From positions 1 to 64,000 of the forward strand of contig NZ_ML660063.1 of assembly GCF_007004665.1 (NCBI RefSeq): DNA of 64,000 nt, in the 5' to 3' direction. A program made the translations under genes and the position numbers. This DNA comes from Denitrobaculum tricleocarpae (GTDB lineage: Bacteria > Pseudomonadota > Alphaproteobacteria > Kiloniellales > Kiloniellaceae). A model generated the notes under the pieces. It was not told where the DNA came from. It ran no database searches and saw only the letters and a program-made list of their open reading frames with translations. Numbering within the stretch: the first letter of the stretch is position 1; each line of letters opens with the position of its first letter. Positions 1-64,000 of this stretch are shown here, one piece after another.

Positions 1-90
1 GGCGAGCCCTTCCGGCGCGACGCCATGAAGAAGCCGGTCGCCGTCGCGGGCATCGACCCCAAGGACATGCGGCCCCAACCTTCTCTTTAA
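1..90 (+). CDS. 3' end of an unidentified gene (partial)
   Basis: An open frame enters from the left edge in frame 1 and stops at TAA 88-90, giving the last 29 residues of a protein that ends in DPKDMRPQPSL. The piece is too short to assign to a family. It is called coding because the frame is open from the edge, its codons are GC-rich like those of neighbouring genes, and a strong hairpin follows about 43 bases after the stop, as expected at an operon end. Confidence 0.5.
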   Translation, partial: GEPFRRDAMKKPVAVAGIDPKDMRPQPSL

Positions 91-132
91 AGGGGCCGAG
101 CCTCTAAAGGGGCAATTCGTATAGACGAGAAA

Positions 133-160
133 ACGAAGGCGGGATCACTCCCGCCTTCGT
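133..160 (+). terminator. Hairpin terminator after the partial gene
   Basis: A perfect 12-bp inverted repeat (ACGAAGGCGGGA at 133-144 and its complement at 149-160) encloses a TCAC loop. No long T-run follows. It sits between the stop at 90 and the cupin start at 195 and is probably the end of the upstream transcript. Confidence 0.6.
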
Positions 161-194
161 CATTCTGAAAAGCTATTACCGGAACAAAAAAGCC

Positions 195-575
195 ATGACC
201 GACAATCCCTTTGCCGTCGCCGTCGCCGTCGCCGTCTTCACCGACGAACCCAAACGCGAAGTCCACCGGACCCTCGACGCCGAACGCGTCGTCTCCGGCG
301 ACCCGCAACATCACACCCGCTTTTTCTTCGAGAGCGAAGACGGCGCCCTGGTATCGGGCACCTGGACCAGCACGCCCGGCAAGTGGCATGCTTTCACCGA
401 CCGCGACGAGTTCTGCTATATCGTCTCCGGTCACTGCCGCCTGATCGACGATAAAGGCTTTACCCGCGAGTTCAGATCCGGTGACGCTTTCCTCATCCCC
501 AACGGCTTCCGCGGCTTCTGGGACGTGATCGAAACCACCACAAAGCACTTCGTGATCCGATCGCACGAGCCGTGA
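195..575 (+). CDS. Cupin domain protein (Cupin_3/DUF861-like)
   Basis: This 126-residue protein has the single small beta-barrel pattern of the DUF861/EutQ-like cupins: a GTWTSTPGKW segment, then EFCYIVSGHCRLID, then a GDAFLIPNGFRGFWDV stretch and a final K.FVI strand. Family members are small cytoplasmic proteins, usually of unknown substrate. The N-terminus carries an Ala-Val run (residues about 7-14) encoded by four tandem copies of the hexamer GCCGTC, which is outside the fold and may be a slippage product. The gene stands alone, read away from the preceding terminator. Family confidence is good; function is unknown. Confidence 0.85.
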   Translation: MTDNPFAVAVAVAVFTDEPKREVHRTLDAERVVSGDPQHHTRFFFESEDGALVSGTWTSTPGKWHAFTDRDEFCYIVSGHCRLIDDKGFTREFRSGDAFLIPNGFRGFWDVIETTTKHFVIRSHEP

Positions 576-746
576 TGCATCATCGTCGGTATTTTTAAGA
601 ACGGAAGAAGCAGTCTCTTAAACGAAGCAGACTGCGTTAGCGATGACTTCCTTGCGAGACAGCTGGCACCGGATTCGACGCGTTCCACGTGCTGTTTGAA
701 CCCAGGGGACTCTCTTATTCTTTCTCTGCGGATGGCGCCGGGAAGA

Positions 747-1100
747 CTAAAGCTCCAGACATCTGCCCGGCAGAACCCCGGCCAGCGTTTCCGCCACAGT
801 CTCGGGTTTCGCCATAAATTGCAGGCCTGCAAAGCCCCCATGGTTCCATGCGGGCCGCACTTCAAAATCGACAAGACCATAGAGCGTGAGCTGTTTGATC
901 GGACCGCCCGCCAGAGGTCTGGCGATCCGGATCTTCGCACCGTTGGCGGAGAGATCGAAAACGACGCAGTCGGTGACCTGCTCCGTTTCACCCGGATCCG
1001 ACATTTGTGCCGAAACAAGGACGCAAGCCCGCTCAAATGCCCGTCTTTCGGCGTTTCGGGGCTCTTGCAAGGTCTGGAAATACTGATCGTTTGCGGCCAT
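747..1100 (-). CDS. PilZ domain protein, putative c-di-GMP receptor
   Basis: This 117-residue stand-alone PilZ domain has the two ligand-binding motifs in the right order: an RxxxR motif (R20 and R24, with R15/R19 just before) and D49-L-S-A-N-G54. PilZ proteins bind cyclic di-GMP and typically act on motility, exopolysaccharide synthesis or surface attachment. There is no fused output domain or membrane segment, so it probably acts as a cytoplasmic adaptor. It is monocistronic on the minus strand, with no obvious partner next to it. A PEP-CTERM protein gene lies 400 bases away on the other strand, which may only be a coincidence of neighbourhood. Confidence 0.88.
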   Translation of the reverse strand: MAANDQYFQTLQEPRNAERRAFERACVLVSAQMSDPGETEQVTDCVVFDLSANGAKIRIARPLAGGPIKQLTLYGLVDFEVRPAWNHGGFAGLQFMAKPETVAETLAGVLPGRCLEL

Positions 1101-1517
1101 GGCCTGCGCCTCTCAAAGGTGACACTGTCGGTGTATCTCGAAAATTTTAGATAAAAACCATTAGGATGTTTCTAAGAGACTGGGTTAACGCCTCATGAAG
1201 CTTGTTGAGCGAGCCCTGCCTGCGCCAGCTGATCAGATTTTCGTGGGGTTGCAATAACTCTCGGTAGAATTTATAGCTACTCTTGGAATCTGTAAAATTC
1301 CGACGCTTGGTTTTATATTTCAGGTGAATTGAAGTCTCGCGCGTTTCATATCTATTTGAGTTAAAACAAATAGTATCCCTGGTTTGATTCCTTCGTAGCG
1401 GCGGACTTCATGCAGGTTCCATCAACCTAGAGTGTGCGTACAATAATAAAATCGGCTGTCCGGTCGCGGTGAGATATCCCGATCCGCGGAACGGATGTAA
1501 ATTGGGGAGTGTTTTGA
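1101..1517. other. Gene-free region upstream of the PEP-CTERM gene
   Basis: This 417-base stretch holds the divergent upstream regions of the PilZ and PEP-CTERM genes. It is more A/T-rich than its surroundings and carries an inverted repeat, CTATTTG at 1352-1358 and CAAATAG at 1367-1373, that could be an operator. I found no reading frame with coding character and no recognisable RNA gene. Confidence 0.5.
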
Positions 1518-2174
1518 GTGTTCAATCGGATTTCATCTCATTTGCAGAGCGCACTGCTGGCCGCGCTCATTCTTTTTTCGACGGCGGGCGTCTCCACGGC
1601 GACCGTGATCACTTTGGGAGAACAGGATTTCAACGACGGGGATATCATCAGTCTTACCGTCTATAACCGGGCGCAGAGCGGCGAACCGCGGCCCTTCAAC
1701 GCCTTCAGGGGCCGTGATAATCAGCGGGGGAATTTTTTCAGTCAAAGCTGGAGCTTCAGTTTCGCCCCCGATGCCTCGATCACGGCGGCCAACCTTATGC
1801 TGGGGCTGTTCGACCATGACTGCCGAAGTGCAACCTGTACCCCGGTCGGATCCTTCGAGGTGGACGGCACCGACTTGACTGATGCCTTGAATGCGGCCCT
1901 CCAGGCCACGGGCACCTTCATCAATGCCTCCTATGACATCGTGACGGTCGATCTCGGGTCGATTCTCGGTGATCTCGCCGATGGGATCGTCGATATGTCC
2001 CTGACCATGCAGGCCGTGCCCGAAGAACCGGAGGGCGGCAATGGCATGGGCCTGGACTTTGCCAAATTGACGATCGTATCGGACGCCGTTGCGGTTTCGG
2101 AGCCGGGAACCCTTGCGATCCTGGGGCTGGGGCTCTTGGGCCTCGGCGTACTGCGCAGGCCTAAAGCTGCGTAA
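1518..2174 (+). CDS. PEP-CTERM sorting domain protein
   Basis: This 218-residue exported protein begins with a signal peptide (hydrophobic residues about 10-28) and ends in a PEP-CTERM tail: SEPGTLAILGLGLLGLGV followed by RR. Such tails are recognised by an exosortase and the protein is delivered to the cell surface in strains that make exopolysaccharide. The central region is a beta-rich extracellular domain with no recognised catalytic motif; two cysteines in CRSATC could form a disulfide. The start is GTG at 1518, preceded by a GGGGAG ribosome-binding site at about 1504. The exosortase itself is not in this window. Confidence 0.88.
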   Translation: MFNRISSHLQSALLAALILFSTAGVSTATVITLGEQDFNDGDIISLTVYNRAQSGEPRPFNAFRGRDNQRGNFFSQSWSFSFAPDASITAANLMLGLFDHDCRSATCTPVGSFEVDGTDLTDALNAALQATGTFINASYDIVTVDLGSILGDLADGIVDMSLTMQAVPEEPEGGNGMGLDFAKLTIVSDAVAVSEPGTLAILGLGLLGLGVLRRPKAA

Positions 2175-2247
2175 AGCGCTTGCTTGCCGGAGAGCTTTAA
2201 AGCCTGTGACTACGGAGAACCACCGTTCAAGCTGCTCCTTCTATCGC

Positions 2248-3624
2248 TTAACTTCCGATTTGCTGCCGGATGAAGTTATAGAATCGTGAGTCGTTCACCC
2301 GTGTGATGTTGATCCTGATCGCGGGGTCTTGCTGGCTCTCGTCGGCGGAGAAGATCGTGCTGGGGGCGATGAAGATCCCGGCGCGCCCGGCTGTCTTTGC
2401 AAGCTCCAGGTCGGAGCGGCCCTTCGGCAGCATGAGGTAGGAATAGTAACCGTCGGTCTCCGCCGAAAAGGCGTCCAGTCCCAGGTTCTCCAGCTTCGCG
2501 CCGTATTCGGCTTTCGCCTCGTCCAGGCGTTTGCCCAGCTTCAGCAGATGCTTGTGGTAGCGGCGGCTCTTGATCATCTCGGCGATCATCATCTCCGAAA
2601 AGCGCGAGCTGTTGACCACGGTGATCATTTTCAGCTCGGCGATATCCGTGGCGATCTCCGCCGGCGCGGCGATATAACCGCAGCGGAAACTGGCGGAAAG
2701 AACCTTCGAGAAGCTGCCGACGAAAATGACCGAGCGGATCTGATCCAGTGCGGCCAGGCGTATCCCGCCGCGGCCCGGAAGATCGACAAAGGGATCGTCG
2801 TCCACGACCAGCATCCGCGCCTGGTTTGCAATCTGCAGCACGCCGTGGGCGGTCGGCAGGTCGAACGAGGTTCCTGTGGGGTTGTGGCCTGTGGATTGCG
2901 TGAAAAAAATTCTCGGGCGTTCGCGCGCGGTCTTGGCGGCGAGATCTTCCAGGTCCGGACCGTTTTTCGCTCTACGCACACCGACGAAACGAACCTGGGC
3001 CAGCTTCAGCTTGGCGAAGAGCGGATAGTATCCCGGGTCGTCCACAAGAACGCAGTCGCCGGGCGAGAGGTAGCGGCGGATGATCAGGTCAAGCGCGTGA
3101 TTGGCGCCGAAGGTGGTCACCACCTGATCCGCCGTGATGTGGATCTGTTCGGCTCTGTGGCGCGCGGCGATCAGTTCGCGCAACTCGAGATGACCGAATG
3201 CGCTGCCGTAACCGGAGCGGTCGCCTGCCTCGCGGCGAAAGAGGTCGTTGCCGAGACGGGCCGGTATCGAACTATCCATCCAGGACGCTGGCGGGCGGCC
3301 GTCCCCCACGCGTACCGAAAAATCCTGCGTCAGTTGCGACCGGAGCAGGGAAATGCGGTCGGCGGCTTCCGAGAGGTGGCGGGGCGGCGGCGCTTCGGTT
3401 TCGCCGATAGGCTCCTGGCGCTCTGCGACAAAGAACCCGGAACCGCGCCGCGCGACGATCAGGCCCTGGGCCGCCAGGCGGTCATAAGCCTCGATCACCG
3501 TGTTCTTCGATACCTTGAAGTCTTCCGACGCATTCCGCACGGAGGCAATGCGGGCGCCCGGCGGCAGGATGCCATCGCGGATACCCCTGGTGACCGCCGC
3601 GATCACCTTTTCCGTTTTATTCAT
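2248..3624 (-). CDS. MocR family (GntR-HTH plus aminotransferase domain) transcriptional regulator
   Basis: This 458-residue protein has an N-terminal GntR winged helix (residues about 1-72) fused to a fold-type-I aminotransferase-like domain. The PLP-binding lysine is in the GSFSK segment, preceded by the DDDPFVDLPG region, and HNPTGT lies upstream, all as expected for MocR proteins that sense an amino compound or PLP. It is divergent from mvaA and the TRAP genes with a 136-base shared promoter region, so I infer that it controls that locus; the real ligand is unknown. The intergenic region holds both a direct and an inverted repeat that could be its operator. Confidence 0.92.
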   Translation of the reverse strand: MNKTEKVIAAVTRGIRDGILPPGARIASVRNASEDFKVSKNTVIEAYDRLAAQGLIVARRGSGFFVAERQEPIGETEAPPPRHLSEAADRISLLRSQLTQDFSVRVGDGRPPASWMDSSIPARLGNDLFRREAGDRSGYGSAFGHLELRELIAARHRAEQIHITADQVVTTFGANHALDLIIRRYLSPGDCVLVDDPGYYPLFAKLKLAQVRFVGVRRAKNGPDLEDLAAKTARERPRIFFTQSTGHNPTGTSFDLPTAHGVLQIANQARMLVVDDDPFVDLPGRGGIRLAALDQIRSVIFVGSFSKVLSASFRCGYIAAPAEIATDIAELKMITVVNSSRFSEMMIAEMIKSRRYHKHLLKLGKRLDEAKAEYGAKLENLGLDAFSAETDGYYSYLMLPKGRSDLELAKTAGRAGIFIAPSTIFSADESQQDPAIRINITRVNDSRFYNFIRQQIGS

Positions 3625-3648
3625 CTCCCGCCTCAGCCTGAGGTGTTA

Positions 3649-3702
3649 ATTGTGTCTAAAAATGAAGGGGTACAGTAAAGGTATTGTGTCGATAATTGTA
3701 CC
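3649..3702. promoter_or_regulatory. Candidate MocR operator between the regulator and mvaA
   Basis: The octamer ATTGTGTC occurs twice in the same orientation (3649-3656 and 3683-3690). An inverted pair GGTACA (3669-3674) / TGTACC (3697-3702) is interleaved with it, with flanking A-rich and T-rich tracts extending the symmetry. MocR regulators often bind direct or inverted repeats in the divergent promoter of their target, so this is the most likely binding region; direct binding is inference. Confidence 0.5.
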
Positions 3703-3760
3703 TATTTTTGCCGAAGAAACTTCCCATAATCAATCCAGGCAATTGAGGGGATAAGGTTCG

Positions 3761-5068
3761 ATGTCAGAAGAGGCGGGACGGCGCGCGGATCGCGAGGTCA
3801 ACTCCCGGATTGAAAAATTCCGCGATCTCCAGCCGCAGGCACGCTGCGAGGCGGTCTGCACAGCCGCCGGGCTGGCCAGCGAGGATCAGGAGGTCTTCTC
3901 GGGCCGCGACGCGCTGCCCCTGGCCCTGGCCAACGGTATGATCGAAAACGTCATCGGCAAGTTCGAGCTGCCTCTGGCGGTCGCTTCCAACTTCACGGTC
4001 AACGGCCGGGATTACCTGATCCCGATGGCGGTCGAGGAACCCTCCGTGGTGGCCGCGGCCTCCTACATGGCCAAGATCGCCCGGGGGTGCGGCGGCTTTT
4101 TCACCTCGTCCAGCCTGCCCATCATGCAGGCACAGGTTCAGGTTCTGAGGGTCGCCGATCCCTTCGCGGCGCGGCAACGTCTCTTCGCCGCCCGCGACGA
4201 ACTGATCGGCATGGCCAACGAACGCGACAGGATGTTGGTCGCCCTGGGCGGCGGCTGTAAGGACATCGAAGTCCGGGTCTTCGAGGACTCGCCGGTTGGC
4301 CCGATGGTGGTTCTGCATTTACTGGTCGACGTGCGCGACGCCATGGGGGCCAATGCGGTCAACAGCATGGCTGAGACGATCGCGCCGCGCGTCGCCGAAA
4401 TCACCGGCGGCGACGTGCGGCTGCGCATTCTCTCCAACCTGGCGGACCGGCGCCTGGTGCGCGCGCGGGTCGAGATCACGCCCGAAGCGCTGAGCACCAA
4501 GACCCTGCAGGGCGCCGATGTCGCGCAAGGCATGGTGGAGGCCTGCGCCCTGGCGATCGTCGACCCTTACCGGGCGGCGACGCACAACAAAGGCATCATG
4601 AACGGGATCGATCCGGTCGTGGTCGCGACCGGCAACGACTGGCGTGCGATCGAGGCGGGCGCCCATGCCTATGCGGCACGGGACGGCAGATACAGTTCGC
4701 TCTCGCGCTGGGAGATCGATGCCGAGGGCCGGCTGGCCGGCAGTATCGAGATGCCCATGGCGCTGGGCCTGGTGGGCGGCGCGACCAAGACGCATCCGGC
4801 GGCCCAGGCGGCGCTCCGCCTGATGCAGGTGACCTCCGCCACCGAGTTGGCCGAGGTGGTCGCCGCCGTAGGTCTGGCCCAGAACATGGGGGCACTGCGC
4901 GCGCTCGCGACCGAGGGCATTCAGAAAGGGCATATGGCCCTGCATGCCCGGAACATCGCCATTCTGGCAGGTGCGGAAGGCGCTGACGTCGACCGCGTCG
5001 CAAAGGCCATCGCGGCGGCCGGAGAGGTCAGCGTCGATAAGGCGAAGGAAGTCTTGAGAACGCTGTAA
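3761..5068 (+). CDS. mvaA: Hydroxymethylglutaryl-CoA reductase, class II (degradative)
   Basis: This 435-residue enzyme interconverts HMG-CoA and mevalonate and matches the class II type. It has ENVIG at residues 62-66, the substrate-binding [13 protein letters not shown] segment, HNKGIMNGI with the catalytic lysine, [12 protein letters not shown] with the catalytic aspartate, and [12 protein letters not shown] with the catalytic histidine near the C-terminus. Class II enzymes in proteobacteria usually oxidise mevalonate for growth. The start ATG follows a purine-rich GAGGGGATAAGG site. It lies directly upstream of a complete TRAP transporter, which suggests imported mevalonate as the substrate. 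No HMG-CoA lyase gene is adjacent. Confidence 0.95.
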
Positions 5069-5117
5069 CGGGCCGGGCGCGGCCACAATCAAATCTAATA
5101 GTTAGGGAGTGAAAAAA

Positions 5118-6164
5118 ATGACCACTATCAATCGGCGGAAACTCATGGGCCGCGCCGGCGCGGCTGCGCTTGCGGCACCGGCCATCGTCGCGGTCTCAAG
5201 TCTCGAAACACGGGCCCAGAGCGCGGTCAAGTGGCGGATGCAGGCCCTTTGGGGCGGCGGCACCACGCCGATGATCTATGAGGAAAAATTCTGCGCCCGC
5301 GTTGCCGAACTGACGGCCGGCAGCCTGGAGATCACACCCTTTGCGGGCGGGCAGATCGTGCCCGCGGCACAGGCATTCGATGCCGTGCGGGGCGGCGCGT
5401 TCGAGCTGATGAAAACCTACGACGGTTACACCGCCGGCAAAATCCCCGCCCATGGTTTTACTTCCTCCGTGCCCTTTGGGTTCCCGGAGGCGGATCAGTA
5501 CGAAGCCTGGTTCTATAATCGCGGCGGCCTGGAGCTCGCGCGCAAATCCTATGCGCCGGCGGGTCTCAGCTACATCGCGCCGACGGTCTACGGCGAGGAG
5601 CCGATCCACTCGAAGGTGCCCATCCGCAAGATCGCCGACATGAAGGGCCTGAAGGGCCGTTTTGTCGGTCTCGCCTCCGCGGTGATGGCGGAATTCGGCG
5701 TTGCCGTTTCGCCCCTGCCGACATCGGAAGTCTACTCGGCGCTCGACAAGGGCTTGATCGATTTTGCCGACCGTGGCGACATCAAAGCCAACTACGAGCA
5801 GGGTCTGCATGAGGTGACCAAGTACCTGATCCTGCCGGGCGTGCATCAGCCGACCACCGCGACCTGCTATGTCGCGAATACGGCGGCCTACAATCGGCTG
5901 AACGATCAGCAGCGTGCGGCGATTGCGCTTGCGGCGCGCGAAGTCTCGGGGGCGCTGCGCCAGGATATCCTGGTGTCGAACGGCGAGTATCTGGCCAAGT
6001 TCGTCGAGGCCGGGGTCGAGGTCATCACCCTGGATCAGGAGGATATCACCGCGGCCCGCGCCACGGCGGTCACCACCTGGGAAAGCGTTGCCGGCGAGGA
6101 TGCGCTGGCCAAGGAAGTGCTTGCCTCCCAGCGCGATCTGATGCGTGATTTCCGTCTGCTCTGA
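5118..6164 (+). CDS. dctP: TRAP transporter substrate-binding protein (DctP type)
   Basis: This 348-residue periplasmic binding protein starts with a Tat-like signal (NRRKLMGRAG then a hydrophobic stretch) and has the DctP fold: the VKWRMQALWGG first strand, an FDAVRGGAFELM segment, the conserved arginine of MKGLKGRFVGLAS, and a long C-terminal helix region. I chose ATG 5118 because AGGGAG lies about eight bases upstream; the in-frame GTG at 5109 overlaps that site. It is the first gene of the dctPQM set behind mvaA, which makes mevalonate or a related branched hydroxyacid the best ligand guess. Confidence 0.93.
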   Translation: MTTINRRKLMGRAGAAALAAPAIVAVSSLETRAQSAVKWRMQALWGGGTTPMIYEEKFCARVAELTAGSLEITPFAGGQIVPAAQAFDAVRGGAFELMKTYDGYTAGKIPAHGFTSSVPFGFPEADQYEAWFYNRGGLELARKSYAPAGLSYIAPTVYGEEPIHSKVPIRKIADMKGLKGRFVGLASAVMAEFGVAVSPLPTSEVYSALDKGLIDFADRGDIKANYEQGLHEVTKYLILPGVHQPTTATCYVANTAAYNRLNDQQRAAIALAAREVSGALRQDILVSNGEYLAKFVEAGVEVITLDQEDITAARATAVTTWESVAGEDALAKEVLASQRDLMRDFRLL

Positions 6165-6175
6165 TCTTATGAGAT

Positions 6176-6224
6176 AGAGGTTGATCCTGCCTGGCTGTTC
6201 CGGCCCTTCGCAGGATCAGCCTCT
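6176..6224 (+). promoter_or_regulatory. Intercistronic hairpin between dctP and dctQ
   Basis: A 15-bp inverted repeat (6176-6190 with 6210-6224, one T:G pair) has base sequence AGAGGTTGAT / ATCAGCCTCT and is followed by GTAACTTTTTCC. It could protect the dctP mRNA 3' end and partly terminate, giving more binding protein than permease, as is common in binding-protein operons. Its lower stem resembles the hairpin family at 24.7-25.0 and 35.2 kb. Confidence 0.6.
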
Positions 6225-6289
6225 GTAACTTTTTCCTCTTCCCCTCGCTTCACGGACAGCAGTGGCACGGAGGGGACCGGAGCTATTGC

Positions 6290-6781
6290 ATGTTGCAGTT
6301 CGCCAGGGCCGTTACCGCCGTCAACGGGGCTTTGTTTGCCGCCGCAAAGTGGCTGATCTATCTGATTGCGGCCTTGATGCTTTTCGAAATCGTCTCGCGC
6401 TACAGTCTGTCCTCGCCCACGTCCTGGGCGCCGGAACTCGCGGCCTTGATCTTCGGTCCCTTCTTCCTGCTCGGCGGTCCCTACCTCCTGCACAGAGGCG
6501 GCCATGTCTCGGTCGATCTCCTGTCCGGCCGGGCCCGCGGCAGGCTGAAGAAAACCCTCGCCATCATCGGCGCGCTGCTCGCCATGATTTTCGGCGCGGT
6601 TCTTTTGTGGTTCGCCCTGCCGCTGGTGCTGCAGTCCTTCGAATATGGTGAAACCTCCTACTCCTCCTGGAATCCGGTGCTCTGGCCGACCAAGGCTTTC
6701 CTGCCTCTCTCGGCCTTTCTTCTGATCCTTCAGGCGCTCGCGGAGATTATTTTCCGGCTGCACGAGCGAGAGGCCGAGTGA
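6290..6781 (+). CDS. dctQ: TRAP transporter small permease (DctQ)
   Basis: This 163-residue inner-membrane protein has four predicted hydrophobic helices and the DctQ pattern, including the RYSLSSPTSWAPELA region after helix two and the HRGGHVSVDLLSGR segment. It pairs with the large DctM subunit to form the sodium- or proton-driven permease. It is separated from dctP by a 125-base gap with a hairpin, and its end overlaps the start of dctM (TGATG-type junction), indicating translational coupling. Confidence 0.93.
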   Translation: MLQFARAVTAVNGALFAAAKWLIYLIAALMLFEIVSRYSLSSPTSWAPELAALIFGPFFLLGGPYLLHRGGHVSVDLLSGRARGRLKKTLAIIGALLAMIFGAVLLWFALPLVLQSFEYGETSYSSWNPVLWPTKAFLPLSAFLLILQALAEIIFRLHEREAE

Positions 6782-8103
6782 TGGAATCCGCGGCTATCCT
6801 TCTGGGCATGTTCCTCTCGCTCGTGCTGCTGATGCTGACGGGCGCGCCGCTGGCCTTCGTTCTGGGGGCGATCGCGTTCCTGGCGACGATCCTGCTCTGG
6901 GGACCGGGCGCACTCTTGGTCGTGGTCCTCAACACCTTCGAGACCATGACCTCCGATGCCCTGATGGCGGTGCCGCTCTACGTTCTGATGGCGTCGATCC
7001 TGCAGAAGTCGGCAATCATCGAGGACCTCTACGTGGCCATGGAGAAGTGGTTCGGCGGCCTGAACGGCGGTCTGGCGATCGGCACCATCGTCATCTGCAC
7101 GATCATGGCGGCCATGACCGGCGTGGTCGGCGCCGCGGTCGCCGCCATGGGTATTCTCGCGCTGCCCTCCATGCTGGCGCGCAACTACGACCGGCCTCTC
7201 GCCCTGGGCGCGATCTGCGCGGGCGGCACCCTGGGTATCCTGATTCCCCCCTCCGTGGTCACGATCATCTACGCGATCACCGCGCAGATATCGATCGGCA
7301 AGATGTTCATTGCCGGCATCGTGCCGGGCCTGATTCTGGCCGCCGCCTACAGTCTCTACATCTTCCTGCGTGCAACGCTGAACCCGGAGATCGCGCCCAA
7401 ACTCGCCGGCGGGAACCAGGTGCCGCTGGGCGAGCGTCTCGCCTCGCTGCGGGCGCTGGTGCTGCCGACGTTCGTTATCTTCACGGTTCTTGGGTCGATC
7501 TATCTGGGGCTGGCGACCCCCACCGAAGCCGCTGCGGTCGGCGTGGTGGGCGCGATCCTCTCGGCCGTCGTGTCGGGCAAGTGCCGGCTTAAAAGCTTTT
7601 CCGAAGCCGCGGGCGATACCCTGCGGGTGACCGCCATGATCCTTTGGATCACCATCGGGGCGCGGGCCTTTATCTCAGCCTTCGTTGCCACGGGCGGTGC
7701 GGATTCCATTCTGGGCTTCGTCGAGAGCGTCGAGGCCTCGCGCTGGTTCATTCTGCTCGCCATGCTGCTGATCCTGATCTTCCTAGGGCTCTTTCTCGAC
7801 GAGATCGGCATTATCCTGCTCTGTGTTCCGGTCTTTCTGCCGATCGTAAAGGCCCTTGGTTTCGATCCCCTATGGTTCGGGGTTCTCTTCATGATCACGG
7901 CGCAAATGGCGTACATCACACCGCCGTTCGGCTACACTCTCTTTTACCTGAAGGGGGTCCTGCCCGCGGGGATCGGGATCGGCCAGGTCTACCGCGGCGT
8001 CATCCCCTTTTTCCTGCTTCAGGCCATCGTGCTCGGCCTCTTTCTGGTGTTTCCGGAGTTGGTTACCTGGCTGCCGAATGCGGTTATGGAGAGCGGCCGC
8101 TGA
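6778..8103 (+). CDS. dctM: TRAP transporter large permease (DctM)
   Basis: This 441-residue, roughly twelve-helix membrane protein is a DctM subunit. Typical segments are the GAPLAFVLGAIAF first helix, the AMTGVVGAAVAAMG helix hairpin, GGTLGILIPPSVVTIIYA, and the later FLDEIGIILLCVPVFLPI and MITAQMAYITPPFGYTLFYL elements that form the substrate path. Length is normal. The start is GTG 6778 or the ATG three bases later; both overlap the dctQ stop. It completes a dctPQM operon downstream of mvaA. Confidence 0.95.
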   Translation: MMESAAILLGMFLSLVLLMLTGAPLAFVLGAIAFLATILLWGPGALLVVVLNTFETMTSDALMAVPLYVLMASILQKSAIIEDLYVAMEKWFGGLNGGLAIGTIVICTIMAAMTGVVGAAVAAMGILALPSMLARNYDRPLALGAICAGGTLGILIPPSVVTIIYAITAQISIGKMFIAGIVPGLILAAAYSLYIFLRATLNPEIAPKLAGGNQVPLGERLASLRALVLPTFVIFTVLGSIYLGLATPTEAAAVGVVGAILSAVVSGKCRLKSFSEAAGDTLRVTAMILWITIGARAFISAFVATGGADSILGFVESVEASRWFILLAMLLILIFLGLFLDEIGIILLCVPVFLPIVKALGFDPLWFGVLFMITAQMAYITPPFGYTLFYLKGVLPAGIGIGQVYRGVIPFFLLQAIVLGLFLVFPELVTWLPNAVMESGR

Positions 8104-8138
8104 GGGCGGTTCGACACCGCGACCAGATACTTCGTGGT

Positions 8139-8199
8139 CCGGTCTCATGAAACGGGATGCGTGGATTGGTTTGATCAGCCGCTTAGAATATGAGACCGG
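8139..8199. terminator. Inverted repeat between converging genes
   Basis: A perfect 10-bp inverted repeat (CCGGTCTCAT at 8139-8148 and its complement at 8190-8199) with a 41-base spacer lies between dctM and the converging CMD-protein gene. It may act as a bidirectional terminator; there is no clear T-run. Confidence 0.35.
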
Positions 8200-8235
8200 A
8201 TGTGGGGCTTGCCGCAGGTGTATGGCTTTCAGGGT

Positions 8236-9591
8236 TTAATTTGAGGCCTTTTCCTGAAGAATGTTGCCTGCTAGCGCCAAGGCGCGCTCGACCTTCGGAT
8301 ATCCGACATACGGAATGAGATTGAGAAGTGTCTCGATCACTTCGACCGGTGTTGCGCCGACATTCAACGCCGCCTCAACATGGACCCGCAATGGCGTTTC
8401 CGAAGTCATGGTTCCGACCGACGCCATACTTGCAATCGCGGTCAGCTCGCGTACTTTTTTGTCGATGCCCGGCCGTGAAAAGATATCGCCATAGGAGTGG
8501 GTGACGATCATCTGTCCGATTTCCGGCGCAATGTTTTCAAAGCCGGCGACAATCGCCTGACCGGTGCCGCCGGAGATAACGGACAGAGTATCAGCTCCCC
8601 GTTTGAAGCGTGACGCATGCGCCTCCGACGGCTCGCTGTCGGGTGTTTCGTCTGACTCAGAGAGCAAAACGGCTTTCGCATCGATCTCGCGGAACAGCTC
8701 TGCAATGGTGAAAAAGCCGACAAGCGCGGCTGGGAAGCCGGCATAGACTGTCAGCTGGATGATCGCTTCAATGATTTCGTCACGCGCAACACCCCGGCGC
8801 AGAGCGGACAACACATAGTCTCTGAGCGATTGTCGGCTGTTCCCGGCTGTTGCGAGCATCGAGATGGCCGACAGATACTTCGTTTTTGCGTCAAGCCCGT
8901 CCCGCGTCAGCAATTCGCCGTGAAGAAACTCCACCAAGAGCTTTGCAAAAACCGGCGAGGTTTCGGCGAGTTGCCGAAGACGCTGCGGTGCATTTTCGCC
9001 GTGAGCGGCGAGGTGCCGAAGCCCGCGCAGGTGCCGTTCGGTGCCGTCGCCTTTACCGAGCGGCACCGGCTGCATTTGCTGACCCCGTTCCTGCAAAACA
9101 TCCCGAATGACAGCGGTTGTGTCGATCGCAGCGGGAAAGCCGCAGATGCCTATGGCAAGAAAGCAGAGCTCGACCAACACCTCGGGTTTGCCGCCGACGT
9201 TCAGAAAGCCGTCGATATGATAACGGGTGGGGAGTGGATGGTTGCCCTGTGCGATCAAAGACGCAACGGTCAGTGCTTCGCGGGTCACGAGGTCAAGATT
9301 GGGGCGCGCCAAAACATCGCCATAACCATACTCCACGACAAAGCGGGCCAGGTCAGGGGAAACCTCTGCCACCGCATTGATCGCTGCGTCAAAGTCGGCA
9401 CCTCCGACATCGCGCAGAATCTTGAAACCACGCCGGTAGCGCTCGCTTTCTTTCTGCGCCTCATCTCTTGCGGACACCAGCGAACTGCCGCCGATAATGC
9501 AGCTTGCCGACCCTATGCCGGCGGCTCTCAGGAACGCTCGCCGACTGCCCTGTGACCACTTTCTGTTCACCATGTAAGTTTCCTCTGTCAT
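8236..9591 (-). CDS. Tat-exported protein with three carboxymuconolactone decarboxylase-like domains
   Basis: This 451-residue protein begins with a twin-arginine signal (SRRAFLRAAGIGSAS) and contains three repeats of an alpha-helical CMD/AhpD-like domain at roughly 55-170, 185-300 and 330-450. Each repeat keeps the order FVVEYGYGDVLARPNLDLVTRE, then an ASLIAQGN region, then a helix ending VGFPAA/CGFPAA/VGYPKV. The CxxC redox pair of AhpD is absent. The HID/HVE histidine found in repeats one and three is replaced by DYV in repeat two. Most CMD proteins are single-domain and cytoplasmic, so export plus triplication is unusual. A LysR gene is divergent from it. Function is unknown. Confidence 0.8.
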   Translation of the reverse strand: MTEETYMVNRKWSQGSRRAFLRAAGIGSASCIIGGSSLVSARDEAQKESERYRRGFKILRDVGGADFDAAINAVAEVSPDLARFVVEYGYGDVLARPNLDLVTREALTVASLIAQGNHPLPTRYHIDGFLNVGGKPEVLVELCFLAIGICGFPAAIDTTAVIRDVLQERGQQMQPVPLGKGDGTERHLRGLRHLAAHGENAPQRLRQLAETSPVFAKLLVEFLHGELLTRDGLDAKTKYLSAISMLATAGNSRQSLRDYVLSALRRGVARDEIIEAIIQLTVYAGFPAALVGFFTIAELFREIDAKAVLLSESDETPDSEPSEAHASRFKRGADTLSVISGGTGQAIVAGFENIAPEIGQMIVTHSYGDIFSRPGIDKKVRELTAIASMASVGTMTSETPLRVHVEAALNVGATPVEVIETLLNLIPYVGYPKVERALALAGNILQEKASN

Positions 9592-9666
9592 TGCATTGCC
9601 GCCTGCCTTGACAGCTTTGTACTAGAAGCAGAAAAATGAATGAAATGAACATTTTGGATAAGTTAA

Positions 9667-10578
9667 ATGAACGATATTCATTTAAGGGCGATCGATCTCA
9701 ATCTACTGAAAGTGTTCGGCGCGCTCCTGGAGTCCGGCAGTACCGTGCAGGCGGCGAACGACCTGGGCCTGACCCAGTCTGCGGTCAGCCACGCCTTATC
9801 CCGCCTTCGTCATCTCTTCGACCACCGGCTATTTGTGCGCGAACACGGTGGCCTTACAGCAACGCCCTTTGCCCGTGAAATTGAACCCCGCATCCGCGAT
9901 CTCCTGATGCAGGCAACGCAGATCCTTCACTTGGGGCGTGACTTCGACCCGGCAACATCAACACGGACCTTTGCCTTGGCGATGCCCGATTACGCGATGT
10001 TGACGGTCCTTCCGGCTCTGAGAAACAGGCTGGCAGGCAGCGCGCCCGGTATCGGGCTCGAAATTCGACAGACCGATAGTCTCAAGGTCCTGGAAAGTCT
10101 TGATCGCGGTGTTGTCAGTATGGCTGTTGGAAACATTCCCACTGCGTCAGCCGACATAGAAACCATTCCCCTGTTCGACGAAGCTTTGCGCGTTGCCGCG
10201 GCTGAAGGTCACCCGATCTGGAATAACCCGCTTACCTTGCAAACATATCTTGCGCAGGACCACCTCGATGTCGTGCGCGATCCGGCGAAACCCGGTTTAA
10301 CGGAGTCAGCTTTGGCGGCACGCGGCGCAAAGCGATCGATCAAATTGAAGATCGGGACATTTCTCGTGGTCCCTCAACTTGTGGCTTCGTCCGGGTTGGT
10401 TGCCACCGAACCCTCCCGCGTGCTGAGCCCGTTGAGTGACACGCTTGGTTATCGAACCGAGGCGCCTCCCTTCCCAAGTCCGCGGTTCACGATCTCGCTC
10501 GCGAGGCACAAGCGAATTTCCGGTGATCCCGGGTATGAATGGCTTGCAGACCAGGTGGTTGCGCTGTTTCGCACATGA
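9667..10578 (+). CDS. LysR family transcriptional regulator
   Basis: This 303-residue protein has the LysR winged HTH at residues about 6-65 (LNLLKVFGALLESGSTVQAANDLGLTQSAVSHALSRLR) and a periplasmic-binding-protein-like effector domain after it. It resembles the NodD/PcpR-like branch, in which FALAMPDYAMLTVLPAL starts the effector domain. It is transcribed divergently from the triple-CMD gene with a 75-base A/T-rich gap, the classical layout for a LysR regulator and its target. The ligand cannot be told from sequence. Confidence 0.92.
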   Translation: MNDIHLRAIDLNLLKVFGALLESGSTVQAANDLGLTQSAVSHALSRLRHLFDHRLFVREHGGLTATPFAREIEPRIRDLLMQATQILHLGRDFDPATSTRTFALAMPDYAMLTVLPALRNRLAGSAPGIGLEIRQTDSLKVLESLDRGVVSMAVGNIPTASADIETIPLFDEALRVAAAEGHPIWNNPLTLQTYLAQDHLDVVRDPAKPGLTESALAARGAKRSIKLKIGTFLVVPQLVASSGLVATEPSRVLSPLSDTLGYRTEAPPFPSPRFTISLARHKRISGDPGYEWLADQVVALFRT

Positions 10579-10598
10579 ACGGACTCAGGTGTTTCGGT

Positions 10599-11351
10599 CT
10601 AATCCATCAGGATGGACAGCATTTTCCCGGGCTTGTTCAGGAAGTCCTTCGTGACTCTGTAGTGTTCCGTTTCTTCGTAGGGCGTTGCGGTGAGTCCCGT
10701 GTCGGAGATGACATAGATCTGCGCGTCGGGATAAGCCATGATGATGGGCGAATGGGTCGCGATGATGAACTGTGAATTCTCCTCGACCAGATCATGGATG
10801 CGCGAGAGCATCGCCATCTGCCGCATGGGCGAGAGCGCCGCTTCCGGCTCGTCCAGAATATAGAAACCCTGTCCGAAGAAGCGGTGCATGAGCAGAGCGA
10901 AGAACGACTCGCCATGGGATTGCTTGTGAAGTGACGTGTAACCATAAGAGTTGATGATTGGAGGGCCGCCCGGATGCGCGTCCAGGTTCTCGATCTCGGT
11001 CGCCACGTTGAAAAAGCTTTCCGCGCGCAGGAAGAAGCCGTCCTTTGGCCTTACATGGCTCTTTGACAGACGCAAAAACGCGTCGAGTTCCGAGTGTGAC
11101 TCGCGGGTCGAGAAACGAAAATTCCGGGACCCGCCCTCGGGGTTGAATCCCCAGACGGCCGCCATGGCTTCCAGCAGTGTCGATTTACCGCTGCCGTTTT
11201 CTCCGACGAAAAAAGTGACCTTCGGGTGCAGCTTGAGCGAGTCGAGGTTTCTGACCACCGGAAGCGAGAAAGGGTATTCCTCGAAAGACGTTACCTTATT
11301 CCGCAGCAGATGAAGCTCTTTCACATAGCTTGGTGTCTTTGTGTTTCTCAC
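10599..11351 (-). CDS. ABC-type AAA ATPase (AAA_21/AAA_23-like)
   Basis: This 250-residue soluble ATPase has Walker A GENGSGKST at residues 50-58, a shortened helical insertion, an ABC-like signature SHGES, Walker B YILDEPE followed by AALSP, and the switch histidine in IIATHSP. It has no transmembrane part and resembles stand-alone, SMC/RecF-like ATPases of toxin-antitoxin, repair or unassigned systems. The start is GTG at 11351. It lies 30 bases downstream of a MocR gene on the same strand, so the two may be co-transcribed, and converges on the LysR gene with a 20-base gap. Specific role unknown. Confidence 0.85.
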   Translation of the reverse strand: MRNTKTPSYVKELHLLRNKVTSFEEYPFSLPVVRNLDSLKLHPKVTFFVGENGSGKSTLLEAMAAVWGFNPEGGSRNFRFSTRESHSELDAFLRLSKSHVRPKDGFFLRAESFFNVATEIENLDAHPGGPPIINSYGYTSLHKQSHGESFFALLMHRFFGQGFYILDEPEAALSPMRQMAMLSRIHDLVEENSQFIIATHSPIIMAYPDAQIYVISDTGLTATPYEETEHYRVTKDFLNKPGKMLSILMD

Positions 11352-11381
11352 GCTCTTCTCATTGGCTGCGTCGTCTCCCGC

Positions 11382-12860
11382 TCAGCTTTGCCGACGCCTG
11401 ATAGCATCTGCGATCAGCTTCACGCCCTGCGCGATCCGGTCTTTGGGGATTACAGAGTAGGAGATCCGCGCGAAGTTGCGCGGCGGCGTTTCGGAGGCGA
11501 AGAAACGCGCGCCCGGTTCGATCAGCACGCTGTCGTTCTTCAACTCCTCGGCCAGGGCGCCGCTGTCGATCTCTTCCGGCAGTTCCAGCCAGACACTGGC
11601 GCCGCCGATGCTGTCCTTGTTCGCGACCTTCAGGCCTGCATCCGTCAGTGCTTTTTCCAGAATCAGCCAGCGGGCTTTGAACTCGCTGCGCTGGCGGGCG
11701 GCATGGGCATTGTAATGGCCCAGCGCCAGAAAGTAGGCGGTGGCGCGCTGGGTGATGCCGGGCGGGTGCCGGGTCACCAAGGTGCGCAGGCCGCGCGCTT
11801 CCGTGATCAGGGGGTCGGCGGCGGCGATGTAGCCCAGGCGCAGGCCGGGAAAGAGGGTCTTGGAAAAGCTACCCAAGTAGATCACCCGGTCCTGGCTGTC
11901 GATGGATTTGAGGGCGGGCAGGGGCGGCTTGAGGTAATTCATTTCGTAGTCGTAGTCGTCCTCGACCACCAGGAAGTCGCGTTCCTCCGCCAGCTCCAAC
12001 AGGCGCCGCCGCCGTGCTCTCGACATATTGACGCCGGTCGGCGCGTGATGGCTGGGGGTGATGAAGACCACCTGCACAGCCTGCGGGATTTCCTCCACGC
12101 ACATGCCCTCCCGGTCCACCGGGATCGGTGCGATTTTTACCCCGGATCGGCGCAGCATCTCGCGCAGTTCCGGATAACCGGGCTCCTCGATGGCGGCACA
12201 GGCCTGCGCCCGGTGCGCCATCAGCAGATGGGCGACGATCCAAAGCGCATTCTGGGCGCCCAGGGTGACCAGCACCTCTTCCGGCCGGGCGGCCACCCCA
12301 CGTCCCGGCAGACTGCGCATCACGATCTGCTTGACCAGCATGGGGTCGTCCGTGTCCCGGAAGTCACCCGCCGCCGCGTCGAAATCCCGCTTGCCCAGAG
12401 CGCGGCGCGCGCAGTCCCGCCAGGCGTCATGGGGAAAGAGGCTCTGATCCGCCTGGCCATAGACAAAGGGGTAGCGGTAGGCCCGCCAGTTCGCCGGTTT
12501 GACCTTTTCGGCCACCGCCGCGTAATCGCCAGGCAGATGCTGAGACCAATCCACTTTCAGCCGGTCGTCCTGCGTCTTCTCCTCCGCCGCCAGGCGCAGG
12601 CTGGGGGAGGCTTCGGCAATCAGATAACCGCTGCGCGGCGCCGAGACCAGATAGCCGTCGGCGACCAGCTCCTGATAGGCCGCCGAGACCGTGATCCGCG
12701 CGATCTTGAGGTGCTGCGCCAGCGCCCGTGTGGACGGCAGCTTGTCACCCGGCGCGAAACGTCCCGACCAGATCGCCCCGGAGATGGTCTCGCGCAGGCG
12801 CATCTGCAGGCTGATGGCGGCGTTTTCGCTCAGGAAAATATGGCTGACGCTGATGTTCAT
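11382..12860 (-). CDS. MocR family (PdxR-like) transcriptional regulator
   Basis: From ATG 12860 this is a 492-residue protein: an N-terminal GntR winged helix (LQMRLRETISGAIWSGRFAP... TVSAAYQELVADGYLVS) and a full aminotransferase-like domain with HHAPTGVNMS, VEDDYDYEMN and the PLP lysine in YLGSFSKTLFPGLRLGY. An open frame extends to 13016, but that extension has no family similarity and MocR proteins begin close to this methionine. The gene is divergent from the chemoreceptor gene. Target and ligand are unknown; PdxR, GabR or TauR-type roles are all possible. Confidence 0.92.
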   Translation of the reverse strand: MNISVSHIFLSENAAISLQMRLRETISGAIWSGRFAPGDKLPSTRALAQHLKIARITVSAAYQELVADGYLVSAPRSGYLIAEASPSLRLAAEEKTQDDRLKVDWSQHLPGDYAAVAEKVKPANWRAYRYPFVYGQADQSLFPHDAWRDCARRALGKRDFDAAAGDFRDTDDPMLVKQIVMRSLPGRGVAARPEEVLVTLGAQNALWIVAHLLMAHRAQACAAIEEPGYPELREMLRRSGVKIAPIPVDREGMCVEEIPQAVQVVFITPSHHAPTGVNMSRARRRRLLELAEERDFLVVEDDYDYEMNYLKPPLPALKSIDSQDRVIYLGSFSKTLFPGLRLGYIAAADPLITEARGLRTLVTRHPPGITQRATAYFLALGHYNAHAARQRSEFKARWLILEKALTDAGLKVANKDSIGGASVWLELPEEIDSGALAEELKNDSVLIEPGARFFASETPPRNFARISYSVIPKDRIAQGVKLIADAIRRRQS

Positions 12861-13085
12861 GGCGGAAGAATAGCTTTCACGACGGAGCGGCGAAAGCTCC
12901 CACAATGCCATTTCCGGCTGCGCTGTTGTTGCGTGCGGGTCGGCGCGCGCATGGCAAAGCTGCGGGGTGAGGATGTAAGCAGGTGCGCGGATGAAATAGA
13001 GGCGCACCACTTCCATATTGACAGCTCAAATACAAACAAAGCGGGAAGTTTTCACAAATACTTAGGAATTTTGCTTTTTAACTAG

Positions 13086-14477
13086 ATGGTTGATCCTATT
13101 GACATTATCGGAATACGGAACGCGATCGTGACCACTAAAGATAATCATCAAGAGCTGCTTAAGTTTAACCGTATCGACGAAGGAACGAAGAAGACGCTCA
13201 GGCAAATGAAGCCTTTTCTAGAGCAAGAACTCCCGCCAATCCTGCAGAATTTTTACCAGCACATTTCAGGTTATTCTGTGCCCGATGGGCTCTTTGACAG
13301 CGAAGATGCAAAGAAACATGCCGAGGCGCAGCAGCTTAAGCACTGGTTACTGATCGCGTCCGGAAATTTCGATCAGGATTACATCGAGTCCGTGCGTGTG
13401 GTCGGGCGGGTCCACAACAGGATCGGGCTGGAACCGGAGTGGTACATCGGCGGCTATGCCTATATCACCACCGAGCTGCAGCGCCGTATCAGCGATCACT
13501 TCGACAGCCGTTTGTCCAACAGCCGGATCAGGGCCAGGCGGGCGGATGCGCTGGCGGCGATCAACCAGGCAGCCCTGCTCGACATGAACCTGGCGATCTC
13601 GATCTACCTGGACGAGGGCAAGAAGGCGCGGGAAAAGGCGCTCGAAACCCTGGCGCAGCAGTTCGAGGGCAGTATCAAGGCTGTGGTCGACGGCGTGGCC
13701 TCGGCTTCGGCGGAAGTTCTTACGACGGCCCAGAAGATGTCGGCTATTGCCGGGCAGACCCGCGACCAGGCCTCCTCGGTCGAGGAGACCTCGCGGAACG
13801 CCATGCAGAACGTGGAAACCGTGGCTGCGGCGTCGGAGGAGCTGACCTCCTCCATTGAGGAAATCGGCCGGCAGGTGACAAGTTCCAGCAGGATTTCCGG
13901 CGAGGCCATGGAAAAGGCCCGTCATACCAACACACAGGTCGAGGGCCTGACCGGAGCCGCCCGGAAAATCGATCAGGTCGTCAACCTGATCCAGGAAATT
14001 GCCGAACAGACCAATCTGCTGGCCCTGAACGCGACCATCGAGGCCGCGCGGGCGGGTGAGGCGGGCAAAGGCTTTGCGGTGGTGGCCAGCGAGGTCAAGC
14101 TGCTGGCCAACCAGACCGCGCAGGCAACGGATCAGATTGCGGCCCAGGTCGCCGAGATACAGGCGGCGACGGAGAGCTCCGCCGAAGCGATCGGGCAGAT
14201 CGTCGGCACCATTGAATCGGTCAGCGAGATTTCGACCGGCATTTCTTCCGCCGTCGAGCAACAGAGCGCTGCGACCGGCGAGATTTCGCGCAACATTCAG
14301 GAAGCGGCCGCCGGGACCCGAAGCGTCTCCGGCAGCATCGGGGGCGTCACCCAGACCGCGCAGCAGGCCGGCGACGCCTCCGCGCAAATGCTGGAAGCCT
14401 CCAAGGGCCTCGACCGGCAATCGGAGAGCCTGCGCGGGGCCGTGCAGGAATTTCTGGCAAGCATCCGGGCGGCTTGA
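13086..14477 (+). CDS. Globin-coupled methyl-accepting chemotaxis protein (HemAT-like)
   Basis: This 463-residue cytoplasmic chemoreceptor has an N-terminal protoglobin domain (about 20-180) with a likely proximal haem histidine at H110 in [18 protein letters not shown], the standard globin-coupled-sensor signature. Its C-terminal signalling domain carries the MCP hairpin tip [19 protein letters not shown] near residue 305. There is no membrane segment, as in HemAT aerotaxis transducers. It should bind oxygen or another gas and signal to CheA. No other che genes are in the window, so it must use chemotaxis proteins encoded elsewhere. Confidence 0.93.
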
Positions 14478-14587
14478 GAGACGCCGCGCTTGCGGATGCG
14501 AACGCGGCTGCAGCGCGGGCTCCGGCTTTTTTGGGGCCGCTGTGCCGTCGCCTCGGGGACGATCCCGCGCCGGTCCGGGGGAGTGTG

Positions 14588-15031
14588 CTAACGTTGTTTC
14601 GCGGCGGTCCCATAGGCGAGGATCTCGATGCCCTGGGCAATCCGGGCGGTCTCGAAGCGGGTGTTGACGATCACCGAGAAGCCGTCATTCCGGGCAGCCG
14701 CCTTCATGCGCAGCACGGCCTCGCGCCGGCCCCGGTCCAGCAGGCTCTCATAGCTTCTCATGTGGCCGCCGAAGATGTTCCGGATGCTGGCCAGCAGAGC
14801 CTTGAAGCGATCTTCCGCGATCACCGTTCCGCCGCTGACGAGTTTGACCTCCGCCGCCTCGAAGCCTTCGGGCAGGGTCTCGCCGGAATGGATCAGCAGC
14901 GAACGGAATTCCTCTTCCCGCCGGTTGATCGAACGGTAGTGCCGGCGCTCGTTGTAGGTTCCGACGATCAGGCCGATCACGATCAAGACGGCGGGTGTGC
15001 CGAAATAAAGGGCAATCTCCAGAGCACCCAC
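14588..15031 (-). CDS. YbjQ/DUF74 family protein with N-terminal membrane anchor
   Basis: This 147-residue protein has one N-terminal transmembrane helix (residues about 5-24) followed by a YbjQ (DUF74) domain: EAAEVKLVSGGTVIAEDRF, the RNIFGGHMRSYESLLDRGRREAVLRM core and a GIEILAYGTA end. YbjQ proteins form pentamers of unclear role and are sometimes called heavy-metal-binding. It starts at GTG 15031, one base after the stop of the related upstream gene, so the two are co-transcribed and translationally coupled. The membrane-anchored variant beside a soluble one suggests a paired function. Confidence 0.85.
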   Translation of the reverse strand: MGALEIALYFGTPAVLIVIGLIVGTYNERRHYRSINRREEEFRSLLIHSGETLPEGFEAAEVKLVSGGTVIAEDRFKALLASIRNIFGGHMRSYESLLDRGRREAVLRMKAAARNDGFSVIVNTRFETARIAQGIEILAYGTAAKQR

Positions 15032-15032
15032 G

Positions 15033-15356
15033 TCAGACGCCCTCCTGCTCGACGATCACCGCGGTGCCGTAGGCCAGGATTTCCGCAGCGCCGGGCGTAA
15101 TGGTCGAAGTTGCGAAACGGATGTTCAGGACGGCGTTGGCACCCGCGGTCTTGGCCTGCTCCATCATGCGCCGCAAGGCCTCGTTGCGGGCTTCCTCCAG
15201 CAGCTCGGTGTAGCCCTTCAGCTCGCCGCCGACGATGTTCTTGAGGCCCGCGAAAATATCGCGGCCAATGTGCTTGGATTGCACGGTGCTGCCCTGCACC
15301 AGTCCTTTGTGTTCTCTAATGCGCCAGCCGGGCAGATGATCCAGATTCGTAAGCAT
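15033..15356 (-). CDS. YbjQ/DUF74 family protein
   Basis: This 107-residue protein is a standard-length YbjQ protein: GLVQGSTVQSKHIGRDIFAGLKNIVGGELKGYTELLEEARNEA-type core, ANAVLNIRFATS and the conserved ILAYGTAV C-terminus are all in order. It is soluble, and its stop lies one base from the start of the membrane-anchored paralogue. Molecular function in the family is unproven. Confidence 0.92.
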   Translation of the reverse strand: MLTNLDHLPGWRIREHKGLVQGSTVQSKHIGRDIFAGLKNIVGGELKGYTELLEEARNEALRRMMEQAKTAGANAVLNIRFATSTITPGAAEILAYGTAVIVEQEGV

Positions 15357-15522
15357 TCAAATATTCCTTTGGTGTTTCATCTATTTTAGGTGGTAGTGGT
15401 TAAGGATATTTTTTTCCTGGTGCTTCGCGTCAGCGTCACCAATCCCGGCAGTTACCAAATGGTGAAGCATCGTATGAAGTTATGTGTGTTTGTTCTCTCT
15501 TTTCCGCCAACTCAATACTGAC

Positions 15523-16218
15523 ATGACATCCAACAAAGATCTTAAAAGGATCTATGACCGCATCTGGTCGGGCGCACGGGATAGAGCGCTCGGCAACGCG
15601 ATGGCCTGTGACTCGCCGCCGGAATTCGGCGAAACGCGCTGGGGCCTGAGTCTGATCCTGCGCGTTCCCTTCCGCGAGTCCATTGCCGGGATCTGCCCCG
15701 AATTGATCGCACACGCGGGAGGCGGGCAGTTCTGCTACGACAGCAGCAACTTTCACATGACTCTGCGTTCGATCGAGGGCTATCGGGGCGATATCCCCAC
15801 CGGAGACCGGCGCGCGCGGATCTATGCCGAGCGGGTCGCAGAGCTGCTGCCGCACCTGCGCGGACTGTCCATTACCTTGCAGGGACTGACCTGCGGCAAT
15901 TCATCGGTGCTGGTGCAGGGCTGGCCGAGCGTCGATCTGCAGGCTTTTCGCGTTGCTCTGTTCCAGGCCCTCGAAGGGATCGAGATTTCCGTGCCCGGCG
16001 GCGAGATCTCGGCAGAGCGGGTGCGCAACACCGCGCACGCTTCGCTTCTGCTGCTCAATGGGCCTCTGGCGGACCCCGCCGGCTTCGTGGAATTCATCGA
16101 TCAGAACCGCGCGCGGGAGTTCGGGGCCTTCACGCCGGAGGCCGCGGAGCTGGTTTTCTATCGGCGGACACGGAAGGAAACCTTCGTCGAGACGCTTGCC
16201 TCGCTTCCGATTGCCTAA
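15523..16218 (+). CDS. 2H phosphoesterase superfamily-like protein
   Basis: From ATG 15523 this is a 231-residue protein. It shows two H-x-T/S motifs spaced as in 2H phosphoesterases: FHMTLRSI in the first half and AHASLLLL in the second, each followed by a hydrophobic strand. Members hydrolyse or ligate 2',5' or cyclic phosphodiester bonds in RNA or nucleotides. An alternative GTG start lies at 15484; neither has a convincing ribosome-binding site. No partner gene is evident. The fold call is by motif only, so the substrate is unknown. Confidence 0.7.
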   Translation: MTSNKDLKRIYDRIWSGARDRALGNAMACDSPPEFGETRWGLSLILRVPFRESIAGICPELIAHAGGGQFCYDSSNFHMTLRSIEGYRGDIPTGDRRARIYAERVAELLPHLRGLSITLQGLTCGNSSVLVQGWPSVDLQAFRVALFQALEGIEISVPGGEISAERVRNTAHASLLLLNGPLADPAGFVEFIDQNRAREFGAFTPEAAELVFYRRTRKETFVETLASLPIA

Positions 16219-16227
16219 ATCAGGCCG

Positions 16228-16245
16228 CTCAAGTTATAGCTTGAG
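16228..16245. terminator. Short hairpin between convergent genes
   Basis: CTCAAG at 16228-16233 pairs with CTTGAG at 16240-16245 across a six-base loop, 10 bases after the 2H-protein stop and before the converging hydrolase stop. It is weak and lacks a T-run, so a termination role is only likely. Confidence 0.35.
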
Positions 16246-16278
16246 TCGGGGTGCATCGCTCAGCCGGCCTCCGGGGCT

Positions 16279-17253
16279 TTACTCCCGGATAATGGTCGTG
16301 CGCCGGAATTCGTCTTCGGGGAAGACCCGGCCCGAGAGCAGGGTTGCGAAGATGTGATCGAAGACCAGACCGGGCTTGCCCTTCTTGCGGCCTGATCTGA
16401 AGTAGGAGTGGCCCTTGGGACTATCGTAGGCATTGTTCACGTCGTCGCATTCGACCGCATAGACGTTGCGCGGCGTCAGGTCCATGTTTTCCGGCCCGCT
16501 GTGGCCCAGGCGCCGGGAGGCGATCTTGTTCTTCAGGTTCGAGGCCTTGCTCGCGCGCAGCGCCAGATCGTCGGAGGCGTAGTAGACCACCACGTTGCGG
16601 GAAGCGTGACAGATCAGCTCGCCCCGTTCGCCCACATGAAGGGTCTCATTCACGACGTCGGCGGCCACCAGGAAGGTGTTGCGCATCAGCAGCGGAACGC
16701 CATTGGCCAGGTCGTATTTGTTCCAGGCGGCGAGAGTCTGCCGCAGGACCCGGTTGCCCATGGAGTGGGCCAGAACGTTGATCCGCTTCAGGCAGGGATC
16801 GGACTGCGGATTATGCTTCTCATCGCTGCGCCAGTTCATGAATTTCTCCAGGACCCGCGCGAAGGCGAAGGCGCTCTGGTCGGCGGCCTTCTGGTCGTCC
16901 CAGTAGTCCTGGACGATGCCCAGGTCGTCGTCGCAGGGCCAGATCAGGGGGATGACCAGGATTTCGCCCTTCTTCTTCTGATCGCAGAGTCTCTGAAACT
17001 CCATGGCGCCGTCGAAAACCGCTTCGGGCAGATTTGAAAATCCGTGGATATAGATCAGGACCTGCCGGTACTTGGCGTCTTTGAGCCTCTGCAGAAAGGG
17101 AATGCTGCCGAGCTCTGTGCAGTCGCCCTTCTTGTGATACTCGCAAAAGAACACCGAGTTGCTGGCGGCGTTGTTTTTCAGGTCGAAGTCGAAGCTCCGG
17201 CCCTTGGTGGTCTTGATGCTTTGTTTGGGAAATCGGTTGGTGATGAACAGCAT
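16279..17253 (-). CDS. Alpha/beta hydrolase of the DUF900 type
   Basis: From ATG 17253 (preceded by AGGGAGA) this is a 324-residue protein. It has a VLIYIHGF oxyanion strand, the nucleophile elbow in VLAHSMGNRVL (serine in A-H-S-M-G), and a late histidine in DHIFATLL or GHSYF, in the order of DUF900 alpha/beta hydrolases. These are probable esterases or lipases of unknown substrate. The open frame upstream to 17787 overlaps the divergent TRAP gene and has no family support. It stands alone, convergent with the 2H protein. Confidence 0.82.
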   Translation of the reverse strand: MLFITNRFPKQSIKTTKGRSFDFDLKNNAASNSVFFCEYHKKGDCTELGSIPFLQRLKDAKYRQVLIYIHGFSNLPEAVFDGAMEFQRLCDQKKKGEILVIPLIWPCDDDLGIVQDYWDDQKAADQSAFAFARVLEKFMNWRSDEKHNPQSDPCLKRINVLAHSMGNRVLRQTLAAWNKYDLANGVPLLMRNTFLVAADVVNETLHVGERGELICHASRNVVVYYASDDLALRASKASNLKNKIASRRLGHSGPENMDLTPRNVYAVECDDVNNAYDSPKGHSYFRSGRKKGKPGLVFDHIFATLLSGRVFPEDEFRRTTIIRE

Positions 17254-17497
17254 GATGGTCTCCCTAATTCTTTGCCGAGGAAATTCCTTTGGAGCTGAAG
17301 AGGCGCCCCTTTTTAAAATCATTCGTAATCTAATGTAAAAAATGACGCTGGTCGCTACCGAATTTTTTCCTGCCCGGCAGGGGGCAAAAACACATCGCGT
17401 ACCTGCGTGCCGCCCAGTCTGCACTGGAACCTGGCGGCGTTTTACGGCAGCATCCGGGGTGTGGAATTTCTTTGCGCAACGCAACAGGGGACGCAAC

Positions 17498-18613
17498 ATG
17501 AAACGACGCCGCTTTCTGAAAACCGCTGCAAAAGGCGCCGTCGCGGGCGCCGCCGCCACCACGGCCGCCGCAGCTGCAACGGGTATCCTGGGCGCACCCG
17601 CCATCGCACAGGAACGGACCGAATGGCGCATGGTGATGCCCTGGCCGAAGAATGCGCCTGGGGTCGGCGTCAATGCCCAGCGCCTTGCCGACCGCATCAC
17701 CGCCATGAGCGGCGGACGCCTGACCGTGAAGCTCTTCGCCGGGGGTGAACTGGTGCCGCCTTTCGAGGTTTTCGATGCGGTGCGCAACGGCGTGGCCGAG
17801 ATGGCGCACGCGACGCCCTATTACTGGCAGGGCAAGAGCAAGGCGCTGCACTATTTCACCGGTCTGCCGTTCGGCCTGACCGCCTGGGAAATGACCGGCT
17901 GGCTCTACTACGGCGGCGGGCAGGAACTTTGGGACGAGGTCTATGGCGGCTTTGGCCTGAAAGGTTTTTATGCGGGCAGCAGCGGCGTGCAGGCGGGCGG
18001 CTGGTTCCGCGACGAGATCACCGGCCTCGCCGACCTCCAGGGCCTGAAGATGCGCATCGCGGGCATCGGCGGCGAAGCCTTGCGGCGTCTCGGTGTCACG
18101 GTGGTACTCACGCCGCCGGGCGAGATCTTCCCGGCCATGCAGAGCGGGGTGGTCGATGCCGCCGAGTGGGTCGGCCCCTGGAACGATCTGGCCTTCGGCC
18201 TGCACAAGGTCGCGAAAAACTACTACCTGCCCGCGTTTCACGAAGGCGGTCCGGCCCTGGAGGCGATCGTCAACAAGGAGCTCTTCGAGGCTCTGCCCGG
18301 TGACCTGCAGGCCATCGTCGCGGCGGCCTGCTCCGCGACCGCCAACGAAACTCTGGCCGACTTCACCCGCCATAACATCGTGTCCCTCGAACCGCTGGTG
18401 CGGGACCACGGTGTGATTCTGCGCGAATGGCCGGACGAGATTGTCGTTGCCCTGGGCGAGGCGACCCGGGAGGTGGTCGCCGAACTGGCTGCGACAGATG
18501 GCACCACCAAGAAAATCCATACCTCCTACAGCGAATACCTGGAAGGCGCGCGCAAATGGAGTGTCGTCGGCGATCAGCGCTTCCTGGCCATGCGGGAGAA
18601 GGCGTCGGGATAA
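17498..18613 (+). CDS. Orphan TRAP substrate-binding protein, TakP-like
   Basis: This 371-residue periplasmic protein starts at ATG 17498 after AGGGG and has a Tat signal (KRRRFLKTAAKGA and an Ala-rich core ending APAIAQ). It resembles TakP, the 2-oxoacid binding protein: FEVFDAVRNGVAEMAHATPYYW, GLKMRIAGIGGEAL with the ligand arginine, and VDAAEWVGPWNDLAFG with the Glu-Trp pair that helps bind cation and substrate. No permease genes are near, so it must use a TRAP membrane complex encoded elsewhere, or be a stand-alone sensor. It precedes a converging cyclase gene. Confidence 0.9.
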   Translation: MKRRRFLKTAAKGAVAGAAATTAAAAATGILGAPAIAQERTEWRMVMPWPKNAPGVGVNAQRLADRITAMSGGRLTVKLFAGGELVPPFEVFDAVRNGVAEMAHATPYYWQGKSKALHYFTGLPFGLTAWEMTGWLYYGGGQELWDEVYGGFGLKGFYAGSSGVQAGGWFRDEITGLADLQGLKMRIAGIGGEALRRLGVTVVLTPPGEIFPAMQSGVVDAAEWVGPWNDLAFGLHKVAKNYYLPAFHEGGPALEAIVNKELFEALPGDLQAIVAAACSATANETLADFTRHNIVSLEPLVRDHGVILREWPDEIVVALGEATREVVAELAATDGTTKKIHTSYSEYLEGARKWSVVGDQRFLAMREKASG

Positions 18614-18629
18614 CGGGTCGGTTGCGCGT

Positions 18630-19541
18630 CTAGTCGCTCTCCAGCCGCGCATGGGCCCGCACCGGGAAGGTGCCCATGCCGCGCACTTTTGGCGGCGCGG
18701 CGAAGAAGCGGAAGCCTTCGACGGGCAGGGCGGCAAGGTTGGTCATGTGCTCGACGATGGGAATCTCCGCCTTGAGAAGCACCGAATGGACCGGACGGGT
18801 GCCGCCGCTGGTGTCGTCGATGTTCAGGGAATCGATCCCGACAATCGTCGCGCCCTGATCGCGGAGGTAAACCGCCGCCGCCTCGGTCAGGAAGGGGTGA
18901 CCTTCGAAGTATTGGTCGCTGCCCCAATGCCGGTCCCAGCCGGTCTCCACCAGAACCGCGCGGCCGCTGACGTCGCTGGCGGCGAAGGCCTGCCAGTCGA
19001 TGGCGCGGTCTTGCGCACCCGAGACCCGCACCACCAGACCCGGCAGGTTCGAGACCTTTTCCAGCATCAGACCTTCCAGGTCATGGCCGTCGCGGTAGCG
19101 GTGCGCGGGTGTGTCGATATAGGTGCCGGTGTTCGCCACCATCTCGATCTTGCCGATCTGAAACTCCGTGCCTTCCGCGTAGTGGTCATGGGAGTCGAGA
19201 AAAGAAATGTGATCGCAGATCAGCGGCGCAGGCAGGCCTTTATAGGTGATCATGCCGTCTTTGATGGTATGGCTGAGATCGATAAAGCTCTGATCCGGGG
19301 TCTCTTCACCCGCTTCGTCCGCAACTGCGCCGCCGCGCTTGTGCCGTTCCTCGATAATCTCTTTGTTGAGGATGCGGACCTCGCCGACCATCAGCAGGCG
19401 CATGTCCTCGATGATGGCCGTGGCCAGCGCATCGTCGGCGATATCCTCGCCTTCGATATCCAGGCGGAAGCCCTGACCCTGGATCCCGCCGCCGTTGGAA
19501 AAATCGACCTCGAAGTCGAAGCTGACGCGCCGTTCGGTCAT
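18630..19541 (-). CDS. Cyclase/kynurenine formamidase-like metal-dependent hydrolase with extra N-terminal domain
   Basis: From ATG 19541 (AGGAGAGAC upstream) this 303-residue protein has an N-terminal segment of about 85 residues rich in acidic and Gly residues, not part of the cyclase fold. A cyclase domain follows, beginning FIDLSHTIKDGMITYKG. The metal motif HxGTHxDxPxH is present in altered form as NTGTYIDTPAH: the first histidine is Asn and the second is Tyr. GIDSLNIDDTSGGTRPVHSVLL and a late IVEHMTNL follow. The altered motif makes normal hydrolase activity uncertain. It converges on the TakP-like gene. Confidence 0.82.
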   Translation of the reverse strand: MTERRVSFDFEVDFSNGGGIQGQGFRLDIEGEDIADDALATAIIEDMRLLMVGEVRILNKEIIEERHKRGGAVADEAGEETPDQSFIDLSHTIKDGMITYKGLPAPLICDHISFLDSHDHYAEGTEFQIGKIEMVANTGTYIDTPAHRYRDGHDLEGLMLEKVSNLPGLVVRVSGAQDRAIDWQAFAASDVSGRAVLVETGWDRHWGSDQYFEGHPFLTEAAAVYLRDQGATIVGIDSLNIDDTSGGTRPVHSVLLKAEIPIVEHMTNLAALPVEGFRFFAAPPKVRGMGTFPVRAHARLESD

Positions 19542-19621
19542 AATGTCTCTCCTGCCCAAAAACGCTCAAAACACGATCAGCGCCATGGTAATTTAACAGT
19601 TCTCCAGACAGCAAGCGGGCT

Positions 19622-21631
19622 CTATTCCCGCCTGTTCGAGAGCGCGACGATTTTATAGCGCCGGCCTTCGAAGACTGCCGGATAGTTGGTTTCCGTGGCG
19701 CGATAAAGGACAGCGTAGCGGACGCCGTACTGCTGTGCGATCCCGGCTATTTTACGGTCGCTGATCTCCTTGTACCGCGCGTCAAGGCGCCGCATCAGGG
19801 CAAAGCCGCCCAGGCCCTGACCCGAACTCTCATCCAAAGCCTCACCCGTATCCACACCCGGGCCGTCAAGCGCGCCGTAAGCGTTTTCGAGCCGTGCGAG
19901 CCAGCCCGCGGGGTCACCGAAGGTCCAGGATTTGAAGTCGACCACGATCGCACGCTCGGCAAAGATTCGAAAGGCGCCGAAATTGGGCGGCGTTAGAAAA
20001 ACGGCGTCTTCCGGCAACTCGCGTTTCGCAAAGGCGGCGGCTTCAAGCAAAGCTCTCATGGTTCTGTTTTGACCCTCGTCGTCGGTCATCACCGCGTCAA
20101 AGGTCGGATAGCTCCGGATGTTGAAGCGTTCGCTCATCTGTGCTGCGGCGGTCGAAAGCCGTTGTCCGGCAAATGTTGCCACCATCCCCATGCTGCCCGC
20201 CAGACAGGCGAGCAGGGCGAGACGGAGCCAGGTCTGGCGAAAACTCATGGCTAAGACGGCAAGGGCCGCCACGACCAGGGACAGGAGGATGCCTGCCATC
20301 TGCGGATGATAGTCCCGGAAACTTACCAGGATCAGGAAACCCGCTGCGGCCGCCAGAGCCATCTCGCTCACCTGCAGCCGCCGTTCCGGATGGCGGGTCC
20401 ATTGATAATAGGCACCGGCGCCCAGGATAAAGATCACGGGCTGGAGCGTGCCGTTGGCGCCCAGCAGGAGCAGGCAAAAGACGCAGCACTTGGCGAAACT
20501 GCCCTCACGTCCGATCTGTGCCGCGGCTATGGCGGCGAAAATGATCGCGAACCACAGGAAGATGTAGAGATAACGATAAGCCTGCAGGGTCACGAACATC
20601 CGGATCGGCCAGACCTCGACAAAGAGGTAGCCGAGGACGCAGAGCAGGACCAACCCGGCAGCAAAAATGAACAGGTAGGTCTGGTGTGCCAGAATCGCCT
20701 TGGCTGGACTGTCGGCTGTGGCCGGCTCGGTTCCCGGAACCCGGGCGGAGGCTTCGGGCAGGGGCGATCTCCGCAAGGCGGCGAAGAGAATGGCCGTGGC
20801 ACAGAGGAATAATGCCGTCAGAAGGTACTGGGTCGGACCCCAGGTGCTCGGCAGATAGTGGTGTGGGTTTCGGATCGTTGCCACGACATGGACGTAGCTT
20901 TCCAGGTCGAGCGTCGAGGAACTGAGGCGGGCCCAGAAGACGGCAAACGGCAGAAGACATAGAAAGCCGGCGGCTCCGGACATCAGAGCGGAGCGTTTGA
21001 ATTTGATGACCGGCCGCCATTTGGCCTCGATCGTCACCGTTGCGACGACAAGCAAGGTGCCCAGCGCCATGATACCGCAGGCGACGCCCAGTAAGGGTTG
21101 GAGCAAAGAGGTCACACCGGCGATGATGCCACAGGCGGCGCCGCGCCCCTGCAGTGCCAGAAGGATTGCCAGAAGGCTGAGCGACTTGGCCAGATGAGCG
21201 GGGATCAGGTCGGCGCTGACAATCTGCAGCACCTCCCCGAAGTCGTGCAGTTCCCAGGACATGACCAGCAGGGCGGCGATCAGTCCGGCGGTTTCGCCGC
21301 CCTTGAAGACCCGGGCCGTCGCGTAATAGATCACGCTGGCGGAAAAGAGCACACCAAGCAGATAAAGCGCGAAGTAAGCGCTCTCGAGACCGAGGATACG
21401 CGCCGTGCCTGCGACGAGCGCGACGAAAAAGGTTCGCCCGTTCAGCCCGCTCATCTCGTTGACGTACCAGTCATTGACCAGGAACCCGGGATCGAGTTCA
21501 CGCATCACCAGCGGCATTTGGGAGACCTGATTACTGATCAGGCTGACGATCGTGTACTGACGGAAAAAGACAGCGGCCAACGCAAATAAAACAATGTAGA
21601 GGATGTACTCGTACCGGATGAATTTATTCAT
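19622..21631 (-). CDS. Large polytopic membrane protein, GT-C glycosyltransferase-like
   Basis: From ATG 21631 this is a 669-residue protein with about 13 hydrophobic helices over residues 1-490 and a soluble C-terminal part. The latter includes FLTPPNFGAFRIFAERAIVVDFKSW and a KIAGIAQQYGVRYAVLYR strand, similar to the DUF6798-type C-terminus. The first extracytoplasmic loop has conserved-looking acidic residues (RELDPGFLVNDWYV). This layout is that of GT-C membrane glycosyltransferases. It is divergent from a GtrB-like glycosyltransferase and a flippase-like gene, so a role in adding sugars to a lipid-linked or surface glycan is plausible. Assignment is by topology only. Confidence 0.65.
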   Translation of the reverse strand: MNKFIRYEYILYIVLFALAAVFFRQYTIVSLISNQVSQMPLVMRELDPGFLVNDWYVNEMSGLNGRTFFVALVAGTARILGLESAYFALYLLGVLFSASVIYYATARVFKGGETAGLIAALLVMSWELHDFGEVLQIVSADLIPAHLAKSLSLLAILLALQGRGAACGIIAGVTSLLQPLLGVACGIMALGTLLVVATVTIEAKWRPVIKFKRSALMSGAAGFLCLLPFAVFWARLSSSTLDLESYVHVVATIRNPHHYLPSTWGPTQYLLTALFLCATAILFAALRRSPLPEASARVPGTEPATADSPAKAILAHQTYLFIFAAGLVLLCVLGYLFVEVWPIRMFVTLQAYRYLYIFLWFAIIFAAIAAAQIGREGSFAKCCVFCLLLLGANGTLQPVIFILGAGAYYQWTRHPERRLQVSEMALAAAAGFLILVSFRDYHPQMAGILLSLVVAALAVLAMSFRQTWLRLALLACLAGSMGMVATFAGQRLSTAAAQMSERFNIRSYPTFDAVMTDDEGQNRTMRALLEAAAFAKRELPEDAVFLTPPNFGAFRIFAERAIVVDFKSWTFGDPAGWLARLENAYGALDGPGVDTGEALDESSGQGLGGFALMRRLDARYKEISDRKIAGIAQQYGVRYAVLYRATETNYPAVFEGRRYKIVALSNRRE

Positions 21632-21758
21632 GTTTTTTTGAAACTCTGTCCTGTACCTTGCCGAACAGGCGACGGCTCCTGCCAAAAGCCTTCTAATTCC
21701 CGTGCTTTTTCCGATGTTTTAAGTCGCCAGCCGTCGATTTTGGGAAGTCCCTCTATTC

Positions 21759-22742
21759 ATGCAAGTCCAAAGTAAACGCATAAGCATTAACAAATCCGGC
21801 GTTGATGATGTATCGCTCAGCGTGATTGTTCCGGTTTACAACGAAGCCGGTTCCATTGCCAAGCTGACGGAGCAACTGATCCGGCAATTGCGGGACATGG
21901 GCTATGCTTTCGATCTGATCCTGGTCGACGACGGCTCGACGGACGAAACAGCCAGGGAGCTGCGGCTTCTGTCGGAACGCTTCCCGGAGATAAAGCCGCG
22001 TTTTCTGGCGCGCAATTACGGTCAGTCGACGGCCATGCAGTGCGGTTTCGATAGTTCAGAGGCGGATGTCATCGTGACCCTGGACGGCGATCTGCAAAAC
22101 GACCCGGCCGATATTCCCATGATGGTCGAGCGTCTTTTACGCGAAGACCTCGACGTTGTGTCCGGATGGCGGAGGCAACGGCGGGACCCGTTTTTGCGCA
22201 AGATGTTGTCACGGGTCGCAAATCGGATTATCGCGCGGTTGACGCGGGTTGATCTGCATGATTTCGGCTGTTCGCTGAAGGTGTACCGGCGGGAGCTTCT
22301 GATCCGGACGCGGATTTATGGTGAAATGCACCGCTTTCTGCCTGCGCTGCTGGGCGAGGTCGGTGCCAAGGTTGCTGAGAGCGAGGTCAATCACAAGCCA
22401 CGGGTTCACGGTCATTCGAAGTACAGCCTTGACCGGACCTTTCGGGTGTTGCTCGATATCGTCTTCGTGGTTTTTCTTCGAAAGTACCTGCAGCGGCCTC
22501 TGCATTTCTTTGGCGGCGCCGGCCTTGTGTGTCTGATCCCCGGCTCTGCCGGCCTGGGGTATCTCGTGCTGTTGAAACTCTTCGCCGGTGCCGATATCGG
22601 GACCCGGCCACTCTTGGTCCTCTCCGCGCTGCTGGTTCTGGTCGGGGTGATCCTGATTTGTCAGGGCTTGGTCGGTGAGGTGATCAGCCGCATTCTCTTC
22701 GAGGCCGGTAAGCGGCCTCAGTATTACCTGAAGCGTGAGTAA
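21759..22742 (+). CDS. Family 2 glycosyltransferase, GtrB/DPM1-like
   Basis: This 327-residue protein has a GT-A domain (LSVIVPVYNEAGSI, LVDDGSTD, DGDLQNDP with the metal-binding D-x-D, and a VSGWRRQRRDPFLRK segment) followed by two C-terminal transmembrane helices. The pattern fits polyprenyl-phosphate glucosyl- or mannosyltransferases such as GtrB, ArnC or DPM synthase. It probably loads a sugar on undecaprenyl phosphate for transfer outside the membrane. The flippase-like gene follows after 15 bases and a GT-C-like gene is divergent, a coherent glycan-modification set. Confidence 0.92.
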   Translation: MQVQSKRISINKSGVDDVSLSVIVPVYNEAGSIAKLTEQLIRQLRDMGYAFDLILVDDGSTDETARELRLLSERFPEIKPRFLARNYGQSTAMQCGFDSSEADVIVTLDGDLQNDPADIPMMVERLLREDLDVVSGWRRQRRDPFLRKMLSRVANRIIARLTRVDLHDFGCSLKVYRRELLIRTRIYGEMHRFLPALLGEVGAKVAESEVNHKPRVHGHSKYSLDRTFRVLLDIVFVVFLRKYLQRPLHFFGGAGLVCLIPGSAGLGYLVLLKLFAGADIGTRPLLVLSALLVLVGVILICQGLVGEVISRILFEAGKRPQYYLKRE

Positions 22743-22757
22743 AGCGCCGCCCGCCCA

Positions 22758-23834
22758 ATGACGCATCCTTCCGACGACAGCGGCCCGGCCGAGGCGGCAC
22801 CCGCCGCAACGGCGAACAAAAGCCCCGATGGGTCCGGTCAGATGAAGCCGGAGGCCGGCCGGAGGAAGAGTCTTTTGCGGATTCTCCTGGCCGTCGTGGT
22901 AACCGCTGTTTTCGGTTTCCTGTTTCTGCGTTTCGCGCCTCTCGATCTGATGGTCGCTTCGCTTGCGTCGGCCTCGCCGGAGATGCTGGCGTCGTCATTC
23001 TGTCTGGTGGTTCTGGGCCAGCTCTTCAGGGGCTGGCGCATTGCCGTGTTGGTGAGCCCGCGCGCGGCACCGAGTTTTATCGCCTACCGGATCTCCGTTC
23101 TTCATAACTTTCTGGCGTCTTTACTGCCGGCCCGTCTTGGGGAACTGGCCCTGCCTGCGATGCTCAAGCGCAGCTACGGCATCGACTATGCGGTGGGGGC
23201 GGGCATTCTGTTGGGCGCCCGCATCCTTGATCTGCTGATCATTCTGAGCGTCGCCGGCATCACTTTCTGGATCGTCGTTCCTGCCGGCAGCGAGCTTGGG
23301 TGGCTCCGCGGTCTCGGGTTGCTTGGCGGTTTCTGCGCCATTGCGGCCTTTCTGGCGATGCAGTATCTGCGCCGCGGGTCCGCCCATCTGGCTGACCGGC
23401 TCGCCTTGCGGACCCGAAGCAAAAAGGGCGGCAGACTCATGCTCTTGATCATCAAGATCCTGCGCGCCTGCGCCGCGATCCCGGCGCGGCGGTTATTCCT
23501 TGCGCAAGTCTCGAGCCTGGCCGTCTGGCTCGCGCTCTTTGCGGCCTATCACGTCGCTGCTTTGGCAGTCACGGCAAGCATGCCGGTCGACACTACACTC
23601 TTCGCAGGCACCTTGGGTTCAATTGCATTTGTTCTGCCGATCAATGGCATTGCCCAGGTCGGTCCGTTTGAAGCGGCCTGGACGTTCGGCGGGATACTCG
23701 GCGGACTCTCCACCGCCGACGCTCTCGCGGTCGCTGTGGCGATTCATGGCGTTACTTTTGTCGGCGGGGCGCTGCAGGCGGGATTTGTGCTGCTCGTCAA
23801 ACTGCTGTCGCCGTTGCGGAGCGGCGCGGCATAG
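22758..23834 (+). CDS. Flippase-like/lysylphosphatidylglycerol synthase TM-region protein
   Basis: This 358-residue membrane protein has seven to eight helices and the LPG_synthase_TM/UPF0104 pattern: FRGWRIAVLVSPR after helix two, FLASLLPARLGELALPAMLKRSYGI, and the LPINGIAQVGPFEAAWTFGG segment near the end. It lacks the catalytic domain of MprF, as do the stand-alone members next to glycosyltransferases. It is 15 bases after the GtrB-like gene, so I infer translocation of the lipid-linked sugar or related envelope work. Confidence 0.88.
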   Translation: MTHPSDDSGPAEAAPAATANKSPDGSGQMKPEAGRRKSLLRILLAVVVTAVFGFLFLRFAPLDLMVASLASASPEMLASSFCLVVLGQLFRGWRIAVLVSPRAAPSFIAYRISVLHNFLASLLPARLGELALPAMLKRSYGIDYAVGAGILLGARILDLLIILSVAGITFWIVVPAGSELGWLRGLGLLGGFCAIAAFLAMQYLRRGSAHLADRLALRTRSKKGGRLMLLIIKILRACAAIPARRLFLAQVSSLAVWLALFAAYHVAALAVTASMPVDTTLFAGTLGSIAFVLPINGIAQVGPFEAAWTFGGILGGLSTADALAVAVAIHGVTFVGGALQAGFVLLVKLLSPLRSGAA

Positions 23835-23847
23835 CTGCGGCGGGACC

Positions 23848-24423
23848 TCAGCCGATCAGCATGGTAATGACCCGCTCGGCCTCCTGGCGGGCGGTCTCGC
23901 CGCCGGAGTCATCTGCGCTATGGGCCTTACGCAGCCAGGCGCCGTCCATATAGGCCTGCAGGGCGCGCCGGGCCGTGTCTTTTTGGTCAGGCGGCAGCAG
24001 CTGGCCGAGCTCCGCGTTCAGGTTCGTGCGGACGCGGCTCCGGTTGATCCGCTGCAAGCGCGCCAGGGGTTTGCTGTAAGGCGCATAGGCCCAGAACTGC
24101 ATCCAGACGTTACAGGTTTCGCCGGTAAAGAGCGTGTCGCTGAAGTTCGCCAGGATCAGGGCGCTCAGGCGGGCACGGTGATCCTCTGCCTTTGCGAGCC
24201 GCTCCAGAGTCTCGCGCTTCAGGGCGGCCAGGAACCGGCGCATGGTGGCTTCCAGCAGCTCTTCCTTGCCGCCGAAGTAATAGTGGATGCTGCCCGCCGA
24301 GGCCCCGGCCCGCGCCGCGATCTGATTGACCGTGACCGCCGCAAAGCCGTGCTCAGCGACCGCGGAAATGGCGGCGTCGATCAGTTCCTCGCGGCGGACA
24401 TCCTTGATGCGCTGTCGGCCCAT
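23848..24423 (-). CDS. TetR family regulator, BetI-like
   Basis: From ATG 24423 (GAGGGA upstream) this 191-residue protein has a TetR HTH (RREELIDAAISAVAEHGFAAVTVNQIAARAGASAGSIHYYFGGKEELL) and a BetI-like C-terminal part that includes CNVWMQFWAYAPYSKPLARLQRINRSR. BetI proteins repress choline-to-betaine genes. It is divergent from a BCCT-type transporter with a TTGCACG-AC-CGTGCAA palindrome between them. An alternative GTG start lies at 24447. The bet catabolic genes are not in this window, so the effector could be another quaternary amine. Confidence 0.88.
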   Translation of the reverse strand: MGRQRIKDVRREELIDAAISAVAEHGFAAVTVNQIAARAGASAGSIHYYFGGKEELLEATMRRFLAALKRETLERLAKAEDHRARLSALILANFSDTLFTGETCNVWMQFWAYAPYSKPLARLQRINRSRVRTNLNAELGQLLPPDQKDTARRALQAYMDGAWLRKAHSADDSGGETARQEAERVITMLIG

Positions 24424-24580
24424 CTTCTCCCTCGTGACGGAGTGCACCGCCGTGAAAGGCCGGTCCTGCTGCGATTGCAGGCATGGCGGCCCTTGTTGCT
24501 TTGTTCCAGGGAAAACAACCCGGTGGCCCGAGTTTACACAGCTCCAGAACGAGCTTCAAGTTGTACAAGCGAATTTTAAA

Positions 24581-24596
24581 TTGCACGACCGTGCAA
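24581..24596. promoter_or_regulatory. Candidate operator for the BetI-like repressor
   Basis: The perfect palindrome TTGCACG-AC-CGTGCAA lies 158 bases upstream of the regulator start, in an A/T-rich promoter stretch between it and the transporter. TetR repressors bind such inverted repeats, so it is the best candidate site for autoregulation and control of the transporter. Confidence 0.6.
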
Positions 24597-24677
24597 AATT
24601 CGGCATACTAAGATATAAATTTTACACACTGGGGTATTCAGAGGAGACTATGATTCTCTGAGACTTGGGGTGAGCAA

Positions 24678-25010
24678 GAGCCTGATCGTTCCGTTTGAGA
24701 CAAACGGATCGTGAATCAGTCTCTCACATAACAGGAGTCTGATCGTTCCGTTTGGTACAAATAGAACGTGAATCAGTCTCTCACATGACAGGAGCCTGAT
24801 CGTTCCGTTTGAGACAAACGGATCGTGAATCAGTCTCTCACATAACAAGAGCCTGATCGTTCCGTTTGGTACAAATGGAACGTGAATCAGTCTCTCACAT
24901 AACAGGAGCCTGATCGTTTCATTTGAACCAAATGAGACGTGAATCAGTCTCCCAACAAAAAGAGCCTGATCGTCGCGTCTGATGCAAAGCGGGGCGGGAA
25001 TCAGTGCCTC
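24678..25010 (+). repeat. Array of six 57-bp hairpin repeats
   Basis: Units begin with GAGCCTGATCG or a close variant at 24678, 24735, 24792, 24849, 24906 and 24962, giving periods of 57,57,57,57,56. Each unit folds as CTGAT-CG..stem..CG-TGA-ATCAG with a conserved asymmetric TGA bulge, then ends NCTCTCACATAACA. The stem varies but stays paired in units 1-5; for example the fifth has CGTTTCATTTG / CAAATGAGACG where the others have CGTTCCGTTTG / CAAACGGATCG or CAAATGGAACG. The sixth is degenerate. It is not a CRISPR: there are no spacers and each whole period is repeated. It lies in the leader of the BCCT gene. Confidence 0.95.
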
Positions 25011-25088
25011 AATAAATCGGGGGAGGGCGGTCTTCGCTCTGGATCGCCATACTTAAGAGCGATTGTGCCCTGCAAGTGGGAGGAAGCC

Positions 25089-26294
25089 GTGACTTTAGTT
25101 TTATCCGCGGGTGTGTTGCTCGCGCTGGCGATGGTGGTGTTCAGCCTCGTCAAATGGGGGAACCTCGAATGCATCGGTGTGACGCCGGTGCCGCTTTTCA
25201 CCTTTATCGCGATTCTCTTTACCTCGGGCCTGGATGTCGGCCTGATCATGTTTCCGCTGACCGAGTTTCCGGTTTACGCCGATGTCGCGGCAAGCCCTGA
25301 ATATGCCTTCACAAATCCGCTCGCGATCGAGTTCGGATTCTGGGGTTTCATGATTTGGGGTTTCTACTTCCTGACCAGCTTTTACTTCTGCGTCATTGAG
25401 CCCCGGGTCGGCTTTTTCGAGATCCCCTGGGTCCGCTTGCTCAACAACATCGTCATAATAGGCACCTGCGCCTTCACGGCTTATCTCTTCCTGACCAACC
25501 TGCCCTGGTACGCGCCGCAGATCGGCGATGGCCAGAGCATCACCGCGACCTTCTATCTGATCGTCTTCGTGGTGATCCTGGCGTCGGTCTATTCCAGCAC
25601 CGACATCAAGTACGTGAAGATCCTCAGCCTGGCCTCGACCTGGCTTTTCCTGGGGCTGATCGCGCTGATGGCTATCGCCGCCGGCATGGGCGGCACGGCG
25701 ATTGCCGAGAGCGCCGGGCTGATCGGCGGCTACTTTACGAACATCCACAAGTTCGTGTTGCCGATCAACGACTACCATGAGTTCTATCTTTTCTGGTGGT
25801 TCGCCTGGAGCATCATGATCGGCCAGTTCACCTCGCGCTTCGTCGGCGGACTGAAGACCTGGCAGGTGCTCTTCGCGCTCCTCGTCTTCCCCTCGATCCC
25901 GCTCGCGATCTGGTTCTCGGTGCTCTATTATTACCATCTGAACAGCATCGATATTGCCGGCCTCTTCAGCATCGCCATGATCGTCGTCGGCGTGACCTTC
26001 GTGATCAACTCGCTGGATTCCCTGACCCGGCTCTATTCGGACAATCTCTCGCTGACCGTGGCCCGCCTGGGGCGCATGAAGTACATCGCCATTCACGTGG
26101 CGCTGCTCTTCGGTCTGACCCTGCTGTTCAAGCTCGACTTCCTGCAGATCCAGTGGATCGGCGCGATCGTCATCGGCATCTATTTTGCCTGTCTCGCCTA
26201 CATCATCACCACCAAGCGCAGCGAGGTCATGGCGATCCGCACCTCACCGGAAGGCCGCGAGGTCGACTTCAGCAAGATCGGAAAAGCGCACTAA
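25089..26294 (+). CDS. Short BCCT-family (betaine/choline/carnitine) transporter
   Basis: From GTG 25089, with GGGAGGA six bases upstream, this is a 401-residue protein of about ten helices. The segment YLFWWFAWSIMIGQFTSRF, followed by VGGLKTW, matches the tryptophan motif of BCCT transporters (WW.W...G.F.ARISRGR). It is about 100 residues shorter than usual BCCT members. An in-frame extension starts at 24939, but that part reads through the hairpin array and has no transporter character. It is divergent from a BetI-like regulator, which supports uptake of choline or a related compound. Confidence 0.75.
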   Translation: MTLVLSAGVLLALAMVVFSLVKWGNLECIGVTPVPLFTFIAILFTSGLDVGLIMFPLTEFPVYADVAASPEYAFTNPLAIEFGFWGFMIWGFYFLTSFYFCVIEPRVGFFEIPWVRLLNNIVIIGTCAFTAYLFLTNLPWYAPQIGDGQSITATFYLIVFVVILASVYSSTDIKYVKILSLASTWLFLGLIALMAIAAGMGGTAIAESAGLIGGYFTNIHKFVLPINDYHEFYLFWWFAWSIMIGQFTSRFVGGLKTWQVLFALLVFPSIPLAIWFSVLYYYHLNSIDIAGLFSIAMIVVGVTFVINSLDSLTRLYSDNLSLTVARLGRMKYIAIHVALLFGLTLLFKLDFLQIQWIGAIVIGIYFACLAYIITTKRSEVMAIRTSPEGREVDFSKIGKAH

Positions 26295-26312
26295 CACCGC
26301 TTGCGGCAAAGA

Positions 26313-26356
26313 CCCCGGCGCTTGTCCCGTTATGCGGGGTGGGCGCCGGGATTTTT
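26313..26356 (+). terminator. Rho-independent terminator after the BCCT gene
   Basis: CCCGGCGC (26314-26321) pairs with GCGCCGGG (26343-26350), followed at once by ATTTTTCG. It begins 19 bases after the BCCT stop. The 3' half overlaps the last codons of the converging membrane-protein gene. Confidence 0.8.
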
Positions 26357-27400
26357 CGTTTCTGAGGGGGCTGCGCCGAGCGCGTTCCAGCCGCGAAGTT
26401 GCGCATAAGCAGAGCAGAGAGCGGCGCAGACCACCGCGATGCAGATGTAAATAATGGCGAACTCACCTATGTGAATCGGTGCAAAGAAGGCCAGTGTGAA
26501 GTAATCGTCTCCATACCTTGGTAGAAGGCCGGTCAGGTTGTTGAGGAAGTGATAGACTTTGGGGCTTGCAAACAGGAAAAGCGATCTTGCGACCATAGCC
26601 AAGCCTGCCAGTACAAATAGTATCGCAATGAGTTTCAGGCCATTTCCTCTGGCCAATCGCCAGGCCCCCGATAGGCCCAACCGGTAATCCTCAGTCTCGC
26701 CCTTTCGGTCATCCACTGCCAGGCCTGGGAGCACGAGGCTAAAGCGCATCAGCACCAGCATGAGCACCAGAAAACCTGACCAAAACCAAAGATACTGGCT
26801 GGTAACCATAAAACTTATTTCTCCTGCGTAGGGAAAGAAGGTGCCAAAACGTCCTGACTGGGGGAAAAAGCCGAGGCGGAACAGCAGGTCATCCCCCTTA
26901 AACGCCCACGTGAAAAGCTGCCAGGGCATGATCACGCGTACCGGAACCGCCATCAGCTGCACCAGCGCAAGCATTGGGTTCGTGAAGATGGAAAACAAAA
27001 TCCAGGGCAGGAACAATGCCGTAAAGGGCAGGGCGAGGATTACAATAGATAACAAGCTGTAGGTGAACCAGATACGCTGCCGCCGCCCAAGCAGCAGGCG
27101 GGGGATCAGCCCGGCCTTTTCGCCAAGGAGCATCTGTCGGCAACAGGCGACACCAAAGATTGTGAAGGGCAAAAAGCCCAACAGGTGTAACGCCGTCGTA
27201 TAGAGAAACAGTCCTTTAATCTTGGGGTCTACGGACGTCATTGCGAAGATGACGGCTGAAATCCCGACACTCAGGATCATCGGCAAAAGCGCCAGCTTCG
27301 CCAGACCCCTGAACTGCCCGAAGACCTGCGAGAAGGCCTCGCGGAAGGTTCGGCCAAAGGAGAGCCTGGGCCGCATCGCCGGGGCGCTGTCATGCGTCAT
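26330..27400 (-). CDS. Unidentified integral membrane protein
   Basis: This 356-residue protein has about six hydrophobic helices, with positive residues between pairs, and a central soluble loop (WAFKGDDLLFRLGFFPQSGRFGTFFPYAGE). I do not recognise a family; it has the look of DUF4013-like multi-helix proteins without known activity. Codon use is like neighbouring genes. It is convergent with the BCCT gene and not in an evident operon. A T-rich promoter region and a GC hairpin lie upstream of its start. Confidence 0.75.
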   Translation of the reverse strand: MTHDSAPAMRPRLSFGRTFREAFSQVFGQFRGLAKLALLPMILSVGISAVIFAMTSVDPKIKGLFLYTTALHLLGFLPFTIFGVACCRQMLLGEKAGLIPRLLLGRRQRIWFTYSLLSIVILALPFTALFLPWILFSIFTNPMLALVQLMAVPVRVIMPWQLFTWAFKGDDLLFRLGFFPQSGRFGTFFPYAGEISFMVTSQYLWFWSGFLVLMLVLMRFSLVLPGLAVDDRKGETEDYRLGLSGAWRLARGNGLKLIAILFVLAGLAMVARSLFLFASPKVYHFLNNLTGLLPRYGDDYFTLAFFAPIHIGEFAIIYICIAVVCAALCSAYAQLRGWNALGAAPSETKNPGAHPA

Positions 27401-27770
27401 AATCTGGCGTTTCCGGATTGAAGAAAAGCTGCAACCGGAACGATAAATGGCCTTCCCTTATTTAGGGTAAAGACGGCGCCGCCCGGATGCTGGCCGCACC
27501 GCCGTGAGGCGGTGCATCCCTCCGTGACATTATATAATGCCCCTGATTCCTTGCAGATCGTACGTCAATCTGTGCAGAGAGTTCAGATTTCGCGAGAAAA
27601 CTTGATTTCCCGTCCAGCGCTCCGCAACTCGTCAGACAGCCGCGCTGAAAGCTGCATCGGATCTTCCCCGGAAAAGCAATTCCGGATGTCCCCTGTCTTT
27701 TCGCGCGGTCCTTTCGGATCAACGGATTTGATGTGCCGGAGAGGCACCTCGCATCACAAGGACACGACTC
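27401..27770. other. Gene-free divergent region with a hairpin
   Basis: This 370-base region separates two divergent genes. It holds a perfect hairpin, GCACCGCC (27496-27503) with GGCGGTGC (27508-27515), and a nearby TATATAATG stretch at about 27530 that could be a promoter element for the MAPEG gene. No coding frame with a credible product was seen. Confidence 0.45.
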
Positions 27771-28181
27771 ATGGAAACAGCTTATTTCTATCTCGCCCTG
27801 AGCGGGATGCTCACGGTTCTGCTCTGGACGCCCTACATTCTGGCGCGGGTGTTCGTCTGGGGCCTGCCGACCTTTCTGAACAACTACCCCGCCGGTTTCC
27901 CGGTCGAGCAGCCGGCGCCGCCGCTCTGGGCGGAACGGGCCAAGCGCGCGCACCTCAATCTGGTCGAGACCATGCCCGCCTTCATCGCGGTCGTTTTGGG
28001 TGTTGCCTTCTTCGGGGGCGAAACGGCAGGTTCCACGGTCGGACTTTGGGCGCAGATCTTCTTCCTCGCCCGTCTCGCGCATGCGGTGGTCTATACGCTC
28101 GGCATCCCCTACCTGCGCACGCCGACCTATCTGGTGTCCTGGGCCGCCATTCTGGTGATCGGCGCGCAGGTGGTGATCTGA
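27771..28181 (+). CDS. MAPEG family membrane protein
   Basis: This 136-residue protein has four helices and the MAPEG layout: a conserved AERAKRAHLNLVETMPAFIAVVL (R..RA..N..E..P.F) after helix one and RLAHAVVYTLGIPYLRT near the end. MAPEG proteins include glutathione-dependent membrane enzymes, but most bacterial members are uncharacterised. A hairpin terminator follows at 28202. Confidence 0.92.
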   Translation: METAYFYLALSGMLTVLLWTPYILARVFVWGLPTFLNNYPAGFPVEQPAPPLWAERAKRAHLNLVETMPAFIAVVLGVAFFGGETAGSTVGLWAQIFFLARLAHAVVYTLGIPYLRTPTYLVSWAAILVIGAQVVI

Positions 28182-28201
28182 CGGTCCCAGGACTGATAAC
28201 C

Positions 28202-28226
28202 GCACCCGCGGCAAACCGCTGGGTGC
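28202..28226. terminator. Hairpin between convergent MAPEG and lipoprotein genes
   Basis: GCACCC-GCGG (28202-28211) pairs with CCGC-T-GGGTGC (28216-28226) across a CAAA loop, 20 bases after the MAPEG stop. There is no T-run, but the position suits a shared terminator for both converging genes. Confidence 0.5.
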
Positions 28227-28281
28227 AACGCGAAGCGGGCGGGACCTGATGAGCAGAGCCCGTTCGCTCCCTGCCGGGGCG

Positions 28282-29034
28282 CTAAAGGCTGGCGCGCATC
28301 AGATTGACGAGATCCTCGGTCAGGACGCCGTTCTGCGGCAAGCCCTTGATCTGCTGAAACGCCCGGGTTGCCGCGCGCGTGCCGCCGCCTTGGATACCAT
28401 CGATCGGGCCCTGATAATGCCCCAGCGCCACCAGCAGCCGCTGCGCGGCCTGGATATCGGGTGCGGCCACAAGCGGCGCACCGCCCACCCGTTGGGATTT
28501 CCACTGCTCGAAAAGTTCCCGTTCGCGGAGTTCGCGCCGCAATTCCTCTTCCTGCAGGGTGCTCTGGCGGTCGAAGTCGAGTTGGCGCTGCACATCGCGG
28601 TCTCGCGCGTCCTCCGCCCGGGCATCGCGCTGACGCTCCAGTTCGAGCTGCCGCTCCATTTCGCGGTCACGCGAGGTCTCACGTTCCTTGCTCTTGCGCT
28701 CTTCCACCGGGCGGTCCACGACCTGATTTCCGATCACCCCGCCCAGAATGGCGCCGCCGACAATCGCCGCCAACTGGCCCTTGCCTTTTCCAATGGTCGA
28801 ACCCAAGACGCCGCCTGCAGCTGCTCCGCCGATCGTTCCAAGCGCCGGGGCGGCAGGTTCGCTCTCACCTGAGTCCGAGGCGCAACCCGCGAGTGCGAGA
28901 GCGGCGATCAGTCCCGCGGTGACGACGGCAGCGCGTACGTGCGGCTTTGAACGTGGTCGCCCCGCCACCGCGCGCGCTGGAGATGGAGACAGCCAAGATC
29001 TGCTTTGCCGGCTCGCACTATTGAACGCCGTCAT
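28282..29034 (-). CDS. Lipoprotein with glycine-zipper and peptidoglycan-binding domains
   Basis: This 250-residue protein has a long N-terminal leader ending in a lipobox (LALAGC), then a glycine-zipper hydrophobic region (residues about 65-105), a highly charged Arg/Glu helix likely to be a coiled coil (about 107-170), and a C-terminal PG_binding_1 domain (AAQRLLVALGHYQGPIDGIQGGGTRAATRAFQ). It is probably an outer-membrane-linked cell-wall protein. Its start overlaps the end of the EF-hand gene by 17 bases, so the two are an operon. An initiator closer to the hydrophobic segment is not evident. Confidence 0.85.
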   Translation of the reverse strand: MTAFNSASRQSRSWLSPSPARAVAGRPRSKPHVRAAVVTAGLIAALALAGCASDSGESEPAAPALGTIGGAAAGGVLGSTIGKGKGQLAAIVGGAILGGVIGNQVVDRPVEERKSKERETSRDREMERQLELERQRDARAEDARDRDVQRQLDFDRQSTLQEEELRRELRERELFEQWKSQRVGGAPLVAAPDIQAAQRLLVALGHYQGPIDGIQGGGTRAATRAFQQIKGLPQNGVLTEDLVNLMRASL

Positions 29035-29413
29035 GGGTCAAGACCTCCTCTATCGTGAGTGTGCCGTCCGCATTGCTGTCGGCCTGTTTGAACTGATTGA
29101 GTTTCCGCTTCATGACTTCCTCGAAAGAGAGACTGCCGTTGCCGTCTCCGTCCATCGGGGCGATCGCATCCTGAAAATCTGCTCCGAGCTCGCCGCTTTC
29201 GAGACTGCGGTTACCGTCGCTGTCGATTGCGACGAAGCCCTCAATGGTATCGTGCGCCAATTCCGCCTCGTCGATCAGGCCGTCGCCATTCTGATCGGCT
29301 GCCTCGAAAGCGGCGCGTGTCGCGAGTTCATTTTCGGATTGCGCCGTGGCGTGCGATAGGCCGGTGGCCGTCAGCAGCAGGGTCAATCCTGCAAGAATTA
29401 CAGTCTGTTTCAT
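29018..29413 (-). CDS. Secreted four EF-hand calcium-binding protein
   Basis: From ATG 29413 (GGAGAAGGAGA upstream) this is a 131-residue protein. It has a signal peptide ending near ATA-QSEN and four EF-hand loops at residues 40-51, 64-75, 88-99 and 112-123, for example DQNGDGLIDEAE and DGDGNGSLSFEE. All have good calcium ligands, though loop two is weaker at its sixth ligand. It is likely a periplasmic calcium sensor or buffer. The open frame upstream to 29641 is not needed. It overlaps the downstream PG-binding lipoprotein gene. Confidence 0.88.
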   Translation of the reverse strand: MKQTVILAGLTLLLTATGLSHATAQSENELATRAAFEAADQNGDGLIDEAELAHDTIEGFVAIDSDGNRSLESGELGADFQDAIAPMDGDGNGSLSFEEVMKRKLNQFKQADSNADGTLTIEEVLTHDGVQ

Positions 29414-29658
29414 CGAGGCCGTCTCCTTCTCCTTCTCCAGGTTTTGCCTTTGTCTGATACAGCGTGGGAGCCCCATCCGCCCACTTGCTCCGTTCTGTCC
29501 CCCTTTTTTGCAGTCTTTCGTCAGGTTTACACGGACGCTGGCCCCAAGCTTGGATGAGCATGCACTGCCCGTGCTCAGACCGCTGGTCTTCGCCATAAAA
29601 GAATTAGAGTGATGTCTTGCAATGTAAACGGGCAGTAACATGAGCGGCCCACTGCCCT

Positions 29659-30318
29659 TTAGAGGTCTCGCGGACGCTGTCCGGATGCCAGGGAGAGAAC
29701 CCGCGCGGCATCCTGAAGATCCGAGAGGTCGATATGAACCTGCAACCCGTCGGTCACCGGCTTGCGCAGCTGATACGCTCCCTTCAAAGCCGCTCTCACT
29801 TTGCCCTGCCTTGCCAATCCTGCGATCCGCGTGCGGGAGAGGCCCAGTTCCCGGGCCAGCACACGGTCGGCCCGCACCGCGGTCGGGTGGGGCAGGGAGA
29901 ACTCGATCTCGATGCGCGATGTGGTGCAGTTGGGGCCTGAGATCACGGCTTTCTGCACCGTGACGTCGCCGCAGATCTCGATCTCTCCGCTGAAGCGGCG
30001 CAAGCCCGCCAGGTCGAAGGCGAAAGACTTAGCCAAGGCGGCGTCGTTGGATTGCAAGGCGCCGAGGACGCCAGGATCCAGCGCCTGCACAGCCTGACGC
30101 TCGACGACCGGGCGTTTCCAGGTCGTTTCGCAGAGGCTGCAACGATAGAGCAGCCAGGCGTCGAGGCGCTTGCCGTTCGCGTTGAGCCGGAATTTGCCGC
30201 TGGTCTCGAAGGCGGCGGTTTGTCCGCAGCCGCTGCAGAAGAGCAGGGGCCGCGGCGCGGTCAGGGGGCTCACCGTCCAGCGGACGGAGAGCCAGTGGCC
30301 GTAAAAAAGGCGAGTCAT
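29659..30318 (-). CDS. DUF1062 family protein
   Basis: This 219-residue protein has the DUF1062 pattern: a first half with CSGCG and CSLCE pairs that could bind zinc, the FETSGKFRLNANGKRLDAWLLYRC region, TWKRPVVER, and a C-terminal S4-like helix pair (ARELGLSRTRIAGLARQGKV). The function of the family is unknown; the zinc ribbon plus S4-like end suggests RNA binding. It is monocistronic and followed by the EF-hand gene on the same strand after about 245 bases. Confidence 0.85.
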   Translation of the reverse strand: MTRLFYGHWLSVRWTVSPLTAPRPLLFCSGCGQTAAFETSGKFRLNANGKRLDAWLLYRCSLCETTWKRPVVERQAVQALDPGVLGALQSNDAALAKSFAFDLAGLRRFSGEIEICGDVTVQKAVISGPNCTTSRIEIEFSLPHPTAVRADRVLARELGLSRTRIAGLARQGKVRAALKGAYQLRKPVTDGLQVHIDLSDLQDAARVLSLASGQRPRDL

Positions 30319-31762
30319 CTCGTTTCGGTCTTCCTGTTGGAAGTCCGCCGAGGTGACGGTCAGGGAATCTTTGCTGAGTTCCCGATGATCGGTATGGAGG
30401 TCTGATCAAGCGGCGCAGTGTGACGTTTTATTCTTGGGGCCGACGGTCCGCGAACAGAGCGGGTTGATCGCCGGGATGGTCCTCAAAAAAGTTGAGCGCA
30501 GCGGTCCGGAGAACGCGTTGGAAAATGCCATACCGGTCTCGAACCGCCACCCCTGCGAAGCGCTGTCAAACTGCATGGCCCGCGCCCTGAAAAAGGATGC
30601 GGTCATGCAACGGGTGGATTTAGGTCATGCGTTCATGACCCGGGTGAGACCGGCGGTTATGATGGCAAAGCGCGGCTCCGGCTGTTTGTTTTCAGAAAGA
30701 CAGGAAGGAAGTTGTATCGAAATCCGGGGAATTTGGGCAAGAGCGAACTGCGCCAGGCGCCACCTGGAGCCCTTTTCACTGCAGTCCCGCGGCAGGCCGG
30801 CGTTCAGGTCTTTTTTGTCGTTTCGAAGGATTGATGCCGTCTTTGTCCAGAAATTTCGACGTGGTTCGCCTCGGGTTACTTGAGGCAACGGAGCTCAGCG
30901 GCAGTTTCATTGCCGTGGTATTGTGTTGGACTGCACCTTCGCCCGTCAGTGACTCGCCGCTGCTCCGGAGTATTTCCGATCAAGGGTAGAGGAGACTGTG
31001 ACCTCCGCAATTTTTCTTGCGGCGCAGTCATAGCTTCTTGATCGCCCGGTTCCGTGATTTGACTCTGTCGGGTTACGCGGCAGATGCGCCGCGATCGGTA
31101 TTAAACGGCTGTTCGCGAAGCTTATGCAACGGGTTCCGACATGCTCCTAGAGAATTCCGGGACATCTTCTGAAAATATAAAATTTAGAAATACGCATAAT
31201 ATAAATAAAAGCTCCTTTTTATACATGAATTTTATTTAAAAATCGTGCTTCAGTTTTTGATCAACTGTCTTGAGGAGATCGAGCGTCGCACAGCCGTCAC
31301 TTGCTGCAAGCGTCTGCGCTGTTGAACCTGGCCACCGCATTTCCCAACGAAGGGGTTTTCACAGCTGGATCTTTGAAAAACCTATTTAAAATATTGAAAA
31401 ATAGTTATAAAAATTGAAGTGTTCCAAATAAGTGTTTCCGGGCAGGAGATTGAATGCAGGCTTCCCGCCGCGTGTTGCGGTAAGGCTTTTCGTCAAGGCC
31501 CGGGGCGTGCCTCCGGCTTGACGAAAACTCTATTCATCTCTTTGCCGAACAAAATGCGGGTTTTAAAGGGATTTGTAAGAATCTGAAATATAACATTAAA
31601 ATTAACAAAATCATCATGTGTGGATGTTGTTACTTAAAAGAAAGCTTTATGTTATTTGATTTGGGTGGCCGATTCGCCTTCAATTCATGGCTTTGAACCC
31701 TTGCCGGTCTGGATTTTGCCGCCCCGCTGCGCGGCTTTGTCGCCAACAAAAAAGGAACAGAT
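30319..31762. other. Long non-coding region
   Basis: This 1.4-kb region lies upstream of the methyltransferase gene. The first 600 bases have only low-quality overlapping frames on both strands, and I find no credible gene. The stretches around 31160-31260, 31380-31430 and 31560-31660 are strongly A/T-rich. An 11-bp perfect inverted repeat, TTTTCGTCAAG at 31487-31497 with CTTGACGAAAA at 31517-31527, lies between two A/T-rich blocks and could be an attenuator or a small-RNA terminator. Confidence 0.5.
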
Positions 31763-32578
31763 ATGTCCGAAGCATCCCTATCCGATTACAGTCTGGGTCA
31801 TGAGAGCGCTTTCCTGGGGTACCTGCGGCTCAGGAACGCCGAGACCTCGGTCCGGTTCGCCCGGGACCGGATCAGGGAGGATAGCCGGATCCTGGACTGC
31901 GGATGCGGTCCCGGTTCCATCACGGTCGGTCTCGCGGAATGGGCGCCGAAGGGGCAGACGGTCGGGATCGACATCAACGGGGCGCAGCTGGTCGGCGCGC
32001 AGGCGATGGCGCAGGCCATGGGCGTCGAAAACGTTTCCTTTCGCGAAGCCAACCTCTTCGATTTGCCTTTTGCCGACGAAAGCTTCGATTTCGTCTTTGC
32101 CCAGACCGTCTTTTGCCACATTCCGAACCGGGACAGGGCGATGCGGGAGATCCATCGCGTGCTTTCCTCGGGCGGTCACGTCGCGCTCCGCGATATCATC
32201 AATGAGCAGGTCGTCATCCTGCCCGGGGATGCGCGATTGCAGAGGCTGAACCGGATCGTCCGCCAGGGCATTATCTCGACCGGCGGCGACCCGGATGTCG
32301 GGCGTGTTCTCGGCCCGCTGCTCCAGCATAACGGCTTCGAAGCCATCGAGGTGTCGCTGGACTGGGAGCAGGCGCCCAGGGGCGAGCAGCGTGCGGACTA
32401 CTTCTGCAATCTGGTCGAAACACTGGCAAGCGGCAGTCTCGGTGCGCGCGCGCTGGAAAAGGGCTGGTGCACGCGCGAAGAGCGCGATGAAATCGTCGAG
32501 GCCTGGCGCGACCTCGCCCGTGACCCCTTCGGCTGCTCCGGCTTGCCGCTCGTACAGGCTCTCGGCCGGAAAGCCTGA
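31763..32578 (+). CDS. Class I SAM-dependent methyltransferase (UbiE-like)
   Basis: This 271-residue enzyme has the Rossmann SAM motif I ILDCGCGPGSITVGLA, a motif II VGIDINGAQLVGAQ, and a later FDFVFAQTVFCHI and VLSSGGHVALRDI, as in the UbiE/Methyltransf_11 family. The acceptor substrate is unknown; C- or O-methylation of a lipid-like or small metabolite is possible. It is the first gene of a small co-directional group with cutA and an unidentified gene. An unusually long A/T-rich leader region lies in front of it. Confidence 0.9.
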   Translation: MSEASLSDYSLGHESAFLGYLRLRNAETSVRFARDRIREDSRILDCGCGPGSITVGLAEWAPKGQTVGIDINGAQLVGAQAMAQAMGVENVSFREANLFDLPFADESFDFVFAQTVFCHIPNRDRAMREIHRVLSSGGHVALRDIINEQVVILPGDARLQRLNRIVRQGIISTGGDPDVGRVLGPLLQHNGFEAIEVSLDWEQAPRGEQRADYFCNLVETLASGSLGARALEKGWCTREERDEIVEAWRDLARDPFGCSGLPLVQALGRKA

Positions 32579-32671
32579 GACACGCGAACGTGGAAATGCG
32601 CTGGCGATGTCCGGGTTGGGAGTCGTAAGCTTCCAACCCGCGGATGTGATGGAGGGCAGGGGCGAAAAGGC

Positions 32672-33055
32672 GTGGCGAAGAAAGACACTGCAACTGGAGA
32701 CACCGAAGCTGAAGGCGCCAAAACTGAAGGTGCCGAAAAAGACCGCCCGGTTCTGATCCAGATAACTGTGCCCGACCAAACGGTTGCCGGGTCGATCGCG
32801 ACCGCATTGGTCGAACGGCGCCTGGCCGCCGCCGTCCATATGGCGGAGATCGCTTCGGTCTATCGCTGGCAGGGGGCGGTCCGGCGGGGACCGGAGATCG
32901 TCCTGACCGCGAAAAGCCTTGCGGCGCGCTTCGCGGCGGTAAAGGCACTGGTCGATGAACTGCACCCCTACGAACTGCCGCCGCTGCTCCGGGTCGATAT
33001 CGCGCAGACCTCGCCCGAGTATGCCCATTGGATTGCGGAGAACACGGATGGGTGA
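32672..33055 (+). CDS. cutA: Divalent-cation tolerance protein CutA with extended N-terminus
   Basis: The CutA1 fold is clear: LIQITVPDQTVAGSIATALVERRLAAAVHM, SVYRWQGAVRRGPEIVLTAKS and the HPYELPPLLRVDI segment. CutA proteins are trimeric and bind Cu or Zn. This one starts at GTG 32672 and carries an extra N-terminal tail of about 24 residues (ATGDTEAEGAKTEGAEKDR), which is low-complexity and derives from short direct repeats. The tail is not found in typical members, which are about 110 residues. It lies between the methyltransferase and an unidentified gene, and may be co-transcribed. Confidence 0.92.
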   Translation: MAKKDTATGDTEAEGAKTEGAEKDRPVLIQITVPDQTVAGSIATALVERRLAAAVHMAEIASVYRWQGAVRRGPEIVLTAKSLAARFAAVKALVDELHPYELPPLLRVDIAQTSPEYAHWIAENTDG

Positions 33056-33064
33056 TCACCCGAT

Positions 33065-34039
33065 ATGAAAGAGATCGCGTTACGGCACGTCGCCAAAATC
33101 CCGCCTCCGCCCAAAGGATTCAAATTCGTTTCGGTCTCTGTCTCGCTCCAGGGCGCGGCGCAGCTTCTCTACATCGAGACCAAGGCCGAAAGTCTGGTGC
33201 ACCGGCAAACAGAAAGCGATGGTTTCGCGGTGTTTCCCGTGCCGGACATGGGGGCCGCCTTTCGCTACAGACTCGTGACGACGGGTGGTGAGAACTCGCG
33301 TGAAATCGACTTCCCGCCTTTCGAGTTTGCTTTCCCCATGGTTGACGTCTTCGCGGACGGATCCGCCGCTATTGTGGGCAGCCGCTGCAGATGGCGGTCA
33401 AAAGACGACTACGATGTAAACGGCATGATTGTCGATCGCGCGACGGGACAGGAAATACGCTTCCTCGCGGGCGACGGTGTTCAGGACATTGGCGTGGATG
33501 GAAGCGACCGCCTCTGGATTTCCTACTTCGACGAGGGAGTCTACGGTAATTTTGGCTGGGGAAATCTTGATCCGAATGGGGAGCGCACGCCTGCGCCTGT
33601 CGGCGCCTCCGGTCTCAACTGTTTCGACCGGCGTGGCGACATCGTCTGGCAGCACGATCAGGAGCAGCAATTCATCGACGACTGCTACGCGCTGAACGTG
33701 ACCCGGGACGTGACCCACTTCTATTTCTACTCGGATTTCGATCTGGGGCATGTCTCGAGCGACTTTACGGCCCTCTACCGAAAGACGGATATCAGAGGCG
33801 CTCACGCCTTCGCCATTTCGCCGGACAGAGTTCTCTTCTCAGGCCAATACGACGACCCGCCCGATCGCGTCTATCTGCTGTCGCTCCAAGGAGACGAAAG
33901 CGCGAAGTCCCGGACAGGCCGCTTGCTCTTGCCCGCTGGCAAGATCCCCAAGGATGTAACCCTGATCGGCCGCGGTTCGTCGCTGCACCTCTTTACCAGG
34001 AAGGACTGGTACAGGGTCACCCTGGAGGAAATCGAATAG
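33065..34039 (+). CDS. Unidentified protein, probable beta-propeller-like fold
   Basis: This 324-residue protein starts 10 bases after cutA. It has no signal peptide or membrane segment and is rich in short beta-strand repeats with turns such as DGSAAIVG, VDGSDRLWISYFDEGVYG and YLLSLQGDES, so a propeller-like fold is likely. I do not recognise a catalytic motif. The WISYFDEGVYGN segment is a common feature of a broadly distributed unnamed family. Function unknown; the cutA neighbourhood gives no clear clue. Confidence 0.72.
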   Translation: MKEIALRHVAKIPPPPKGFKFVSVSVSLQGAAQLLYIETKAESLVHRQTESDGFAVFPVPDMGAAFRYRLVTTGGENSREIDFPPFEFAFPMVDVFADGSAAIVGSRCRWRSKDDYDVNGMIVDRATGQEIRFLAGDGVQDIGVDGSDRLWISYFDEGVYGNFGWGNLDPNGERTPAPVGASGLNCFDRRGDIVWQHDQEQQFIDDCYALNVTRDVTHFYFYSDFDLGHVSSDFTALYRKTDIRGAHAFAISPDRVLFSGQYDDPPDRVYLLSLQGDESAKSRTGRLLLPAGKIPKDVTLIGRGSSLHLFTRKDWYRVTLEEIE

Positions 34040-34118
34040 CGGCGCAGGTTTTGGGTTCCGAGCCACGGGCCTCCTCTTCCGCCAAAACGCATTTCAAATG
34101 AAAAAGGAAACACCCGAC

Positions 34119-34394
34119 ATGAAGTTCTTGCCGAAGCGATCTCTGCCCACCGTCGTTACTCTCCTCGCTGTGACCGCCCTGTCCGGCTGCGCGGCGACCG
34201 AAGCAAAGGACGCCTGCGGCGCGGAGGGTTATCAGTCTCTGGTCGGAACCTCGCTTGCCGCCGTCACCCTGCCCGCATCGCTGAACAGCCGCATCATTCA
34301 GCCCGGCGATCTGGTGACGCAGGATTATGCCGAGGACCGGATCAACTTCGAGCTTGATGATAAAGGCACGATCACGCGGGTGTTTTGCGGGTAA
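34119..34394 (+). CDS. I78-family peptidase inhibitor-like lipoprotein
   Basis: From ATG 34119 (AAGGAAA upstream) this 91-residue protein has a lipobox LSGC and then a short domain with the I78/potato-inhibitor-like pattern: CGAEGYQSLVGTSLAAV, a middle RIIQPGDLVTQDY, and an RINFELDDKGTITRVFCG end. Two cysteines (in DACG and VFCG) may form a disulfide. Members are thought to inhibit serine proteases in the periplasm. An ATG at 34098 in the same frame is possible but has no Shine-Dalgarno site. Confidence 0.88.
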   Translation: MKFLPKRSLPTVVTLLAVTALSGCAATEAKDACGAEGYQSLVGTSLAAVTLPASLNSRIIQPGDLVTQDYAEDRINFELDDKGTITRVFCG

Positions 34395-34418
34395 CTTTGA
34401 TTTTGACCTGCTCCCGGG

Positions 34419-34967
34419 TCATTCCCTCTCGCGCAGCCGCCGCCGGGTTTCCATCAGGGCGAAACCCAGCAGGTTTTCGCCCTGCCAGTTGCGCGGATCT
34501 TCGATCAGGGGATCATCCGCGGCCAGACCGACGCCCCAGATCTGATCGAGCGGACTGGCCTCGACCAGAACGCGGGCGCCGGTGTTGAGCAGAAACACTT
34601 TCAGCTCGGGGTTCTGACTGAACTTTTCGATATTGCCGCGCACCACGATCTCGAATTTCCTCTCGTCCCAGAGGCATTGCTCGAAGTCACGCACCTCCCG
34701 CCCCAGGGCCTTCGCTTTACCTGGATTCTCCGCTGCCAGGATCTCGGCCGATTTCTCCGCATCTCCGAAAAGCCGCGCCTTCGCGGCCATCATGAAGTGC
34801 TCGACCGTCTTATAAAGCTCGCCGTCATGGGTGAAGGGCGCGTCGTACCATTGGCTGAAACAGGTCTTGGTGACCAGACCTTCCGTTTTCCTGTGGCCCC
34901 AAAAGTAGACGTATTTCACCCGGTTGCCCGTACTCAGGTAAGTGATCAGATCCCGTGTGTTCTTCAT
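34419..34967 (-). CDS. NADAR family protein (YbiA-like)
   Basis: This 182-residue protein matches NADAR/DUF1768: YVYFWGHRK, CFSQWYDAPFTHDGELYKTVEHFMMAAKARLFGD, and LDQIWGVGLAADDP followed by NWQGENLLGFALMETRRRL. Members act on riboflavin intermediates or ADP-ribose-type N-glycosidic substrates and cluster with NAD-related or ADP-ribosylation systems. It is convergent with the I78 gene. No partner macrodomain or ADP-ribosyltransferase is next to it. Confidence 0.93.
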   Translation of the reverse strand: MKNTRDLITYLSTGNRVKYVYFWGHRKTEGLVTKTCFSQWYDAPFTHDGELYKTVEHFMMAAKARLFGDAEKSAEILAAENPGKAKALGREVRDFEQCLWDERKFEIVVRGNIEKFSQNPELKVFLLNTGARVLVEASPLDQIWGVGLAADDPLIEDPRNWQGENLLGFALMETRRRLRERE

Positions 34968-35058
34968 CGATCAGTTCCAGCCTGCGTGCGGCCGCTACCT
35001 GCCGCGGTTCATTCTTATCTTAGTCGTAATTATGTCCCTATAATGGCATGGCCATTGA

Positions 35059-35084
35059 GGCCGGGAGCTTTTCCGCTCCCGGCC
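35059..35084. terminator. Hairpin between the slipin and NADAR genes
   Basis: A perfect 10-bp inverted repeat, GGCCGGGAGC at 35059-35068 and GCTCCCGGCC at 35075-35084, has a TTTTCC loop. It lies between the slipin stop (35246) and the NADAR start (34967), both on the minus strand, and is a likely terminator or mRNA-stabilising hairpin. Confidence 0.55.
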
Positions 35085-35197
35085 CCTCCGGCCATCCGGA
35101 CTCCCTGGTTTGCCTTCTCCGGAACCGGGTCTGCCTGACCCGGAGCCATGAGAGCGCGGAGCGTCACCGGCACAGTCAAGAGGCTAGCTCTTAGTCA

Positions 35198-35248
35198 AGA
35201 GGCTGATTCACGTCTTTCACTGAAGCAGCGAAAGACGATCAGGCTCTA
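35198..35248 (-). repeat. Single hairpin element of the same family as the 24.7-25.0 kb array
   Basis: Read on the minus strand this begins GAGCCTGATCG directly at the slipin stop codon, has stem CGTCTTTC / GAAAGACG plus CTG / CAG, the TGA bulge, then ATCAGCCTCT. The ends match the array units while the stem sequence differs but is still paired. It abuts the stop, a position suited to protecting the mRNA 3' end. Confidence 0.85.
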
Positions 35249-36367
35249 GCGCGGCCGGATTCGCACCAGGTCGTCCAGCACGCCATCCATGCCGTTTCCG
35301 ACGATGACGTTGCCGACCTTCTCGGACACCTTCTCAAGCGCCTCGAGTTCCTTCAGCCGCAGCAGGATGGGGTTGTCCTCCATCAGCTTTGCGGTGTTCA
35401 GGAGCGACCGCGTTGCCGCGGTCTCCTCGCGCCGCTTGATGACGTTGGCCTGAGCGGTCTTTTCCGCTTCGATGACCCGGTTCATCAGCTCCCGCACGTC
35501 TCCGGGCAGGATGATGTCCTTCACACCGACGGAGGGGACTTCAAGGCCCGCGTCGCCGAGCTTCGGCAGCAGCAAGTCCGCCACCGCCGCGTTGATGCCC
35601 AGCTTGTCGCCGAGCACCTCTTCCAGCGTCCGGGTGCCGATGACCTGCCGCAGAGCGAACTGGAGCTCCTTGTACAGGAAGTCCTTCAGGTCCGCGGTCA
35701 GCGCGACGGCCTTGACCGGATCTGCGACCCGGTAGACAGCCGTCACGTTGGCCCGCAGGCCGATCCGGTCCTTGGTCAGCACCTCCTGACCGGTGACCTC
35801 CAGGCTCTGCAGCCGAAGGTCAAAGGTCACGACATCGATGCGCCGCAGCGCCTTCACAAAGGCATAGCGGCCCGGCGTCAGTTGCTTGGTCAGCACGCCG
35901 TCGACGTAGAGCAGTCCGACATGGTCGGAGACCACTTCGGCGACCGCCACCAGCTCCCGCACACCGAGCCGCACTAGGGGTGCGACCAGCCGCTCGGGCA
36001 GGACGTAGTCGTTGGCGGCGTCCAGGATCTCGATGGTTACCTCCCGCAGCCGCTTTCCGTAGAAAGCCACGCTGCGCGGTGCGACCAGGCCGGCCAGCTT
36101 GCCGTCGACGGTGACCAGGCCCAGCTCGCCGTCGCCCATGTTGGCCACGGCAAAGTGCGCCTCGACGACCTGCCGATGGGTCAGGTAAAGCGCGGCGAGC
36201 TCCGGATCCTTCACGGACATGGCCCGCAGGTCGAGCTTGATCACTTCGATCTTGCCCCGCCCCCGCGCAAAGCGGTGGACACCCGGCCCCAGCACCCGCT
36301 GGAATGCCCGGTTCCGGTACAGGAGACCGAGCTCGAAGTCTGCAATTTTCTCGGTCTTGTAAACCAT
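35246..36367 (-). CDS. Slipin/stomatin-like SPFH domain protein
   Basis: This 373-residue protein has an N-terminal slipin-like region, an SPFH/band-7 domain at about 150-300 (TKQLTPGRYAFVKALRRIDVVTFDLR, KDRIGLRANVTAVYRV, IGTRTLEEVLGDKLGINAAV) and a C-terminal coiled-coil (VIEAEKTAQANVIKRREETAATRSLLNTAKLM). SPFH proteins scaffold membrane microdomains; this one has no clear membrane helix. The stop TAG overlaps the start of a hairpin element. No NfeD-like protease gene is adjacent, so the usual operon partner is missing. Confidence 0.93.
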   Translation of the reverse strand: MVYKTEKIADFELGLLYRNRAFQRVLGPGVHRFARGRGKIEVIKLDLRAMSVKDPELAALYLTHRQVVEAHFAVANMGDGELGLVTVDGKLAGLVAPRSVAFYGKRLREVTIEILDAANDYVLPERLVAPLVRLGVRELVAVAEVVSDHVGLLYVDGVLTKQLTPGRYAFVKALRRIDVVTFDLRLQSLEVTGQEVLTKDRIGLRANVTAVYRVADPVKAVALTADLKDFLYKELQFALRQVIGTRTLEEVLGDKLGINAAVADLLLPKLGDAGLEVPSVGVKDIILPGDVRELMNRVIEAEKTAQANVIKRREETAATRSLLNTAKLMEDNPILLRLKELEALEKVSEKVGNVIVGNGMDGVLDDLVRIRPR

Positions 36368-36797
36368 CGAACTTGTCCTTTCTCTTCTTCTTTCTTTCGT
36401 CTTTTTCTTTTCGTCCTCGCGAAGGACCGGAACCGAAGAAAGTTCCTATAAAATATTTTTCGAGGCCTGTTTTAAGACCAGGCTGAGTCAGGCGTACCGG
36501 AAGAGCCCCGGCTTTGGGCTCTGGACGGCCTCGACGTTCTCCCTCCGTCACCCGGGCAGACCCCCGGGGTGCCGATCGCCACCGGGCTTCCTCCCGAAGG
36601 ACAAAGCTGCAGCGGCGGCACGGCGTGCCGGGGCCCTTTTCAGGCAACGTTGGAGCGCGTGGAGAGGCCGCACGAAGCAACCCGCAACCTGGCGCTGTTC
36701 CTGGCGCGCGCCCTGACCGAAGCCAAAGGCACGCGCGTCCGAACAGAGCCTGGCGCCCTTCCGGTATCCTTCGTTTATGATCAGCTTGGAAGGCTGA
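36368..36797. other. Gene-free region upstream of the slipin gene
   Basis: This 430-base stretch has the slipin promoter side (a pyrimidine-rich tract at 36370-36420, which reads as a purine-rich Shine-Dalgarno-like leader on the minus strand) and then GC-rich sequence up to the tRNA-like genes. A short open frame (36569-36838) ends by reading through the tRNA antisense strand, so it is not taken as a gene. Confidence 0.45.
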
Positions 36798-36870
36798 GTG
36801 GGATGGAGGGATTCGAACCCTCTACCGCTAGATTATAAGTCTAGTGCTCTACCCAATGAGCTACATCGTG
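36798..36870 (-). tRNA. tRNA-Ile-like gene with anticodon UAU, defective acceptor stem
   Basis: On the minus strand the D-arm GCTC..GAGC, anticodon stem CTAGA / TCTAG with loop CTTATAA, and T-arm GAGGG-TTCGAAT-CCCTC are perfect and total 73 bases. The anticodon is TAT (reads AUA). The acceptor stem pairs only in its lower four positions: 5' CACGATG against 3' CATCCCA, so the first three pairs are mismatched. There is no encoded CCA. The 5' end overlaps by two bases the encoded CCA of the tRNA-Lys-like gene. It may be a pseudo-tRNA. Confidence 0.6.
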
Positions 36871-36871
36871 G

Positions 36872-36945
36872 TGCCAGACACGAGACTCGAACCCGCAACC
36901 TCCGGACTTAAAAAGCCGGTGCTCTACCAATTGAGCTAGTCTGGC
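36872..36945 (-). tRNA. tRNA-Lys-like gene with anticodon UUU, irregular anticodon arm
   Basis: On the minus strand the acceptor GCCAGAC / GTCTGGC, D-arm GCTC..GAGC and T-loop TTCGAGT are good, and CCA is encoded at 36869-36871. The anticodon loop reads TTTTTAA, giving anticodon TTT, but the stem CCGGC / GTCCG has a mismatch and the gene has one extra base (74 before CCA). It runs straight into the Ile-like gene. Function is possible but not assured. Confidence 0.65.
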
Positions 36946-37676
36946 CAACCCGGCACTTAATGCTCGATACACGCACAGCACATTACCAATACCGAGCGCG
37001 CCGGACGGGCTTTTGAACCCGAACCATAGAGCGGTCTGTTACCGGCGTTTGCCGGTAAAAAGTACCAAACGAATGAAGGCTCCTGATCCTCTCGCGAGGG
37101 ATACTTCTCGTGGTCGTTTATGTCTGCAAATATTTCATCATCGTCCTGCCTCCGTTGCTTTGTTCAAGCCGGGGCAGGACACGCGCGGAACGCGGGTCTA
37201 GACCCCGGTTGTTGTGGCCCAGTTCGCTGGGTGAATAGATAGTTCCCGTATCATCGGCGGGCTTTCTCTTGCGCGTTGATCGGCGGCGTTATTGCGACCG
37301 AGGGGCAGGGTATAATCCGGAAGCGATTCCGAAATCAACCGTGAATTGGGTGCGGACCGCGAAAAGACCGATTGGGAAAGTCTGTGCGCACGACGCTTGC
37401 GGAATCTTGCGTGACGGGGGTGAGAGGAGATGTTTGCTTGCGTGGCGCAAAGACAAGGCTCGCGCTGACCGGGAGTCCTGAAATCAGTTTCAGGGACAGT
37501 TTCGTAACCTCTATTCAGCTCGCATCACACAAGGTGGTGCAGGGGCGATTCGCCCTGGCTCATTGCAAACCACCCCTGGAAACCGTGGCTGGAGACGACC
37601 CGTCCCGGATTTCCCCAGACCTGATTCATAAATACGAGTGATCGCCCTCGGCGATTCCATCTAAATATGAATTGCT
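36946..37676. other. Gene-free region after the tRNA-like genes
   Basis: This 731-base stretch has no credible coding frame. It includes a perfect hairpin TTACCGGC (37039-37046) / GCCGGTAA (37051-37058) followed by AAAAG, and a T-arm-like segment at about 37006-37025 that could be a tRNA remnant. An integration-site scar is possible, but no integrase or direct repeat was found. Confidence 0.45.
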
Positions 37677-38201
37677 CTAGGAGTTCGCGGCGCTGCTCGA
37701 CCGCAGGAGACGGCGGAATTCGCGGGTCAGAGTTGCGCTCGAATTGTTACCGACAAGAACATCGCGCTTGCGGCCCTTGCCGTCGAAGAGGATCAGCGTG
37801 ACGTGACCAACGCCATGTTCCTGGGCGAAGTCGCGGCCCTTTTCACTGCGGATGTTTGCGACCAGGTACTGCAGTTCGCCGTCGAACTTCGCCAGCGCAT
37901 CCCGGGTCTCGCCCTGCAGCTCGACGCAGCGCGGGCAATTGGGGTCATGGATCTGAACGATGGTCGGCATGCCGTTGCCCAGTTTCGTGAGATCCAGCTC
38001 GCTGATTGTCGCGCTGACATGCCCGATGGCATAGATCCCGCCGCCGGCAATCACCGCGCCCAGCAGGCCCCACTCGCCAAAACGCCGCATGGCCTCGCGC
38101 CGGCTCCTCTTCGAGGCGTTACCGGCATTGGTCCCGGCGCTGTTTGTCGGCGCGGTTTTCTGGCTGCCGGCCGGTTTGGTCTTATGCTTTTTTCGTTTCA
38201 T
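37677..38201 (-). CDS. Membrane-anchored thioredoxin-like protein
   Basis: This 174-residue protein has a basic, disordered N-terminus (about 1-40), one membrane helix (about 44-62) and a thioredoxin-like domain with CPRC at residues 89-92 after PTIVQIHDPN. The HVTLILFDGKGRK and DVLVGNNSSATLTREFRRLL segments suit the end of a thioredoxin fold. The active-site dipeptide PR is uncommon (PH or GP are usual), so it may be a thiol-disulfide reductant or isomerase on the periplasmic side. Single gene, no obvious partner. Confidence 0.8.
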   Translation of the reverse strand: MKRKKHKTKPAGSQKTAPTNSAGTNAGNASKRSRREAMRRFGEWGLLGAVIAGGGIYAIGHVSATISELDLTKLGNGMPTIVQIHDPNCPRCVELQGETRDALAKFDGELQYLVANIRSEKGRDFAQEHGVGHVTLILFDGKGRKRDVLVGNNSSATLTREFRRLLRSSSAANS

Positions 38202-38508
38202 CGCTTTTCATCGCTTCTCTTCTTGAGACTCCCATCATCCTGAGCGGGGCCCTGCCGGCCTGGCCTGGAACAGATCAGGTCTTTCGCGAACCGCCATTCG
38301 CGATCTGTCAGACTTGGGAAGCTGCTTAACCTCTATGACCCAGGCCAAGCCACAAGGCCCCAATCGCTATAACGAGAGGCGCGGAAAAGAGTTCGCGGAA
38401 AAGCGTTTTTTTATTGACGGACGCGCGTGAGGATGGCCGGAAGGCGTGGTTTAGGCGCGGAAAAGCTGAAGTCTTGGGGGGGGCAGACCTAGAGCGCCCG
38501 AGTGCGGC
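38202..38508. other. Short gene-free region
   Basis: This 307-base gap holds no coding frame. The 9-mer GCGGAAAAG occurs three times (38381, 38395, 38457), and a T-run follows the second copy (38406-38412); a regulatory role is possible but not supported. Confidence 0.4.
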
Positions 38509-38751
38509 TCATTCGCGCGGCTTGCCTGTCTGGCCATCACTCTGGGCCCCAGACTGAGCTTCAGCCTGCTGTTGCTTTTTGGATTTGCCGAGCGCGGCAC
38601 CGACGATCAGGCCGAAAGTCAAACCCAGAGCCAGGCCGATGCTGGTATCGCCGATGGCCGCCCCGAACACCAGGCCAACCGCCATGCCGACAGCCAGACC
38701 CATGCCCGTGTAATAGGTCACGGGATTGTCGATCCGCTGCTGATCACTCAT
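38509..38751 (-). CDS. Small glycine-zipper membrane protein
   Basis: This 80-residue protein has two closely spaced Gly/Ala-rich hydrophobic segments (residues about 15-34 and 37-55, with GLALGLTFGLIVGAALGK) and a polar tail rich in Gln and Ser. It resembles YtxH- or OmpA-like glycine-zipper membrane proteins, function unknown. Codon use is like that of neighbouring genes, and a start with TGA-free leader is evident at 38751. Its role cannot be told from context. Confidence 0.7.
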   Translation of the reverse strand: MSDQQRIDNPVTYYTGMGLAVGMAVGLVFGAAIGDTSIGLALGLTFGLIVGAALGKSKKQQQAEAQSGAQSDGQTGKPRE

Positions 38752-38901
38752 TTGATGCCCTCCTTGCGGGCTTTAGAGATGGGTGTCCGAAGCTGCCTCT
38801 TCAACTCAAGGTATTCTATCTCTTGAGAGAATTCAAAAAAATCCGGTCACAGGCAGTCGTTGCAGTGATGTAGAGAGTGAGACCAGACCTCCGTCAGTCA
38901 A

Positions 38902-39747
38902 CTATCGTCTTTTTATCGAGAAGAGCACCGCAATCAGCACGAGCGAGCCGCCGAGAAATGTCGCAGTGGTGGGAATCTCCACAAACAGCAGGAACGCGAA
39001 AACCGGTGCAAGCGGGGTTTCCAAAGTGCTTAAAAGAGCGGTCTGTCCGGAGGGAACCCGTTTGGCGCCTTCCGCCAGGGTGACCGATGCGATGGCGAAC
39101 AGCAGTCCGAACGCGGCGAGGATACAGACCTCCGCAGGTTCGACAGTGAAGGGGCTCCCAAGCATCGCGGCAACGGGCAGCAGAAGCAGCGACTGCAGAA
39201 CTTGAGGGCCCGCCCCGGGTGTCGCCGGATATTTCCGGTAAAGGACCATGATCGCGGCCATGGCGATGGTCATCCACAGGGCCAGCAAATCTCCGGTCAG
39301 GCTGATCTCTCCCAGAGAACCCGACACGATAATCGCCACGCCTGCAACTGCGCCGGCAGATCCCGCCATCGTTCGTGTCGAGACCCTCTCGCCAATGAAG
39401 ATCCAGGCCAGCAGCCCGGCGATCAGCGGGGAGGCCGCATAGATCAGCGAAACATTGGCGATGGAGGTGAGTTTGAAGGCCGGGATGAAGGCCGCCGTCC
39501 CCAAGGCGCCGACGACGCCGACGGCCAATCCGCCGTAGCCCATGCCCAGAAAGTTCTGCCGCAGGCTTCCACGCTTTGCCGTCCAGAAGGTCGTGAAGGC
39601 AGCGGCAAAGAGGCCGCGCCAGAAGATCACCTCCCACGATCCGGCGTCGACGCCCTTGGTGAAGAGGCCCGCCGTGCTGAAGGTGATCGCCGAAATCACC
39701 AAAAGAAAAACGCCGGCGCTGTGTGCGGAACGCGGTGATCGACTCAT
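38902..39747 (-). CDS. EamA/DMT family transporter
   Basis: This 281-residue protein has ten hydrophobic helices arranged as two repeats of the EamA domain (WEVIFWRGLFAAAF in the first and FTVEPAEVCILAAFG and PSGQTALLSTLETPLAPVFAFLLF in the second). Such proteins export metabolites such as amino acids or purines. Its start overlaps the stop of the upstream DUF1127 gene by four bases (ATGA), so the two are translationally coupled. Substrate unknown. Confidence 0.92.
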   Translation of the reverse strand: MSRSPRSAHSAGVFLLVISAITFSTAGLFTKGVDAGSWEVIFWRGLFAAAFTTFWTAKRGSLRQNFLGMGYGGLAVGVVGALGTAAFIPAFKLTSIANVSLIYAASPLIAGLLAWIFIGERVSTRTMAGSAGAVAGVAIIVSGSLGEISLTGDLLALWMTIAMAAIMVLYRKYPATPGAGPQVLQSLLLLPVAAMLGSPFTVEPAEVCILAAFGLLFAIASVTLAEGAKRVPSGQTALLSTLETPLAPVFAFLLFVEIPTTATFLGGSLVLIAVLFSIKRR

Positions 39748-40133
39748 CCCTGCCGGCCGCCGTGCTGGGTCCTGCCCTCGGCGATCGCGCCTCCTGCCCT
39801 GCGGGGCGTCTCACGGATCATCTCTTCCAGTGCCGGGACGGTCCGGACGCGCTCCAGCCCGATATCCGCCAGACTGTGGTCGTTCAAGGACCGGAGCGCG
39901 CGGATCGCGGCGCGCCGCCTGTGCCAGCGGACGATCCCGCCGATCATCCGCTGCAGCGGGGATTCCGGATGCGTCAATTCCCGATGCGCCGATCTCAGAT
40001 GGGCTTGCCACCGAACCGCCGGTTCCGGTTCCACCGGTTCCAGTTCCACCGCTTCCGGACACCCGGCACGTCTCCCCCGGAAACGGCTGTCCGGATTGGG
40101 CAGCCCGCAGGTTGGGTTCATGGAGTGCGTCAT
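39744..40133 (-). CDS. DUF1127 domain protein
   Basis: This 129-residue protein ends in the DUF1127 pattern (IRALRSLNDHSLADIGLERV). DUF1127 proteins are small, basic and common in alphaproteobacteria, where some act as RNA-binding or phosphate/stress regulators. Here the domain is preceded by an unusual 70-residue N-terminus with a Glu-Pro-Val repeat (VELEPVEPEP) encoded by imperfect short repeats. It is translated ahead of the EamA transporter with a four-base overlap, an unusual pairing. Confidence 0.78.
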   Translation of the reverse strand: MTHSMNPTCGLPNPDSRFRGRRAGCPEAVELEPVEPEPAVRWQAHLRSAHRELTHPESPLQRMIGGIVRWHRRRAAIRALRSLNDHSLADIGLERVRTVPALEEMIRETPRRAGGAIAEGRTQHGGRQG

Positions 40134-40332
40134 CGGATTCCGCTTTGACCCTTTGCCGGGGTGATAATATTTAGATACATTTGATCTATAGGATCATCGA
40201 TATTGCGCCTTGCCTTGACACAATGAGGTCTTGAATTACCTGAAAGGTATGAATATTTGTGATCTCCAGCAAACGAGAAGATCTGCACTTATCTGTTAGA
40301 AAATCTAAGTTATATATCCAGGCGCAGAATTG

Positions 40333-40386
40333 GGCACAGATGCAGACCCTGGCGAAGATGTAGACCGGGGCGAAGATCTAGAGAAT
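40333..40386 (+). repeat. Three tandem 18-bp repeats ending at a start codon
   Basis: Imperfect copies of an 18-mer lie at 40333-40350 (GGCACAGATGCAGACCCT), 40351-40368 (GGCGAAGATGTAGACCGG) and 40369-40386 (GGCGAAGATCTAGAGAAT); a partial copy precedes them. The last copy runs into the LysR initiation codon. The spacing between promoter and start could vary with copy number. Confidence 0.7.
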
Positions 40387-41341
40387 GATGCGACCGCTCC
40401 CACCCCTGAACGCCCTCCGGGCTTTTGAAACGGCCGCCCGGCACCTCAGCTTCACCAAAGCGGCGGCGGAGCTGAACGTCACCCCGGCCGCGGTCAGCCA
40501 TCAGATCAAGGCGCTGGAGGAGCTGCTCGGCGTGCTTCTGTTCCGCCGCCTGCCGCGGGCGCTGCGGCTGACCGATGCCGGTCAGGCGGCCCTGCCGATC
40601 CTCGGCCAGGGCTTCGAAAAGCTGTCCCAGGCGGTCGAGCAGATCCGTGCCCACAGCGAGAGCGGGCTCTTGACCATCAGCGTCAGCCCCTCCTTCGGCG
40701 CCCTGTGGCTGGTGCCCCGGCTCGAGCGCTTTCGGGCCCGGCACCCGGAGATCGAGACCCGCATCGACGGTACCGACCGCCGGGTCGACCTGACGCGCGG
40801 CGATGCCGACGTGGCGCTGCGCTATGGTCCCGGCGGCTATGACGGGGTGCGGGTCGACCGGCTGTTCGGTCAGGTCAACACCCCTGTCTGCAGTCCGGCG
40901 CTCTTGCGCGGTGCCCAGCCCATGACCAAATCTCCCCAGGCAAAGCAACCCCTGCGCAGTCCGGAAGACCTGCGCCACCACACCCTGCTGCACATCGTCT
41001 GGAAAGACGCCGAGGCGAGCTGGCGCATGTGGCTGCTGGCCGCCGGCCTGCCCGACATCGACCCGACCCGCGGACCGCACTTCACCCAGGAGAGCATGGC
41101 GGTTGAGGCTGCGCTCGACGGCCAGGGCGTGGCTCTGGTCGGCGACATCCTGGTGGCCGACCACCTCGCCGCCGGCCGCCTCGTGCGCCCCTTCGACCCC
41201 AGCCTCAGCACGCCGCTCACCTTCGCCTACTACCTGCTGAGCACCAATGACAGCGCCGAGCAACCCAAGGTCACGGCCTTCCGCACCTGGCTGCTCGAAG
41301 AAGCCCGCGCGACGCGGCCTGAGGCAAGGGAGCGGACTTGA
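40385..41341 (+). CDS. LysR family regulator, GcvA-like
   Basis: This 318-residue protein has the GcvA-type LysR start (PLPPLNALRAFETAARHLSFTKAAAELNVTPAAVSHQIKALEELLGVLLF) and an effector domain beginning SGLLTISVSPSFGALWLVPRL. GcvA-like regulators often control neighbouring metabolic or drug/amino-acid export genes. Its ATG follows a tandem repeat rather than a clear Shine-Dalgarno site. It converges on the EamA gene 76 bases away. Target unknown. Confidence 0.93.
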   Translation: MMRPLPPLNALRAFETAARHLSFTKAAAELNVTPAAVSHQIKALEELLGVLLFRRLPRALRLTDAGQAALPILGQGFEKLSQAVEQIRAHSESGLLTISVSPSFGALWLVPRLERFRARHPEIETRIDGTDRRVDLTRGDADVALRYGPGGYDGVRVDRLFGQVNTPVCSPALLRGAQPMTKSPQAKQPLRSPEDLRHHTLLHIVWKDAEASWRMWLLAAGLPDIDPTRGPHFTQESMAVEAALDGQGVALVGDILVADHLAAGRLVRPFDPSLSTPLTFAYYLLSTNDSAEQPKVTAFRTWLLEEARATRPEARERT

Positions 41342-41416
41342 GGCCCAATCGAAAACCTGTTGTCCGTCACCGACAGACCCCGGTAACCGGCGATCCGATC
41401 TGGCCGCTTAACGACG

Positions 41417-42298
41417 TTACAAGCTCTCTTCCTTCACCCGCCGCTCGCGGTAGAAAGTGTAGATCCCCATGCCGACGACGACGGCGCTGCCGAAGAGGGT
41501 CCAGCCGTCGGGCACCTCGCCGAACAGCAGCAGGCCCAGCAGGATCGCCCAGATCAGCACGGAGTAGCGGAAGGGGGAGACGAAGCTGACCTCGCCCACC
41601 CGCATGGTCATCACGGCGAAGAGGTAGCCGAAGAAGAGGAAGCCCGCGGCACCCGCCAGCATCGCCAGGGCGCTGGTGCTGACCGGCGGCCAGGGCACGG
41701 TCAGGGCGAGCAGGCCGCCGACCAGGGTGAGGACGAAGGAGGAACTGAGCGCGACATAGGCCGAGGGAATGCCGGCGGACAAGCGCCGGGTCGTGAGGTC
41801 CCGCAGCACGATGAAGCCGACCGCCGCGACGGCCCAGAGCGCATAGGCGTTAAAGCCCTCACCACCCGGGCGCACGATGATCAGAACGCCGGTAAAACCC
41901 ACCGCGATCGCCGTATAGCGCCGCCAGCCGACCTTTTCGCCCATGAAAAGCGCGGCGGCCAGGGTGACCGCCAGCGGCAGGGCCTGCAGAATGGCCGTCG
42001 CGTTGGCGATCGGCATGTTGAAGAGCGCGGTCAGGAAACAAAGCGTGCCGCCGACCTCCCCCGCCGCCCGCACCGCCATGATCCCGGCGTCGCGGCGGGA
42101 AGGCAGATAGAAGAGCGCGCCGCGCTGCCGCAGGAGCAGGCCGATCAGCAGCGTCGCGAAGATGCCGCGCAGGAAGATGATCTGATAGAAGCCCAGTTCC
42201 CCCGAGATCAGCTTGATGGTCGCATCGTTCAGCGCAAAGCCCGCCATGGAAATCGACATGAAGAGCGCGCCGCGGACATTGTCGGAAAGGTTATGCAT
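41417..42298 (-). CDS. EamA/DMT family transporter
   Basis: This 293-residue protein has ten hydrophobic helices and two EamA repeats: the first with FYQIIFLRGIFATLLIGLLL and FNMPIANATAILQALPLAVTLAAALF, the second with VSFVSPFRYSVLIWAILLGLLLFGE. It resembles RhaT/S-adenosylmethionine-type exporters of the DMT superfamily, substrate unknown. It is the last GC-rich gene before the A/T-rich SIR2 island begins about 100 bases upstream of its start. Confidence 0.93.
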   Translation of the reverse strand: MHNLSDNVRGALFMSISMAGFALNDATIKLISGELGFYQIIFLRGIFATLLIGLLLRQRGALFYLPSRRDAGIMAVRAAGEVGGTLCFLTALFNMPIANATAILQALPLAVTLAAALFMGEKVGWRRYTAIAVGFTGVLIIVRPGGEGFNAYALWAVAAVGFIVLRDLTTRRLSAGIPSAYVALSSSFVLTLVGGLLALTVPWPPVSTSALAMLAGAAGFLFFGYLFAVMTMRVGEVSFVSPFRYSVLIWAILLGLLLFGEVPDGWTLFGSAVVVGMGIYTFYRERRVKEESL

Positions 42299-42651
42299 AG
42301 GCGGGGGAGACTAACCGATGGGGCGTGCGGTTAGCCATGCTGCTTCTGCATCCCCCTCCCGCTCTGCAGCTGGAGCTTCTCTTATTTTTCGAACAAGGGG
42401 GAAGCTCAACCCGGTCCCGATCACGAGTTGCGTCAATTATCGGGCGTTTGGCTCGATATCCCGTGTAGATGTAGGGCTAGGCAACTTGTTGAAAAAAGCC
42501 GGTGGTATAAATCGAGAGCGAGTGGATGTACGAATTGGGGCTTAGCCTCGTCTCTTCCGCCCTCAGTTTCTATGTGAGATTCGCAAGAAATCTTGAAACG
42601 CCGAATTAAGTCGGTAAGTATGTTGTGGGGAATTTTCTATCTGAGGTTTTG
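42299..42651. other. Left border of the A/T-rich island
   Basis: This 353-base gap is the transition from GC-rich chromosome to the low-GC SIR2 block. No integrase, tRNA or direct repeat was seen at the border. It must contain the promoter of the SIR2 gene; I did not find a confident -35/-10 pair. Confidence 0.45.
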
Positions 42652-43587
42652 ATGTCGGGCGTAAGAGAATTGAGAGAAAAAATTGATGTTCCCGACGAGA
42701 TTAAGCAGGCGGGTTTGGACGGAAGTCTTGTCTTGTTTGTCGGAGCAGGAGTTTCGATGTTGCTAGGTTTGCCGTCTTGGCACGGGCTCGCTGCGTCGGT
42801 GCTGGAGGAGCTCAGGACAAACAAATACCTAAATTACTCTGAGATAGAACAGTTAAAGAATCTTGACCCCAAAAAACAACTCTCTATTGCGTTCCTGATA
42901 GCTAAGCAAAATAAATATAGAATAGAAACAGAAAAATATTTAAATAAAAAAAATAGAAATAGCGCTGTTTACGAGCATTTAAATAAAATCGGATCTTCAT
43001 GCGTAACTACAAATTATGATGAATTTCTTGAGCCAAAATTCGTTAACAAAAAAGATGGGTCTAAAACAGCACCGAAGGCAAATAGAGTATTTGATAGAGA
43101 AAGAATGTACGCGAAATTGCTTAACGAGCCCGGTTCTGTGGTGCACTTGCACGGATGTATCCAAAACGCTGACTCGATGGTGATTACAACTAAAGATTAT
43201 TTAGAGCACTATGATAGCGAAAAGGTACAAAGTTTTTTAGGTGAACTTTTTGAGAAAAAAACAGTTCTTTTTCTGGGCTATGGCCTGGCGGAAGCCGAAA
43301 TTTTGGAAACTATATTGAGAAGGGGGCGTGTTAAAGGCGAAAAGGAGCGCAAGCGTTTTGCAATTCAAGGCTTTTTTCGGAGTGAGTTGCCTTTGTATGA
43401 AAAGTTGAGCGAATATTATGAAAATTCTTTTGGAGTGCATTTGCTAGGTTTTATTCGGGATTTCGAAAACTATGACGGATTAGAGGAAATAATAAGGTCA
43501 TGGGCAGATCAAATTGAAATTCGAGAGCCTCCATTAGTCGAAGACTTGAATTTCATGAATGAGGTGCTTGGGGATGAATGGACTTAA
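42652..43587 (+). CDS. SIR2-domain protein, probable anti-phage NADase
   Basis: From ATG 42652 (GAGG five bases upstream) this 311-residue protein is a SIR2-fold protein. It has the NAD-binding GAGVS at residues 31-35, TTNYD at 119-123, the catalytic histidine in HLHG (165-168), and LFLGYGLAE near residue 255. Stand-alone SIR2 proteins of this type in defence systems degrade NAD when activated by phage. The start ELREKIDVPDEI, then a leucine-rich stretch, suits those families. It has low-GC codon use unlike its neighbours and overlaps the next gene by 14 bases. A GTG at 42625 is a possible alternative start. Confidence 0.9.
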   Translation: MSGVRELREKIDVPDEIKQAGLDGSLVLFVGAGVSMLLGLPSWHGLAASVLEELRTNKYLNYSEIEQLKNLDPKKQLSIAFLIAKQNKYRIETEKYLNKKNRNSAVYEHLNKIGSSCVTTNYDEFLEPKFVNKKDGSKTAPKANRVFDRERMYAKLLNEPGSVVHLHGCIQNADSMVITTKDYLEHYDSEKVQSFLGELFEKKTVLFLGYGLAEAEILETILRRGRVKGEKERKRFAIQGFFRSELPLYEKLSEYYENSFGVHLLGFIRDFENYDGLEEIIRSWADQIEIREPPLVEDLNFMNEVLGDEWT

Positions 43588-46387
43588 TGCTAGCGAGCTT
43601 GATCTTTTAGAGCGTATCGACGCGAAACATGCTCTGCAATCTGTGTTTTTTAGGAAGGCTAAGGGGCTTAAGTGGTTTGTCCCACTTTTTGAACGTGGAT
43701 ATTTTGATAAAACGAGAATTCCAAAACCAAAAAAAGTAAAAGATGGAAAATACATACAAATTCTAAACTGGGATGCTTTAATCTATCTTCTCAATACAGT
43801 CGAAAGTTTATCCGAAAATGAGCTTCGCGAGTTAGCGCCGCAGCTCATGCAGATAATTCGTGATTCAACGGAGTTTTCTCGAATAAACGAATTCAGTAAC
43901 TATAGAGTTTGGTGTCAGCTATCGAAGGTTCTGTCGATTCTCCCTCCTGATTGCATTTCTTTAGACGATATTGAATGCGTAGATTACTGGCTTGATGATA
44001 AGTACGATGCTGGGCTTGTCGCGGAAATTATTGGTGAAAAGTGGCTCATAAGTTTACTCAATGGATCTACAAATCATTCGCTAGCATTGGCTGAAAGGCT
44101 CCTGAGTGTTCTCCTTGCCGTTAATTGCCAAATTAATGAACAAAATGGTAGAGATCAGAAAAATGTATCCTTCCGATATGAGCACTACTACGGAGAAAAA
44201 ATAGTTGAGGTAGTTTCTCCGTTAGTGGGAAGGCGCCTCGGCGAATCTGGTGTTTTAGTATTTCAATCTGGACTCATCGAGGCGGTAGACTTTCTGGATA
44301 ACGATAGTTGGTCTTGTATATGGCAGCCAGCAGTCCAGGAGCATGAGCAAAACAAGCACAAGAATGATGCTGTCAACATATTGGTCGCTGGGTGTCGGGA
44401 CTCCTTGGAAGGGTATCTTGTAGCTGACCCAGAGGGAGCCTTCGAATGTATCGCGTCGATGCTCAAAAGCTCGTATCAGATTCTCAATAGAATCGCCATT
44501 CACACTGCAAATAAACATTTCAATAAATCGATGAAAACGTTCGATTTATTGTTTGATGAAAAGTATTTCAATTCAGGTTATAGGCACGAAATATGGCATT
44601 TTTTGAACATAAACTACGGTGATTTTTCTGAAATTCAAAAACAAAGTGTTTTGAATTTGATTGAAGCTATCCGTGTGCGCGACGATGACGGAGAAGATCT
44701 TGTAAGTGCCACTGCTTATGAGAAATGTAATTGGTTGTCCGCAATCAAAGGGCACAGTTTAAACGAACAAGCTCTTTACAACGAAGCCGTTGCGGTCGCG
44801 GGTAGTGAGCCGGATCACCCAGATTTTTCATACTATGTCTCTGTAGGTTGGGTGACGCACATATCTCCTTATGAAATTGATGAGCTGAAGTCGCTGTCTC
44901 ACGAAGAGCTTATCGAAAAAGTCCGTGGTTATGAAGGTAAGGGCGGATCGTTCTATGAAGGAGAAAGTGTTGAGGGGTTATCCAAAGCAATTGGGCAATT
45001 ATTTAAAGAATCACCACTTCAGTATTACGAGAATCTTGGAAAATTTGCGATTTTAGATAACACGTATGTCTACTCTATTATTGAAGCTTATAGCAGCCTT
45101 TGGGGTGAACGCGCTACGTTACCTTGGGATGATGTTTGGCGATATCTTTTGGAATTTGTAGCAGCGCTTGCAGAGAATGATGCGTTTTGGACCGACGAAA
45201 ACAATACATCTCATGGTCATTACATCGCCAATCGTGATGAGTTGGTTGGTGCGATTGGTCGCCTTCTGGAGGCAGGAGCTAAGTCAGATGACCACGCTTT
45301 TGACCAAAAGTACCATCAGGCGGTCGAAAACATATTGAAACGGATCTTAGAGCGGCAAGTAGGGCGCCAGTTTGATGTTAATAGTGATGCTGTAATGGTG
45401 GCAATAAACAGTCCTCGAGGCCGATGTATCGAGGCGCTTATCAATTTGTCACTTCGGGCTTGCCGATTGGAAGACAAGCGTGGAAATGGAGAGCACATAG
45501 CGGCGTGGAGTCATTTTCAGCCATACTACGAAGAAGAGCTAAAGCGAACAACAATTGGGGAATACGAATTTGCAACTTTAGTAGTGAACTATCTCCCAAA
45601 TTTCCTTTACATGTCAAAGTCTTGGGTTTCTGAAAATTTGAAAGTCATCTTTGGCCAAGATGATCATTTAAGATGGCTCTGTGCAATGCAGGGGTATTGT
45701 TATGTGAATCAAGTGTATCAAGAAGTTTATGAGCATCTAAAAGAGAGTAATTCTTTATTTAGAGCACTCGATGAAGATGTTTTAAGTTCGGAAGTTAAGA
45801 GGAAGTTAATACAAAATATTGCGTTGGCTTATTTGAGTGATTTTGAGGGCGTAGATGATAATGATAGTTCGATCAACATTTTGCTAGCTAGACAAGATGT
45901 TGAGGAGTTGTCACATCTTATTTGGTTTATTTGGACCTACCACAAGAAAAATGACATCGAAACATCGCCTAAAGTCATCCGCCTGTGGTTAAGGATGATG
46001 CAAATAGTCAATCCATCATCGGAGCAAGGGCGAGTATTTGCGTCTAATTTATGTTTGTGGTCAGTGTACGTTGACTCAATAGATGAACAGACGAGAAGAC
46101 TTCTCATGGCTGTGGCACCGTACGCCGAGGAGGCCTACAATTCTCACGAGTTCATCGAGAATTTGGCGAGGTTGAGCAACAAGCAACCGCTCGAAGTTAA
46201 CAAGATATGGAGCGAGATTCTCGAGCGATATACACCGACTTATCCCGAAAAAGATATTCGCCGCATGCTATCAAACTTGGTTGCCGTAGGAGCGGAGGGG
46301 CAACGAGAAGCACGTGATATTGTTAGCAAATATTTAAAAAACGGAGTTGAAGGACCGGCATTGTGGCTAAAGGACATCGATGTGTGA
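43574..46387 (+). CDS. Large helical (HEAT-like) partner of the SIR2 protein
   Basis: From ATG 43574 this is a 937-residue, all-helical protein with no Walker, nuclease or membrane motif. The N-terminal KGLKWFVPLFERGYFDKTRIPKPKK and W..L.YL segment resembles the region that follows SIR2 or NTPase domains in large defence proteins. The C-terminal part (IVNPSSEQGRVFASNLCLWSVYVDSI, and IRRMLSNLVAVGAEGQREARDIVSKYL) resembles the DUF4020-like tail of SIR2 fusions; that likeness is from memory and needs a profile search. It probably senses phage and triggers the SIR2 effector. Its start lies inside the end of the SIR2 gene, in another frame. Confidence 0.75.
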   Translation: MNGLNASELDLLERIDAKHALQSVFFRKAKGLKWFVPLFERGYFDKTRIPKPKKVKDGKYIQILNWDALIYLLNTVESLSENELRELAPQLMQIIRDSTEFSRINEFSNYRVWCQLSKVLSILPPDCISLDDIECVDYWLDDKYDAGLVAEIIGEKWLISLLNGSTNHSLALAERLLSVLLAVNCQINEQNGRDQKNVSFRYEHYYGEKIVEVVSPLVGRRLGESGVLVFQSGLIEAVDFLDNDSWSCIWQPAVQEHEQNKHKNDAVNILVAGCRDSLEGYLVADPEGAFECIASMLKSSYQILNRIAIHTANKHFNKSMKTFDLLFDEKYFNSGYRHEIWHFLNINYGDFSEIQKQSVLNLIEAIRVRDDDGEDLVSATAYEKCNWLSAIKGHSLNEQALYNEAVAVAGSEPDHPDFSYYVSVGWVTHISPYEIDELKSLSHEELIEKVRGYEGKGGSFYEGESVEGLSKAIGQLFKESPLQYYENLGKFAILDNTYVYSIIEAYSSLWGERATLPWDDVWRYLLEFVAALAENDAFWTDENNTSHGHYIANRDELVGAIGRLLEAGAKSDDHAFDQKYHQAVENILKRILERQVGRQFDVNSDAVMVAINSPRGRCIEALINLSLRACRLEDKRGNGEHIAAWSHFQPYYEEELKRTTIGEYEFATLVVNYLPNFLYMSKSWVSENLKVIFGQDDHLRWLCAMQGYCYVNQVYQEVYEHLKESNSLFRALDEDVLSSEVKRKLIQNIALAYLSDFEGVDDNDSSINILLARQDVEELSHLIWFIWTYHKKNDIETSPKVIRLWLRMMQIVNPSSEQGRVFASNLCLWSVYVDSIDEQTRRLLMAVAPYAEEAYNSHEFIENLARLSNKQPLEVNKIWSEILERYTPTYPEKDIRRMLSNLVAVGAEGQREARDIVSKYLKNGVEGPALWLKDIDV

Positions 46388-46508
46388 TGTTTTTGAGAGA
46401 GCGATGCGCGATATTCTTGGACTCTAGATGTAGCTCAAACTGCTTAGTTAAAGCACATAACCTCGGTCTATTTTTTGCCATTGAACCGCCTTAACAAGGA
46501 GGGGGCGC

Positions 46509-46526
46509 GGGGGAACGTGTTCCCCC
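46509..46526. terminator. Hairpin at the right border of the island
   Basis: GGGGGAAC (46509-46516) pairs with GTTCCCCC (46519-46526) 122 bases after the HEAT-like gene and 20 bases before the converging mhaB stop. It is very strong but has no T-run. It may end transcription from both sides. Confidence 0.5.
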
Positions 46527-46545
46527 GAATCAATTGCCCAGTTCC

Positions 46546-46743
46546 CTACAAACCCTTCCCTGCCGCTTCCACCGCCTCCGCAATAACCCCTTCATCCCCG
46601 ATGTGGTTCGTCAGCAGCAGCACCAGCCGGCTGTTGAAGGCTTGGCTCTGTTCCGGCGACAGGTCCCGGTGCGCATCGATCAGGACCTGATAGATATCGT
46701 CCGGGCGGGTGAGGCGGGGATCGCTCTTCAACTGCGTGCTCAT
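46546..46743 (-). CDS. mhaB: DUF2783 small protein, MhaB-like coupling subunit
   Basis: This 65-residue protein has the DUF2783 pattern (PDDIYQVLIDAHRDLSPEQSQAFNSRLVLLLTNHIGDEGVI). Its start overlaps the stop of the flavin hydroxylase gene by four bases. In Pseudomonas putida U a small coupling protein of this size (MhaB) is needed with the flavoprotein MhaA for 3-hydroxyphenylacetate 6-hydroxylation; the pairing and the homogentisate genes upstream suggest the same role. The symbol is by analogy. Confidence 0.7.
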   Translation of the reverse strand: MSTQLKSDPRLTRPDDIYQVLIDAHRDLSPEQSQAFNSRLVLLLTNHIGDEGVIAEAVEAAGKGL

Positions 46744-48470
46744 GCGGCGGTTCCTTCTGTTGCGGCCTCGGCATCGGCAGCCGCCAGACCTTTCCCCAAT
46801 GCCCGGTGCAGCGCGCCGCGGATCGCCTGGGGGTCGGCTTCGCGCCAGCGGGCGGTGACGTGCTGGTCGGGGCGGATGAGATACAGACTGCCGGGGCGGG
46901 CGTCGTAGCGGGCTTCGGTCATGAGCTGTTCGCTGTCGATGAGCGCGCCTGCCGGGGCTTTGCTTCCGGGCGGGAAGATGGGGACAAGGCGCACGGGGAC
47001 CTCTAACCCGGCCAGGGTCTCGCGCAGCTGGGCGAGGCTGTCTTCGGTCTCATCCGCGCGGGCGAAGTAGAGGCCGCAGAACTCGCCGCTCAGGTGGTGC
47101 AGCAGCCAGCTTTCACGGCCCTCCGCCGTGGTCACCGGGGCGTCGGCGCAGGGCGCGCCCGGTACCATCGCACCAATGAAACCCAGACTGTCCGGCGAGT
47201 TCAGGGCGGACTCGCTGTAGGTCGAGGGCAGGGACAGCCGTCCGCTGTTCACCAGACGCCGGGCGAAGTCATGATCCCTTGCAAGCTCCAGCGTCGCATC
47301 CCGAAAGGCGCGGCTGGCGGCGCTTTTGGGGGTGATGAAGTCGGTGCTGCGGGTGGAGTTCAGGATGTTTTCGTCGGCGGCGTAGGCGCGCTCGGCGTGG
47401 TAGCTTTCCAGCAGGCTTTCCGGCGCCTTGCCGGCCAGCACCAGATCCAGTTTCCAGATCAGGTTGTCGATGTCCTGCAGGCCGCTGTTGGCGCCGCGCG
47501 CGCCGAAAGGCGAGACCTGGTGGGCGGAATCGCCGATGAAGAAGATGCGGCCGTGGCGGAATTTTTCCAGGCGGCGGCATTGGAAGGTGTAGACGCTGAC
47601 CCACTCCAGCTCGAACTCGACGTCATCGCCCAGCATGGCCTTCAGGCGCGGGATGACGTTTTCGGGTTTGCGTTCTTCCTCCGGGTCGGCGTCCCAGCCG
47701 AGTTGCAGGTCGATGCGCCAGACGTCGTCGGGCTGTTTGTGCAGCAGGGCGGACTGCCCCTTGTTGAAGGGCGGGTCGAACCAGAACCAGCGCTCGGTCG
47801 GGAAGTCGGCCTTCATGATCACGTCGGCGATCAGGAAGCGGTCCTTGAAGACCTGGCCCTTGAAGTCGAGGCCGAGCAGGCGGCGGGTGGCGCTGCGCGC
47901 GCCGTCGGCGGCCAGCATATAGTCGGCGGCCAGACGGTACTCGCCGTCCGGGGTCTCCAGGATCAGGGTCACGCCGTCTTCCCGATTCTCCACACCGACC
48001 AGCTTGTTGTTCCAGCGCAGGTCGATCTCGGGATGCTTCAGGACTTCGCGGACGGTGAAGGCTTCGAAGTGGTACTGCTGCAGATTGATGAAGGCGGGCA
48101 TGCGGTGGCCTTCTTCAATCTGCAGCAGGTCGAAGGCGTAGAGCTGTTCCTCGCCGAAGAAGACCTTGCCCTTCTTCCAGGTCACGCCCTTTTCCACCAG
48201 CGCATCCCCGACACCCAGCCGGTCCATGATCTCCAGCGACCGCTTCGCCCAGCAGATCGCGCGCGACCCGGTACTGACCGTGTTGTCGTCGTCCAGCACG
48301 ACCACTTTGCGGCCCCGTTGGGCGAGGTCGAGCGCGGCGGCGAGCCCGACCGGTCCTGCGCCGATGATCACCACCGGATGGCGCACGGGTGTCGTGGCGG
48401 ACTGATCCGGCGAAGGTTGGTAGGTGAAATCGGTTGCTGCTGAAGCTGTGTCTGTTGAACCCGAGTTCAT
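46740..48470 (-). CDS. mhaA: FAD-dependent aromatic hydroxylase, probable 3-hydroxyphenylacetate 6-hydroxylase
   Basis: This 576-residue flavoprotein has the N-terminal FAD motif VIIGAGPVGLAAALDLAQRG, the DG motif in LAADGARSATRRLLG and the GD motif FIGDSAHQVSPFGARGANSGLQD, as in class A aromatic monooxygenases of the MhpA type. It is the penultimate gene of the homogentisate cluster and is followed by a DUF2783 gene. This fits MhaA, which makes homogentisate from 3-hydroxyphenylacetate using NADH and oxygen. A different hydroxyaromatic substrate is possible; the assignment rests on neighbourhood and family. Confidence 0.75.
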   Translation of the reverse strand: MNSGSTDTASAATDFTYQPSPDQSATTPVRHPVVIIGAGPVGLAAALDLAQRGRKVVVLDDDNTVSTGSRAICWAKRSLEIMDRLGVGDALVEKGVTWKKGKVFFGEEQLYAFDLLQIEEGHRMPAFINLQQYHFEAFTVREVLKHPEIDLRWNNKLVGVENREDGVTLILETPDGEYRLAADYMLAADGARSATRRLLGLDFKGQVFKDRFLIADVIMKADFPTERWFWFDPPFNKGQSALLHKQPDDVWRIDLQLGWDADPEEERKPENVIPRLKAMLGDDVEFELEWVSVYTFQCRRLEKFRHGRIFFIGDSAHQVSPFGARGANSGLQDIDNLIWKLDLVLAGKAPESLLESYHAERAYAADENILNSTRSTDFITPKSAASRAFRDATLELARDHDFARRLVNSGRLSLPSTYSESALNSPDSLGFIGAMVPGAPCADAPVTTAEGRESWLLHHLSGEFCGLYFARADETEDSLAQLRETLAGLEVPVRLVPIFPPGSKAPAGALIDSEQLMTEARYDARPGSLYLIRPDQHVTARWREADPQAIRGALHRALGKGLAAADAEAATEGTAA

Positions 48471-48591
48471 GACCGCATACTCCCTAAGTGGCAGTCGTAT
48501 TTGTTGCTGTTACGCGCTCGATCTTGTTGCCGAGTCTTTTTTTGTTTTTGGCTCGGTGCCAAGGGTTTGGTTTGATCTAGTTTCGGTGCCG

Positions 48592-48655
48592 GCCCACACC
48601 CCCTCCCGACCACCCACAGGATAATCGCATTGGGTGGTCGGGAGGGGGTGTGGGC
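48592..48655. repeat. Perfect 25-bp stem hairpin
   Basis: The 25 bases at 48592-48616 are exactly complementary to 48631-48655 around a 14-base loop (CAGGATAATCGCAT). It sits between the MBL gene and mhaA within a single-strand cluster. It could be a strong terminator or processing site limiting mhaAB expression, or the core of a palindromic repeat element. Confidence 0.9.
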
Positions 48656-48656
48656 T

Positions 48657-48736
48657 GGAGCCGGTTTCGACGCCAGTCGAAACTTAATCAAACAACTTGC
48701 CGGAGCCGGTTCGGCGTGAGCCGAACTTAATCAAAC
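48657..48736. repeat. Two repeat units with constant ends and variable paired stems
   Basis: Unit A (48657-48693) is GGAGCCG-GTTTCGAC-gcca-GTCGAAAC-TTAATCAAAC and unit B (48702-48736) is GGAGCCG-GTTCGGC-gtga-GCCGAAC-TTAATCAAAC. The ends are the same, and the stem sequences differ yet both pair. Unit B abuts the MBL stop codon at 48737. A shortened inverted copy of the end, GTTTGATCTAGTTTCGG, lies on the left side of the large hairpin. Confidence 0.85.
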
Positions 48737-49729
48737 CTACGCTTCCGCAAACTTAACTTCCTTATCCCTCTCAAGCGCGGCCCACATTTCCATGTCGCGT
48801 TCTGCCGTCCAGATGCGCGGGTCGGTGATGCCCTGGGCTTCGTCGAAGGCGCGGGTCACGTCGAAGGGCATGCAGTGTTCGAAGATCACCCACTCGCCGT
48901 ATTTTTCCGACAGCTTGGCGAAGGTCTCGGCGTAGACGGCGTTCAGTTCCTTCTTGTCGGCCACGCCCTGTTTGACGGCTTCGAACATCTCGCTCAGGAA
49001 GGCCTGGGTGCCGTCGATGGCCTTGGCCACGTCCTCGGGAGTCTCCAGCGCGTCGCCCCGGCCGGGGATCAGCTTTTGGGCCCCAAACTCGCGGAGCGCT
49101 GCGAGGGTGGTCGGCCAGTCGGTCAGGTAGGCGTCGCCGGTGTAGGGCGTCGCGCCGAACTCGACCAGGTCGCCGGAGAAGCAGATCTTGTCCTCGGGCA
49201 GCCAGGCGATGATGTCGCCCTTGGTGTGACCGCGCCCGATGTGCTTGAGCTGCACTTCGCGTTTGCCCAGGTGGAGCGTCATCTCGCTTTCGAAGGTCAT
49301 GGTCGGCCAGGTCAGGCCGGGCACGGATTCGACGGACTCGAAGAGGCGCGGGAAGCGCTGGACTTCCGATTTGAAATCCTGCGCGCCGCGCTCGACGATC
49401 AGGTCATAGGTGCCCTGGCTGGAAATGATTTCCTGCGCACCGTAGGCCGAGGCGCCCATGACGCGCACGGCGTGATAGTGGCTCAGCACCACATGCTTGA
49501 TCGGCTTGTCGGTGACGCCGCGGATGCAGTCGATCAGGGACTGGGCCTGGACCGGGGTGGCCTGGGCATCCATCACCATCACGCTGTCGTCGCCTATTAC
49601 CACGCCCGAGTTGGGGTCGCCCTCGGCGGTGTAGGCGTAAACGCCCTCGGCCAGCTCGGTGAAGGTGATTTTCTTTTCCTGCAGGTCGGCTTGTGACGCG
49701 AAGGTGGGCGAAGCGGATTTATCAGTCAT
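48737..49729 (-). CDS. Metallo-beta-lactamase fold protein with altered metal motif
   Basis: This 330-residue protein has an MBL fold: VYAYTAEGDPNSGVVIGDDSVMVMDA start, HIGRGHTKGDIIAWLP, then SGDLVEFGATPYTGD, and a final histidine in FEHCMPFD. The first zinc motif HxHxDH is altered: LSHYHAVRV, so the aspartate and last histidine are missing. SoxH-like or quinoprotein-relay MBL proteins are the closest type I recognise. It lies within the hmg cluster, after fahA, and is likely co-transcribed; a role in pathway side-product handling is only a guess. Confidence 0.82.
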   Translation of the reverse strand: MTDKSASPTFASQADLQEKKITFTELAEGVYAYTAEGDPNSGVVIGDDSVMVMDAQATPVQAQSLIDCIRGVTDKPIKHVVLSHYHAVRVMGASAYGAQEIISSQGTYDLIVERGAQDFKSEVQRFPRLFESVESVPGLTWPTMTFESEMTLHLGKREVQLKHIGRGHTKGDIIAWLPEDKICFSGDLVEFGATPYTGDAYLTDWPTTLAALREFGAQKLIPGRGDALETPEDVAKAIDGTQAFLSEMFEAVKQGVADKKELNAVYAETFAKLSEKYGEWVIFEHCMPFDVTRAFDEAQGITDPRIWTAERDMEMWAALERDKEVKFAEA

Positions 49730-49756
49730 TGTTCTCTCTCCTGCGGGGGTATTCTT

Positions 49757-50743
49757 TTAAGCTTCGTGTTTCACGACCTGCTGGTCGATGGCGCCGAAAA
49801 TGGAATGGCCGTCTTGGGCCAGCATCTCGATGCGGACCCGGTCGCCGAACTGCATGAAGGGGGTCTTGGCCGCGCCCTCGTCGATGATCTCCAGCATACG
49901 CTTTTCCGCGAGGCAGGAGGACCCGGAGGAACGGTCCAGGTTCGACACCGTGCCCGAGCCGACGATGCAGCCCGCCATCAGCTTGCGCGACTTCGCGGCG
50001 TGGGCGATCAACTGCGGGAAGGTGAAGGTCATGTCCGTGCCCGCGTCGGGCTTGCCGAACAAATCTCCGTTTAAATGCGTGACCAGGGGCAGGTTGACCT
50101 TGCCGCCGTCCCAGGCATTGCCCAGCTCGTCCGGCGTGACCGCGACGGGGGAGAAGGCGCTGGAGGGTTTGGCGTGGAAGAAGCCGAAGCCCTTGACCAG
50201 TTCGGCGGGGATCAGGTTGCGCAGGGAGACGTCGTTGACCAGCATCAGCAGCTTGATGTGGCTCCCGGCGTTTTCCGGCGTCACGGCCATGGGTGTGTCA
50301 TCCAGGATCACGGCGACTTCGCTCTCGAAATCGATGCCCCAGTCCTCACTGCCCGCGATGATGTCGTCGCGCGGGCCGAGGAAGTTGTCCGAGCCACCCT
50401 GGTACATCAGGGGGTCGGTCCAGAAACTCTCGGGCAGCTCCGCGCCGCGCGCCTTGCGCACCAGCTCTACGTGGTTCACATAGGCCGAGCCGTCGGCCCA
50501 CTGGTAGGCGCGGGGCAGGGGTGATTCCAGGGTCACCGGGTCCAGTTCGAATGCGGCGGACAGGTCACCGGCGTTCAGCTTGGCGTAGACCGCTTCCAGT
50601 TCCGGGGCTTTGGTCTCCCAGTCTTCCAGGGCGGCCTGCAGGCTGGTGGCGATGCCGGGGACTTCCACGGCGCTGGTCAGATCGCGGCTGACGACAATCA
50701 GGGTGCCGTCGCGGCTGGCGGATTTGATGCTGGCGAGTTTCAT
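49757..50743 (-). CDS. fahA: Fumarylacetoacetate hydrolase
   Basis: This 328-residue enzyme has the FAH C-terminal fold: LMYQGGSDNFLGPRDDI, the metal-binding glutamates in WGIDFESEVAVILDD, FAFP-type PFSPV-like segment AFSPVAVTPDELGNAW, and AGCIVGSGTVSN. It hydrolyses fumarylacetoacetate to fumarate and acetoacetate, the last homogentisate pathway step. It follows hmgA after 81 bases on the same strand and precedes the MBL gene after 27 bases. Confidence 0.93.
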   Translation of the reverse strand: MKLASIKSASRDGTLIVVSRDLTSAVEVPGIATSLQAALEDWETKAPELEAVYAKLNAGDLSAAFELDPVTLESPLPRAYQWADGSAYVNHVELVRKARGAELPESFWTDPLMYQGGSDNFLGPRDDIIAGSEDWGIDFESEVAVILDDTPMAVTPENAGSHIKLLMLVNDVSLRNLIPAELVKGFGFFHAKPSSAFSPVAVTPDELGNAWDGGKVNLPLVTHLNGDLFGKPDAGTDMTFTFPQLIAHAAKSRKLMAGCIVGSGTVSNLDRSSGSSCLAEKRMLEIIDEGAAKTPFMQFGDRVRIEMLAQDGHSIFGAIDQQVVKHEA

Positions 50744-50824
50744 AGGGATCTCTCTGCGTTTTTAGTTTGTTTTAGTCTGTTTCTTATTGAGGGCCGTCAG
50801 GTGACGCACGTTAAGTGACCCACG

Positions 50825-51979
50825 TTAAGTGACGCGCCAGCTCTTCACGTAGTCCGGCTGCTCGATGCCGCTGGGCAGGTCACCGACCTCCAGGGCGTCG
50901 CGGGTGTCGATCATCACGGCGTATTCGTCGGTCGCGGCCTTCTTGGGCGTGAAGGCCCCGGCCAGGGCTTTCGGGTGCGGGCCGTGGGTGAAGCCGCAGG
51001 GGTGGAAGGTCATCATACCCGGATGAATGTTGTCCCGGCTGAAGAAATCTCCGGCGTGATAGAACAGCACCTCATCGTAGTCGTCGTTGTTGTGATAGAA
51101 GGGCACCTTAAGCGCGTCGGGGTCGCTCTCGAAGGGACGCGGTGCGAAGGTGCAGACCACGAAACGATTGCCGACGAAGGTGGTGTGGGCCGAGGGCGGC
51201 AGGTGATAGCGGTCGCTCAGCAGCGGACGGATGTCGCGCACATTGATACGCACCGGCGCCAGATCGCCTTTCCAGCCCACCGCATCCAGCGGGTTGAAGG
51301 GAAAGGTGACGGTGCTGACCGCGTTGCGGCGCTTGATGGCGACCTGCCAGGTTTTGCCGGAGCCGTTTTCGCCCGAACCATTCATGTCTTCCTGCTGGTC
51401 CTTGAAGGTCTCGTCCAGCGTGGGGATATCCAGCATGGCCGGATCAAAGATCGCGTGCGGGCCGAGCATGCCCTTGTCGGGCAGCATGTAGCTGCCGTTG
51501 GTGGCCTCGATCAGCAGGGCGGTCATGGGCTCTGATGACTCCAGCCGCCACATGGTGCCGCGCGGGATCATGATGTAGTCGCCGGCTTCCACCGCCAGAT
51601 GACCAAAGTCGCAGAAGAGATCGCCCTTGCCCTGATGCAGGAAGATCAGCTCGTCGCCGTCGCCGTTGCGCGCGAGTTTCTCCATGGTCTCCGGCACACG
51701 CCAGAAGCGTACCTGGACGGAGGCATTGTGCAGCACTGTTTTGGCGTCCCAGGGCGAGGCCTCGATCTGGTTGATCAAGGTCAGATCGAAGGCGCGCGGG
51801 CGCAGCGGACCTTCCCAGTCGATCCAGCCGGTCGGCGGGTTCTTGTGATAGATGTGCGCCGCCGGTCCGAAGAAGCCCTCCTTGCCCATCTCCCGCTCAT
51901 AGGTGCCTTCGGGCAGATTGGTGTGGGCCTGGCGGGAAGAAAGCCCCTCGACCCGGGGAAAGGAAATGTAGTTTTTCAT
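50825..51979 (-). CDS. hmgA: Homogentisate 1,2-dioxygenase
   Basis: This 384-residue enzyme has the homogentisate dioxygenase pattern: the iron ligands lie in the C-terminal region around HNNDDYDEVLFYHAGDFFSR and MMTFHPCGFTHGPHP, and the N-terminal half has ELIFLHQGKGDLFCDFG and GDYIMIPRGTMWRLE cupin strands. It uses oxygen to open homogentisate to maleylacetoacetate. It is the first gene of the cluster, with a repeat-rich leader and a divergent marR gene about 800 bases away. Confidence 0.95.
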   Translation of the reverse strand: MKNYISFPRVEGLSSRQAHTNLPEGTYEREMGKEGFFGPAAHIYHKNPPTGWIDWEGPLRPRAFDLTLINQIEASPWDAKTVLHNASVQVRFWRVPETMEKLARNGDGDELIFLHQGKGDLFCDFGHLAVEAGDYIMIPRGTMWRLESSEPMTALLIEATNGSYMLPDKGMLGPHAIFDPAMLDIPTLDETFKDQQEDMNGSGENGSGKTWQVAIKRRNAVSTVTFPFNPLDAVGWKGDLAPVRINVRDIRPLLSDRYHLPPSAHTTFVGNRFVVCTFAPRPFESDPDALKVPFYHNNDDYDEVLFYHAGDFFSRDNIHPGMMTFHPCGFTHGPHPKALAGAFTPKKAATDEYAVMIDTRDALEVGDLPSGIEQPDYVKSWRVT

Positions 51980-51990
51980 GCTCTCACGTT

Positions 51991-52084
51991 CCTTCGAATT
52001 TCAGTCAGGCCTTCGAATTTCAGTCAGGCCTTCGAATTTCAGTCGGGCCTTCGGTCTCTGGTCCGGCCTTTGTCTTTGATCCGG
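51991..52084. repeat. 19-bp tandem repeats upstream of hmgA
   Basis: CCTTCGAATTTCAGTCAGG occurs at 51991-52009 and exactly again at 52010-52028, then with one change at 52029-52047. Two degenerate copies (52048-52066, 52067-52084) follow. The first copy starts 12 bases upstream of the hmgA start codon, so the array is in the 5' leader. Confidence 0.85.
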
Positions 52085-52286
52085 CCTTCGGTCTTGCGCC
52101 AACCCGTCTCGCTTGGGTCTGTGTTCCTTTGGCGGATGACCAGACTTCAAGTCCCGTGCCGCCGGAATTTCCGGATCACCCGTACCGGGGCAAGCCTGCC
52201 CGGCATACCGCGTCCGATCGTCTGACAGCACACAACAGCTTTTTACCCTGACGGAAATCAGGCCGGCTTCGCGCCGCCCGATGCAG

Positions 52287-52350
52287 CTCAGGCCAGATGT
52301 GTCTCAGGCCAGCTGCAGCTCGGGCCAGGAACGTCTCAGGCCAGATGCGT
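52287..52350. repeat. Four tandem 16-bp repeats
   Basis: Copies CTCAGGCCAGATGTGT, CTCAGGCCAGCTGCAG, CTCGGGCCAGGAACGT and CTCAGGCCAGATGCGT lie end to end at 52287-52350, between hmgA and the marR gene. They share CTCAGGCCAG and vary afterwards. The role is unknown; they are downstream of the palindrome as seen from hmgA transcription. Confidence 0.8.
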
Positions 52351-52504
52351 CGGCCGGATCCTCCGCTTCCGCGAAAGGCTCCCCAGGAGCGGGACACCGG
52401 ATAAATGCGCCGGGTCTTCCGGTGCTGGTTCTCTCCCCTTGGCGGCCTTCTTACAGGCTCTGCGTGCGACCTCATTCCGCCTCTTGTTTCTTGCAGTCAA
52501 AATG

Positions 52505-52518
52505 GTTTCATATGAAAC
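52505..52518. promoter_or_regulatory. MarR-type operator GTTTCA-TA-TGAAAC
   Basis: A perfect 14-base palindrome lies in the divergent hmgA/marR region. The same half-sites with two different central bases occur upstream of maiA at 58342-58355. This is the expected size and form of a MarR operator. Binding by the adjacent regulator is inference. Confidence 0.75.
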
Positions 52519-52788
52519 TAATGTCAAGTTGCACGTTGCGCCGGCTTGAGGATTTTGGCCGGTCCCTGATCGTCAATGGGCTGCCCGTGGGGCCGCCCAG
52601 GCCTGGAGATTTGTTCGCCTCTATGCGGCGGGCCATGCGGGGGAGCGGCGCTCTTCGGGCGGTGACCTGTGTTCTAGCCACTTGTGCCAGCGTTCTAGCC
52701 ACTTGAGACCGAGCCGGGTTCACGCGTATGTTCGGTTCCCGCGGGCGAAGCAGATTCCCGCAACAAAAGACCGGAATTCGGAGACTTC

Positions 52789-53457
52789 ATGACGGGTAAG
52801 ACAGAGCCAGGCGAGCGCAGGGGCCGCAGCGCGCAAAAACGCGGACGTGGCGAGGACGCGCGGGGCGCGCGCGGGCGCGAGGGGCGTCAACGGACGCTTC
52901 GTGAGACCAAAGCCCAAAGCAAGCCGAAACCCCAAAGCGCGCCAAAACCCCACAGCAAAAACCCGGCGCCGGGCAAGACGGGCGTCCGGAACAAGACTGC
53001 GGAAGCCAAGACGGGACCGGGCGCGGCGGAGCTGCAGCTCGACAGCTTCCTGCCCTATCGGCTTTCGGTCCTGAACAATATGGTCAGCCGGGCGCTGGCC
53101 GAGCAGTATCAGGCGCGCTTCGGCCTCTCGATCCCGGAGTGGCGGGTGATGGCCAACCTGGGCCGCGCCGCGCCCATGTCCGCGAACGAGGTCGCCGAGC
53201 GTACCTCCATGGACAAGGTCAAGGTCAGCCGCGCCATCTCGCGGATGCAGAGCGCGGGTCTCTTGAAGCGCGAGACAGATCCGCGCGATCACCGGGTCAG
53301 CAGTCTCAAGCTCTCCGCCAGGGGCAAACGCATCTACGACAAGATCGCGCCCATGGCCCTGGCCTGGGAGCAGGAGTTCCTTTCCGTGCTCAGCGAACGC
53401 GAAATCGCCGCTTTCGACAAAATCCTGGCAAAACTGGACAAACGCATCCGCGAATAG
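52789..53457 (+). CDS. MarR family regulator of homogentisate degradation, with a long basic N-terminal tail
   Basis: This 222-residue protein has a MarR domain at about 90-215: LSVLNNMVSRALAEQYQARFGLSIPEWRVMANL, SANEVAERTSMDKVKVSRAISRMQSAGLLKRETDPRDHRVSSLKLS (recognition helix and wing). The first 85 residues are Lys/Arg/Pro/Gly-rich and disordered (for example KPKPQSAPKPHSKNPAPGK), which typical 140-residue MarR proteins lack. It is divergent from hmgA with a shared palindromic operator. It probably represses the hmg genes and is relieved by a pathway intermediate. Start could also be within the tail; the ATG at 52789 is used. Confidence 0.88.
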   Translation: MTGKTEPGERRGRSAQKRGRGEDARGARGREGRQRTLRETKAQSKPKPQSAPKPHSKNPAPGKTGVRNKTAEAKTGPGAAELQLDSFLPYRLSVLNNMVSRALAEQYQARFGLSIPEWRVMANLGRAAPMSANEVAERTSMDKVKVSRAISRMQSAGLLKRETDPRDHRVSSLKLSARGKRIYDKIAPMALAWEQEFLSVLSEREIAAFDKILAKLDKRIRE

Positions 53458-53562
53458 CGAAGGCTGTGGCATTTGTATGTCATAACGACTTGTATTTCTG
53501 CATTTTGGCGATATTGTTTGTATAGAAATTCGATTTTTGATTGATTTTGGCAAGGGTGGCCT

Positions 53563-53880
53563 ATGTTTTCGGCGGCATCGCGTCAGGTTTGTCTGGCGCT
53601 CTTCTTATGCGCGACGGCGGTTGCTATGGCTCCGGGCCAGCTCGAGGCGGAGGAGTCGGGACTTTACACCCTTGGGAAGTACGCGGCCTATGCGCGTCAT
53701 TGCGGTCATCACTCCTTGGCCAAGGAGCTTCAATCGCGCTACGGCGACCTTGAAGATTTCAAGTCCGGCCGCCGTCAGCACGACTTGCAAAAGTATGATT
53801 ACGTCCGCCTCCCCTGCGGCAGAGTCGAGGACGCTCTGGTGGATTTCCTGGAAGAAGTGAAGGCTGAGGACGCGAAGTAA
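53563..53880 (+). CDS. Small secreted protein, paralogue of the next gene
   Basis: This 105-residue protein has a signal peptide (residues about 8-29) and a mature domain with HCGH, RYGD, GRRQHDLQKYD and VRLPCG. The same landmarks occur in the following protein, so the two are tandem duplicates. Two cysteines could make one disulfide. No known family is recognised. It starts 105 bases after the marR stop and is 38 bases from the next gene. Confidence 0.75.
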   Translation: MFSAASRQVCLALFLCATAVAMAPGQLEAEESGLYTLGKYAAYARHCGHHSLAKELQSRYGDLEDFKSGRRQHDLQKYDYVRLPCGRVEDALVDFLEEVKAEDAK

Positions 53881-53918
53881 GTTCCGTGCTTTTCGGTATT
53901 AGTCAGTAAGGTATCGGC

Positions 53919-54746
53919 ATGATTTCTAAGTTTCCGCGCCCATATGCTCCAGCGCTTTTTCTGGCTGTAATCGCTGTCTTATTGAGTCCGAACCACGTTC
54001 AGGCAGAGGAATCTAACCTCTACAAGATCGGCCGTGCCGCTGCGTACGCCAGTCATTGCGGTCACCGCGATCTCGTCTCGGAACTTCAGGCACGCTATGG
54101 CGATTATCGGGATTTCAGGACGGGACGGCGCAAAAACGATCTCCAGAAGTACGACCGGGTGCGTCTCGCCTGCGGTGATTTGAAGAAAAACCTGGAGGAG
54201 TTTCTTGAAGAAGTGCGCGCGCTTGAAGCGCAGGACGCTGCAAATAGCACTGGTTCCCAGGTAGAGCCTAGTGACGAGGGAAATGGCACTGATCCCCAGG
54301 TCGAGCTCAGCGATGAGGAGAAGCAGGCTGCGCTCGATCGGATCTATAGTGACATCATGGCCAGCATTCTTGCGAAGGATGGCAAGTGGAAAAGTGATCG
54401 ACGCGGCAGGCTTATCGAACACATCAGCACTTATCGAAATTCAGAGACTCGTGGAGGAGGTTTTAAAAGCCTTGCGGCTTGTTTGTCTTGGGATCACGAA
54501 AACGGAGCTTTGAGTTATAGGGGTTGGGCCGCCGAACAACGTGGAGACTGGCCTACCAGCAAGTATTTTACGGTTCAAAAATGTCGCAACCTCAAAGCCC
54601 GGAGGAACCTCGCTTGCGAGTGTGTATCGGTTGACCGTAATGATGAAAACACATTGTCTCTCCCTGATCACATCCTTTCACGCTACGAGCGTTTGATTGA
54701 TGCGGAAGTGAACGAGATAGGCGATCAGCCGGAGTCTTCCGACTAA
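53919..54746 (+). CDS. Secreted protein: duplicated N-terminal domain with a C-terminal extension
   Basis: This 275-residue protein has a signal peptide and an N-terminal domain that copies its neighbour (HCGH, RYGD, GRRKNDLQKYD, VRLACG). After an acidic linker with a short Pro-Gln-Val-Glu repeat, it has a C-terminal domain of about 130 residues with SLAACLSWDHENGALSYRGWAAE and a CRNLKARRNLACEC cluster that may bind metal or form disulfides. No family recognised. The pair is probably a recent duplication; the extension is unique to the second copy. Confidence 0.75.
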   Translation: MISKFPRPYAPALFLAVIAVLLSPNHVQAEESNLYKIGRAAAYASHCGHRDLVSELQARYGDYRDFRTGRRKNDLQKYDRVRLACGDLKKNLEEFLEEVRALEAQDAANSTGSQVEPSDEGNGTDPQVELSDEEKQAALDRIYSDIMASILAKDGKWKSDRRGRLIEHISTYRNSETRGGGFKSLAACLSWDHENGALSYRGWAAEQRGDWPTSKYFTVQKCRNLKARRNLACECVSVDRNDENTLSLPDHILSRYERLIDAEVNEIGDQPESSD

Positions 54747-55281
54747 AACGGCAACCCCCATGCAAAAGGCGCAGCGACCGCGCCGACGACCCATTGGTCG
54801 TCCTCGAGCCGCCAGCGGATGAACATCAGCTCGCGCATATCCGGCCGGTTCGGTGGTGAAAAGCGTGTGTCTTCGGCGCGTTGCCAGGGGTGGCCGTGGG
54901 TGCTTTGCACAAAGTCCCGGATGCTATCGCCGTCGCCCTCGAAAAAGCTCTCTTAAGGGCCGATGCGGTCTTTCAAGTCCCGTCGCAGGTCGAGGAGACT
55001 ATGGACGCTATGGGCTTCCGCGTCGCCGGTGGTGCTCTCGAAGGTCCAGGCCCCGCGCTGGGGGAAGAGCGTAAAAAAAGCCTCCGTATCCGCGGCTTTC
55101 AGCGCAACGAGGAAGCGGTTCATGGCGTACTGCGGCGCTTTTTGTTCACTCTCCGTGAGGGGCGGTGGCGCCCTACTGGCCCCGATTCTTGACTCAGGCG
55201 GGGCCTCTTCCGGACCGGTACAGCAAACCAGGCAAAACCAAGGAAAAGTGCGAGCATCGAAGTGAAAGGACTCTTCTGCAT
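54743..55281 (-). pseudogene. Decayed secreted-protein gene (frameshift and in-frame stop)
   Basis: Read on the minus strand, ATG 55281 (GGGGAGAT upstream) opens a signal peptide MQKSPFTSMLALFLGFAWFA. The frame then shifts, and a second frame gives LTESEQKAPQYAMNRFLVAL and on to LKDRIGP, a TAA stop, and ESFFEGDGDSIRDFVQ to WRLEDDQWVVGAVAAPFAWG before TAG 54743. The parts make one coherent secreted protein of about 170 residues, broken by one frameshift and one nonsense codon. Its stop overlaps the converging gene's stop. The family is not recognised. Confidence 0.75.
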
Positions 55282-55522
55282 GTCATGATCTCCCCTGGTC
55301 AGCGCCAGACGATTTCGCGGGCACAGGCTGCCGGGCAGCTCCTTGACGCCGTAATCCCGGAGCGCGCTCCATCCAGGAGAAGCGGTTGAATTTCGTAAGG
55401 GTCATCATGGCGGAACCAGCGGCCTGCATGGAAATCCCCTTCAAACGGCCTTTCACACACGCCGAATGCATTGGATATTGCCGCCATAAAAGAGCGGACT
55501 GTGCAACTGAAGCTGGGATAAA

Positions 55523-55951
55523 TCAGGAGCCCCGTAACCGCATCATCGCCTGCCGCGCCACGTCGCCGACGGCGGGGCTCTGGGCGTCAGGGTTCGCGAG
55601 GATAGCTTCGTAATCGAACCATTCGGCCTCCGAGACATCGTCGGCGGCCAGAGGGGCGCCGCTGATGTACTCGCATAGGATGGCAACCAGAACATAGTGA
55701 TGTTCGAGCGCACCCTCATTGTTGTGAATGATTACGTCGACTGATGTCAGGGTCTCGCGGGCTTCGGCTTCGACGCCGGTTTCCTCTTGCAGTTCGCGGA
55801 CCGCAGCTTCCATGACGGTCTCGCCCAGTTCGATCTTGCCGCCGGGAAAGCCCCAGAGGCCGGCGTTGGGCCTGTTGTTTCTGCGCACCAGGAGGAGTTG
55901 CGCGCCGCGAACGACAACGGCGAGTGCCGCGGGAATCGGTCTTTCAGTCAT
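55523..55951 (-). CDS. NUDIX hydrolase
   Basis: This 142-residue protein contains the Nudix box GGKIELGETVMEAAVRELQEETGV, with the required glycine, arginine and glutamates. The N-terminal ALAVVVRGAQLLLVRRNNRPNAGLWGFPGGK suits MutT-like pyrophosphatases. It probably hydrolyses a nucleoside diphosphate derivative or oxidised nucleotide. ATG 55951 is preferred, as MTERPIPAALAVV begins closer to the fold; ATG 55966 is possible. No partner gene. Confidence 0.92.
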   Translation of the reverse strand: MTERPIPAALAVVVRGAQLLLVRRNNRPNAGLWGFPGGKIELGETVMEAAVRELQEETGVEAEARETLTSVDVIIHNNEGALEHHYVLVAILCEYISGAPLAADDVSEAEWFDYEAILANPDAQSPAVGDVARQAMMRLRGS

Positions 55952-56140
55952 GCCGCTAACGTCCATCTGACTTAAATAGGAAGCAAGACTACGTCACTGG
56001 ACGCGGGAAATAAAATTTTTGCCGCCTGTCGGATTTCAAACCTCTGCTGCGTCTAGGAAATAAGCAACTCCGGAAACGAAAGGCCTTTCCGTGGGGGGCT
56101 TTTCAAGCCGGTTTCAACAGAAAAAGAGGAGAAAATCGCC

Positions 56141-56545
56141 ATGACGCTTGCCATCTCACCCTTCTTTGCGGGACTTCTGATCGTGCTGCAGGTTTTCATG
56201 ACCGCCTTTGTCGGGCTGTACCGCGTCAAGTCCGGTATCGAATTTCTCGATGGCGGAGACGTAACCATGACCCGCCGCATGCGCGCCCATGGTAACTTCA
56301 TCGAGACCGTTCCTATTGCCCTGTTGCTCATGGTGCTGGCCGAGCTCAGCGGAGCGCCCGCCGTTCTGCTGTGGTCAGGCGGTGCAGCGCTGCTCGCCGG
56401 CCGTATGCTTCATGCCTACACGATCATGAAGTACGGCACGGCGCCCGGCCGGGCCATCGGTATGGCGATGACAACCCTGCCCATGGCGGTCTTTGGTGCT
56501 TTTCTGGTCTGGTCCGTGCTGACCTCGCCGGCTCTCGGAAGTTAG
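56141..56545 (+). CDS. MAPEG family membrane protein
   Basis: This 134-residue protein has four helices and the MAPEG landmarks VKSGIEFLDGGDVTMTRRMRAHGNFIETVPIALLLM and GRMLHAYTIMKYGT. It is a second MAPEG gene in the window, unlike the one at 27.8 kb in sequence. Its role is likely membrane or glutathione-linked but undefined. It starts a three-gene run with the TfoX-N and DUF2461 genes, spaced 9 and 33 bases, perhaps an operon. Confidence 0.92.
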   Translation: MTLAISPFFAGLLIVLQVFMTAFVGLYRVKSGIEFLDGGDVTMTRRMRAHGNFIETVPIALLLMVLAELSGAPAVLLWSGGAALLAGRMLHAYTIMKYGTAPGRAIGMAMTTLPMAVFGAFLVWSVLTSPALGS

Positions 56546-56554
56546 GGAAGCCCT

Positions 56555-56881
56555 ATGCCTTACGATCCTCATCTTGCCGATCTCATGCGTGCGGCTTTGG
56601 AGCCGCGCCGCGGCATCACCGAGAAAGCCATGTTTGGCGGATTCTGCTGGTTTCTGAACGGCAATATGCTTTGCGGTGTCGAGGTTGGCCGCTTCATGTT
56701 CCGGGTCGGCAAAGAGCGGGAAGCCGAAGCTAAAAAGCGTCCGGGGGCCGAGCAGGTGGTTTTCAGCGGGCGGCGCATGGGCGGGATTGTATGGGTCGAG
56801 GCGGATGCCTGCCTGGAGACCGGACTGGAGAGCTGGATCGATCTGGCCTCGCAGTTCGCCGGCTCTCTGCCGCCGAAGTAA
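56555..56881 (+). CDS. TfoX N-terminal domain protein
   Basis: This 108-residue protein matches the TfoX/Sxy N-terminal domain: RRGITEKAMFGGFCWFLNGNMLCGVEVGRFMFRVGKE and VFSGRRMGGIVWVEADA. In gammaproteobacteria TfoX controls competence, but stand-alone N-domain proteins in alphaproteobacteria are of unknown role. It lies between a MAPEG gene and a DUF2461 gene with short gaps. Confidence 0.9.
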   Translation: MPYDPHLADLMRAALEPRRGITEKAMFGGFCWFLNGNMLCGVEVGRFMFRVGKEREAEAKKRPGAEQVVFSGRRMGGIVWVEADACLETGLESWIDLASQFAGSLPPK

Positions 56882-56914
56882 AGCCCCTACGCAGCTAAAA
56901 TCTTCCAAGGAGAT

Positions 56915-57583
56915 ATGATGATAGAGCGCGGATTCGACGGTTTTCCTGTGGGGGGAATCACTTTCCTGCAAGAGCTTATGGAGAACAACAACCGGCCCTG
57001 GTTCGCGCAAAACCGCGCCCGCTACAAGGACGCGCTGGAAGCGCCGGCCAAGCTGTTTCTGAGCGAGGTGGAACGGGAGCTCATGCGATGTTTCGATGAA
57101 GCCTTCACCGGAAAGATCTTTCGCCTGCATCGGGATCTGCGTTTCTCAAAAGACAAAACACCCTACAACAGCCATCTCCGCATGGCGTTTTTTCCCGGCG
57201 GCGATGCGCACGCGGGCCAGGGGTTCTATTTCTCGCTGGAGCCGGAAGGTTTTGTTCTGGGTGGCGGCGCGACGGGGTTTTCTCCTTCCGGTCTGGATCG
57301 CTTCAGGCACCAGCTGCTTGATCAGACACAAGGACCTGCAATCGATTCCCTAGTGTCCGGGCTGGTTCAAAACGGATACCGTTTGGAGCCCGCGGAGCTA
57401 AAACGGGTGCCTGCCGGTTTTGAAAAGGACCATCCGCATGCGCCCCTGCTGCGCCGCAAAAGCCTGACGCTCTGGCGTGATTTCACGGGTCACCAAGGGC
57501 TGATAGGGCGTGGCGCGGTTGGATTCTGCATGAAAGTCTTCCAGGAGCTTCACCCTTTGCTACGTTTCCTGAACGCCCCCTGA
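56915..57583 (+). CDS. DUF2461 family protein
   Basis: This 222-residue protein has the DUF2461 pattern: FDGFPVGGITFLQELMENNNRPWFAQNRARYKD, a central RLHRDLRFSKDKTPYNSHLRMAFFP segment and a late R.P.GFEKDHPHAPLLRRKSL. Molecular function is unknown for the family. It is the last gene of the MAPEG-TfoX run, with AAGGAG upstream of its start. Confidence 0.93.
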   Translation: MMIERGFDGFPVGGITFLQELMENNNRPWFAQNRARYKDALEAPAKLFLSEVERELMRCFDEAFTGKIFRLHRDLRFSKDKTPYNSHLRMAFFPGGDAHAGQGFYFSLEPEGFVLGGGATGFSPSGLDRFRHQLLDQTQGPAIDSLVSGLVQNGYRLEPAELKRVPAGFEKDHPHAPLLRRKSLTLWRDFTGHQGLIGRGAVGFCMKVFQELHPLLRFLNAP

Positions 57584-57684
57584 AACTGGCGTTTCCGCAG
57601 ATCCGGGCATAGGTATATTGTATGTTTACATATAATATGTAATGATAATGCTTTCTGACGGATTGTACTTAAGAGGCAAGTTCC

Positions 57685-58278
57685 ATGGCCGCTTCCCCTG
57701 CGTCGCCCGCGACCGTGAGCGCGATCGAAAAACTTTTGAAGGACCGTTCCGCCACCAGCCTGGTCAACTTCACCCTGGGCCCCCTCCAGGTGACAACGGC
57801 TCTATTGGCTGACGTCGGGAAGGCGGTGGCAGCCGGAAAGATCAAGGTCGTCATCGATCCGACCATTTCCCACGACGCGATTTACAATGCGAAGAGCAAT
57901 CAGCTTCAACTGAAGCGTAACGTCGCAGCGCCCGGTCTTCTCGAGCGTGCACTCATCGTCCATGAGGCGACGCATGCCATCAACGATATGCGCAAACTCG
58001 GCCGGACGCCGAACATCGATGACGAGGCCGCAGCCTATATCGCGCAGGCGCTTTATCTCTATCGCAATCACCCCGTGAAGACCGAGCGTATGAAAGATAG
58101 GGGCAATCCCGCTGCCGATCGGCTGTATGCCGCTGCCTACGCCGCGGCGGTGGCGATCATCGGGAAGAAGAATGCAGCGGCTATTGCTGTAGAAGTTTCG
58201 AAGGTGCGCGCTGCACTGAAACTGGTGCCGCAGTACAAGAAAACCATCGGCATGTCGGCCATCTACAGCGGCATCTGA
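57685..58278 (+). CDS. Minimal HEXXH zinc-metallopeptidase-like protein
   Basis: This 197-residue protein has an HEATH zinc motif at residues 93-97 and a downstream glutamate in DDEAAAYIAQALYLY (E114), the layout of a small gluzincin. The first 60 residues are helical with no signal peptide or membrane segment. No family was recognised; similar minimal HEXXH proteins are often toxins or effector domains. It is transcribed alone, with an A/T-rich promoter area (57600-57680) before it. Confidence 0.7.
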   Translation: MAASPASPATVSAIEKLLKDRSATSLVNFTLGPLQVTTALLADVGKAVAAGKIKVVIDPTISHDAIYNAKSNQLQLKRNVAAPGLLERALIVHEATHAINDMRKLGRTPNIDDEAAAYIAQALYLYRNHPVKTERMKDRGNPAADRLYAAAYAAAVAIIGKKNAAAIAVEVSKVRAALKLVPQYKKTIGMSAIYSGI

Positions 58279-58338
58279 CGACCTGCCGGCGCCAGCTTCT
58301 TTTTTCATACCTCCGCGAGATATCAAACGATGGTTTAC

Positions 58339-58358
58339 ATAGTTTCAAGTGAAACTAT
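58339..58358. promoter_or_regulatory. MarR-type operator upstream of maiA
   Basis: ATAGTTTCA-AG-TGAAACTAT is a perfect palindrome with a two-base centre, 70 bases before the maiA start. Its core GTTTCA-NN-TGAAAC equals the site between hmgA and the marR gene, so the same regulator likely controls both. Confidence 0.75.
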
Positions 58359-58428
58359 CATGGCTCTGTGATGCGCGAAAACCTATCCATATCCAAACCC
58401 GGTCCACGTTCAAAAAAGCAGGTGCCGC

Positions 58429-59067
58429 ATGAAGCTCTACAGTTATTTCCGCAGCTCGGCCGGCTGGCGGGTCCGTATCGTGCTTGCCCTCAAGGGGCTG
58501 GACTTCGACCTCATCCCCGTTCACCTGCTCCGTGGCGGCGGTGAACATCTGGGGGCCGAATACGCGAAAACCAATCCCCAGAGGCTGGTGCCGGCCCTTG
58601 AAGACGACGGGGCGGTGTTCGCGCAGTCGCTGGCGATCATGGAGTATCTGGAGGAAACCCATCCTACCCCTTCTTTGCTGCCCGGCGACGCTCAGGACCG
58701 TGCCAGGATCCGTGCCTTCTGCCAGGCCATTGCCTGCGAGATTCATCCGCTCAACAATCTGCGGGTTTTGAAATATCTGGTGCGCGAACTTGGGTGCGAC
58801 GAGGACGCAAAGCTTGCCTGGTACGCGCACTGGATCCAGGAAGGCTTCCGGCCGGTCGAAAAACTGTTGGAAGGGAGAGACGGTCCCTACTGTTTCGGCG
58901 CTGAACCCACACTTGCGGATGCCTGTCTCGTCCCTCAGGTCTTTAATGCCGAGCGCTTTAACGTGGATCTCTCGGCTTTTCCGAAGGTTCAGGCGGTCAA
59001 CGCGGCTTGTCTGGCGCACGAAGCCATCGCCGCAACTGTTCCCGCCTTACAGCCGGATGCCGAATAG
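58429..59067 (+). CDS. maiA: Maleylacetoacetate isomerase (GST zeta class)
   Basis: This 212-residue protein has the zeta-GST signature SYFRSSAGWRVRIVLALKG and TLADACLVPQVFNAERFNVDL, typical of glutathione-dependent maleylacetoacetate isomerase. It catalyses maleylacetoacetate to fumarylacetoacetate, the step missing from the hmg cluster at 46.5-52 kb. It is about 6 kb away, but shares the operator, so it completes the pathway. Length is normal. Confidence 0.93.
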   Translation: MKLYSYFRSSAGWRVRIVLALKGLDFDLIPVHLLRGGGEHLGAEYAKTNPQRLVPALEDDGAVFAQSLAIMEYLEETHPTPSLLPGDAQDRARIRAFCQAIACEIHPLNNLRVLKYLVRELGCDEDAKLAWYAHWIQEGFRPVEKLLEGRDGPYCFGAEPTLADACLVPQVFNAERFNVDLSAFPKVQAVNAACLAHEAIAATVPALQPDAE

Positions 59068-59084
59068 AGGAACGCCGAAGACGT

Positions 59085-60101
59085 TCAGGAGTGTTGGAGG
59101 TAAGCGGCCGCGCCGGTAAGCGCAGGATAGTCCGCTGTGATGACGTAACAGGGGATCGCGGCGACGTAACTCGAGAGACGGCCTTTATCTTCAAAGCGCT
59201 TGCGGAAGTCACTGGCGGTGAAGACCTCGCCCAGTTGCGGGATGATCCCTCCACCGATGTATATGCCGCCTCTGGCACCCAGAGTAAGTGCGAAGTCACC
59301 GGCAAAACTGCCCAGGAGCGCGCAGAATATTTCCAGAGCTTCCCGGCAGGCCTCGTCATCGTCTGCAGTTGCGCGGGCCACGATCTCGGCGGGTGCGAGT
59401 TCCTGCGGTGCCTTACCATCCAGCAGGCTGATCGACTGATAGAGGGCCTGCAGCCCCGGACCTGAAAGAACCCGCTCCGCCGACACCCGGCCGTAGTGGT
59501 GTTCCAGATGCAGCAGGATGCTGGTTTCGCGGCGGCCGGAAACCGCGAGCGACGCGTGGCCTCCCTCCGAGTCCAGCGGAAGCCACCCTCCTTTATGGGG
59601 GATGAGGCCGGAAACCCCGAGACCTGTTCCCGGCCCAACCACGCCGACCGGCAATTTCCCGACCTGCCGGACGCCGCCGATCTGCCGCAGGCTGCTGGCG
59701 GGCAGATGCGGCAGGGAGAGCGCGAGTGCCATGAAGTCGTTGATGATTTCGAGACGCTGTAGCCCAAGCTGCTCTTTGGTGCGTGCCCGCGAAAAGTCCC
59801 AACCGTTGTTGGTCATGCGGATGCGGTCTTCGTGGGTCGGGCAGGCGAAGGCAAAACAGGCCTCGCGCGGTTGCGGGAGTCCTGCGCCTTCCAGGTAGGA
59901 TTGCGCGGCGTGGGCCGGGTCGCGGTAGTCGGCGCAGGCGAGCGTGCGGGCCTTTATGATCTTGCCGTCTGCGGTCACGATGGCGAAGCGGGCGTTTGTG
60001 CCGCCTATATCCGCGATCAGGCTGAGATCTCCAGTGGTCAAAACCTTGTCGTCCGATGCCTCTGCCGGCCCGCTCTTAGATCCCGGTTTCTTCGATGCCA
60101 T
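59085..60101 (-). CDS. glk: Glucokinase
   Basis: This 338-residue protein has the proteobacterial glucokinase pattern: LIADIGGTNARFAIV phosphate-binding start, the catalytic aspartate in IINDFMALALSLP, GPGTGLGVSGLI, LPLDSEGGHASL and GGIYIGGGIIPQL. It phosphorylates glucose with ATP. The first 25 residues are a polar tail not present in short homologues. It converges on maiA with a 17-base gap. Confidence 0.93.
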   Translation of the reverse strand: MASKKPGSKSGPAEASDDKVLTTGDLSLIADIGGTNARFAIVTADGKIIKARTLACADYRDPAHAAQSYLEGAGLPQPREACFAFACPTHEDRIRMTNNGWDFSRARTKEQLGLQRLEIINDFMALALSLPHLPASSLRQIGGVRQVGKLPVGVVGPGTGLGVSGLIPHKGGWLPLDSEGGHASLAVSGRRETSILLHLEHHYGRVSAERVLSGPGLQALYQSISLLDGKAPQELAPAEIVARATADDDEACREALEIFCALLGSFAGDFALTLGARGGIYIGGGIIPQLGEVFTASDFRKRFEDKGRLSSYVAAIPCYVITADYPALTGAAAYLQHS

Positions 60102-60279
60102 ACCCGCCGCGTCCCGCTCTTCCGGTCAAGGCAGCACGCCGGCGCACCTGCGGACAGCTCTGCCTCACGATCAGACTCCGCTGGATTTGTAGCACGCCGG
60201 GCACGTCAGAGCCACGTTGTAAGGCCGGAAACGGTGCCTACGATTGCTGTTTGTTGGAAGCAGCCCCGCAGTATCAGCC

Positions 60280-61494
60280 TTAAGCCGCAAGGCTGAGCGG
60301 GAGTTTGGATATCACCCGGAAGCGGGCGCGGTCCGGCCGCAGGGTCGGTCCGGCTTGCTCGATCCTGGCGAAGCGCGCGAGCAGTTTGGAAAAAGCGAGA
60401 CTGGCTTCCATGCGGGCCAGGGAATTGCCGGCACAGATGTGGATGCCGTTTCCGAACGCCAGGTGGCGGTTCGGCGTCCGGGTGATATCGAAGGCCTCGG
60501 GTTCCGGGAATTGCCGTTCGTCATGATTGGCCGCGGCAATGCCGATGTGCAGGAAGGTGCCCGCGGGTAGAAGCTGGTCATGCAGAGTGACATCGACTGT
60601 GGCGCGCCGGTTGCCGATCTGAAGGGGGCTCTCGTAGCGCAGCATTTCCTCGACCGCGGTTTTCATCAGGGCCGGGTCGTTGCGCAACAGTGCCATCTGA
60701 TCCGGGAAGCGCAGCAGCAGGTCCATGCCATTGGAGATCAGCGTTGTGGTGGTGTCATGGCCTGCGTTCAGCAGAAAGATGCAGTTGTGCATCAGTTCCA
60801 GTTCGCTGAGGCCGTCCGGGCTGTCGTGATCGGCAAGCAGTGCGGAGAGAATATCGGTCTCCGCGCGCGCGCTCAATCTGCTGCGCTTCCAGGCGATCAA
60901 ATCGCGCAGATAATCCTTGAAGGCCTCAACCGAGGCATTGCCGGTTGCGAGTTGCTCCGGGGTCAGGCGCGGCTCCAATCCGCCCAGGATCACGTTCGCC
61001 CAATTGCGCAGGGGCTCGCGTTCGTCCCCGGGGATGCCCAGCATATCGCCGATCAAATTGAGCGGGATGGCGTTGGCGAAATCGTTGACCAGATCGATTG
61101 TTCCGGCGTCCTCGGCCTGGTCCAGCAAGGTGTCGATCATGTCCGCGACGTTGACTTCCAGGGCCTTGAGAGTGCGGGGCGTGAAGAAGGGTGCCAGTAG
61201 CCGCCGAACCCGGGTGTGATAGGGCGGGTCGTTGAAGACCAAAGACGTGGTGTGATGTTCGTACAGCGGGCCGTCGCCGAACTTTGGTTTGAAGTCGATT
61301 TTTTTGTCCGAGCTATAGCTTTGATGATCCTTCAGGATCGAAGCGGCATCCTCGTAGCGGCTGATGAAGAAGCTGCCGTCTGATTGCTGACTGAGCGGGG
61401 TGTTGTCGCGAACCTCGCGGTAGACGCCGTACGGGGCCTGATAAAACTCAGGACTCAGGTTGGCCAACTCGAATCCACGGCTGTTTGCGGTCAT
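60280..61494 (-). CDS. Cytochrome P450
   Basis: This 404-residue soluble P450 has an I-helix LLNAGHDTTTTL, a K-helix ExxR (EMLR), and the haem-binding loop LAFGNGIHICAGNSLARME with the cysteine ligand. It resembles bacterial CYP families that hydroxylate terpenoids, fatty acids or aromatics. No ferredoxin or reductase gene is adjacent, so redox partners are supplied elsewhere. Substrate is unknown. Confidence 0.95.
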   Translation of the reverse strand: MTANSRGFELANLSPEFYQAPYGVYREVRDNTPLSQQSDGSFFISRYEDAASILKDHQSYSSDKKIDFKPKFGDGPLYEHHTTSLVFNDPPYHTRVRRLLAPFFTPRTLKALEVNVADMIDTLLDQAEDAGTIDLVNDFANAIPLNLIGDMLGIPGDEREPLRNWANVILGGLEPRLTPEQLATGNASVEAFKDYLRDLIAWKRSRLSARAETDILSALLADHDSPDGLSELELMHNCIFLLNAGHDTTTTLISNGMDLLLRFPDQMALLRNDPALMKTAVEEMLRYESPLQIGNRRATVDVTLHDQLLPAGTFLHIGIAAANHDERQFPEPEAFDITRTPNRHLAFGNGIHICAGNSLARMEASLAFSKLLARFARIEQAGPTLRPDRARFRVISKLPLSLAA

Positions 61495-61901
61495 AGCTTA
61501 ATCATGCCTTCATAATCTTCTGTTCATAATCGCTTTACCATCTGCAGGTTGCTGCAACAGCGAAAAACCTTATGATGGAGCTTCCAGTCGTCGCCCAGGG
61601 TCCGCCCGGTGACGGCCCCGTCGCCGGCTTCTGCGCCGCTTCATAGCCCAGTTGCGTCACAAAACGGTTCTGGGTTTGTCATTCCAGGTTGAGAATTCAA
61701 AAACGACGATCACGATGATCGTCGCTTCTGAATTCTCAACCTAAAGGTCGCAGAAAAGACCAAGCTGTCGCAAGCTCCACAGAATTCAGCCGCAAAAGCG
61801 CTAACACTGCCGCTTTGCTGCTGGGAAACTGTGGAGACGGCATCCAGCGCCGACGTGAAAAAAAACTGTAAACGATCATGTAAGTAGGAACGTTCCAGAT
61901 T
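61495..61901. other. Gene-free region upstream of the XRE gene
   Basis: This 407-base region contains the long nested hairpin at 61686-61742 and no credible coding frame. The P450 promoter and the XRE promoter must lie here, on opposite strands. Confidence 0.45.
61686..61742. repeat. 57-bp nested perfect hairpin
   Basis: Outer arms AGGTTGAGAATTCA / TGAATTCTCAACCT (14 bp) and inner arms CGACGATCA / TGATCGTCG (9 bp) are exact, separated by AAAA and CTTC internal loops with a CGA tip. Total length equals the period of the array at 24.7 kb, but the sequence differs. It may be a mobile hairpin element or a transcription terminator. Confidence 0.85.
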
Positions 61902-62279
61902 ATGATTTCAGATACCATCGGCGGCCGCATCCGACAGGCCCGCAGTGAAGCCGGACTTAGCCAGCGGCAACTGGCGACCCGCCTGGCCGTGACCACCAAG
62001 ACCCTCGAGAACTGGGAAGAGGACCGCAGCGAGCCGCGCGCGAACAAGCTGGTGATGATGGCCGGTGTTCTGAACATTCCCTCGACCTGGCTCTTGACTG
62101 GCGATGCGCCGAAGGAAATGAAGCGCGGCTTCGATTTCCAGGAGACCATGGGGATATCCCAGAAACTGGAGCGGGCCATGGCAATGCAGGTCGCACTTTC
62201 CTCGCTGCTGGAAGAGGTCTCCTCCGATGTCTCGCGGCTTCAGAACGAGCTGGACAGCGAGCTGGAGATGGAAGCCTGA
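61902..62279 (+). CDS. XRE-family helix-turn-helix regulator
   Basis: This 125-residue protein has a Cro/C1-type HTH (IGGRIRQARSEAGLSQRQLATRLAVTTKTLENWEEDRSEPRANKLVMMAGVL) and a C-terminal helix of about 45 residues, acidic and probably coiled-coil, that may dimerise. Such proteins are small transcription regulators. No target is adjacent, and a nested hairpin lies about 160 bases upstream. Confidence 0.92.
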   Translation: MISDTIGGRIRQARSEAGLSQRQLATRLAVTTKTLENWEEDRSEPRANKLVMMAGVLNIPSTWLLTGDAPKEMKRGFDFQETMGISQKLERAMAMQVALSSLLEEVSSDVSRLQNELDSELEMEA

Positions 62280-62931
62280 AGCCCGGCGGGCACTGCGCCC
62301 CGGAGAATCCAGGGCGTTTCATCAAAGACCCCGTCTGACCACTTGTTCCTCCTGCCATAAGCGGGCCCTATGACATGAGCGAGGTTTCGGGCGGATCTGG
62401 TCGCGCTCGTTAGTCTTGCCATTCTGACGGGTGTAAAGTTTTTTTCGCTGCATCGGTGGGACGGCTGCCAGGGCTGATGCCGGCAAACTGTCACGGCCTC
62501 ATCACTCTATCGTCCCTTTGTGTGTGGCGTATCCGACAGGCACAGGCTTGACCAACCAACCGCCGCGTCTGGCCGAAAGCTACTCCTGCCTGTCTTCCAC
62601 GGGTCGTTTCCTTCCCGGCTTTCCAGGCCGCCGCGGTTTTCTCACATTCCCTTTGCGGATTTCTCGCTGCCCTGCTTCAGAGGGCTATGCAAACATTCCA
62701 GTAGATCCGGTTAAGTGCTGCTTTCTGCGGCGCCGCCCGTCGTAAGGGTAAAACTACATATGCCTTGTGCGGGCATGCGGGTTCCCTGCGGCTACGCCAG
62801 TTGCTAGGTACATGGCAGCCTGATGCTTGTAAGCGAACAAAGTCTCTTGCAGACCGATTCCGACTGCGGGTTGTGCAGGCTGATTTTACATTCAAATTTT
62901 TTGATTTAAGCGAACTGAGAGGACCTCAATC
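62280..62931. other. Gene-free region upstream of the second PEP-CTERM gene
   Basis: This 652-base stretch has only short, overlapping frames with no credible product. The sequence from 62740 to 62930 holds several short inverted repeats (for example around 62758-62785) and could form a structured leader for the PEP-CTERM gene, but no riboswitch family was recognised. Confidence 0.4.
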
Positions 62932-63648
62932 ATGTGGGTCAGGACAACACGACTTGCGGGTGCGGCCTGTATCGCAGCCCTGCCGTTTTTTTCGAGTTCA
63001 GATCTATCCGCGGCGCCGATTTTTTTCGATGACCGTGAGGCTTTCATGGCTGCGGCCGGTGCGCTGGCGGGTTTCGAGGGCTTCGAGGCCGCCAATATCG
63101 GCCCCGGAGGCAGTGCGACTGGATCAGAGTCCTGGGACAGTGAAAGTGACGATTCAGTGTTCAGTCCCGGTGGAATCGTGGAGGGCATCCGCTTCTCCGC
63201 TTTCCCTGGCGAACAGATTGCTGTCGCCGGCGGCTTTTCGCCCAATTCGACCGGAGTTGCGATTGGCCCCGAGGACGTTGCCAGTGATCTCTCGATAAAC
63301 CTCTTCACCGAGATCAATGCATTCGGTTTCGACCTCTTTAATCTTGGCGAAAGCGAGCAGGTCTTTCGCATTCCCATCCGCGACAGCTTTGACGAATTTG
63401 TCACGGAAATAGAGGTCACAGCCGGTCCTCTCGGCAGTTTCTTCGGAGTGATCGATGAGAGTCTTCTGTTGCGGGAATTCACCATCGAAGGTGTCAATCA
63501 AGACCTGGCTGCTGAGCTGATCGACAATGTGGTTTTCGGCATTGCCAATCCGACCGCCGTGCCCGAGCCGGGCACTCTTGCTCTCTTTGGTGCGGGTCTG
63601 CTGGGTTTTGTTGCGGCACGCCGCAAACGTGTGGGAACCCCTCGGTAA
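62932..63648 (+). CDS. PEP-CTERM sorting domain protein
   Basis: This 238-residue protein has a signal peptide (residues about 7-27) and ends in VPEPGTLALFGAGLLGFVAARRKR, a typical PEP-CTERM tail with the basic anchor. The central domain is acidic and beta-rich (FEGFEAANIGPGGSATGSE), without a catalytic motif. It should be exported, sorted by an exosortase and attached to the surface or released to the matrix. A second such protein opens the window at 1.5 kb, and a further secreted protein gene follows at 63.7 kb. Confidence 0.9.
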   Translation: MWVRTTRLAGAACIAALPFFSSSDLSAAPIFFDDREAFMAAAGALAGFEGFEAANIGPGGSATGSESWDSESDDSVFSPGGIVEGIRFSAFPGEQIAVAGGFSPNSTGVAIGPEDVASDLSINLFTEINAFGFDLFNLGESEQVFRIPIRDSFDEFVTEIEVTAGPLGSFFGVIDESLLLREFTIEGVNQDLAAELIDNVVFGIANPTAVPEPGTLALFGAGLLGFVAARRKRVGTPR

Positions 63649-63721
63649 CTCCATCAGCAACCCTTCAGGCCGCGGCGCAATTGATCCGGACCAAGGTGCT
63701 TCGGGCGCAAGGAGCAGTGTG

Positions 63722-64000
63722 ATGTTTGAACGTTTCAGGTTGATAGCGGTTGTGGCATTTGGCCTTTTTTTGGCCTCAGCCGGTACAGCGGAGGCCGGCC
63801 TCTGCGGCACGTCTATTTCGACCGACTGGACGGAGTTTCCCCGCGAAAACCAGACGGTCACGCCGACATTCGAATCTCCAGGCTTCGAAGCTTGCGGGAC
63901 CACGTCCTTTTTCAGCGGCTTTCTTGAGACGGAATTCAATGGCGGGGACATCGATCAAGGTGCATTCAACATGTCTGTGGAGGCACTGGACAACGACAGC
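63722..64000 (+). CDS. Secreted protein, 5' part (runs off the window)
   Basis: ATG 63722 opens a frame that stays open to the window edge (93 codons). The product has a signal peptide MFERFRLIAVVAFGLFLASA and a mature start with cysteines in LCGTS and ACGTTS. The C-terminus lies outside the window, so a PEP-CTERM tail cannot be confirmed. It follows the PEP-CTERM gene in the same direction after 73 bases and may be co-expressed. Confidence 0.75.
   Translation, partial: MFERFRLIAVVAFGLFLASAGTAEAGLCGTSISTDWTEFPRENQTVTPTFESPGFEACGTTSFFSGFLETEFNGGDIDQGAFNMSVEALDNDS

Follow-up and report, generated by a model that had tools for sequence, protein, structure and literature searches.

The Denitrobaculum tricleocarpae window examined here (the whole stretch of 64,000 nucleotides that was analysed) contains a pair of overlapping genes that probably encodes a split Dsr1-type anti-phage system, in which the SIR2 effector and the large sensor would be made as two chains. 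This reading is preferred because both proteins, P0001 and P0002, tile a single Dsr1 profile (PDLC04166) and align collinearly with canonical Dsr1. The features concerned are listed in Table 1.

Table 1. Positions of the gene pair, its junction signals and its surroundings in the window.
Feature	Position	Strand	Basis or remark
SIR2 gene (P0001, 311 aa), presumed NADase effector	42652..43587	+	SIR2_2 and PDLC04166 matches
Large gene (P0002, 937 aa), corresponding to the C-terminal region of Dsr1 on a separate chain, presumed sensor	43574..46387	+	PDLC04166 match and profile alignment
Overlap (14 nt) between the SIR2 stop and the start of the large gene	43574..43587	+	8 nt at each of the other seven loci
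GAGGTG, Shine-Dalgarno-like, within the SIR2 3′ end, upstream of the large-gene start	43561..43566	+	
GAGGT, Shine-Dalgarno-like, upstream of the SIR2 start	42643..42647	+	
AT-rich cargo, 41.7% G+C	42425..46499		Flanks shared with three congeners; approximate borders, 42387-42424 on the left and 46500-46543 on the right
Left hotspot flank gene, presumably a DMT/EamA-type transporter (assigned by eye)	41417..42298	-	Proteins 92-97% identical in three congeners
Right hotspot flank gene, presumably an FAD-dependent monooxygenase (assigned by eye)	46740..48470	-	Flanking DNA conserved in three congeners

The pair has a G+C content of 41.4%, against 60.3% for the remaining window, and a recount gives 9 G or C in positions 42901-42960, the very figure on which the initial annotation had based its description of the locus as A/T-rich. 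The overlapping partner gene for a 937-residue protein that it had reported was likewise recovered, with 14 nt shared between the two frames. Since the start of the large gene overlaps the end of the SIR2 gene, the two proteins are probably produced jointly. Predicted promoters (9 found, 8.1 expected) and terminators (3 found, 4.0 expected) give no signal.

Within PADLOC, P0001 matches PDLC04166 (Dsr1, 1227 positions) at 11-301 (1.6e-57) and P0002 matches it at 309-1215 (6.2e-129), in order and nearly without a gap. This profile has only these two matches in the window's own genome, and Dsr1 is the sole PADLOC system matched by P0002 up to E 1. Both parts of canonical Dsr1 (NF041818; PDLC02183, PDLC04167) are also collinear with the pair. 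In profile-profile comparison, the SIR2 proteins (alignment A6) align over 7-268 to columns 7-275 of canonical Dsr1 (probability 99.2), and columns 13-763 of the large proteins (A5, eight proteins, two of them partial) align to columns 325-1079, in the C-terminal region of canonical Dsr1, with a probability of 98.6 (A7, 12 single-chain proteins taken from 13 frames longer than 1150 aa, the one at a contig edge being left out). The arrangement corresponds to a Dsr1 chain with a single cut. Judged by family scores, the homology to canonical Dsr1 is remote: NF041818 gives 44 and 46.2 bits, far below its curated cut-off of 1400, and it is matched by three of the eight large proteins at E 0.01. On sequence comparison, the pair belongs to the known Dsr1 family, as a branch in split form, and is not an unrelated SIR2-HEAT system; it matches PDLC04166 over the SIR2 and C-terminal parts, but not as one polypeptide. 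Of the earlier proposal, the two-gene module of SIR2 and partner is supported, but as a split Dsr1 and not as a new SIR2-HEAT system; single-polypeptide relatives, which it had also mentioned, do exist, in the form of canonical Dsr1.

The SIR2 motifs initially assigned to the smaller protein are present in P0001 at approximately 31-35 (GAGVS), 119-123 (TTNYD) and 165-168 (HLHG). With regard to the two Pfam families then suggested, SIR2_2 is matched by P0001 (2.1e-21) and DUF4020 is absent from the Pfam list. Residues N121 and H167 are invariant across eight SIR2 relatives and align with N133 and H171 of DSR2 (alignment positions counted by hand), whose mutation, according to passages in PMC10981675 and PMC11087589, lowers or abolishes NADase activity. 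P0001 thus carries the predicted signature of a SIR2 NADase effector, namely SIR2_2 together with the catalytic N and H. Its closest PDB sequence is KomC (5.4e-12). Among plasmids, P0001 finds 108 records, three of which contain 80% or more of the query at a single site; the Vibrio pair described below apart, these records represent more distant SIR2 proteins. Phage records yield one weak match to P0001, at 27% identity.

For P0002, no Pfam family scores above the cut-off, no HEAT family is listed up to E 1, and no PDB sequence matches up to E 1, though the library includes DSR2 chains. The HEAT-like, helical character given to the large protein by the initial annotation is thus not confirmed and stays putative, and a kinship with DSR2 might yet emerge from comparison of folds. 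A viral origin was considered and rejected, as no relative of P0002 occurs in phage records and none was confirmed in four scans of viral contigs. E. coli genomes contain no DNA match to either the window pair or the Vibrio pair.

The two genes are adjacent and split in all eight loci in which both were seen, two of these being near-identical. The initial annotation had proposed a gene-neighbourhood search and had regarded membership of a non-defence family, together with separation of the genes elsewhere, as evidence against a defence module; the pair is instead found side by side in seven further loci, and the large protein matches a defence family. These relatives come from a plasmid search, a genome-contig scan and whole-genome searches; in the contig scan, P0002 alone led to nothing that was confirmed, and alignment A1 led to the confirmation of 5 of 50 candidate stretches. 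They comprise the Vibrio coralliilyticus plasmid pOCN014 (L003), for which RefSeq lists two proteins, Dasania (L007), an uncultured Pseudomonadales bacterium (L008) and another alphaproteobacterium (L014), both near a tyrosine integrase, an uncultured Vibrio (L009, with identities of 98.7% and 96.2% to L003), Nitrosomonas oligotropha (L010), in which the large gene stops early beside an apparent insertion-sequence frame, and a Gallionellaceae bin (L011), where it is cut by the contig end. With the large gene incomplete in L010 and L011, complete pairs are present in six of the eight loci. The overlap is 14 nt long in the window and 8 nt long in each of the other seven loci, its phase is the same in all eight, and the start of the large gene is homologous, the SIR2 gene of the window being two codons longer than that of L008. 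GAGGT precedes the large-gene start in six loci, both Vibrio copies having AGGAT; the GTG starts in L007 and L011 are the analyst's choice.

The L003 pair is plasmid-borne. The L009 pair adjoins TniQ with Csy2, Csy3 and Csy4, a neighbourhood that is read as a type I-F CRISPR-associated transposon, which we take to be of subtype I-F3.

Purifying selection acts on both genes in each of the two locus pairs tested, on the large gene less strongly. Between L007 and L008, dN/dS is 0.037 for the SIR2 gene and 0.106 for the large gene, values that are rough since dS exceeds 1; between L003 and L009, the corresponding values are 0.073 and 0.291. Faster evolution of the large gene would be expected for a sensor engaged in an arms race. 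Between the two genes, pairwise distances show a correlation of 0.98, across 15 non-independent pairs from six loci that are few and related.

These observations bear on two ways in which the two genes could still represent a single chain. The division might be an accident, that is, a frameshift or a sequencing or assembly error in a single-chain Dsr1, as is suggested by the single-chain nature of the relatives described so far, by the profile parts that almost abut (301/309) and by one canonical copy with in-frame stops (G412, below). Such an accident is very unlikely, because the same break recurs in all eight loci, from at least seven distinct sources, with a start codon at that place and mostly its GAGGT, and because both frames are constrained; the two separate V. 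coralliilyticus proteins in RefSeq argue in the same direction. Alternatively, programmed frameshifting might join the frames, so that some full-length Dsr1 would still be made. The overlap and phase kept in all loci could be taken to favour this, but the phase is +1 (or -2) and not the common -1, and every large gene has its own start codon and, in most cases, its own GAGGT, making frameshifting an improbable explanation. Programmed -1 frameshifting in particular is ruled out by the phase.

Canonical Dsr1 served as a control for the gene structure. Searched at a threshold of E 1e-30 in 359 genomes of the phylum, NF041818 matches 23 of them, and 16 of 18 end-to-end copies consist of one stop-free frame of 1202-1336 aa. 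The copy in G412 is one frame with two internal stops, and that in G321 (L039) occupies two frames of approximately 876 and 400 aa with an 8-nt overlap, the break lying inside the C-terminal region; five of the 23 genomes hold fragments or single parts only. The G160 copy, among the 16 intact ones, begins at a contig edge. One chain is thus the rule in canonical Dsr1 (16/18) and two genes in the PDLC04166 branch (8/8).

No single-chain member of the PDLC04166 branch was found among the genomes drawn, in draws that overlap, but the rarity of the branch makes this absence weak evidence, and single-chain members may exist, the profile itself being one chain. Branch matches occur in 2 of 23 genomes (E 0.001) and 2 of 61 (E 1e-20), in each case the window's own genome and a SIR2-only match in G002, and in 2 of 398 (E 1e-20), the own genome and a SIR2-only match in G400. 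At E 1e-30, they occur in 2 of 385 (own genome and G1109), 1 of 25 (G1109) and 1 of 349 (own genome); one further draw gave 0 of 369, which does not establish absence. A search of titles and abstracts found no description of a split Dsr1, which is not a claim that none has been published.

The pair lies in a slot whose flanks are shared with three congeners (G001-G003), the left block being 87-93% and the right block 87-91% identical, and whose cargo in these genomes amounts to 4.2, 2.8 and 3.5 kb with 42.5, 44.7 and 44.7% G+C, respectively. Ten ORFs of the three congener cargoes were scanned against PADLOC. The G003 cargo encodes an ATPase that matches PDC-M01A (8.3e-211) and the Septu protein PtuA (4.1e-197). 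The partner of this ATPase matches PDC-M01B (1.1e-104), looks HNH-like by eye and has no Pfam match. The G001 cargo encodes a reverse transcriptase (DRT) that matches Drt6 (3.7e-154); no PADLOC match is obtained for the four scanned ORFs of G002 or for three other ORFs from the G001 and G003 cargoes. The slot is therefore a hotspot: each of the four genomes carries different cargo there, and defence genes can be recognised in three of them, counting the window. The recent transfer suggested for this DNA is upheld insofar as acquisition is probable, but the supposed island is better described as variable hotspot cargo between flanks that are the same in congeners. We infer that cargo is likely exchanged by recombination in the flanks.

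No integrase was seen in the island of the window, and two tRNAs lie approximately 5.5 kb from it. Some direct and inverted repeats straddle the island, the best being a 23-nt inverted pair (41917-41939 and 47302-47324, 87%); as the straddling repeats lie inside the flanking genes, they are taken as chance.

The proposed working is modelled on DSR2 of Bacillus subtilis, a single chain in which a SIR2 domain, carrying the aligned N and H, is followed by a large C-terminal domain. As described in sections of PMC10973363, these domains span residues 1-303 and 304-1005; when isolated, the C-terminal domain still binds the phage tail tube protein, and this protein fails to activate the SIR2 domain on its own. 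The gene split in the pair falls near this domain boundary. By analogy, the first gene would yield a free SIR2-fold NADase and the second a separate chain equivalent to the C-terminal region of Dsr1. These chains would assemble, and the large protein would restrain the SIR2 enzyme until a phage product is bound by the large protein; the released enzyme would then destroy NAD and stop the infection. Sensing by the large chain and NAD hydrolysis are carried over from DSR2, and a physical complex and protection against phage are what we infer for the pair. For DSR1, a passage of a review states that phage replication is blocked without cell death (PMC10952713).

The same gene arrangement could suit a toxin-antitoxin-like module, in which the large protein restrains a poisonous SIR2 protein and which serves the maintenance of mobile elements and not phage defence. 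The two overlapping genes, and copies on a plasmid, beside integrases and beside a CRISPR-transposon module, are compatible with this. We nevertheless consider it unlikely, given that the SIR2 gene comes first and its second-position partner, at 937 aa, differs from usual antitoxins, that the homology is to a defence protein, and that the slot carries defence genes in two congeners. It is also conceivable that the SIR2 protein produces or detects a signal derived from NAD rather than emptying the NAD pool, as SIR2 domains also occur in ThsA of Thoeris and P0001 matches ThsA profiles in PADLOC (2.4e-17); yet the Pfam search reveals no SLOG or other ligand-binding domain, and Dsr1 is the best match, so that this, too, appears quite improbable.

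The split Dsr1-type reading sets the pair apart from the systems closest to it. Whereas the PDLC04166 profile is one chain, the window and its seven relatives have two genes; DSR2 is also one chain, and P0002 has no sequence match to its PDB chains. Among SIR2-HerA/Nezha, Kongming (KomC), SIR2-APAZ/Argonaute and Thoeris, several have the SIR2 effector and its partner on separate chains, but their partners are other proteins than P0002. The make-up of Nezha (SIR2-HerA) is that given in PMC11559045, and a statement in PMC10973363 calls Dsr1 a single-gene system.

In single-chain DSRs, sensor and effector are inseparable without cutting the protein. With the natural split, one can test whether phage is recognised by the C-terminal region on its own, how this region gates the NADase and whether sensors can be swapped. 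Search rules built on single genes may overlook such pairs, and the hotspot between the two flank genes is a place to seek further defence genes in the genus, including in the unassigned cargo of one congener. A broader proposal, which we advance tentatively as somewhat short of an even prospect, is that a Pseudomonadota lineage of Dsr1 might be an obligate two-protein system, with a free SIR2 NADase held and released by an exchangeable sensor chain, and that this sensor might be portable and serve unrelated effectors. In the haloarchaeon Natronorubrum bangense, a plasmid encodes a 1510-aa protein that matches PDLC04166 over 417-1213 (8.8e-37); its N-terminal half, in which Pfam finds nothing above cut-off, is different, annotated as ATP-binding, weakly P-loop-like and weakly PDC-M54A/PtuA-like, an architecture that fits a portable C-terminal module.

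The proximity of TniQ and the Csy proteins to the split Dsr1 pair of an uncultured Vibrio indicates that this pair is probably the cargo of a CRISPR-associated transposon. Because tyrosine integrases lie near the pairs of an alphaproteobacterium (L014) and an uncultured Pseudomonadales bacterium (L008), and the latter locus also encodes a Phage_GPA replication protein, these two pairs may be carried on phage-satellite-like elements.

In the three congeners, the slot corresponding to the AT-rich island was searched with PADLOC profiles, which identified the Septu-like PDC-M01A/B in G003 and a Drt6-like reverse transcriptase in G001. The G002 slot holds only small ORFs, none of those scanned matching a PADLOC profile, and these are candidates for unknown defence genes. 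The inverted repeat at the right island border recurs in G003 and G002, with one change in each, and is absent from G001.

Features in and around Dsr1 loci
Locus	Coordinates	Feature
L009	1-11942	split pair adjoining TniQ and Csy2/Csy3/Csy4
L014	3960-11916	tyrosine integrase near split pair
L008	11341-15890	tyrosine integrase near split pair; Phage_GPA
Window	42425-46499	island; congener counterparts L026, L027, L028
Window	46509-46526	inverted repeat GGGGGAAC-GT-GTTCCCCC, immediately right of island border
L003	2229-5242	neighbours of Vibrio plasmid pair
L015	3840-9138	another SIR2 protein and its neighbours (G002)
L004	2580-7112	Natronorubrum plasmid protein
L039	75-3900	two-frame canonical Dsr1
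L010	7986-9304	early end of large gene and adjoining integrase-like frame, Nitrosomonas oligotropha

Adjoining the Vibrio plasmid pair are a HerA-like DUF87 ATPase (4.8e-17) and a second protein with a weak SIR2_2 match below the cut-off (0.0008), which together perhaps constitute a SIR2-HerA system. The additional SIR2 protein of G002 neighbours what we take, by eye, to be PAPS-reductase-type, DUF262-type and GHKL-type proteins. The Dsr1 C-terminal region is also carried by the Natronorubrum protein (1510 aa), where it is preceded by a different N-terminal half annotated as ATP-binding.

At L039, canonical Dsr1 is encoded as two frames of 876 and 400 aa with an 8-nt overlap, and the break falls within the C-terminal region; this gene either is split in another way or has recently been damaged. 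The large gene of Nitrosomonas oligotropha is shortened at its end, and the frame adjoining this early end looks like an insertion-sequence integrase.
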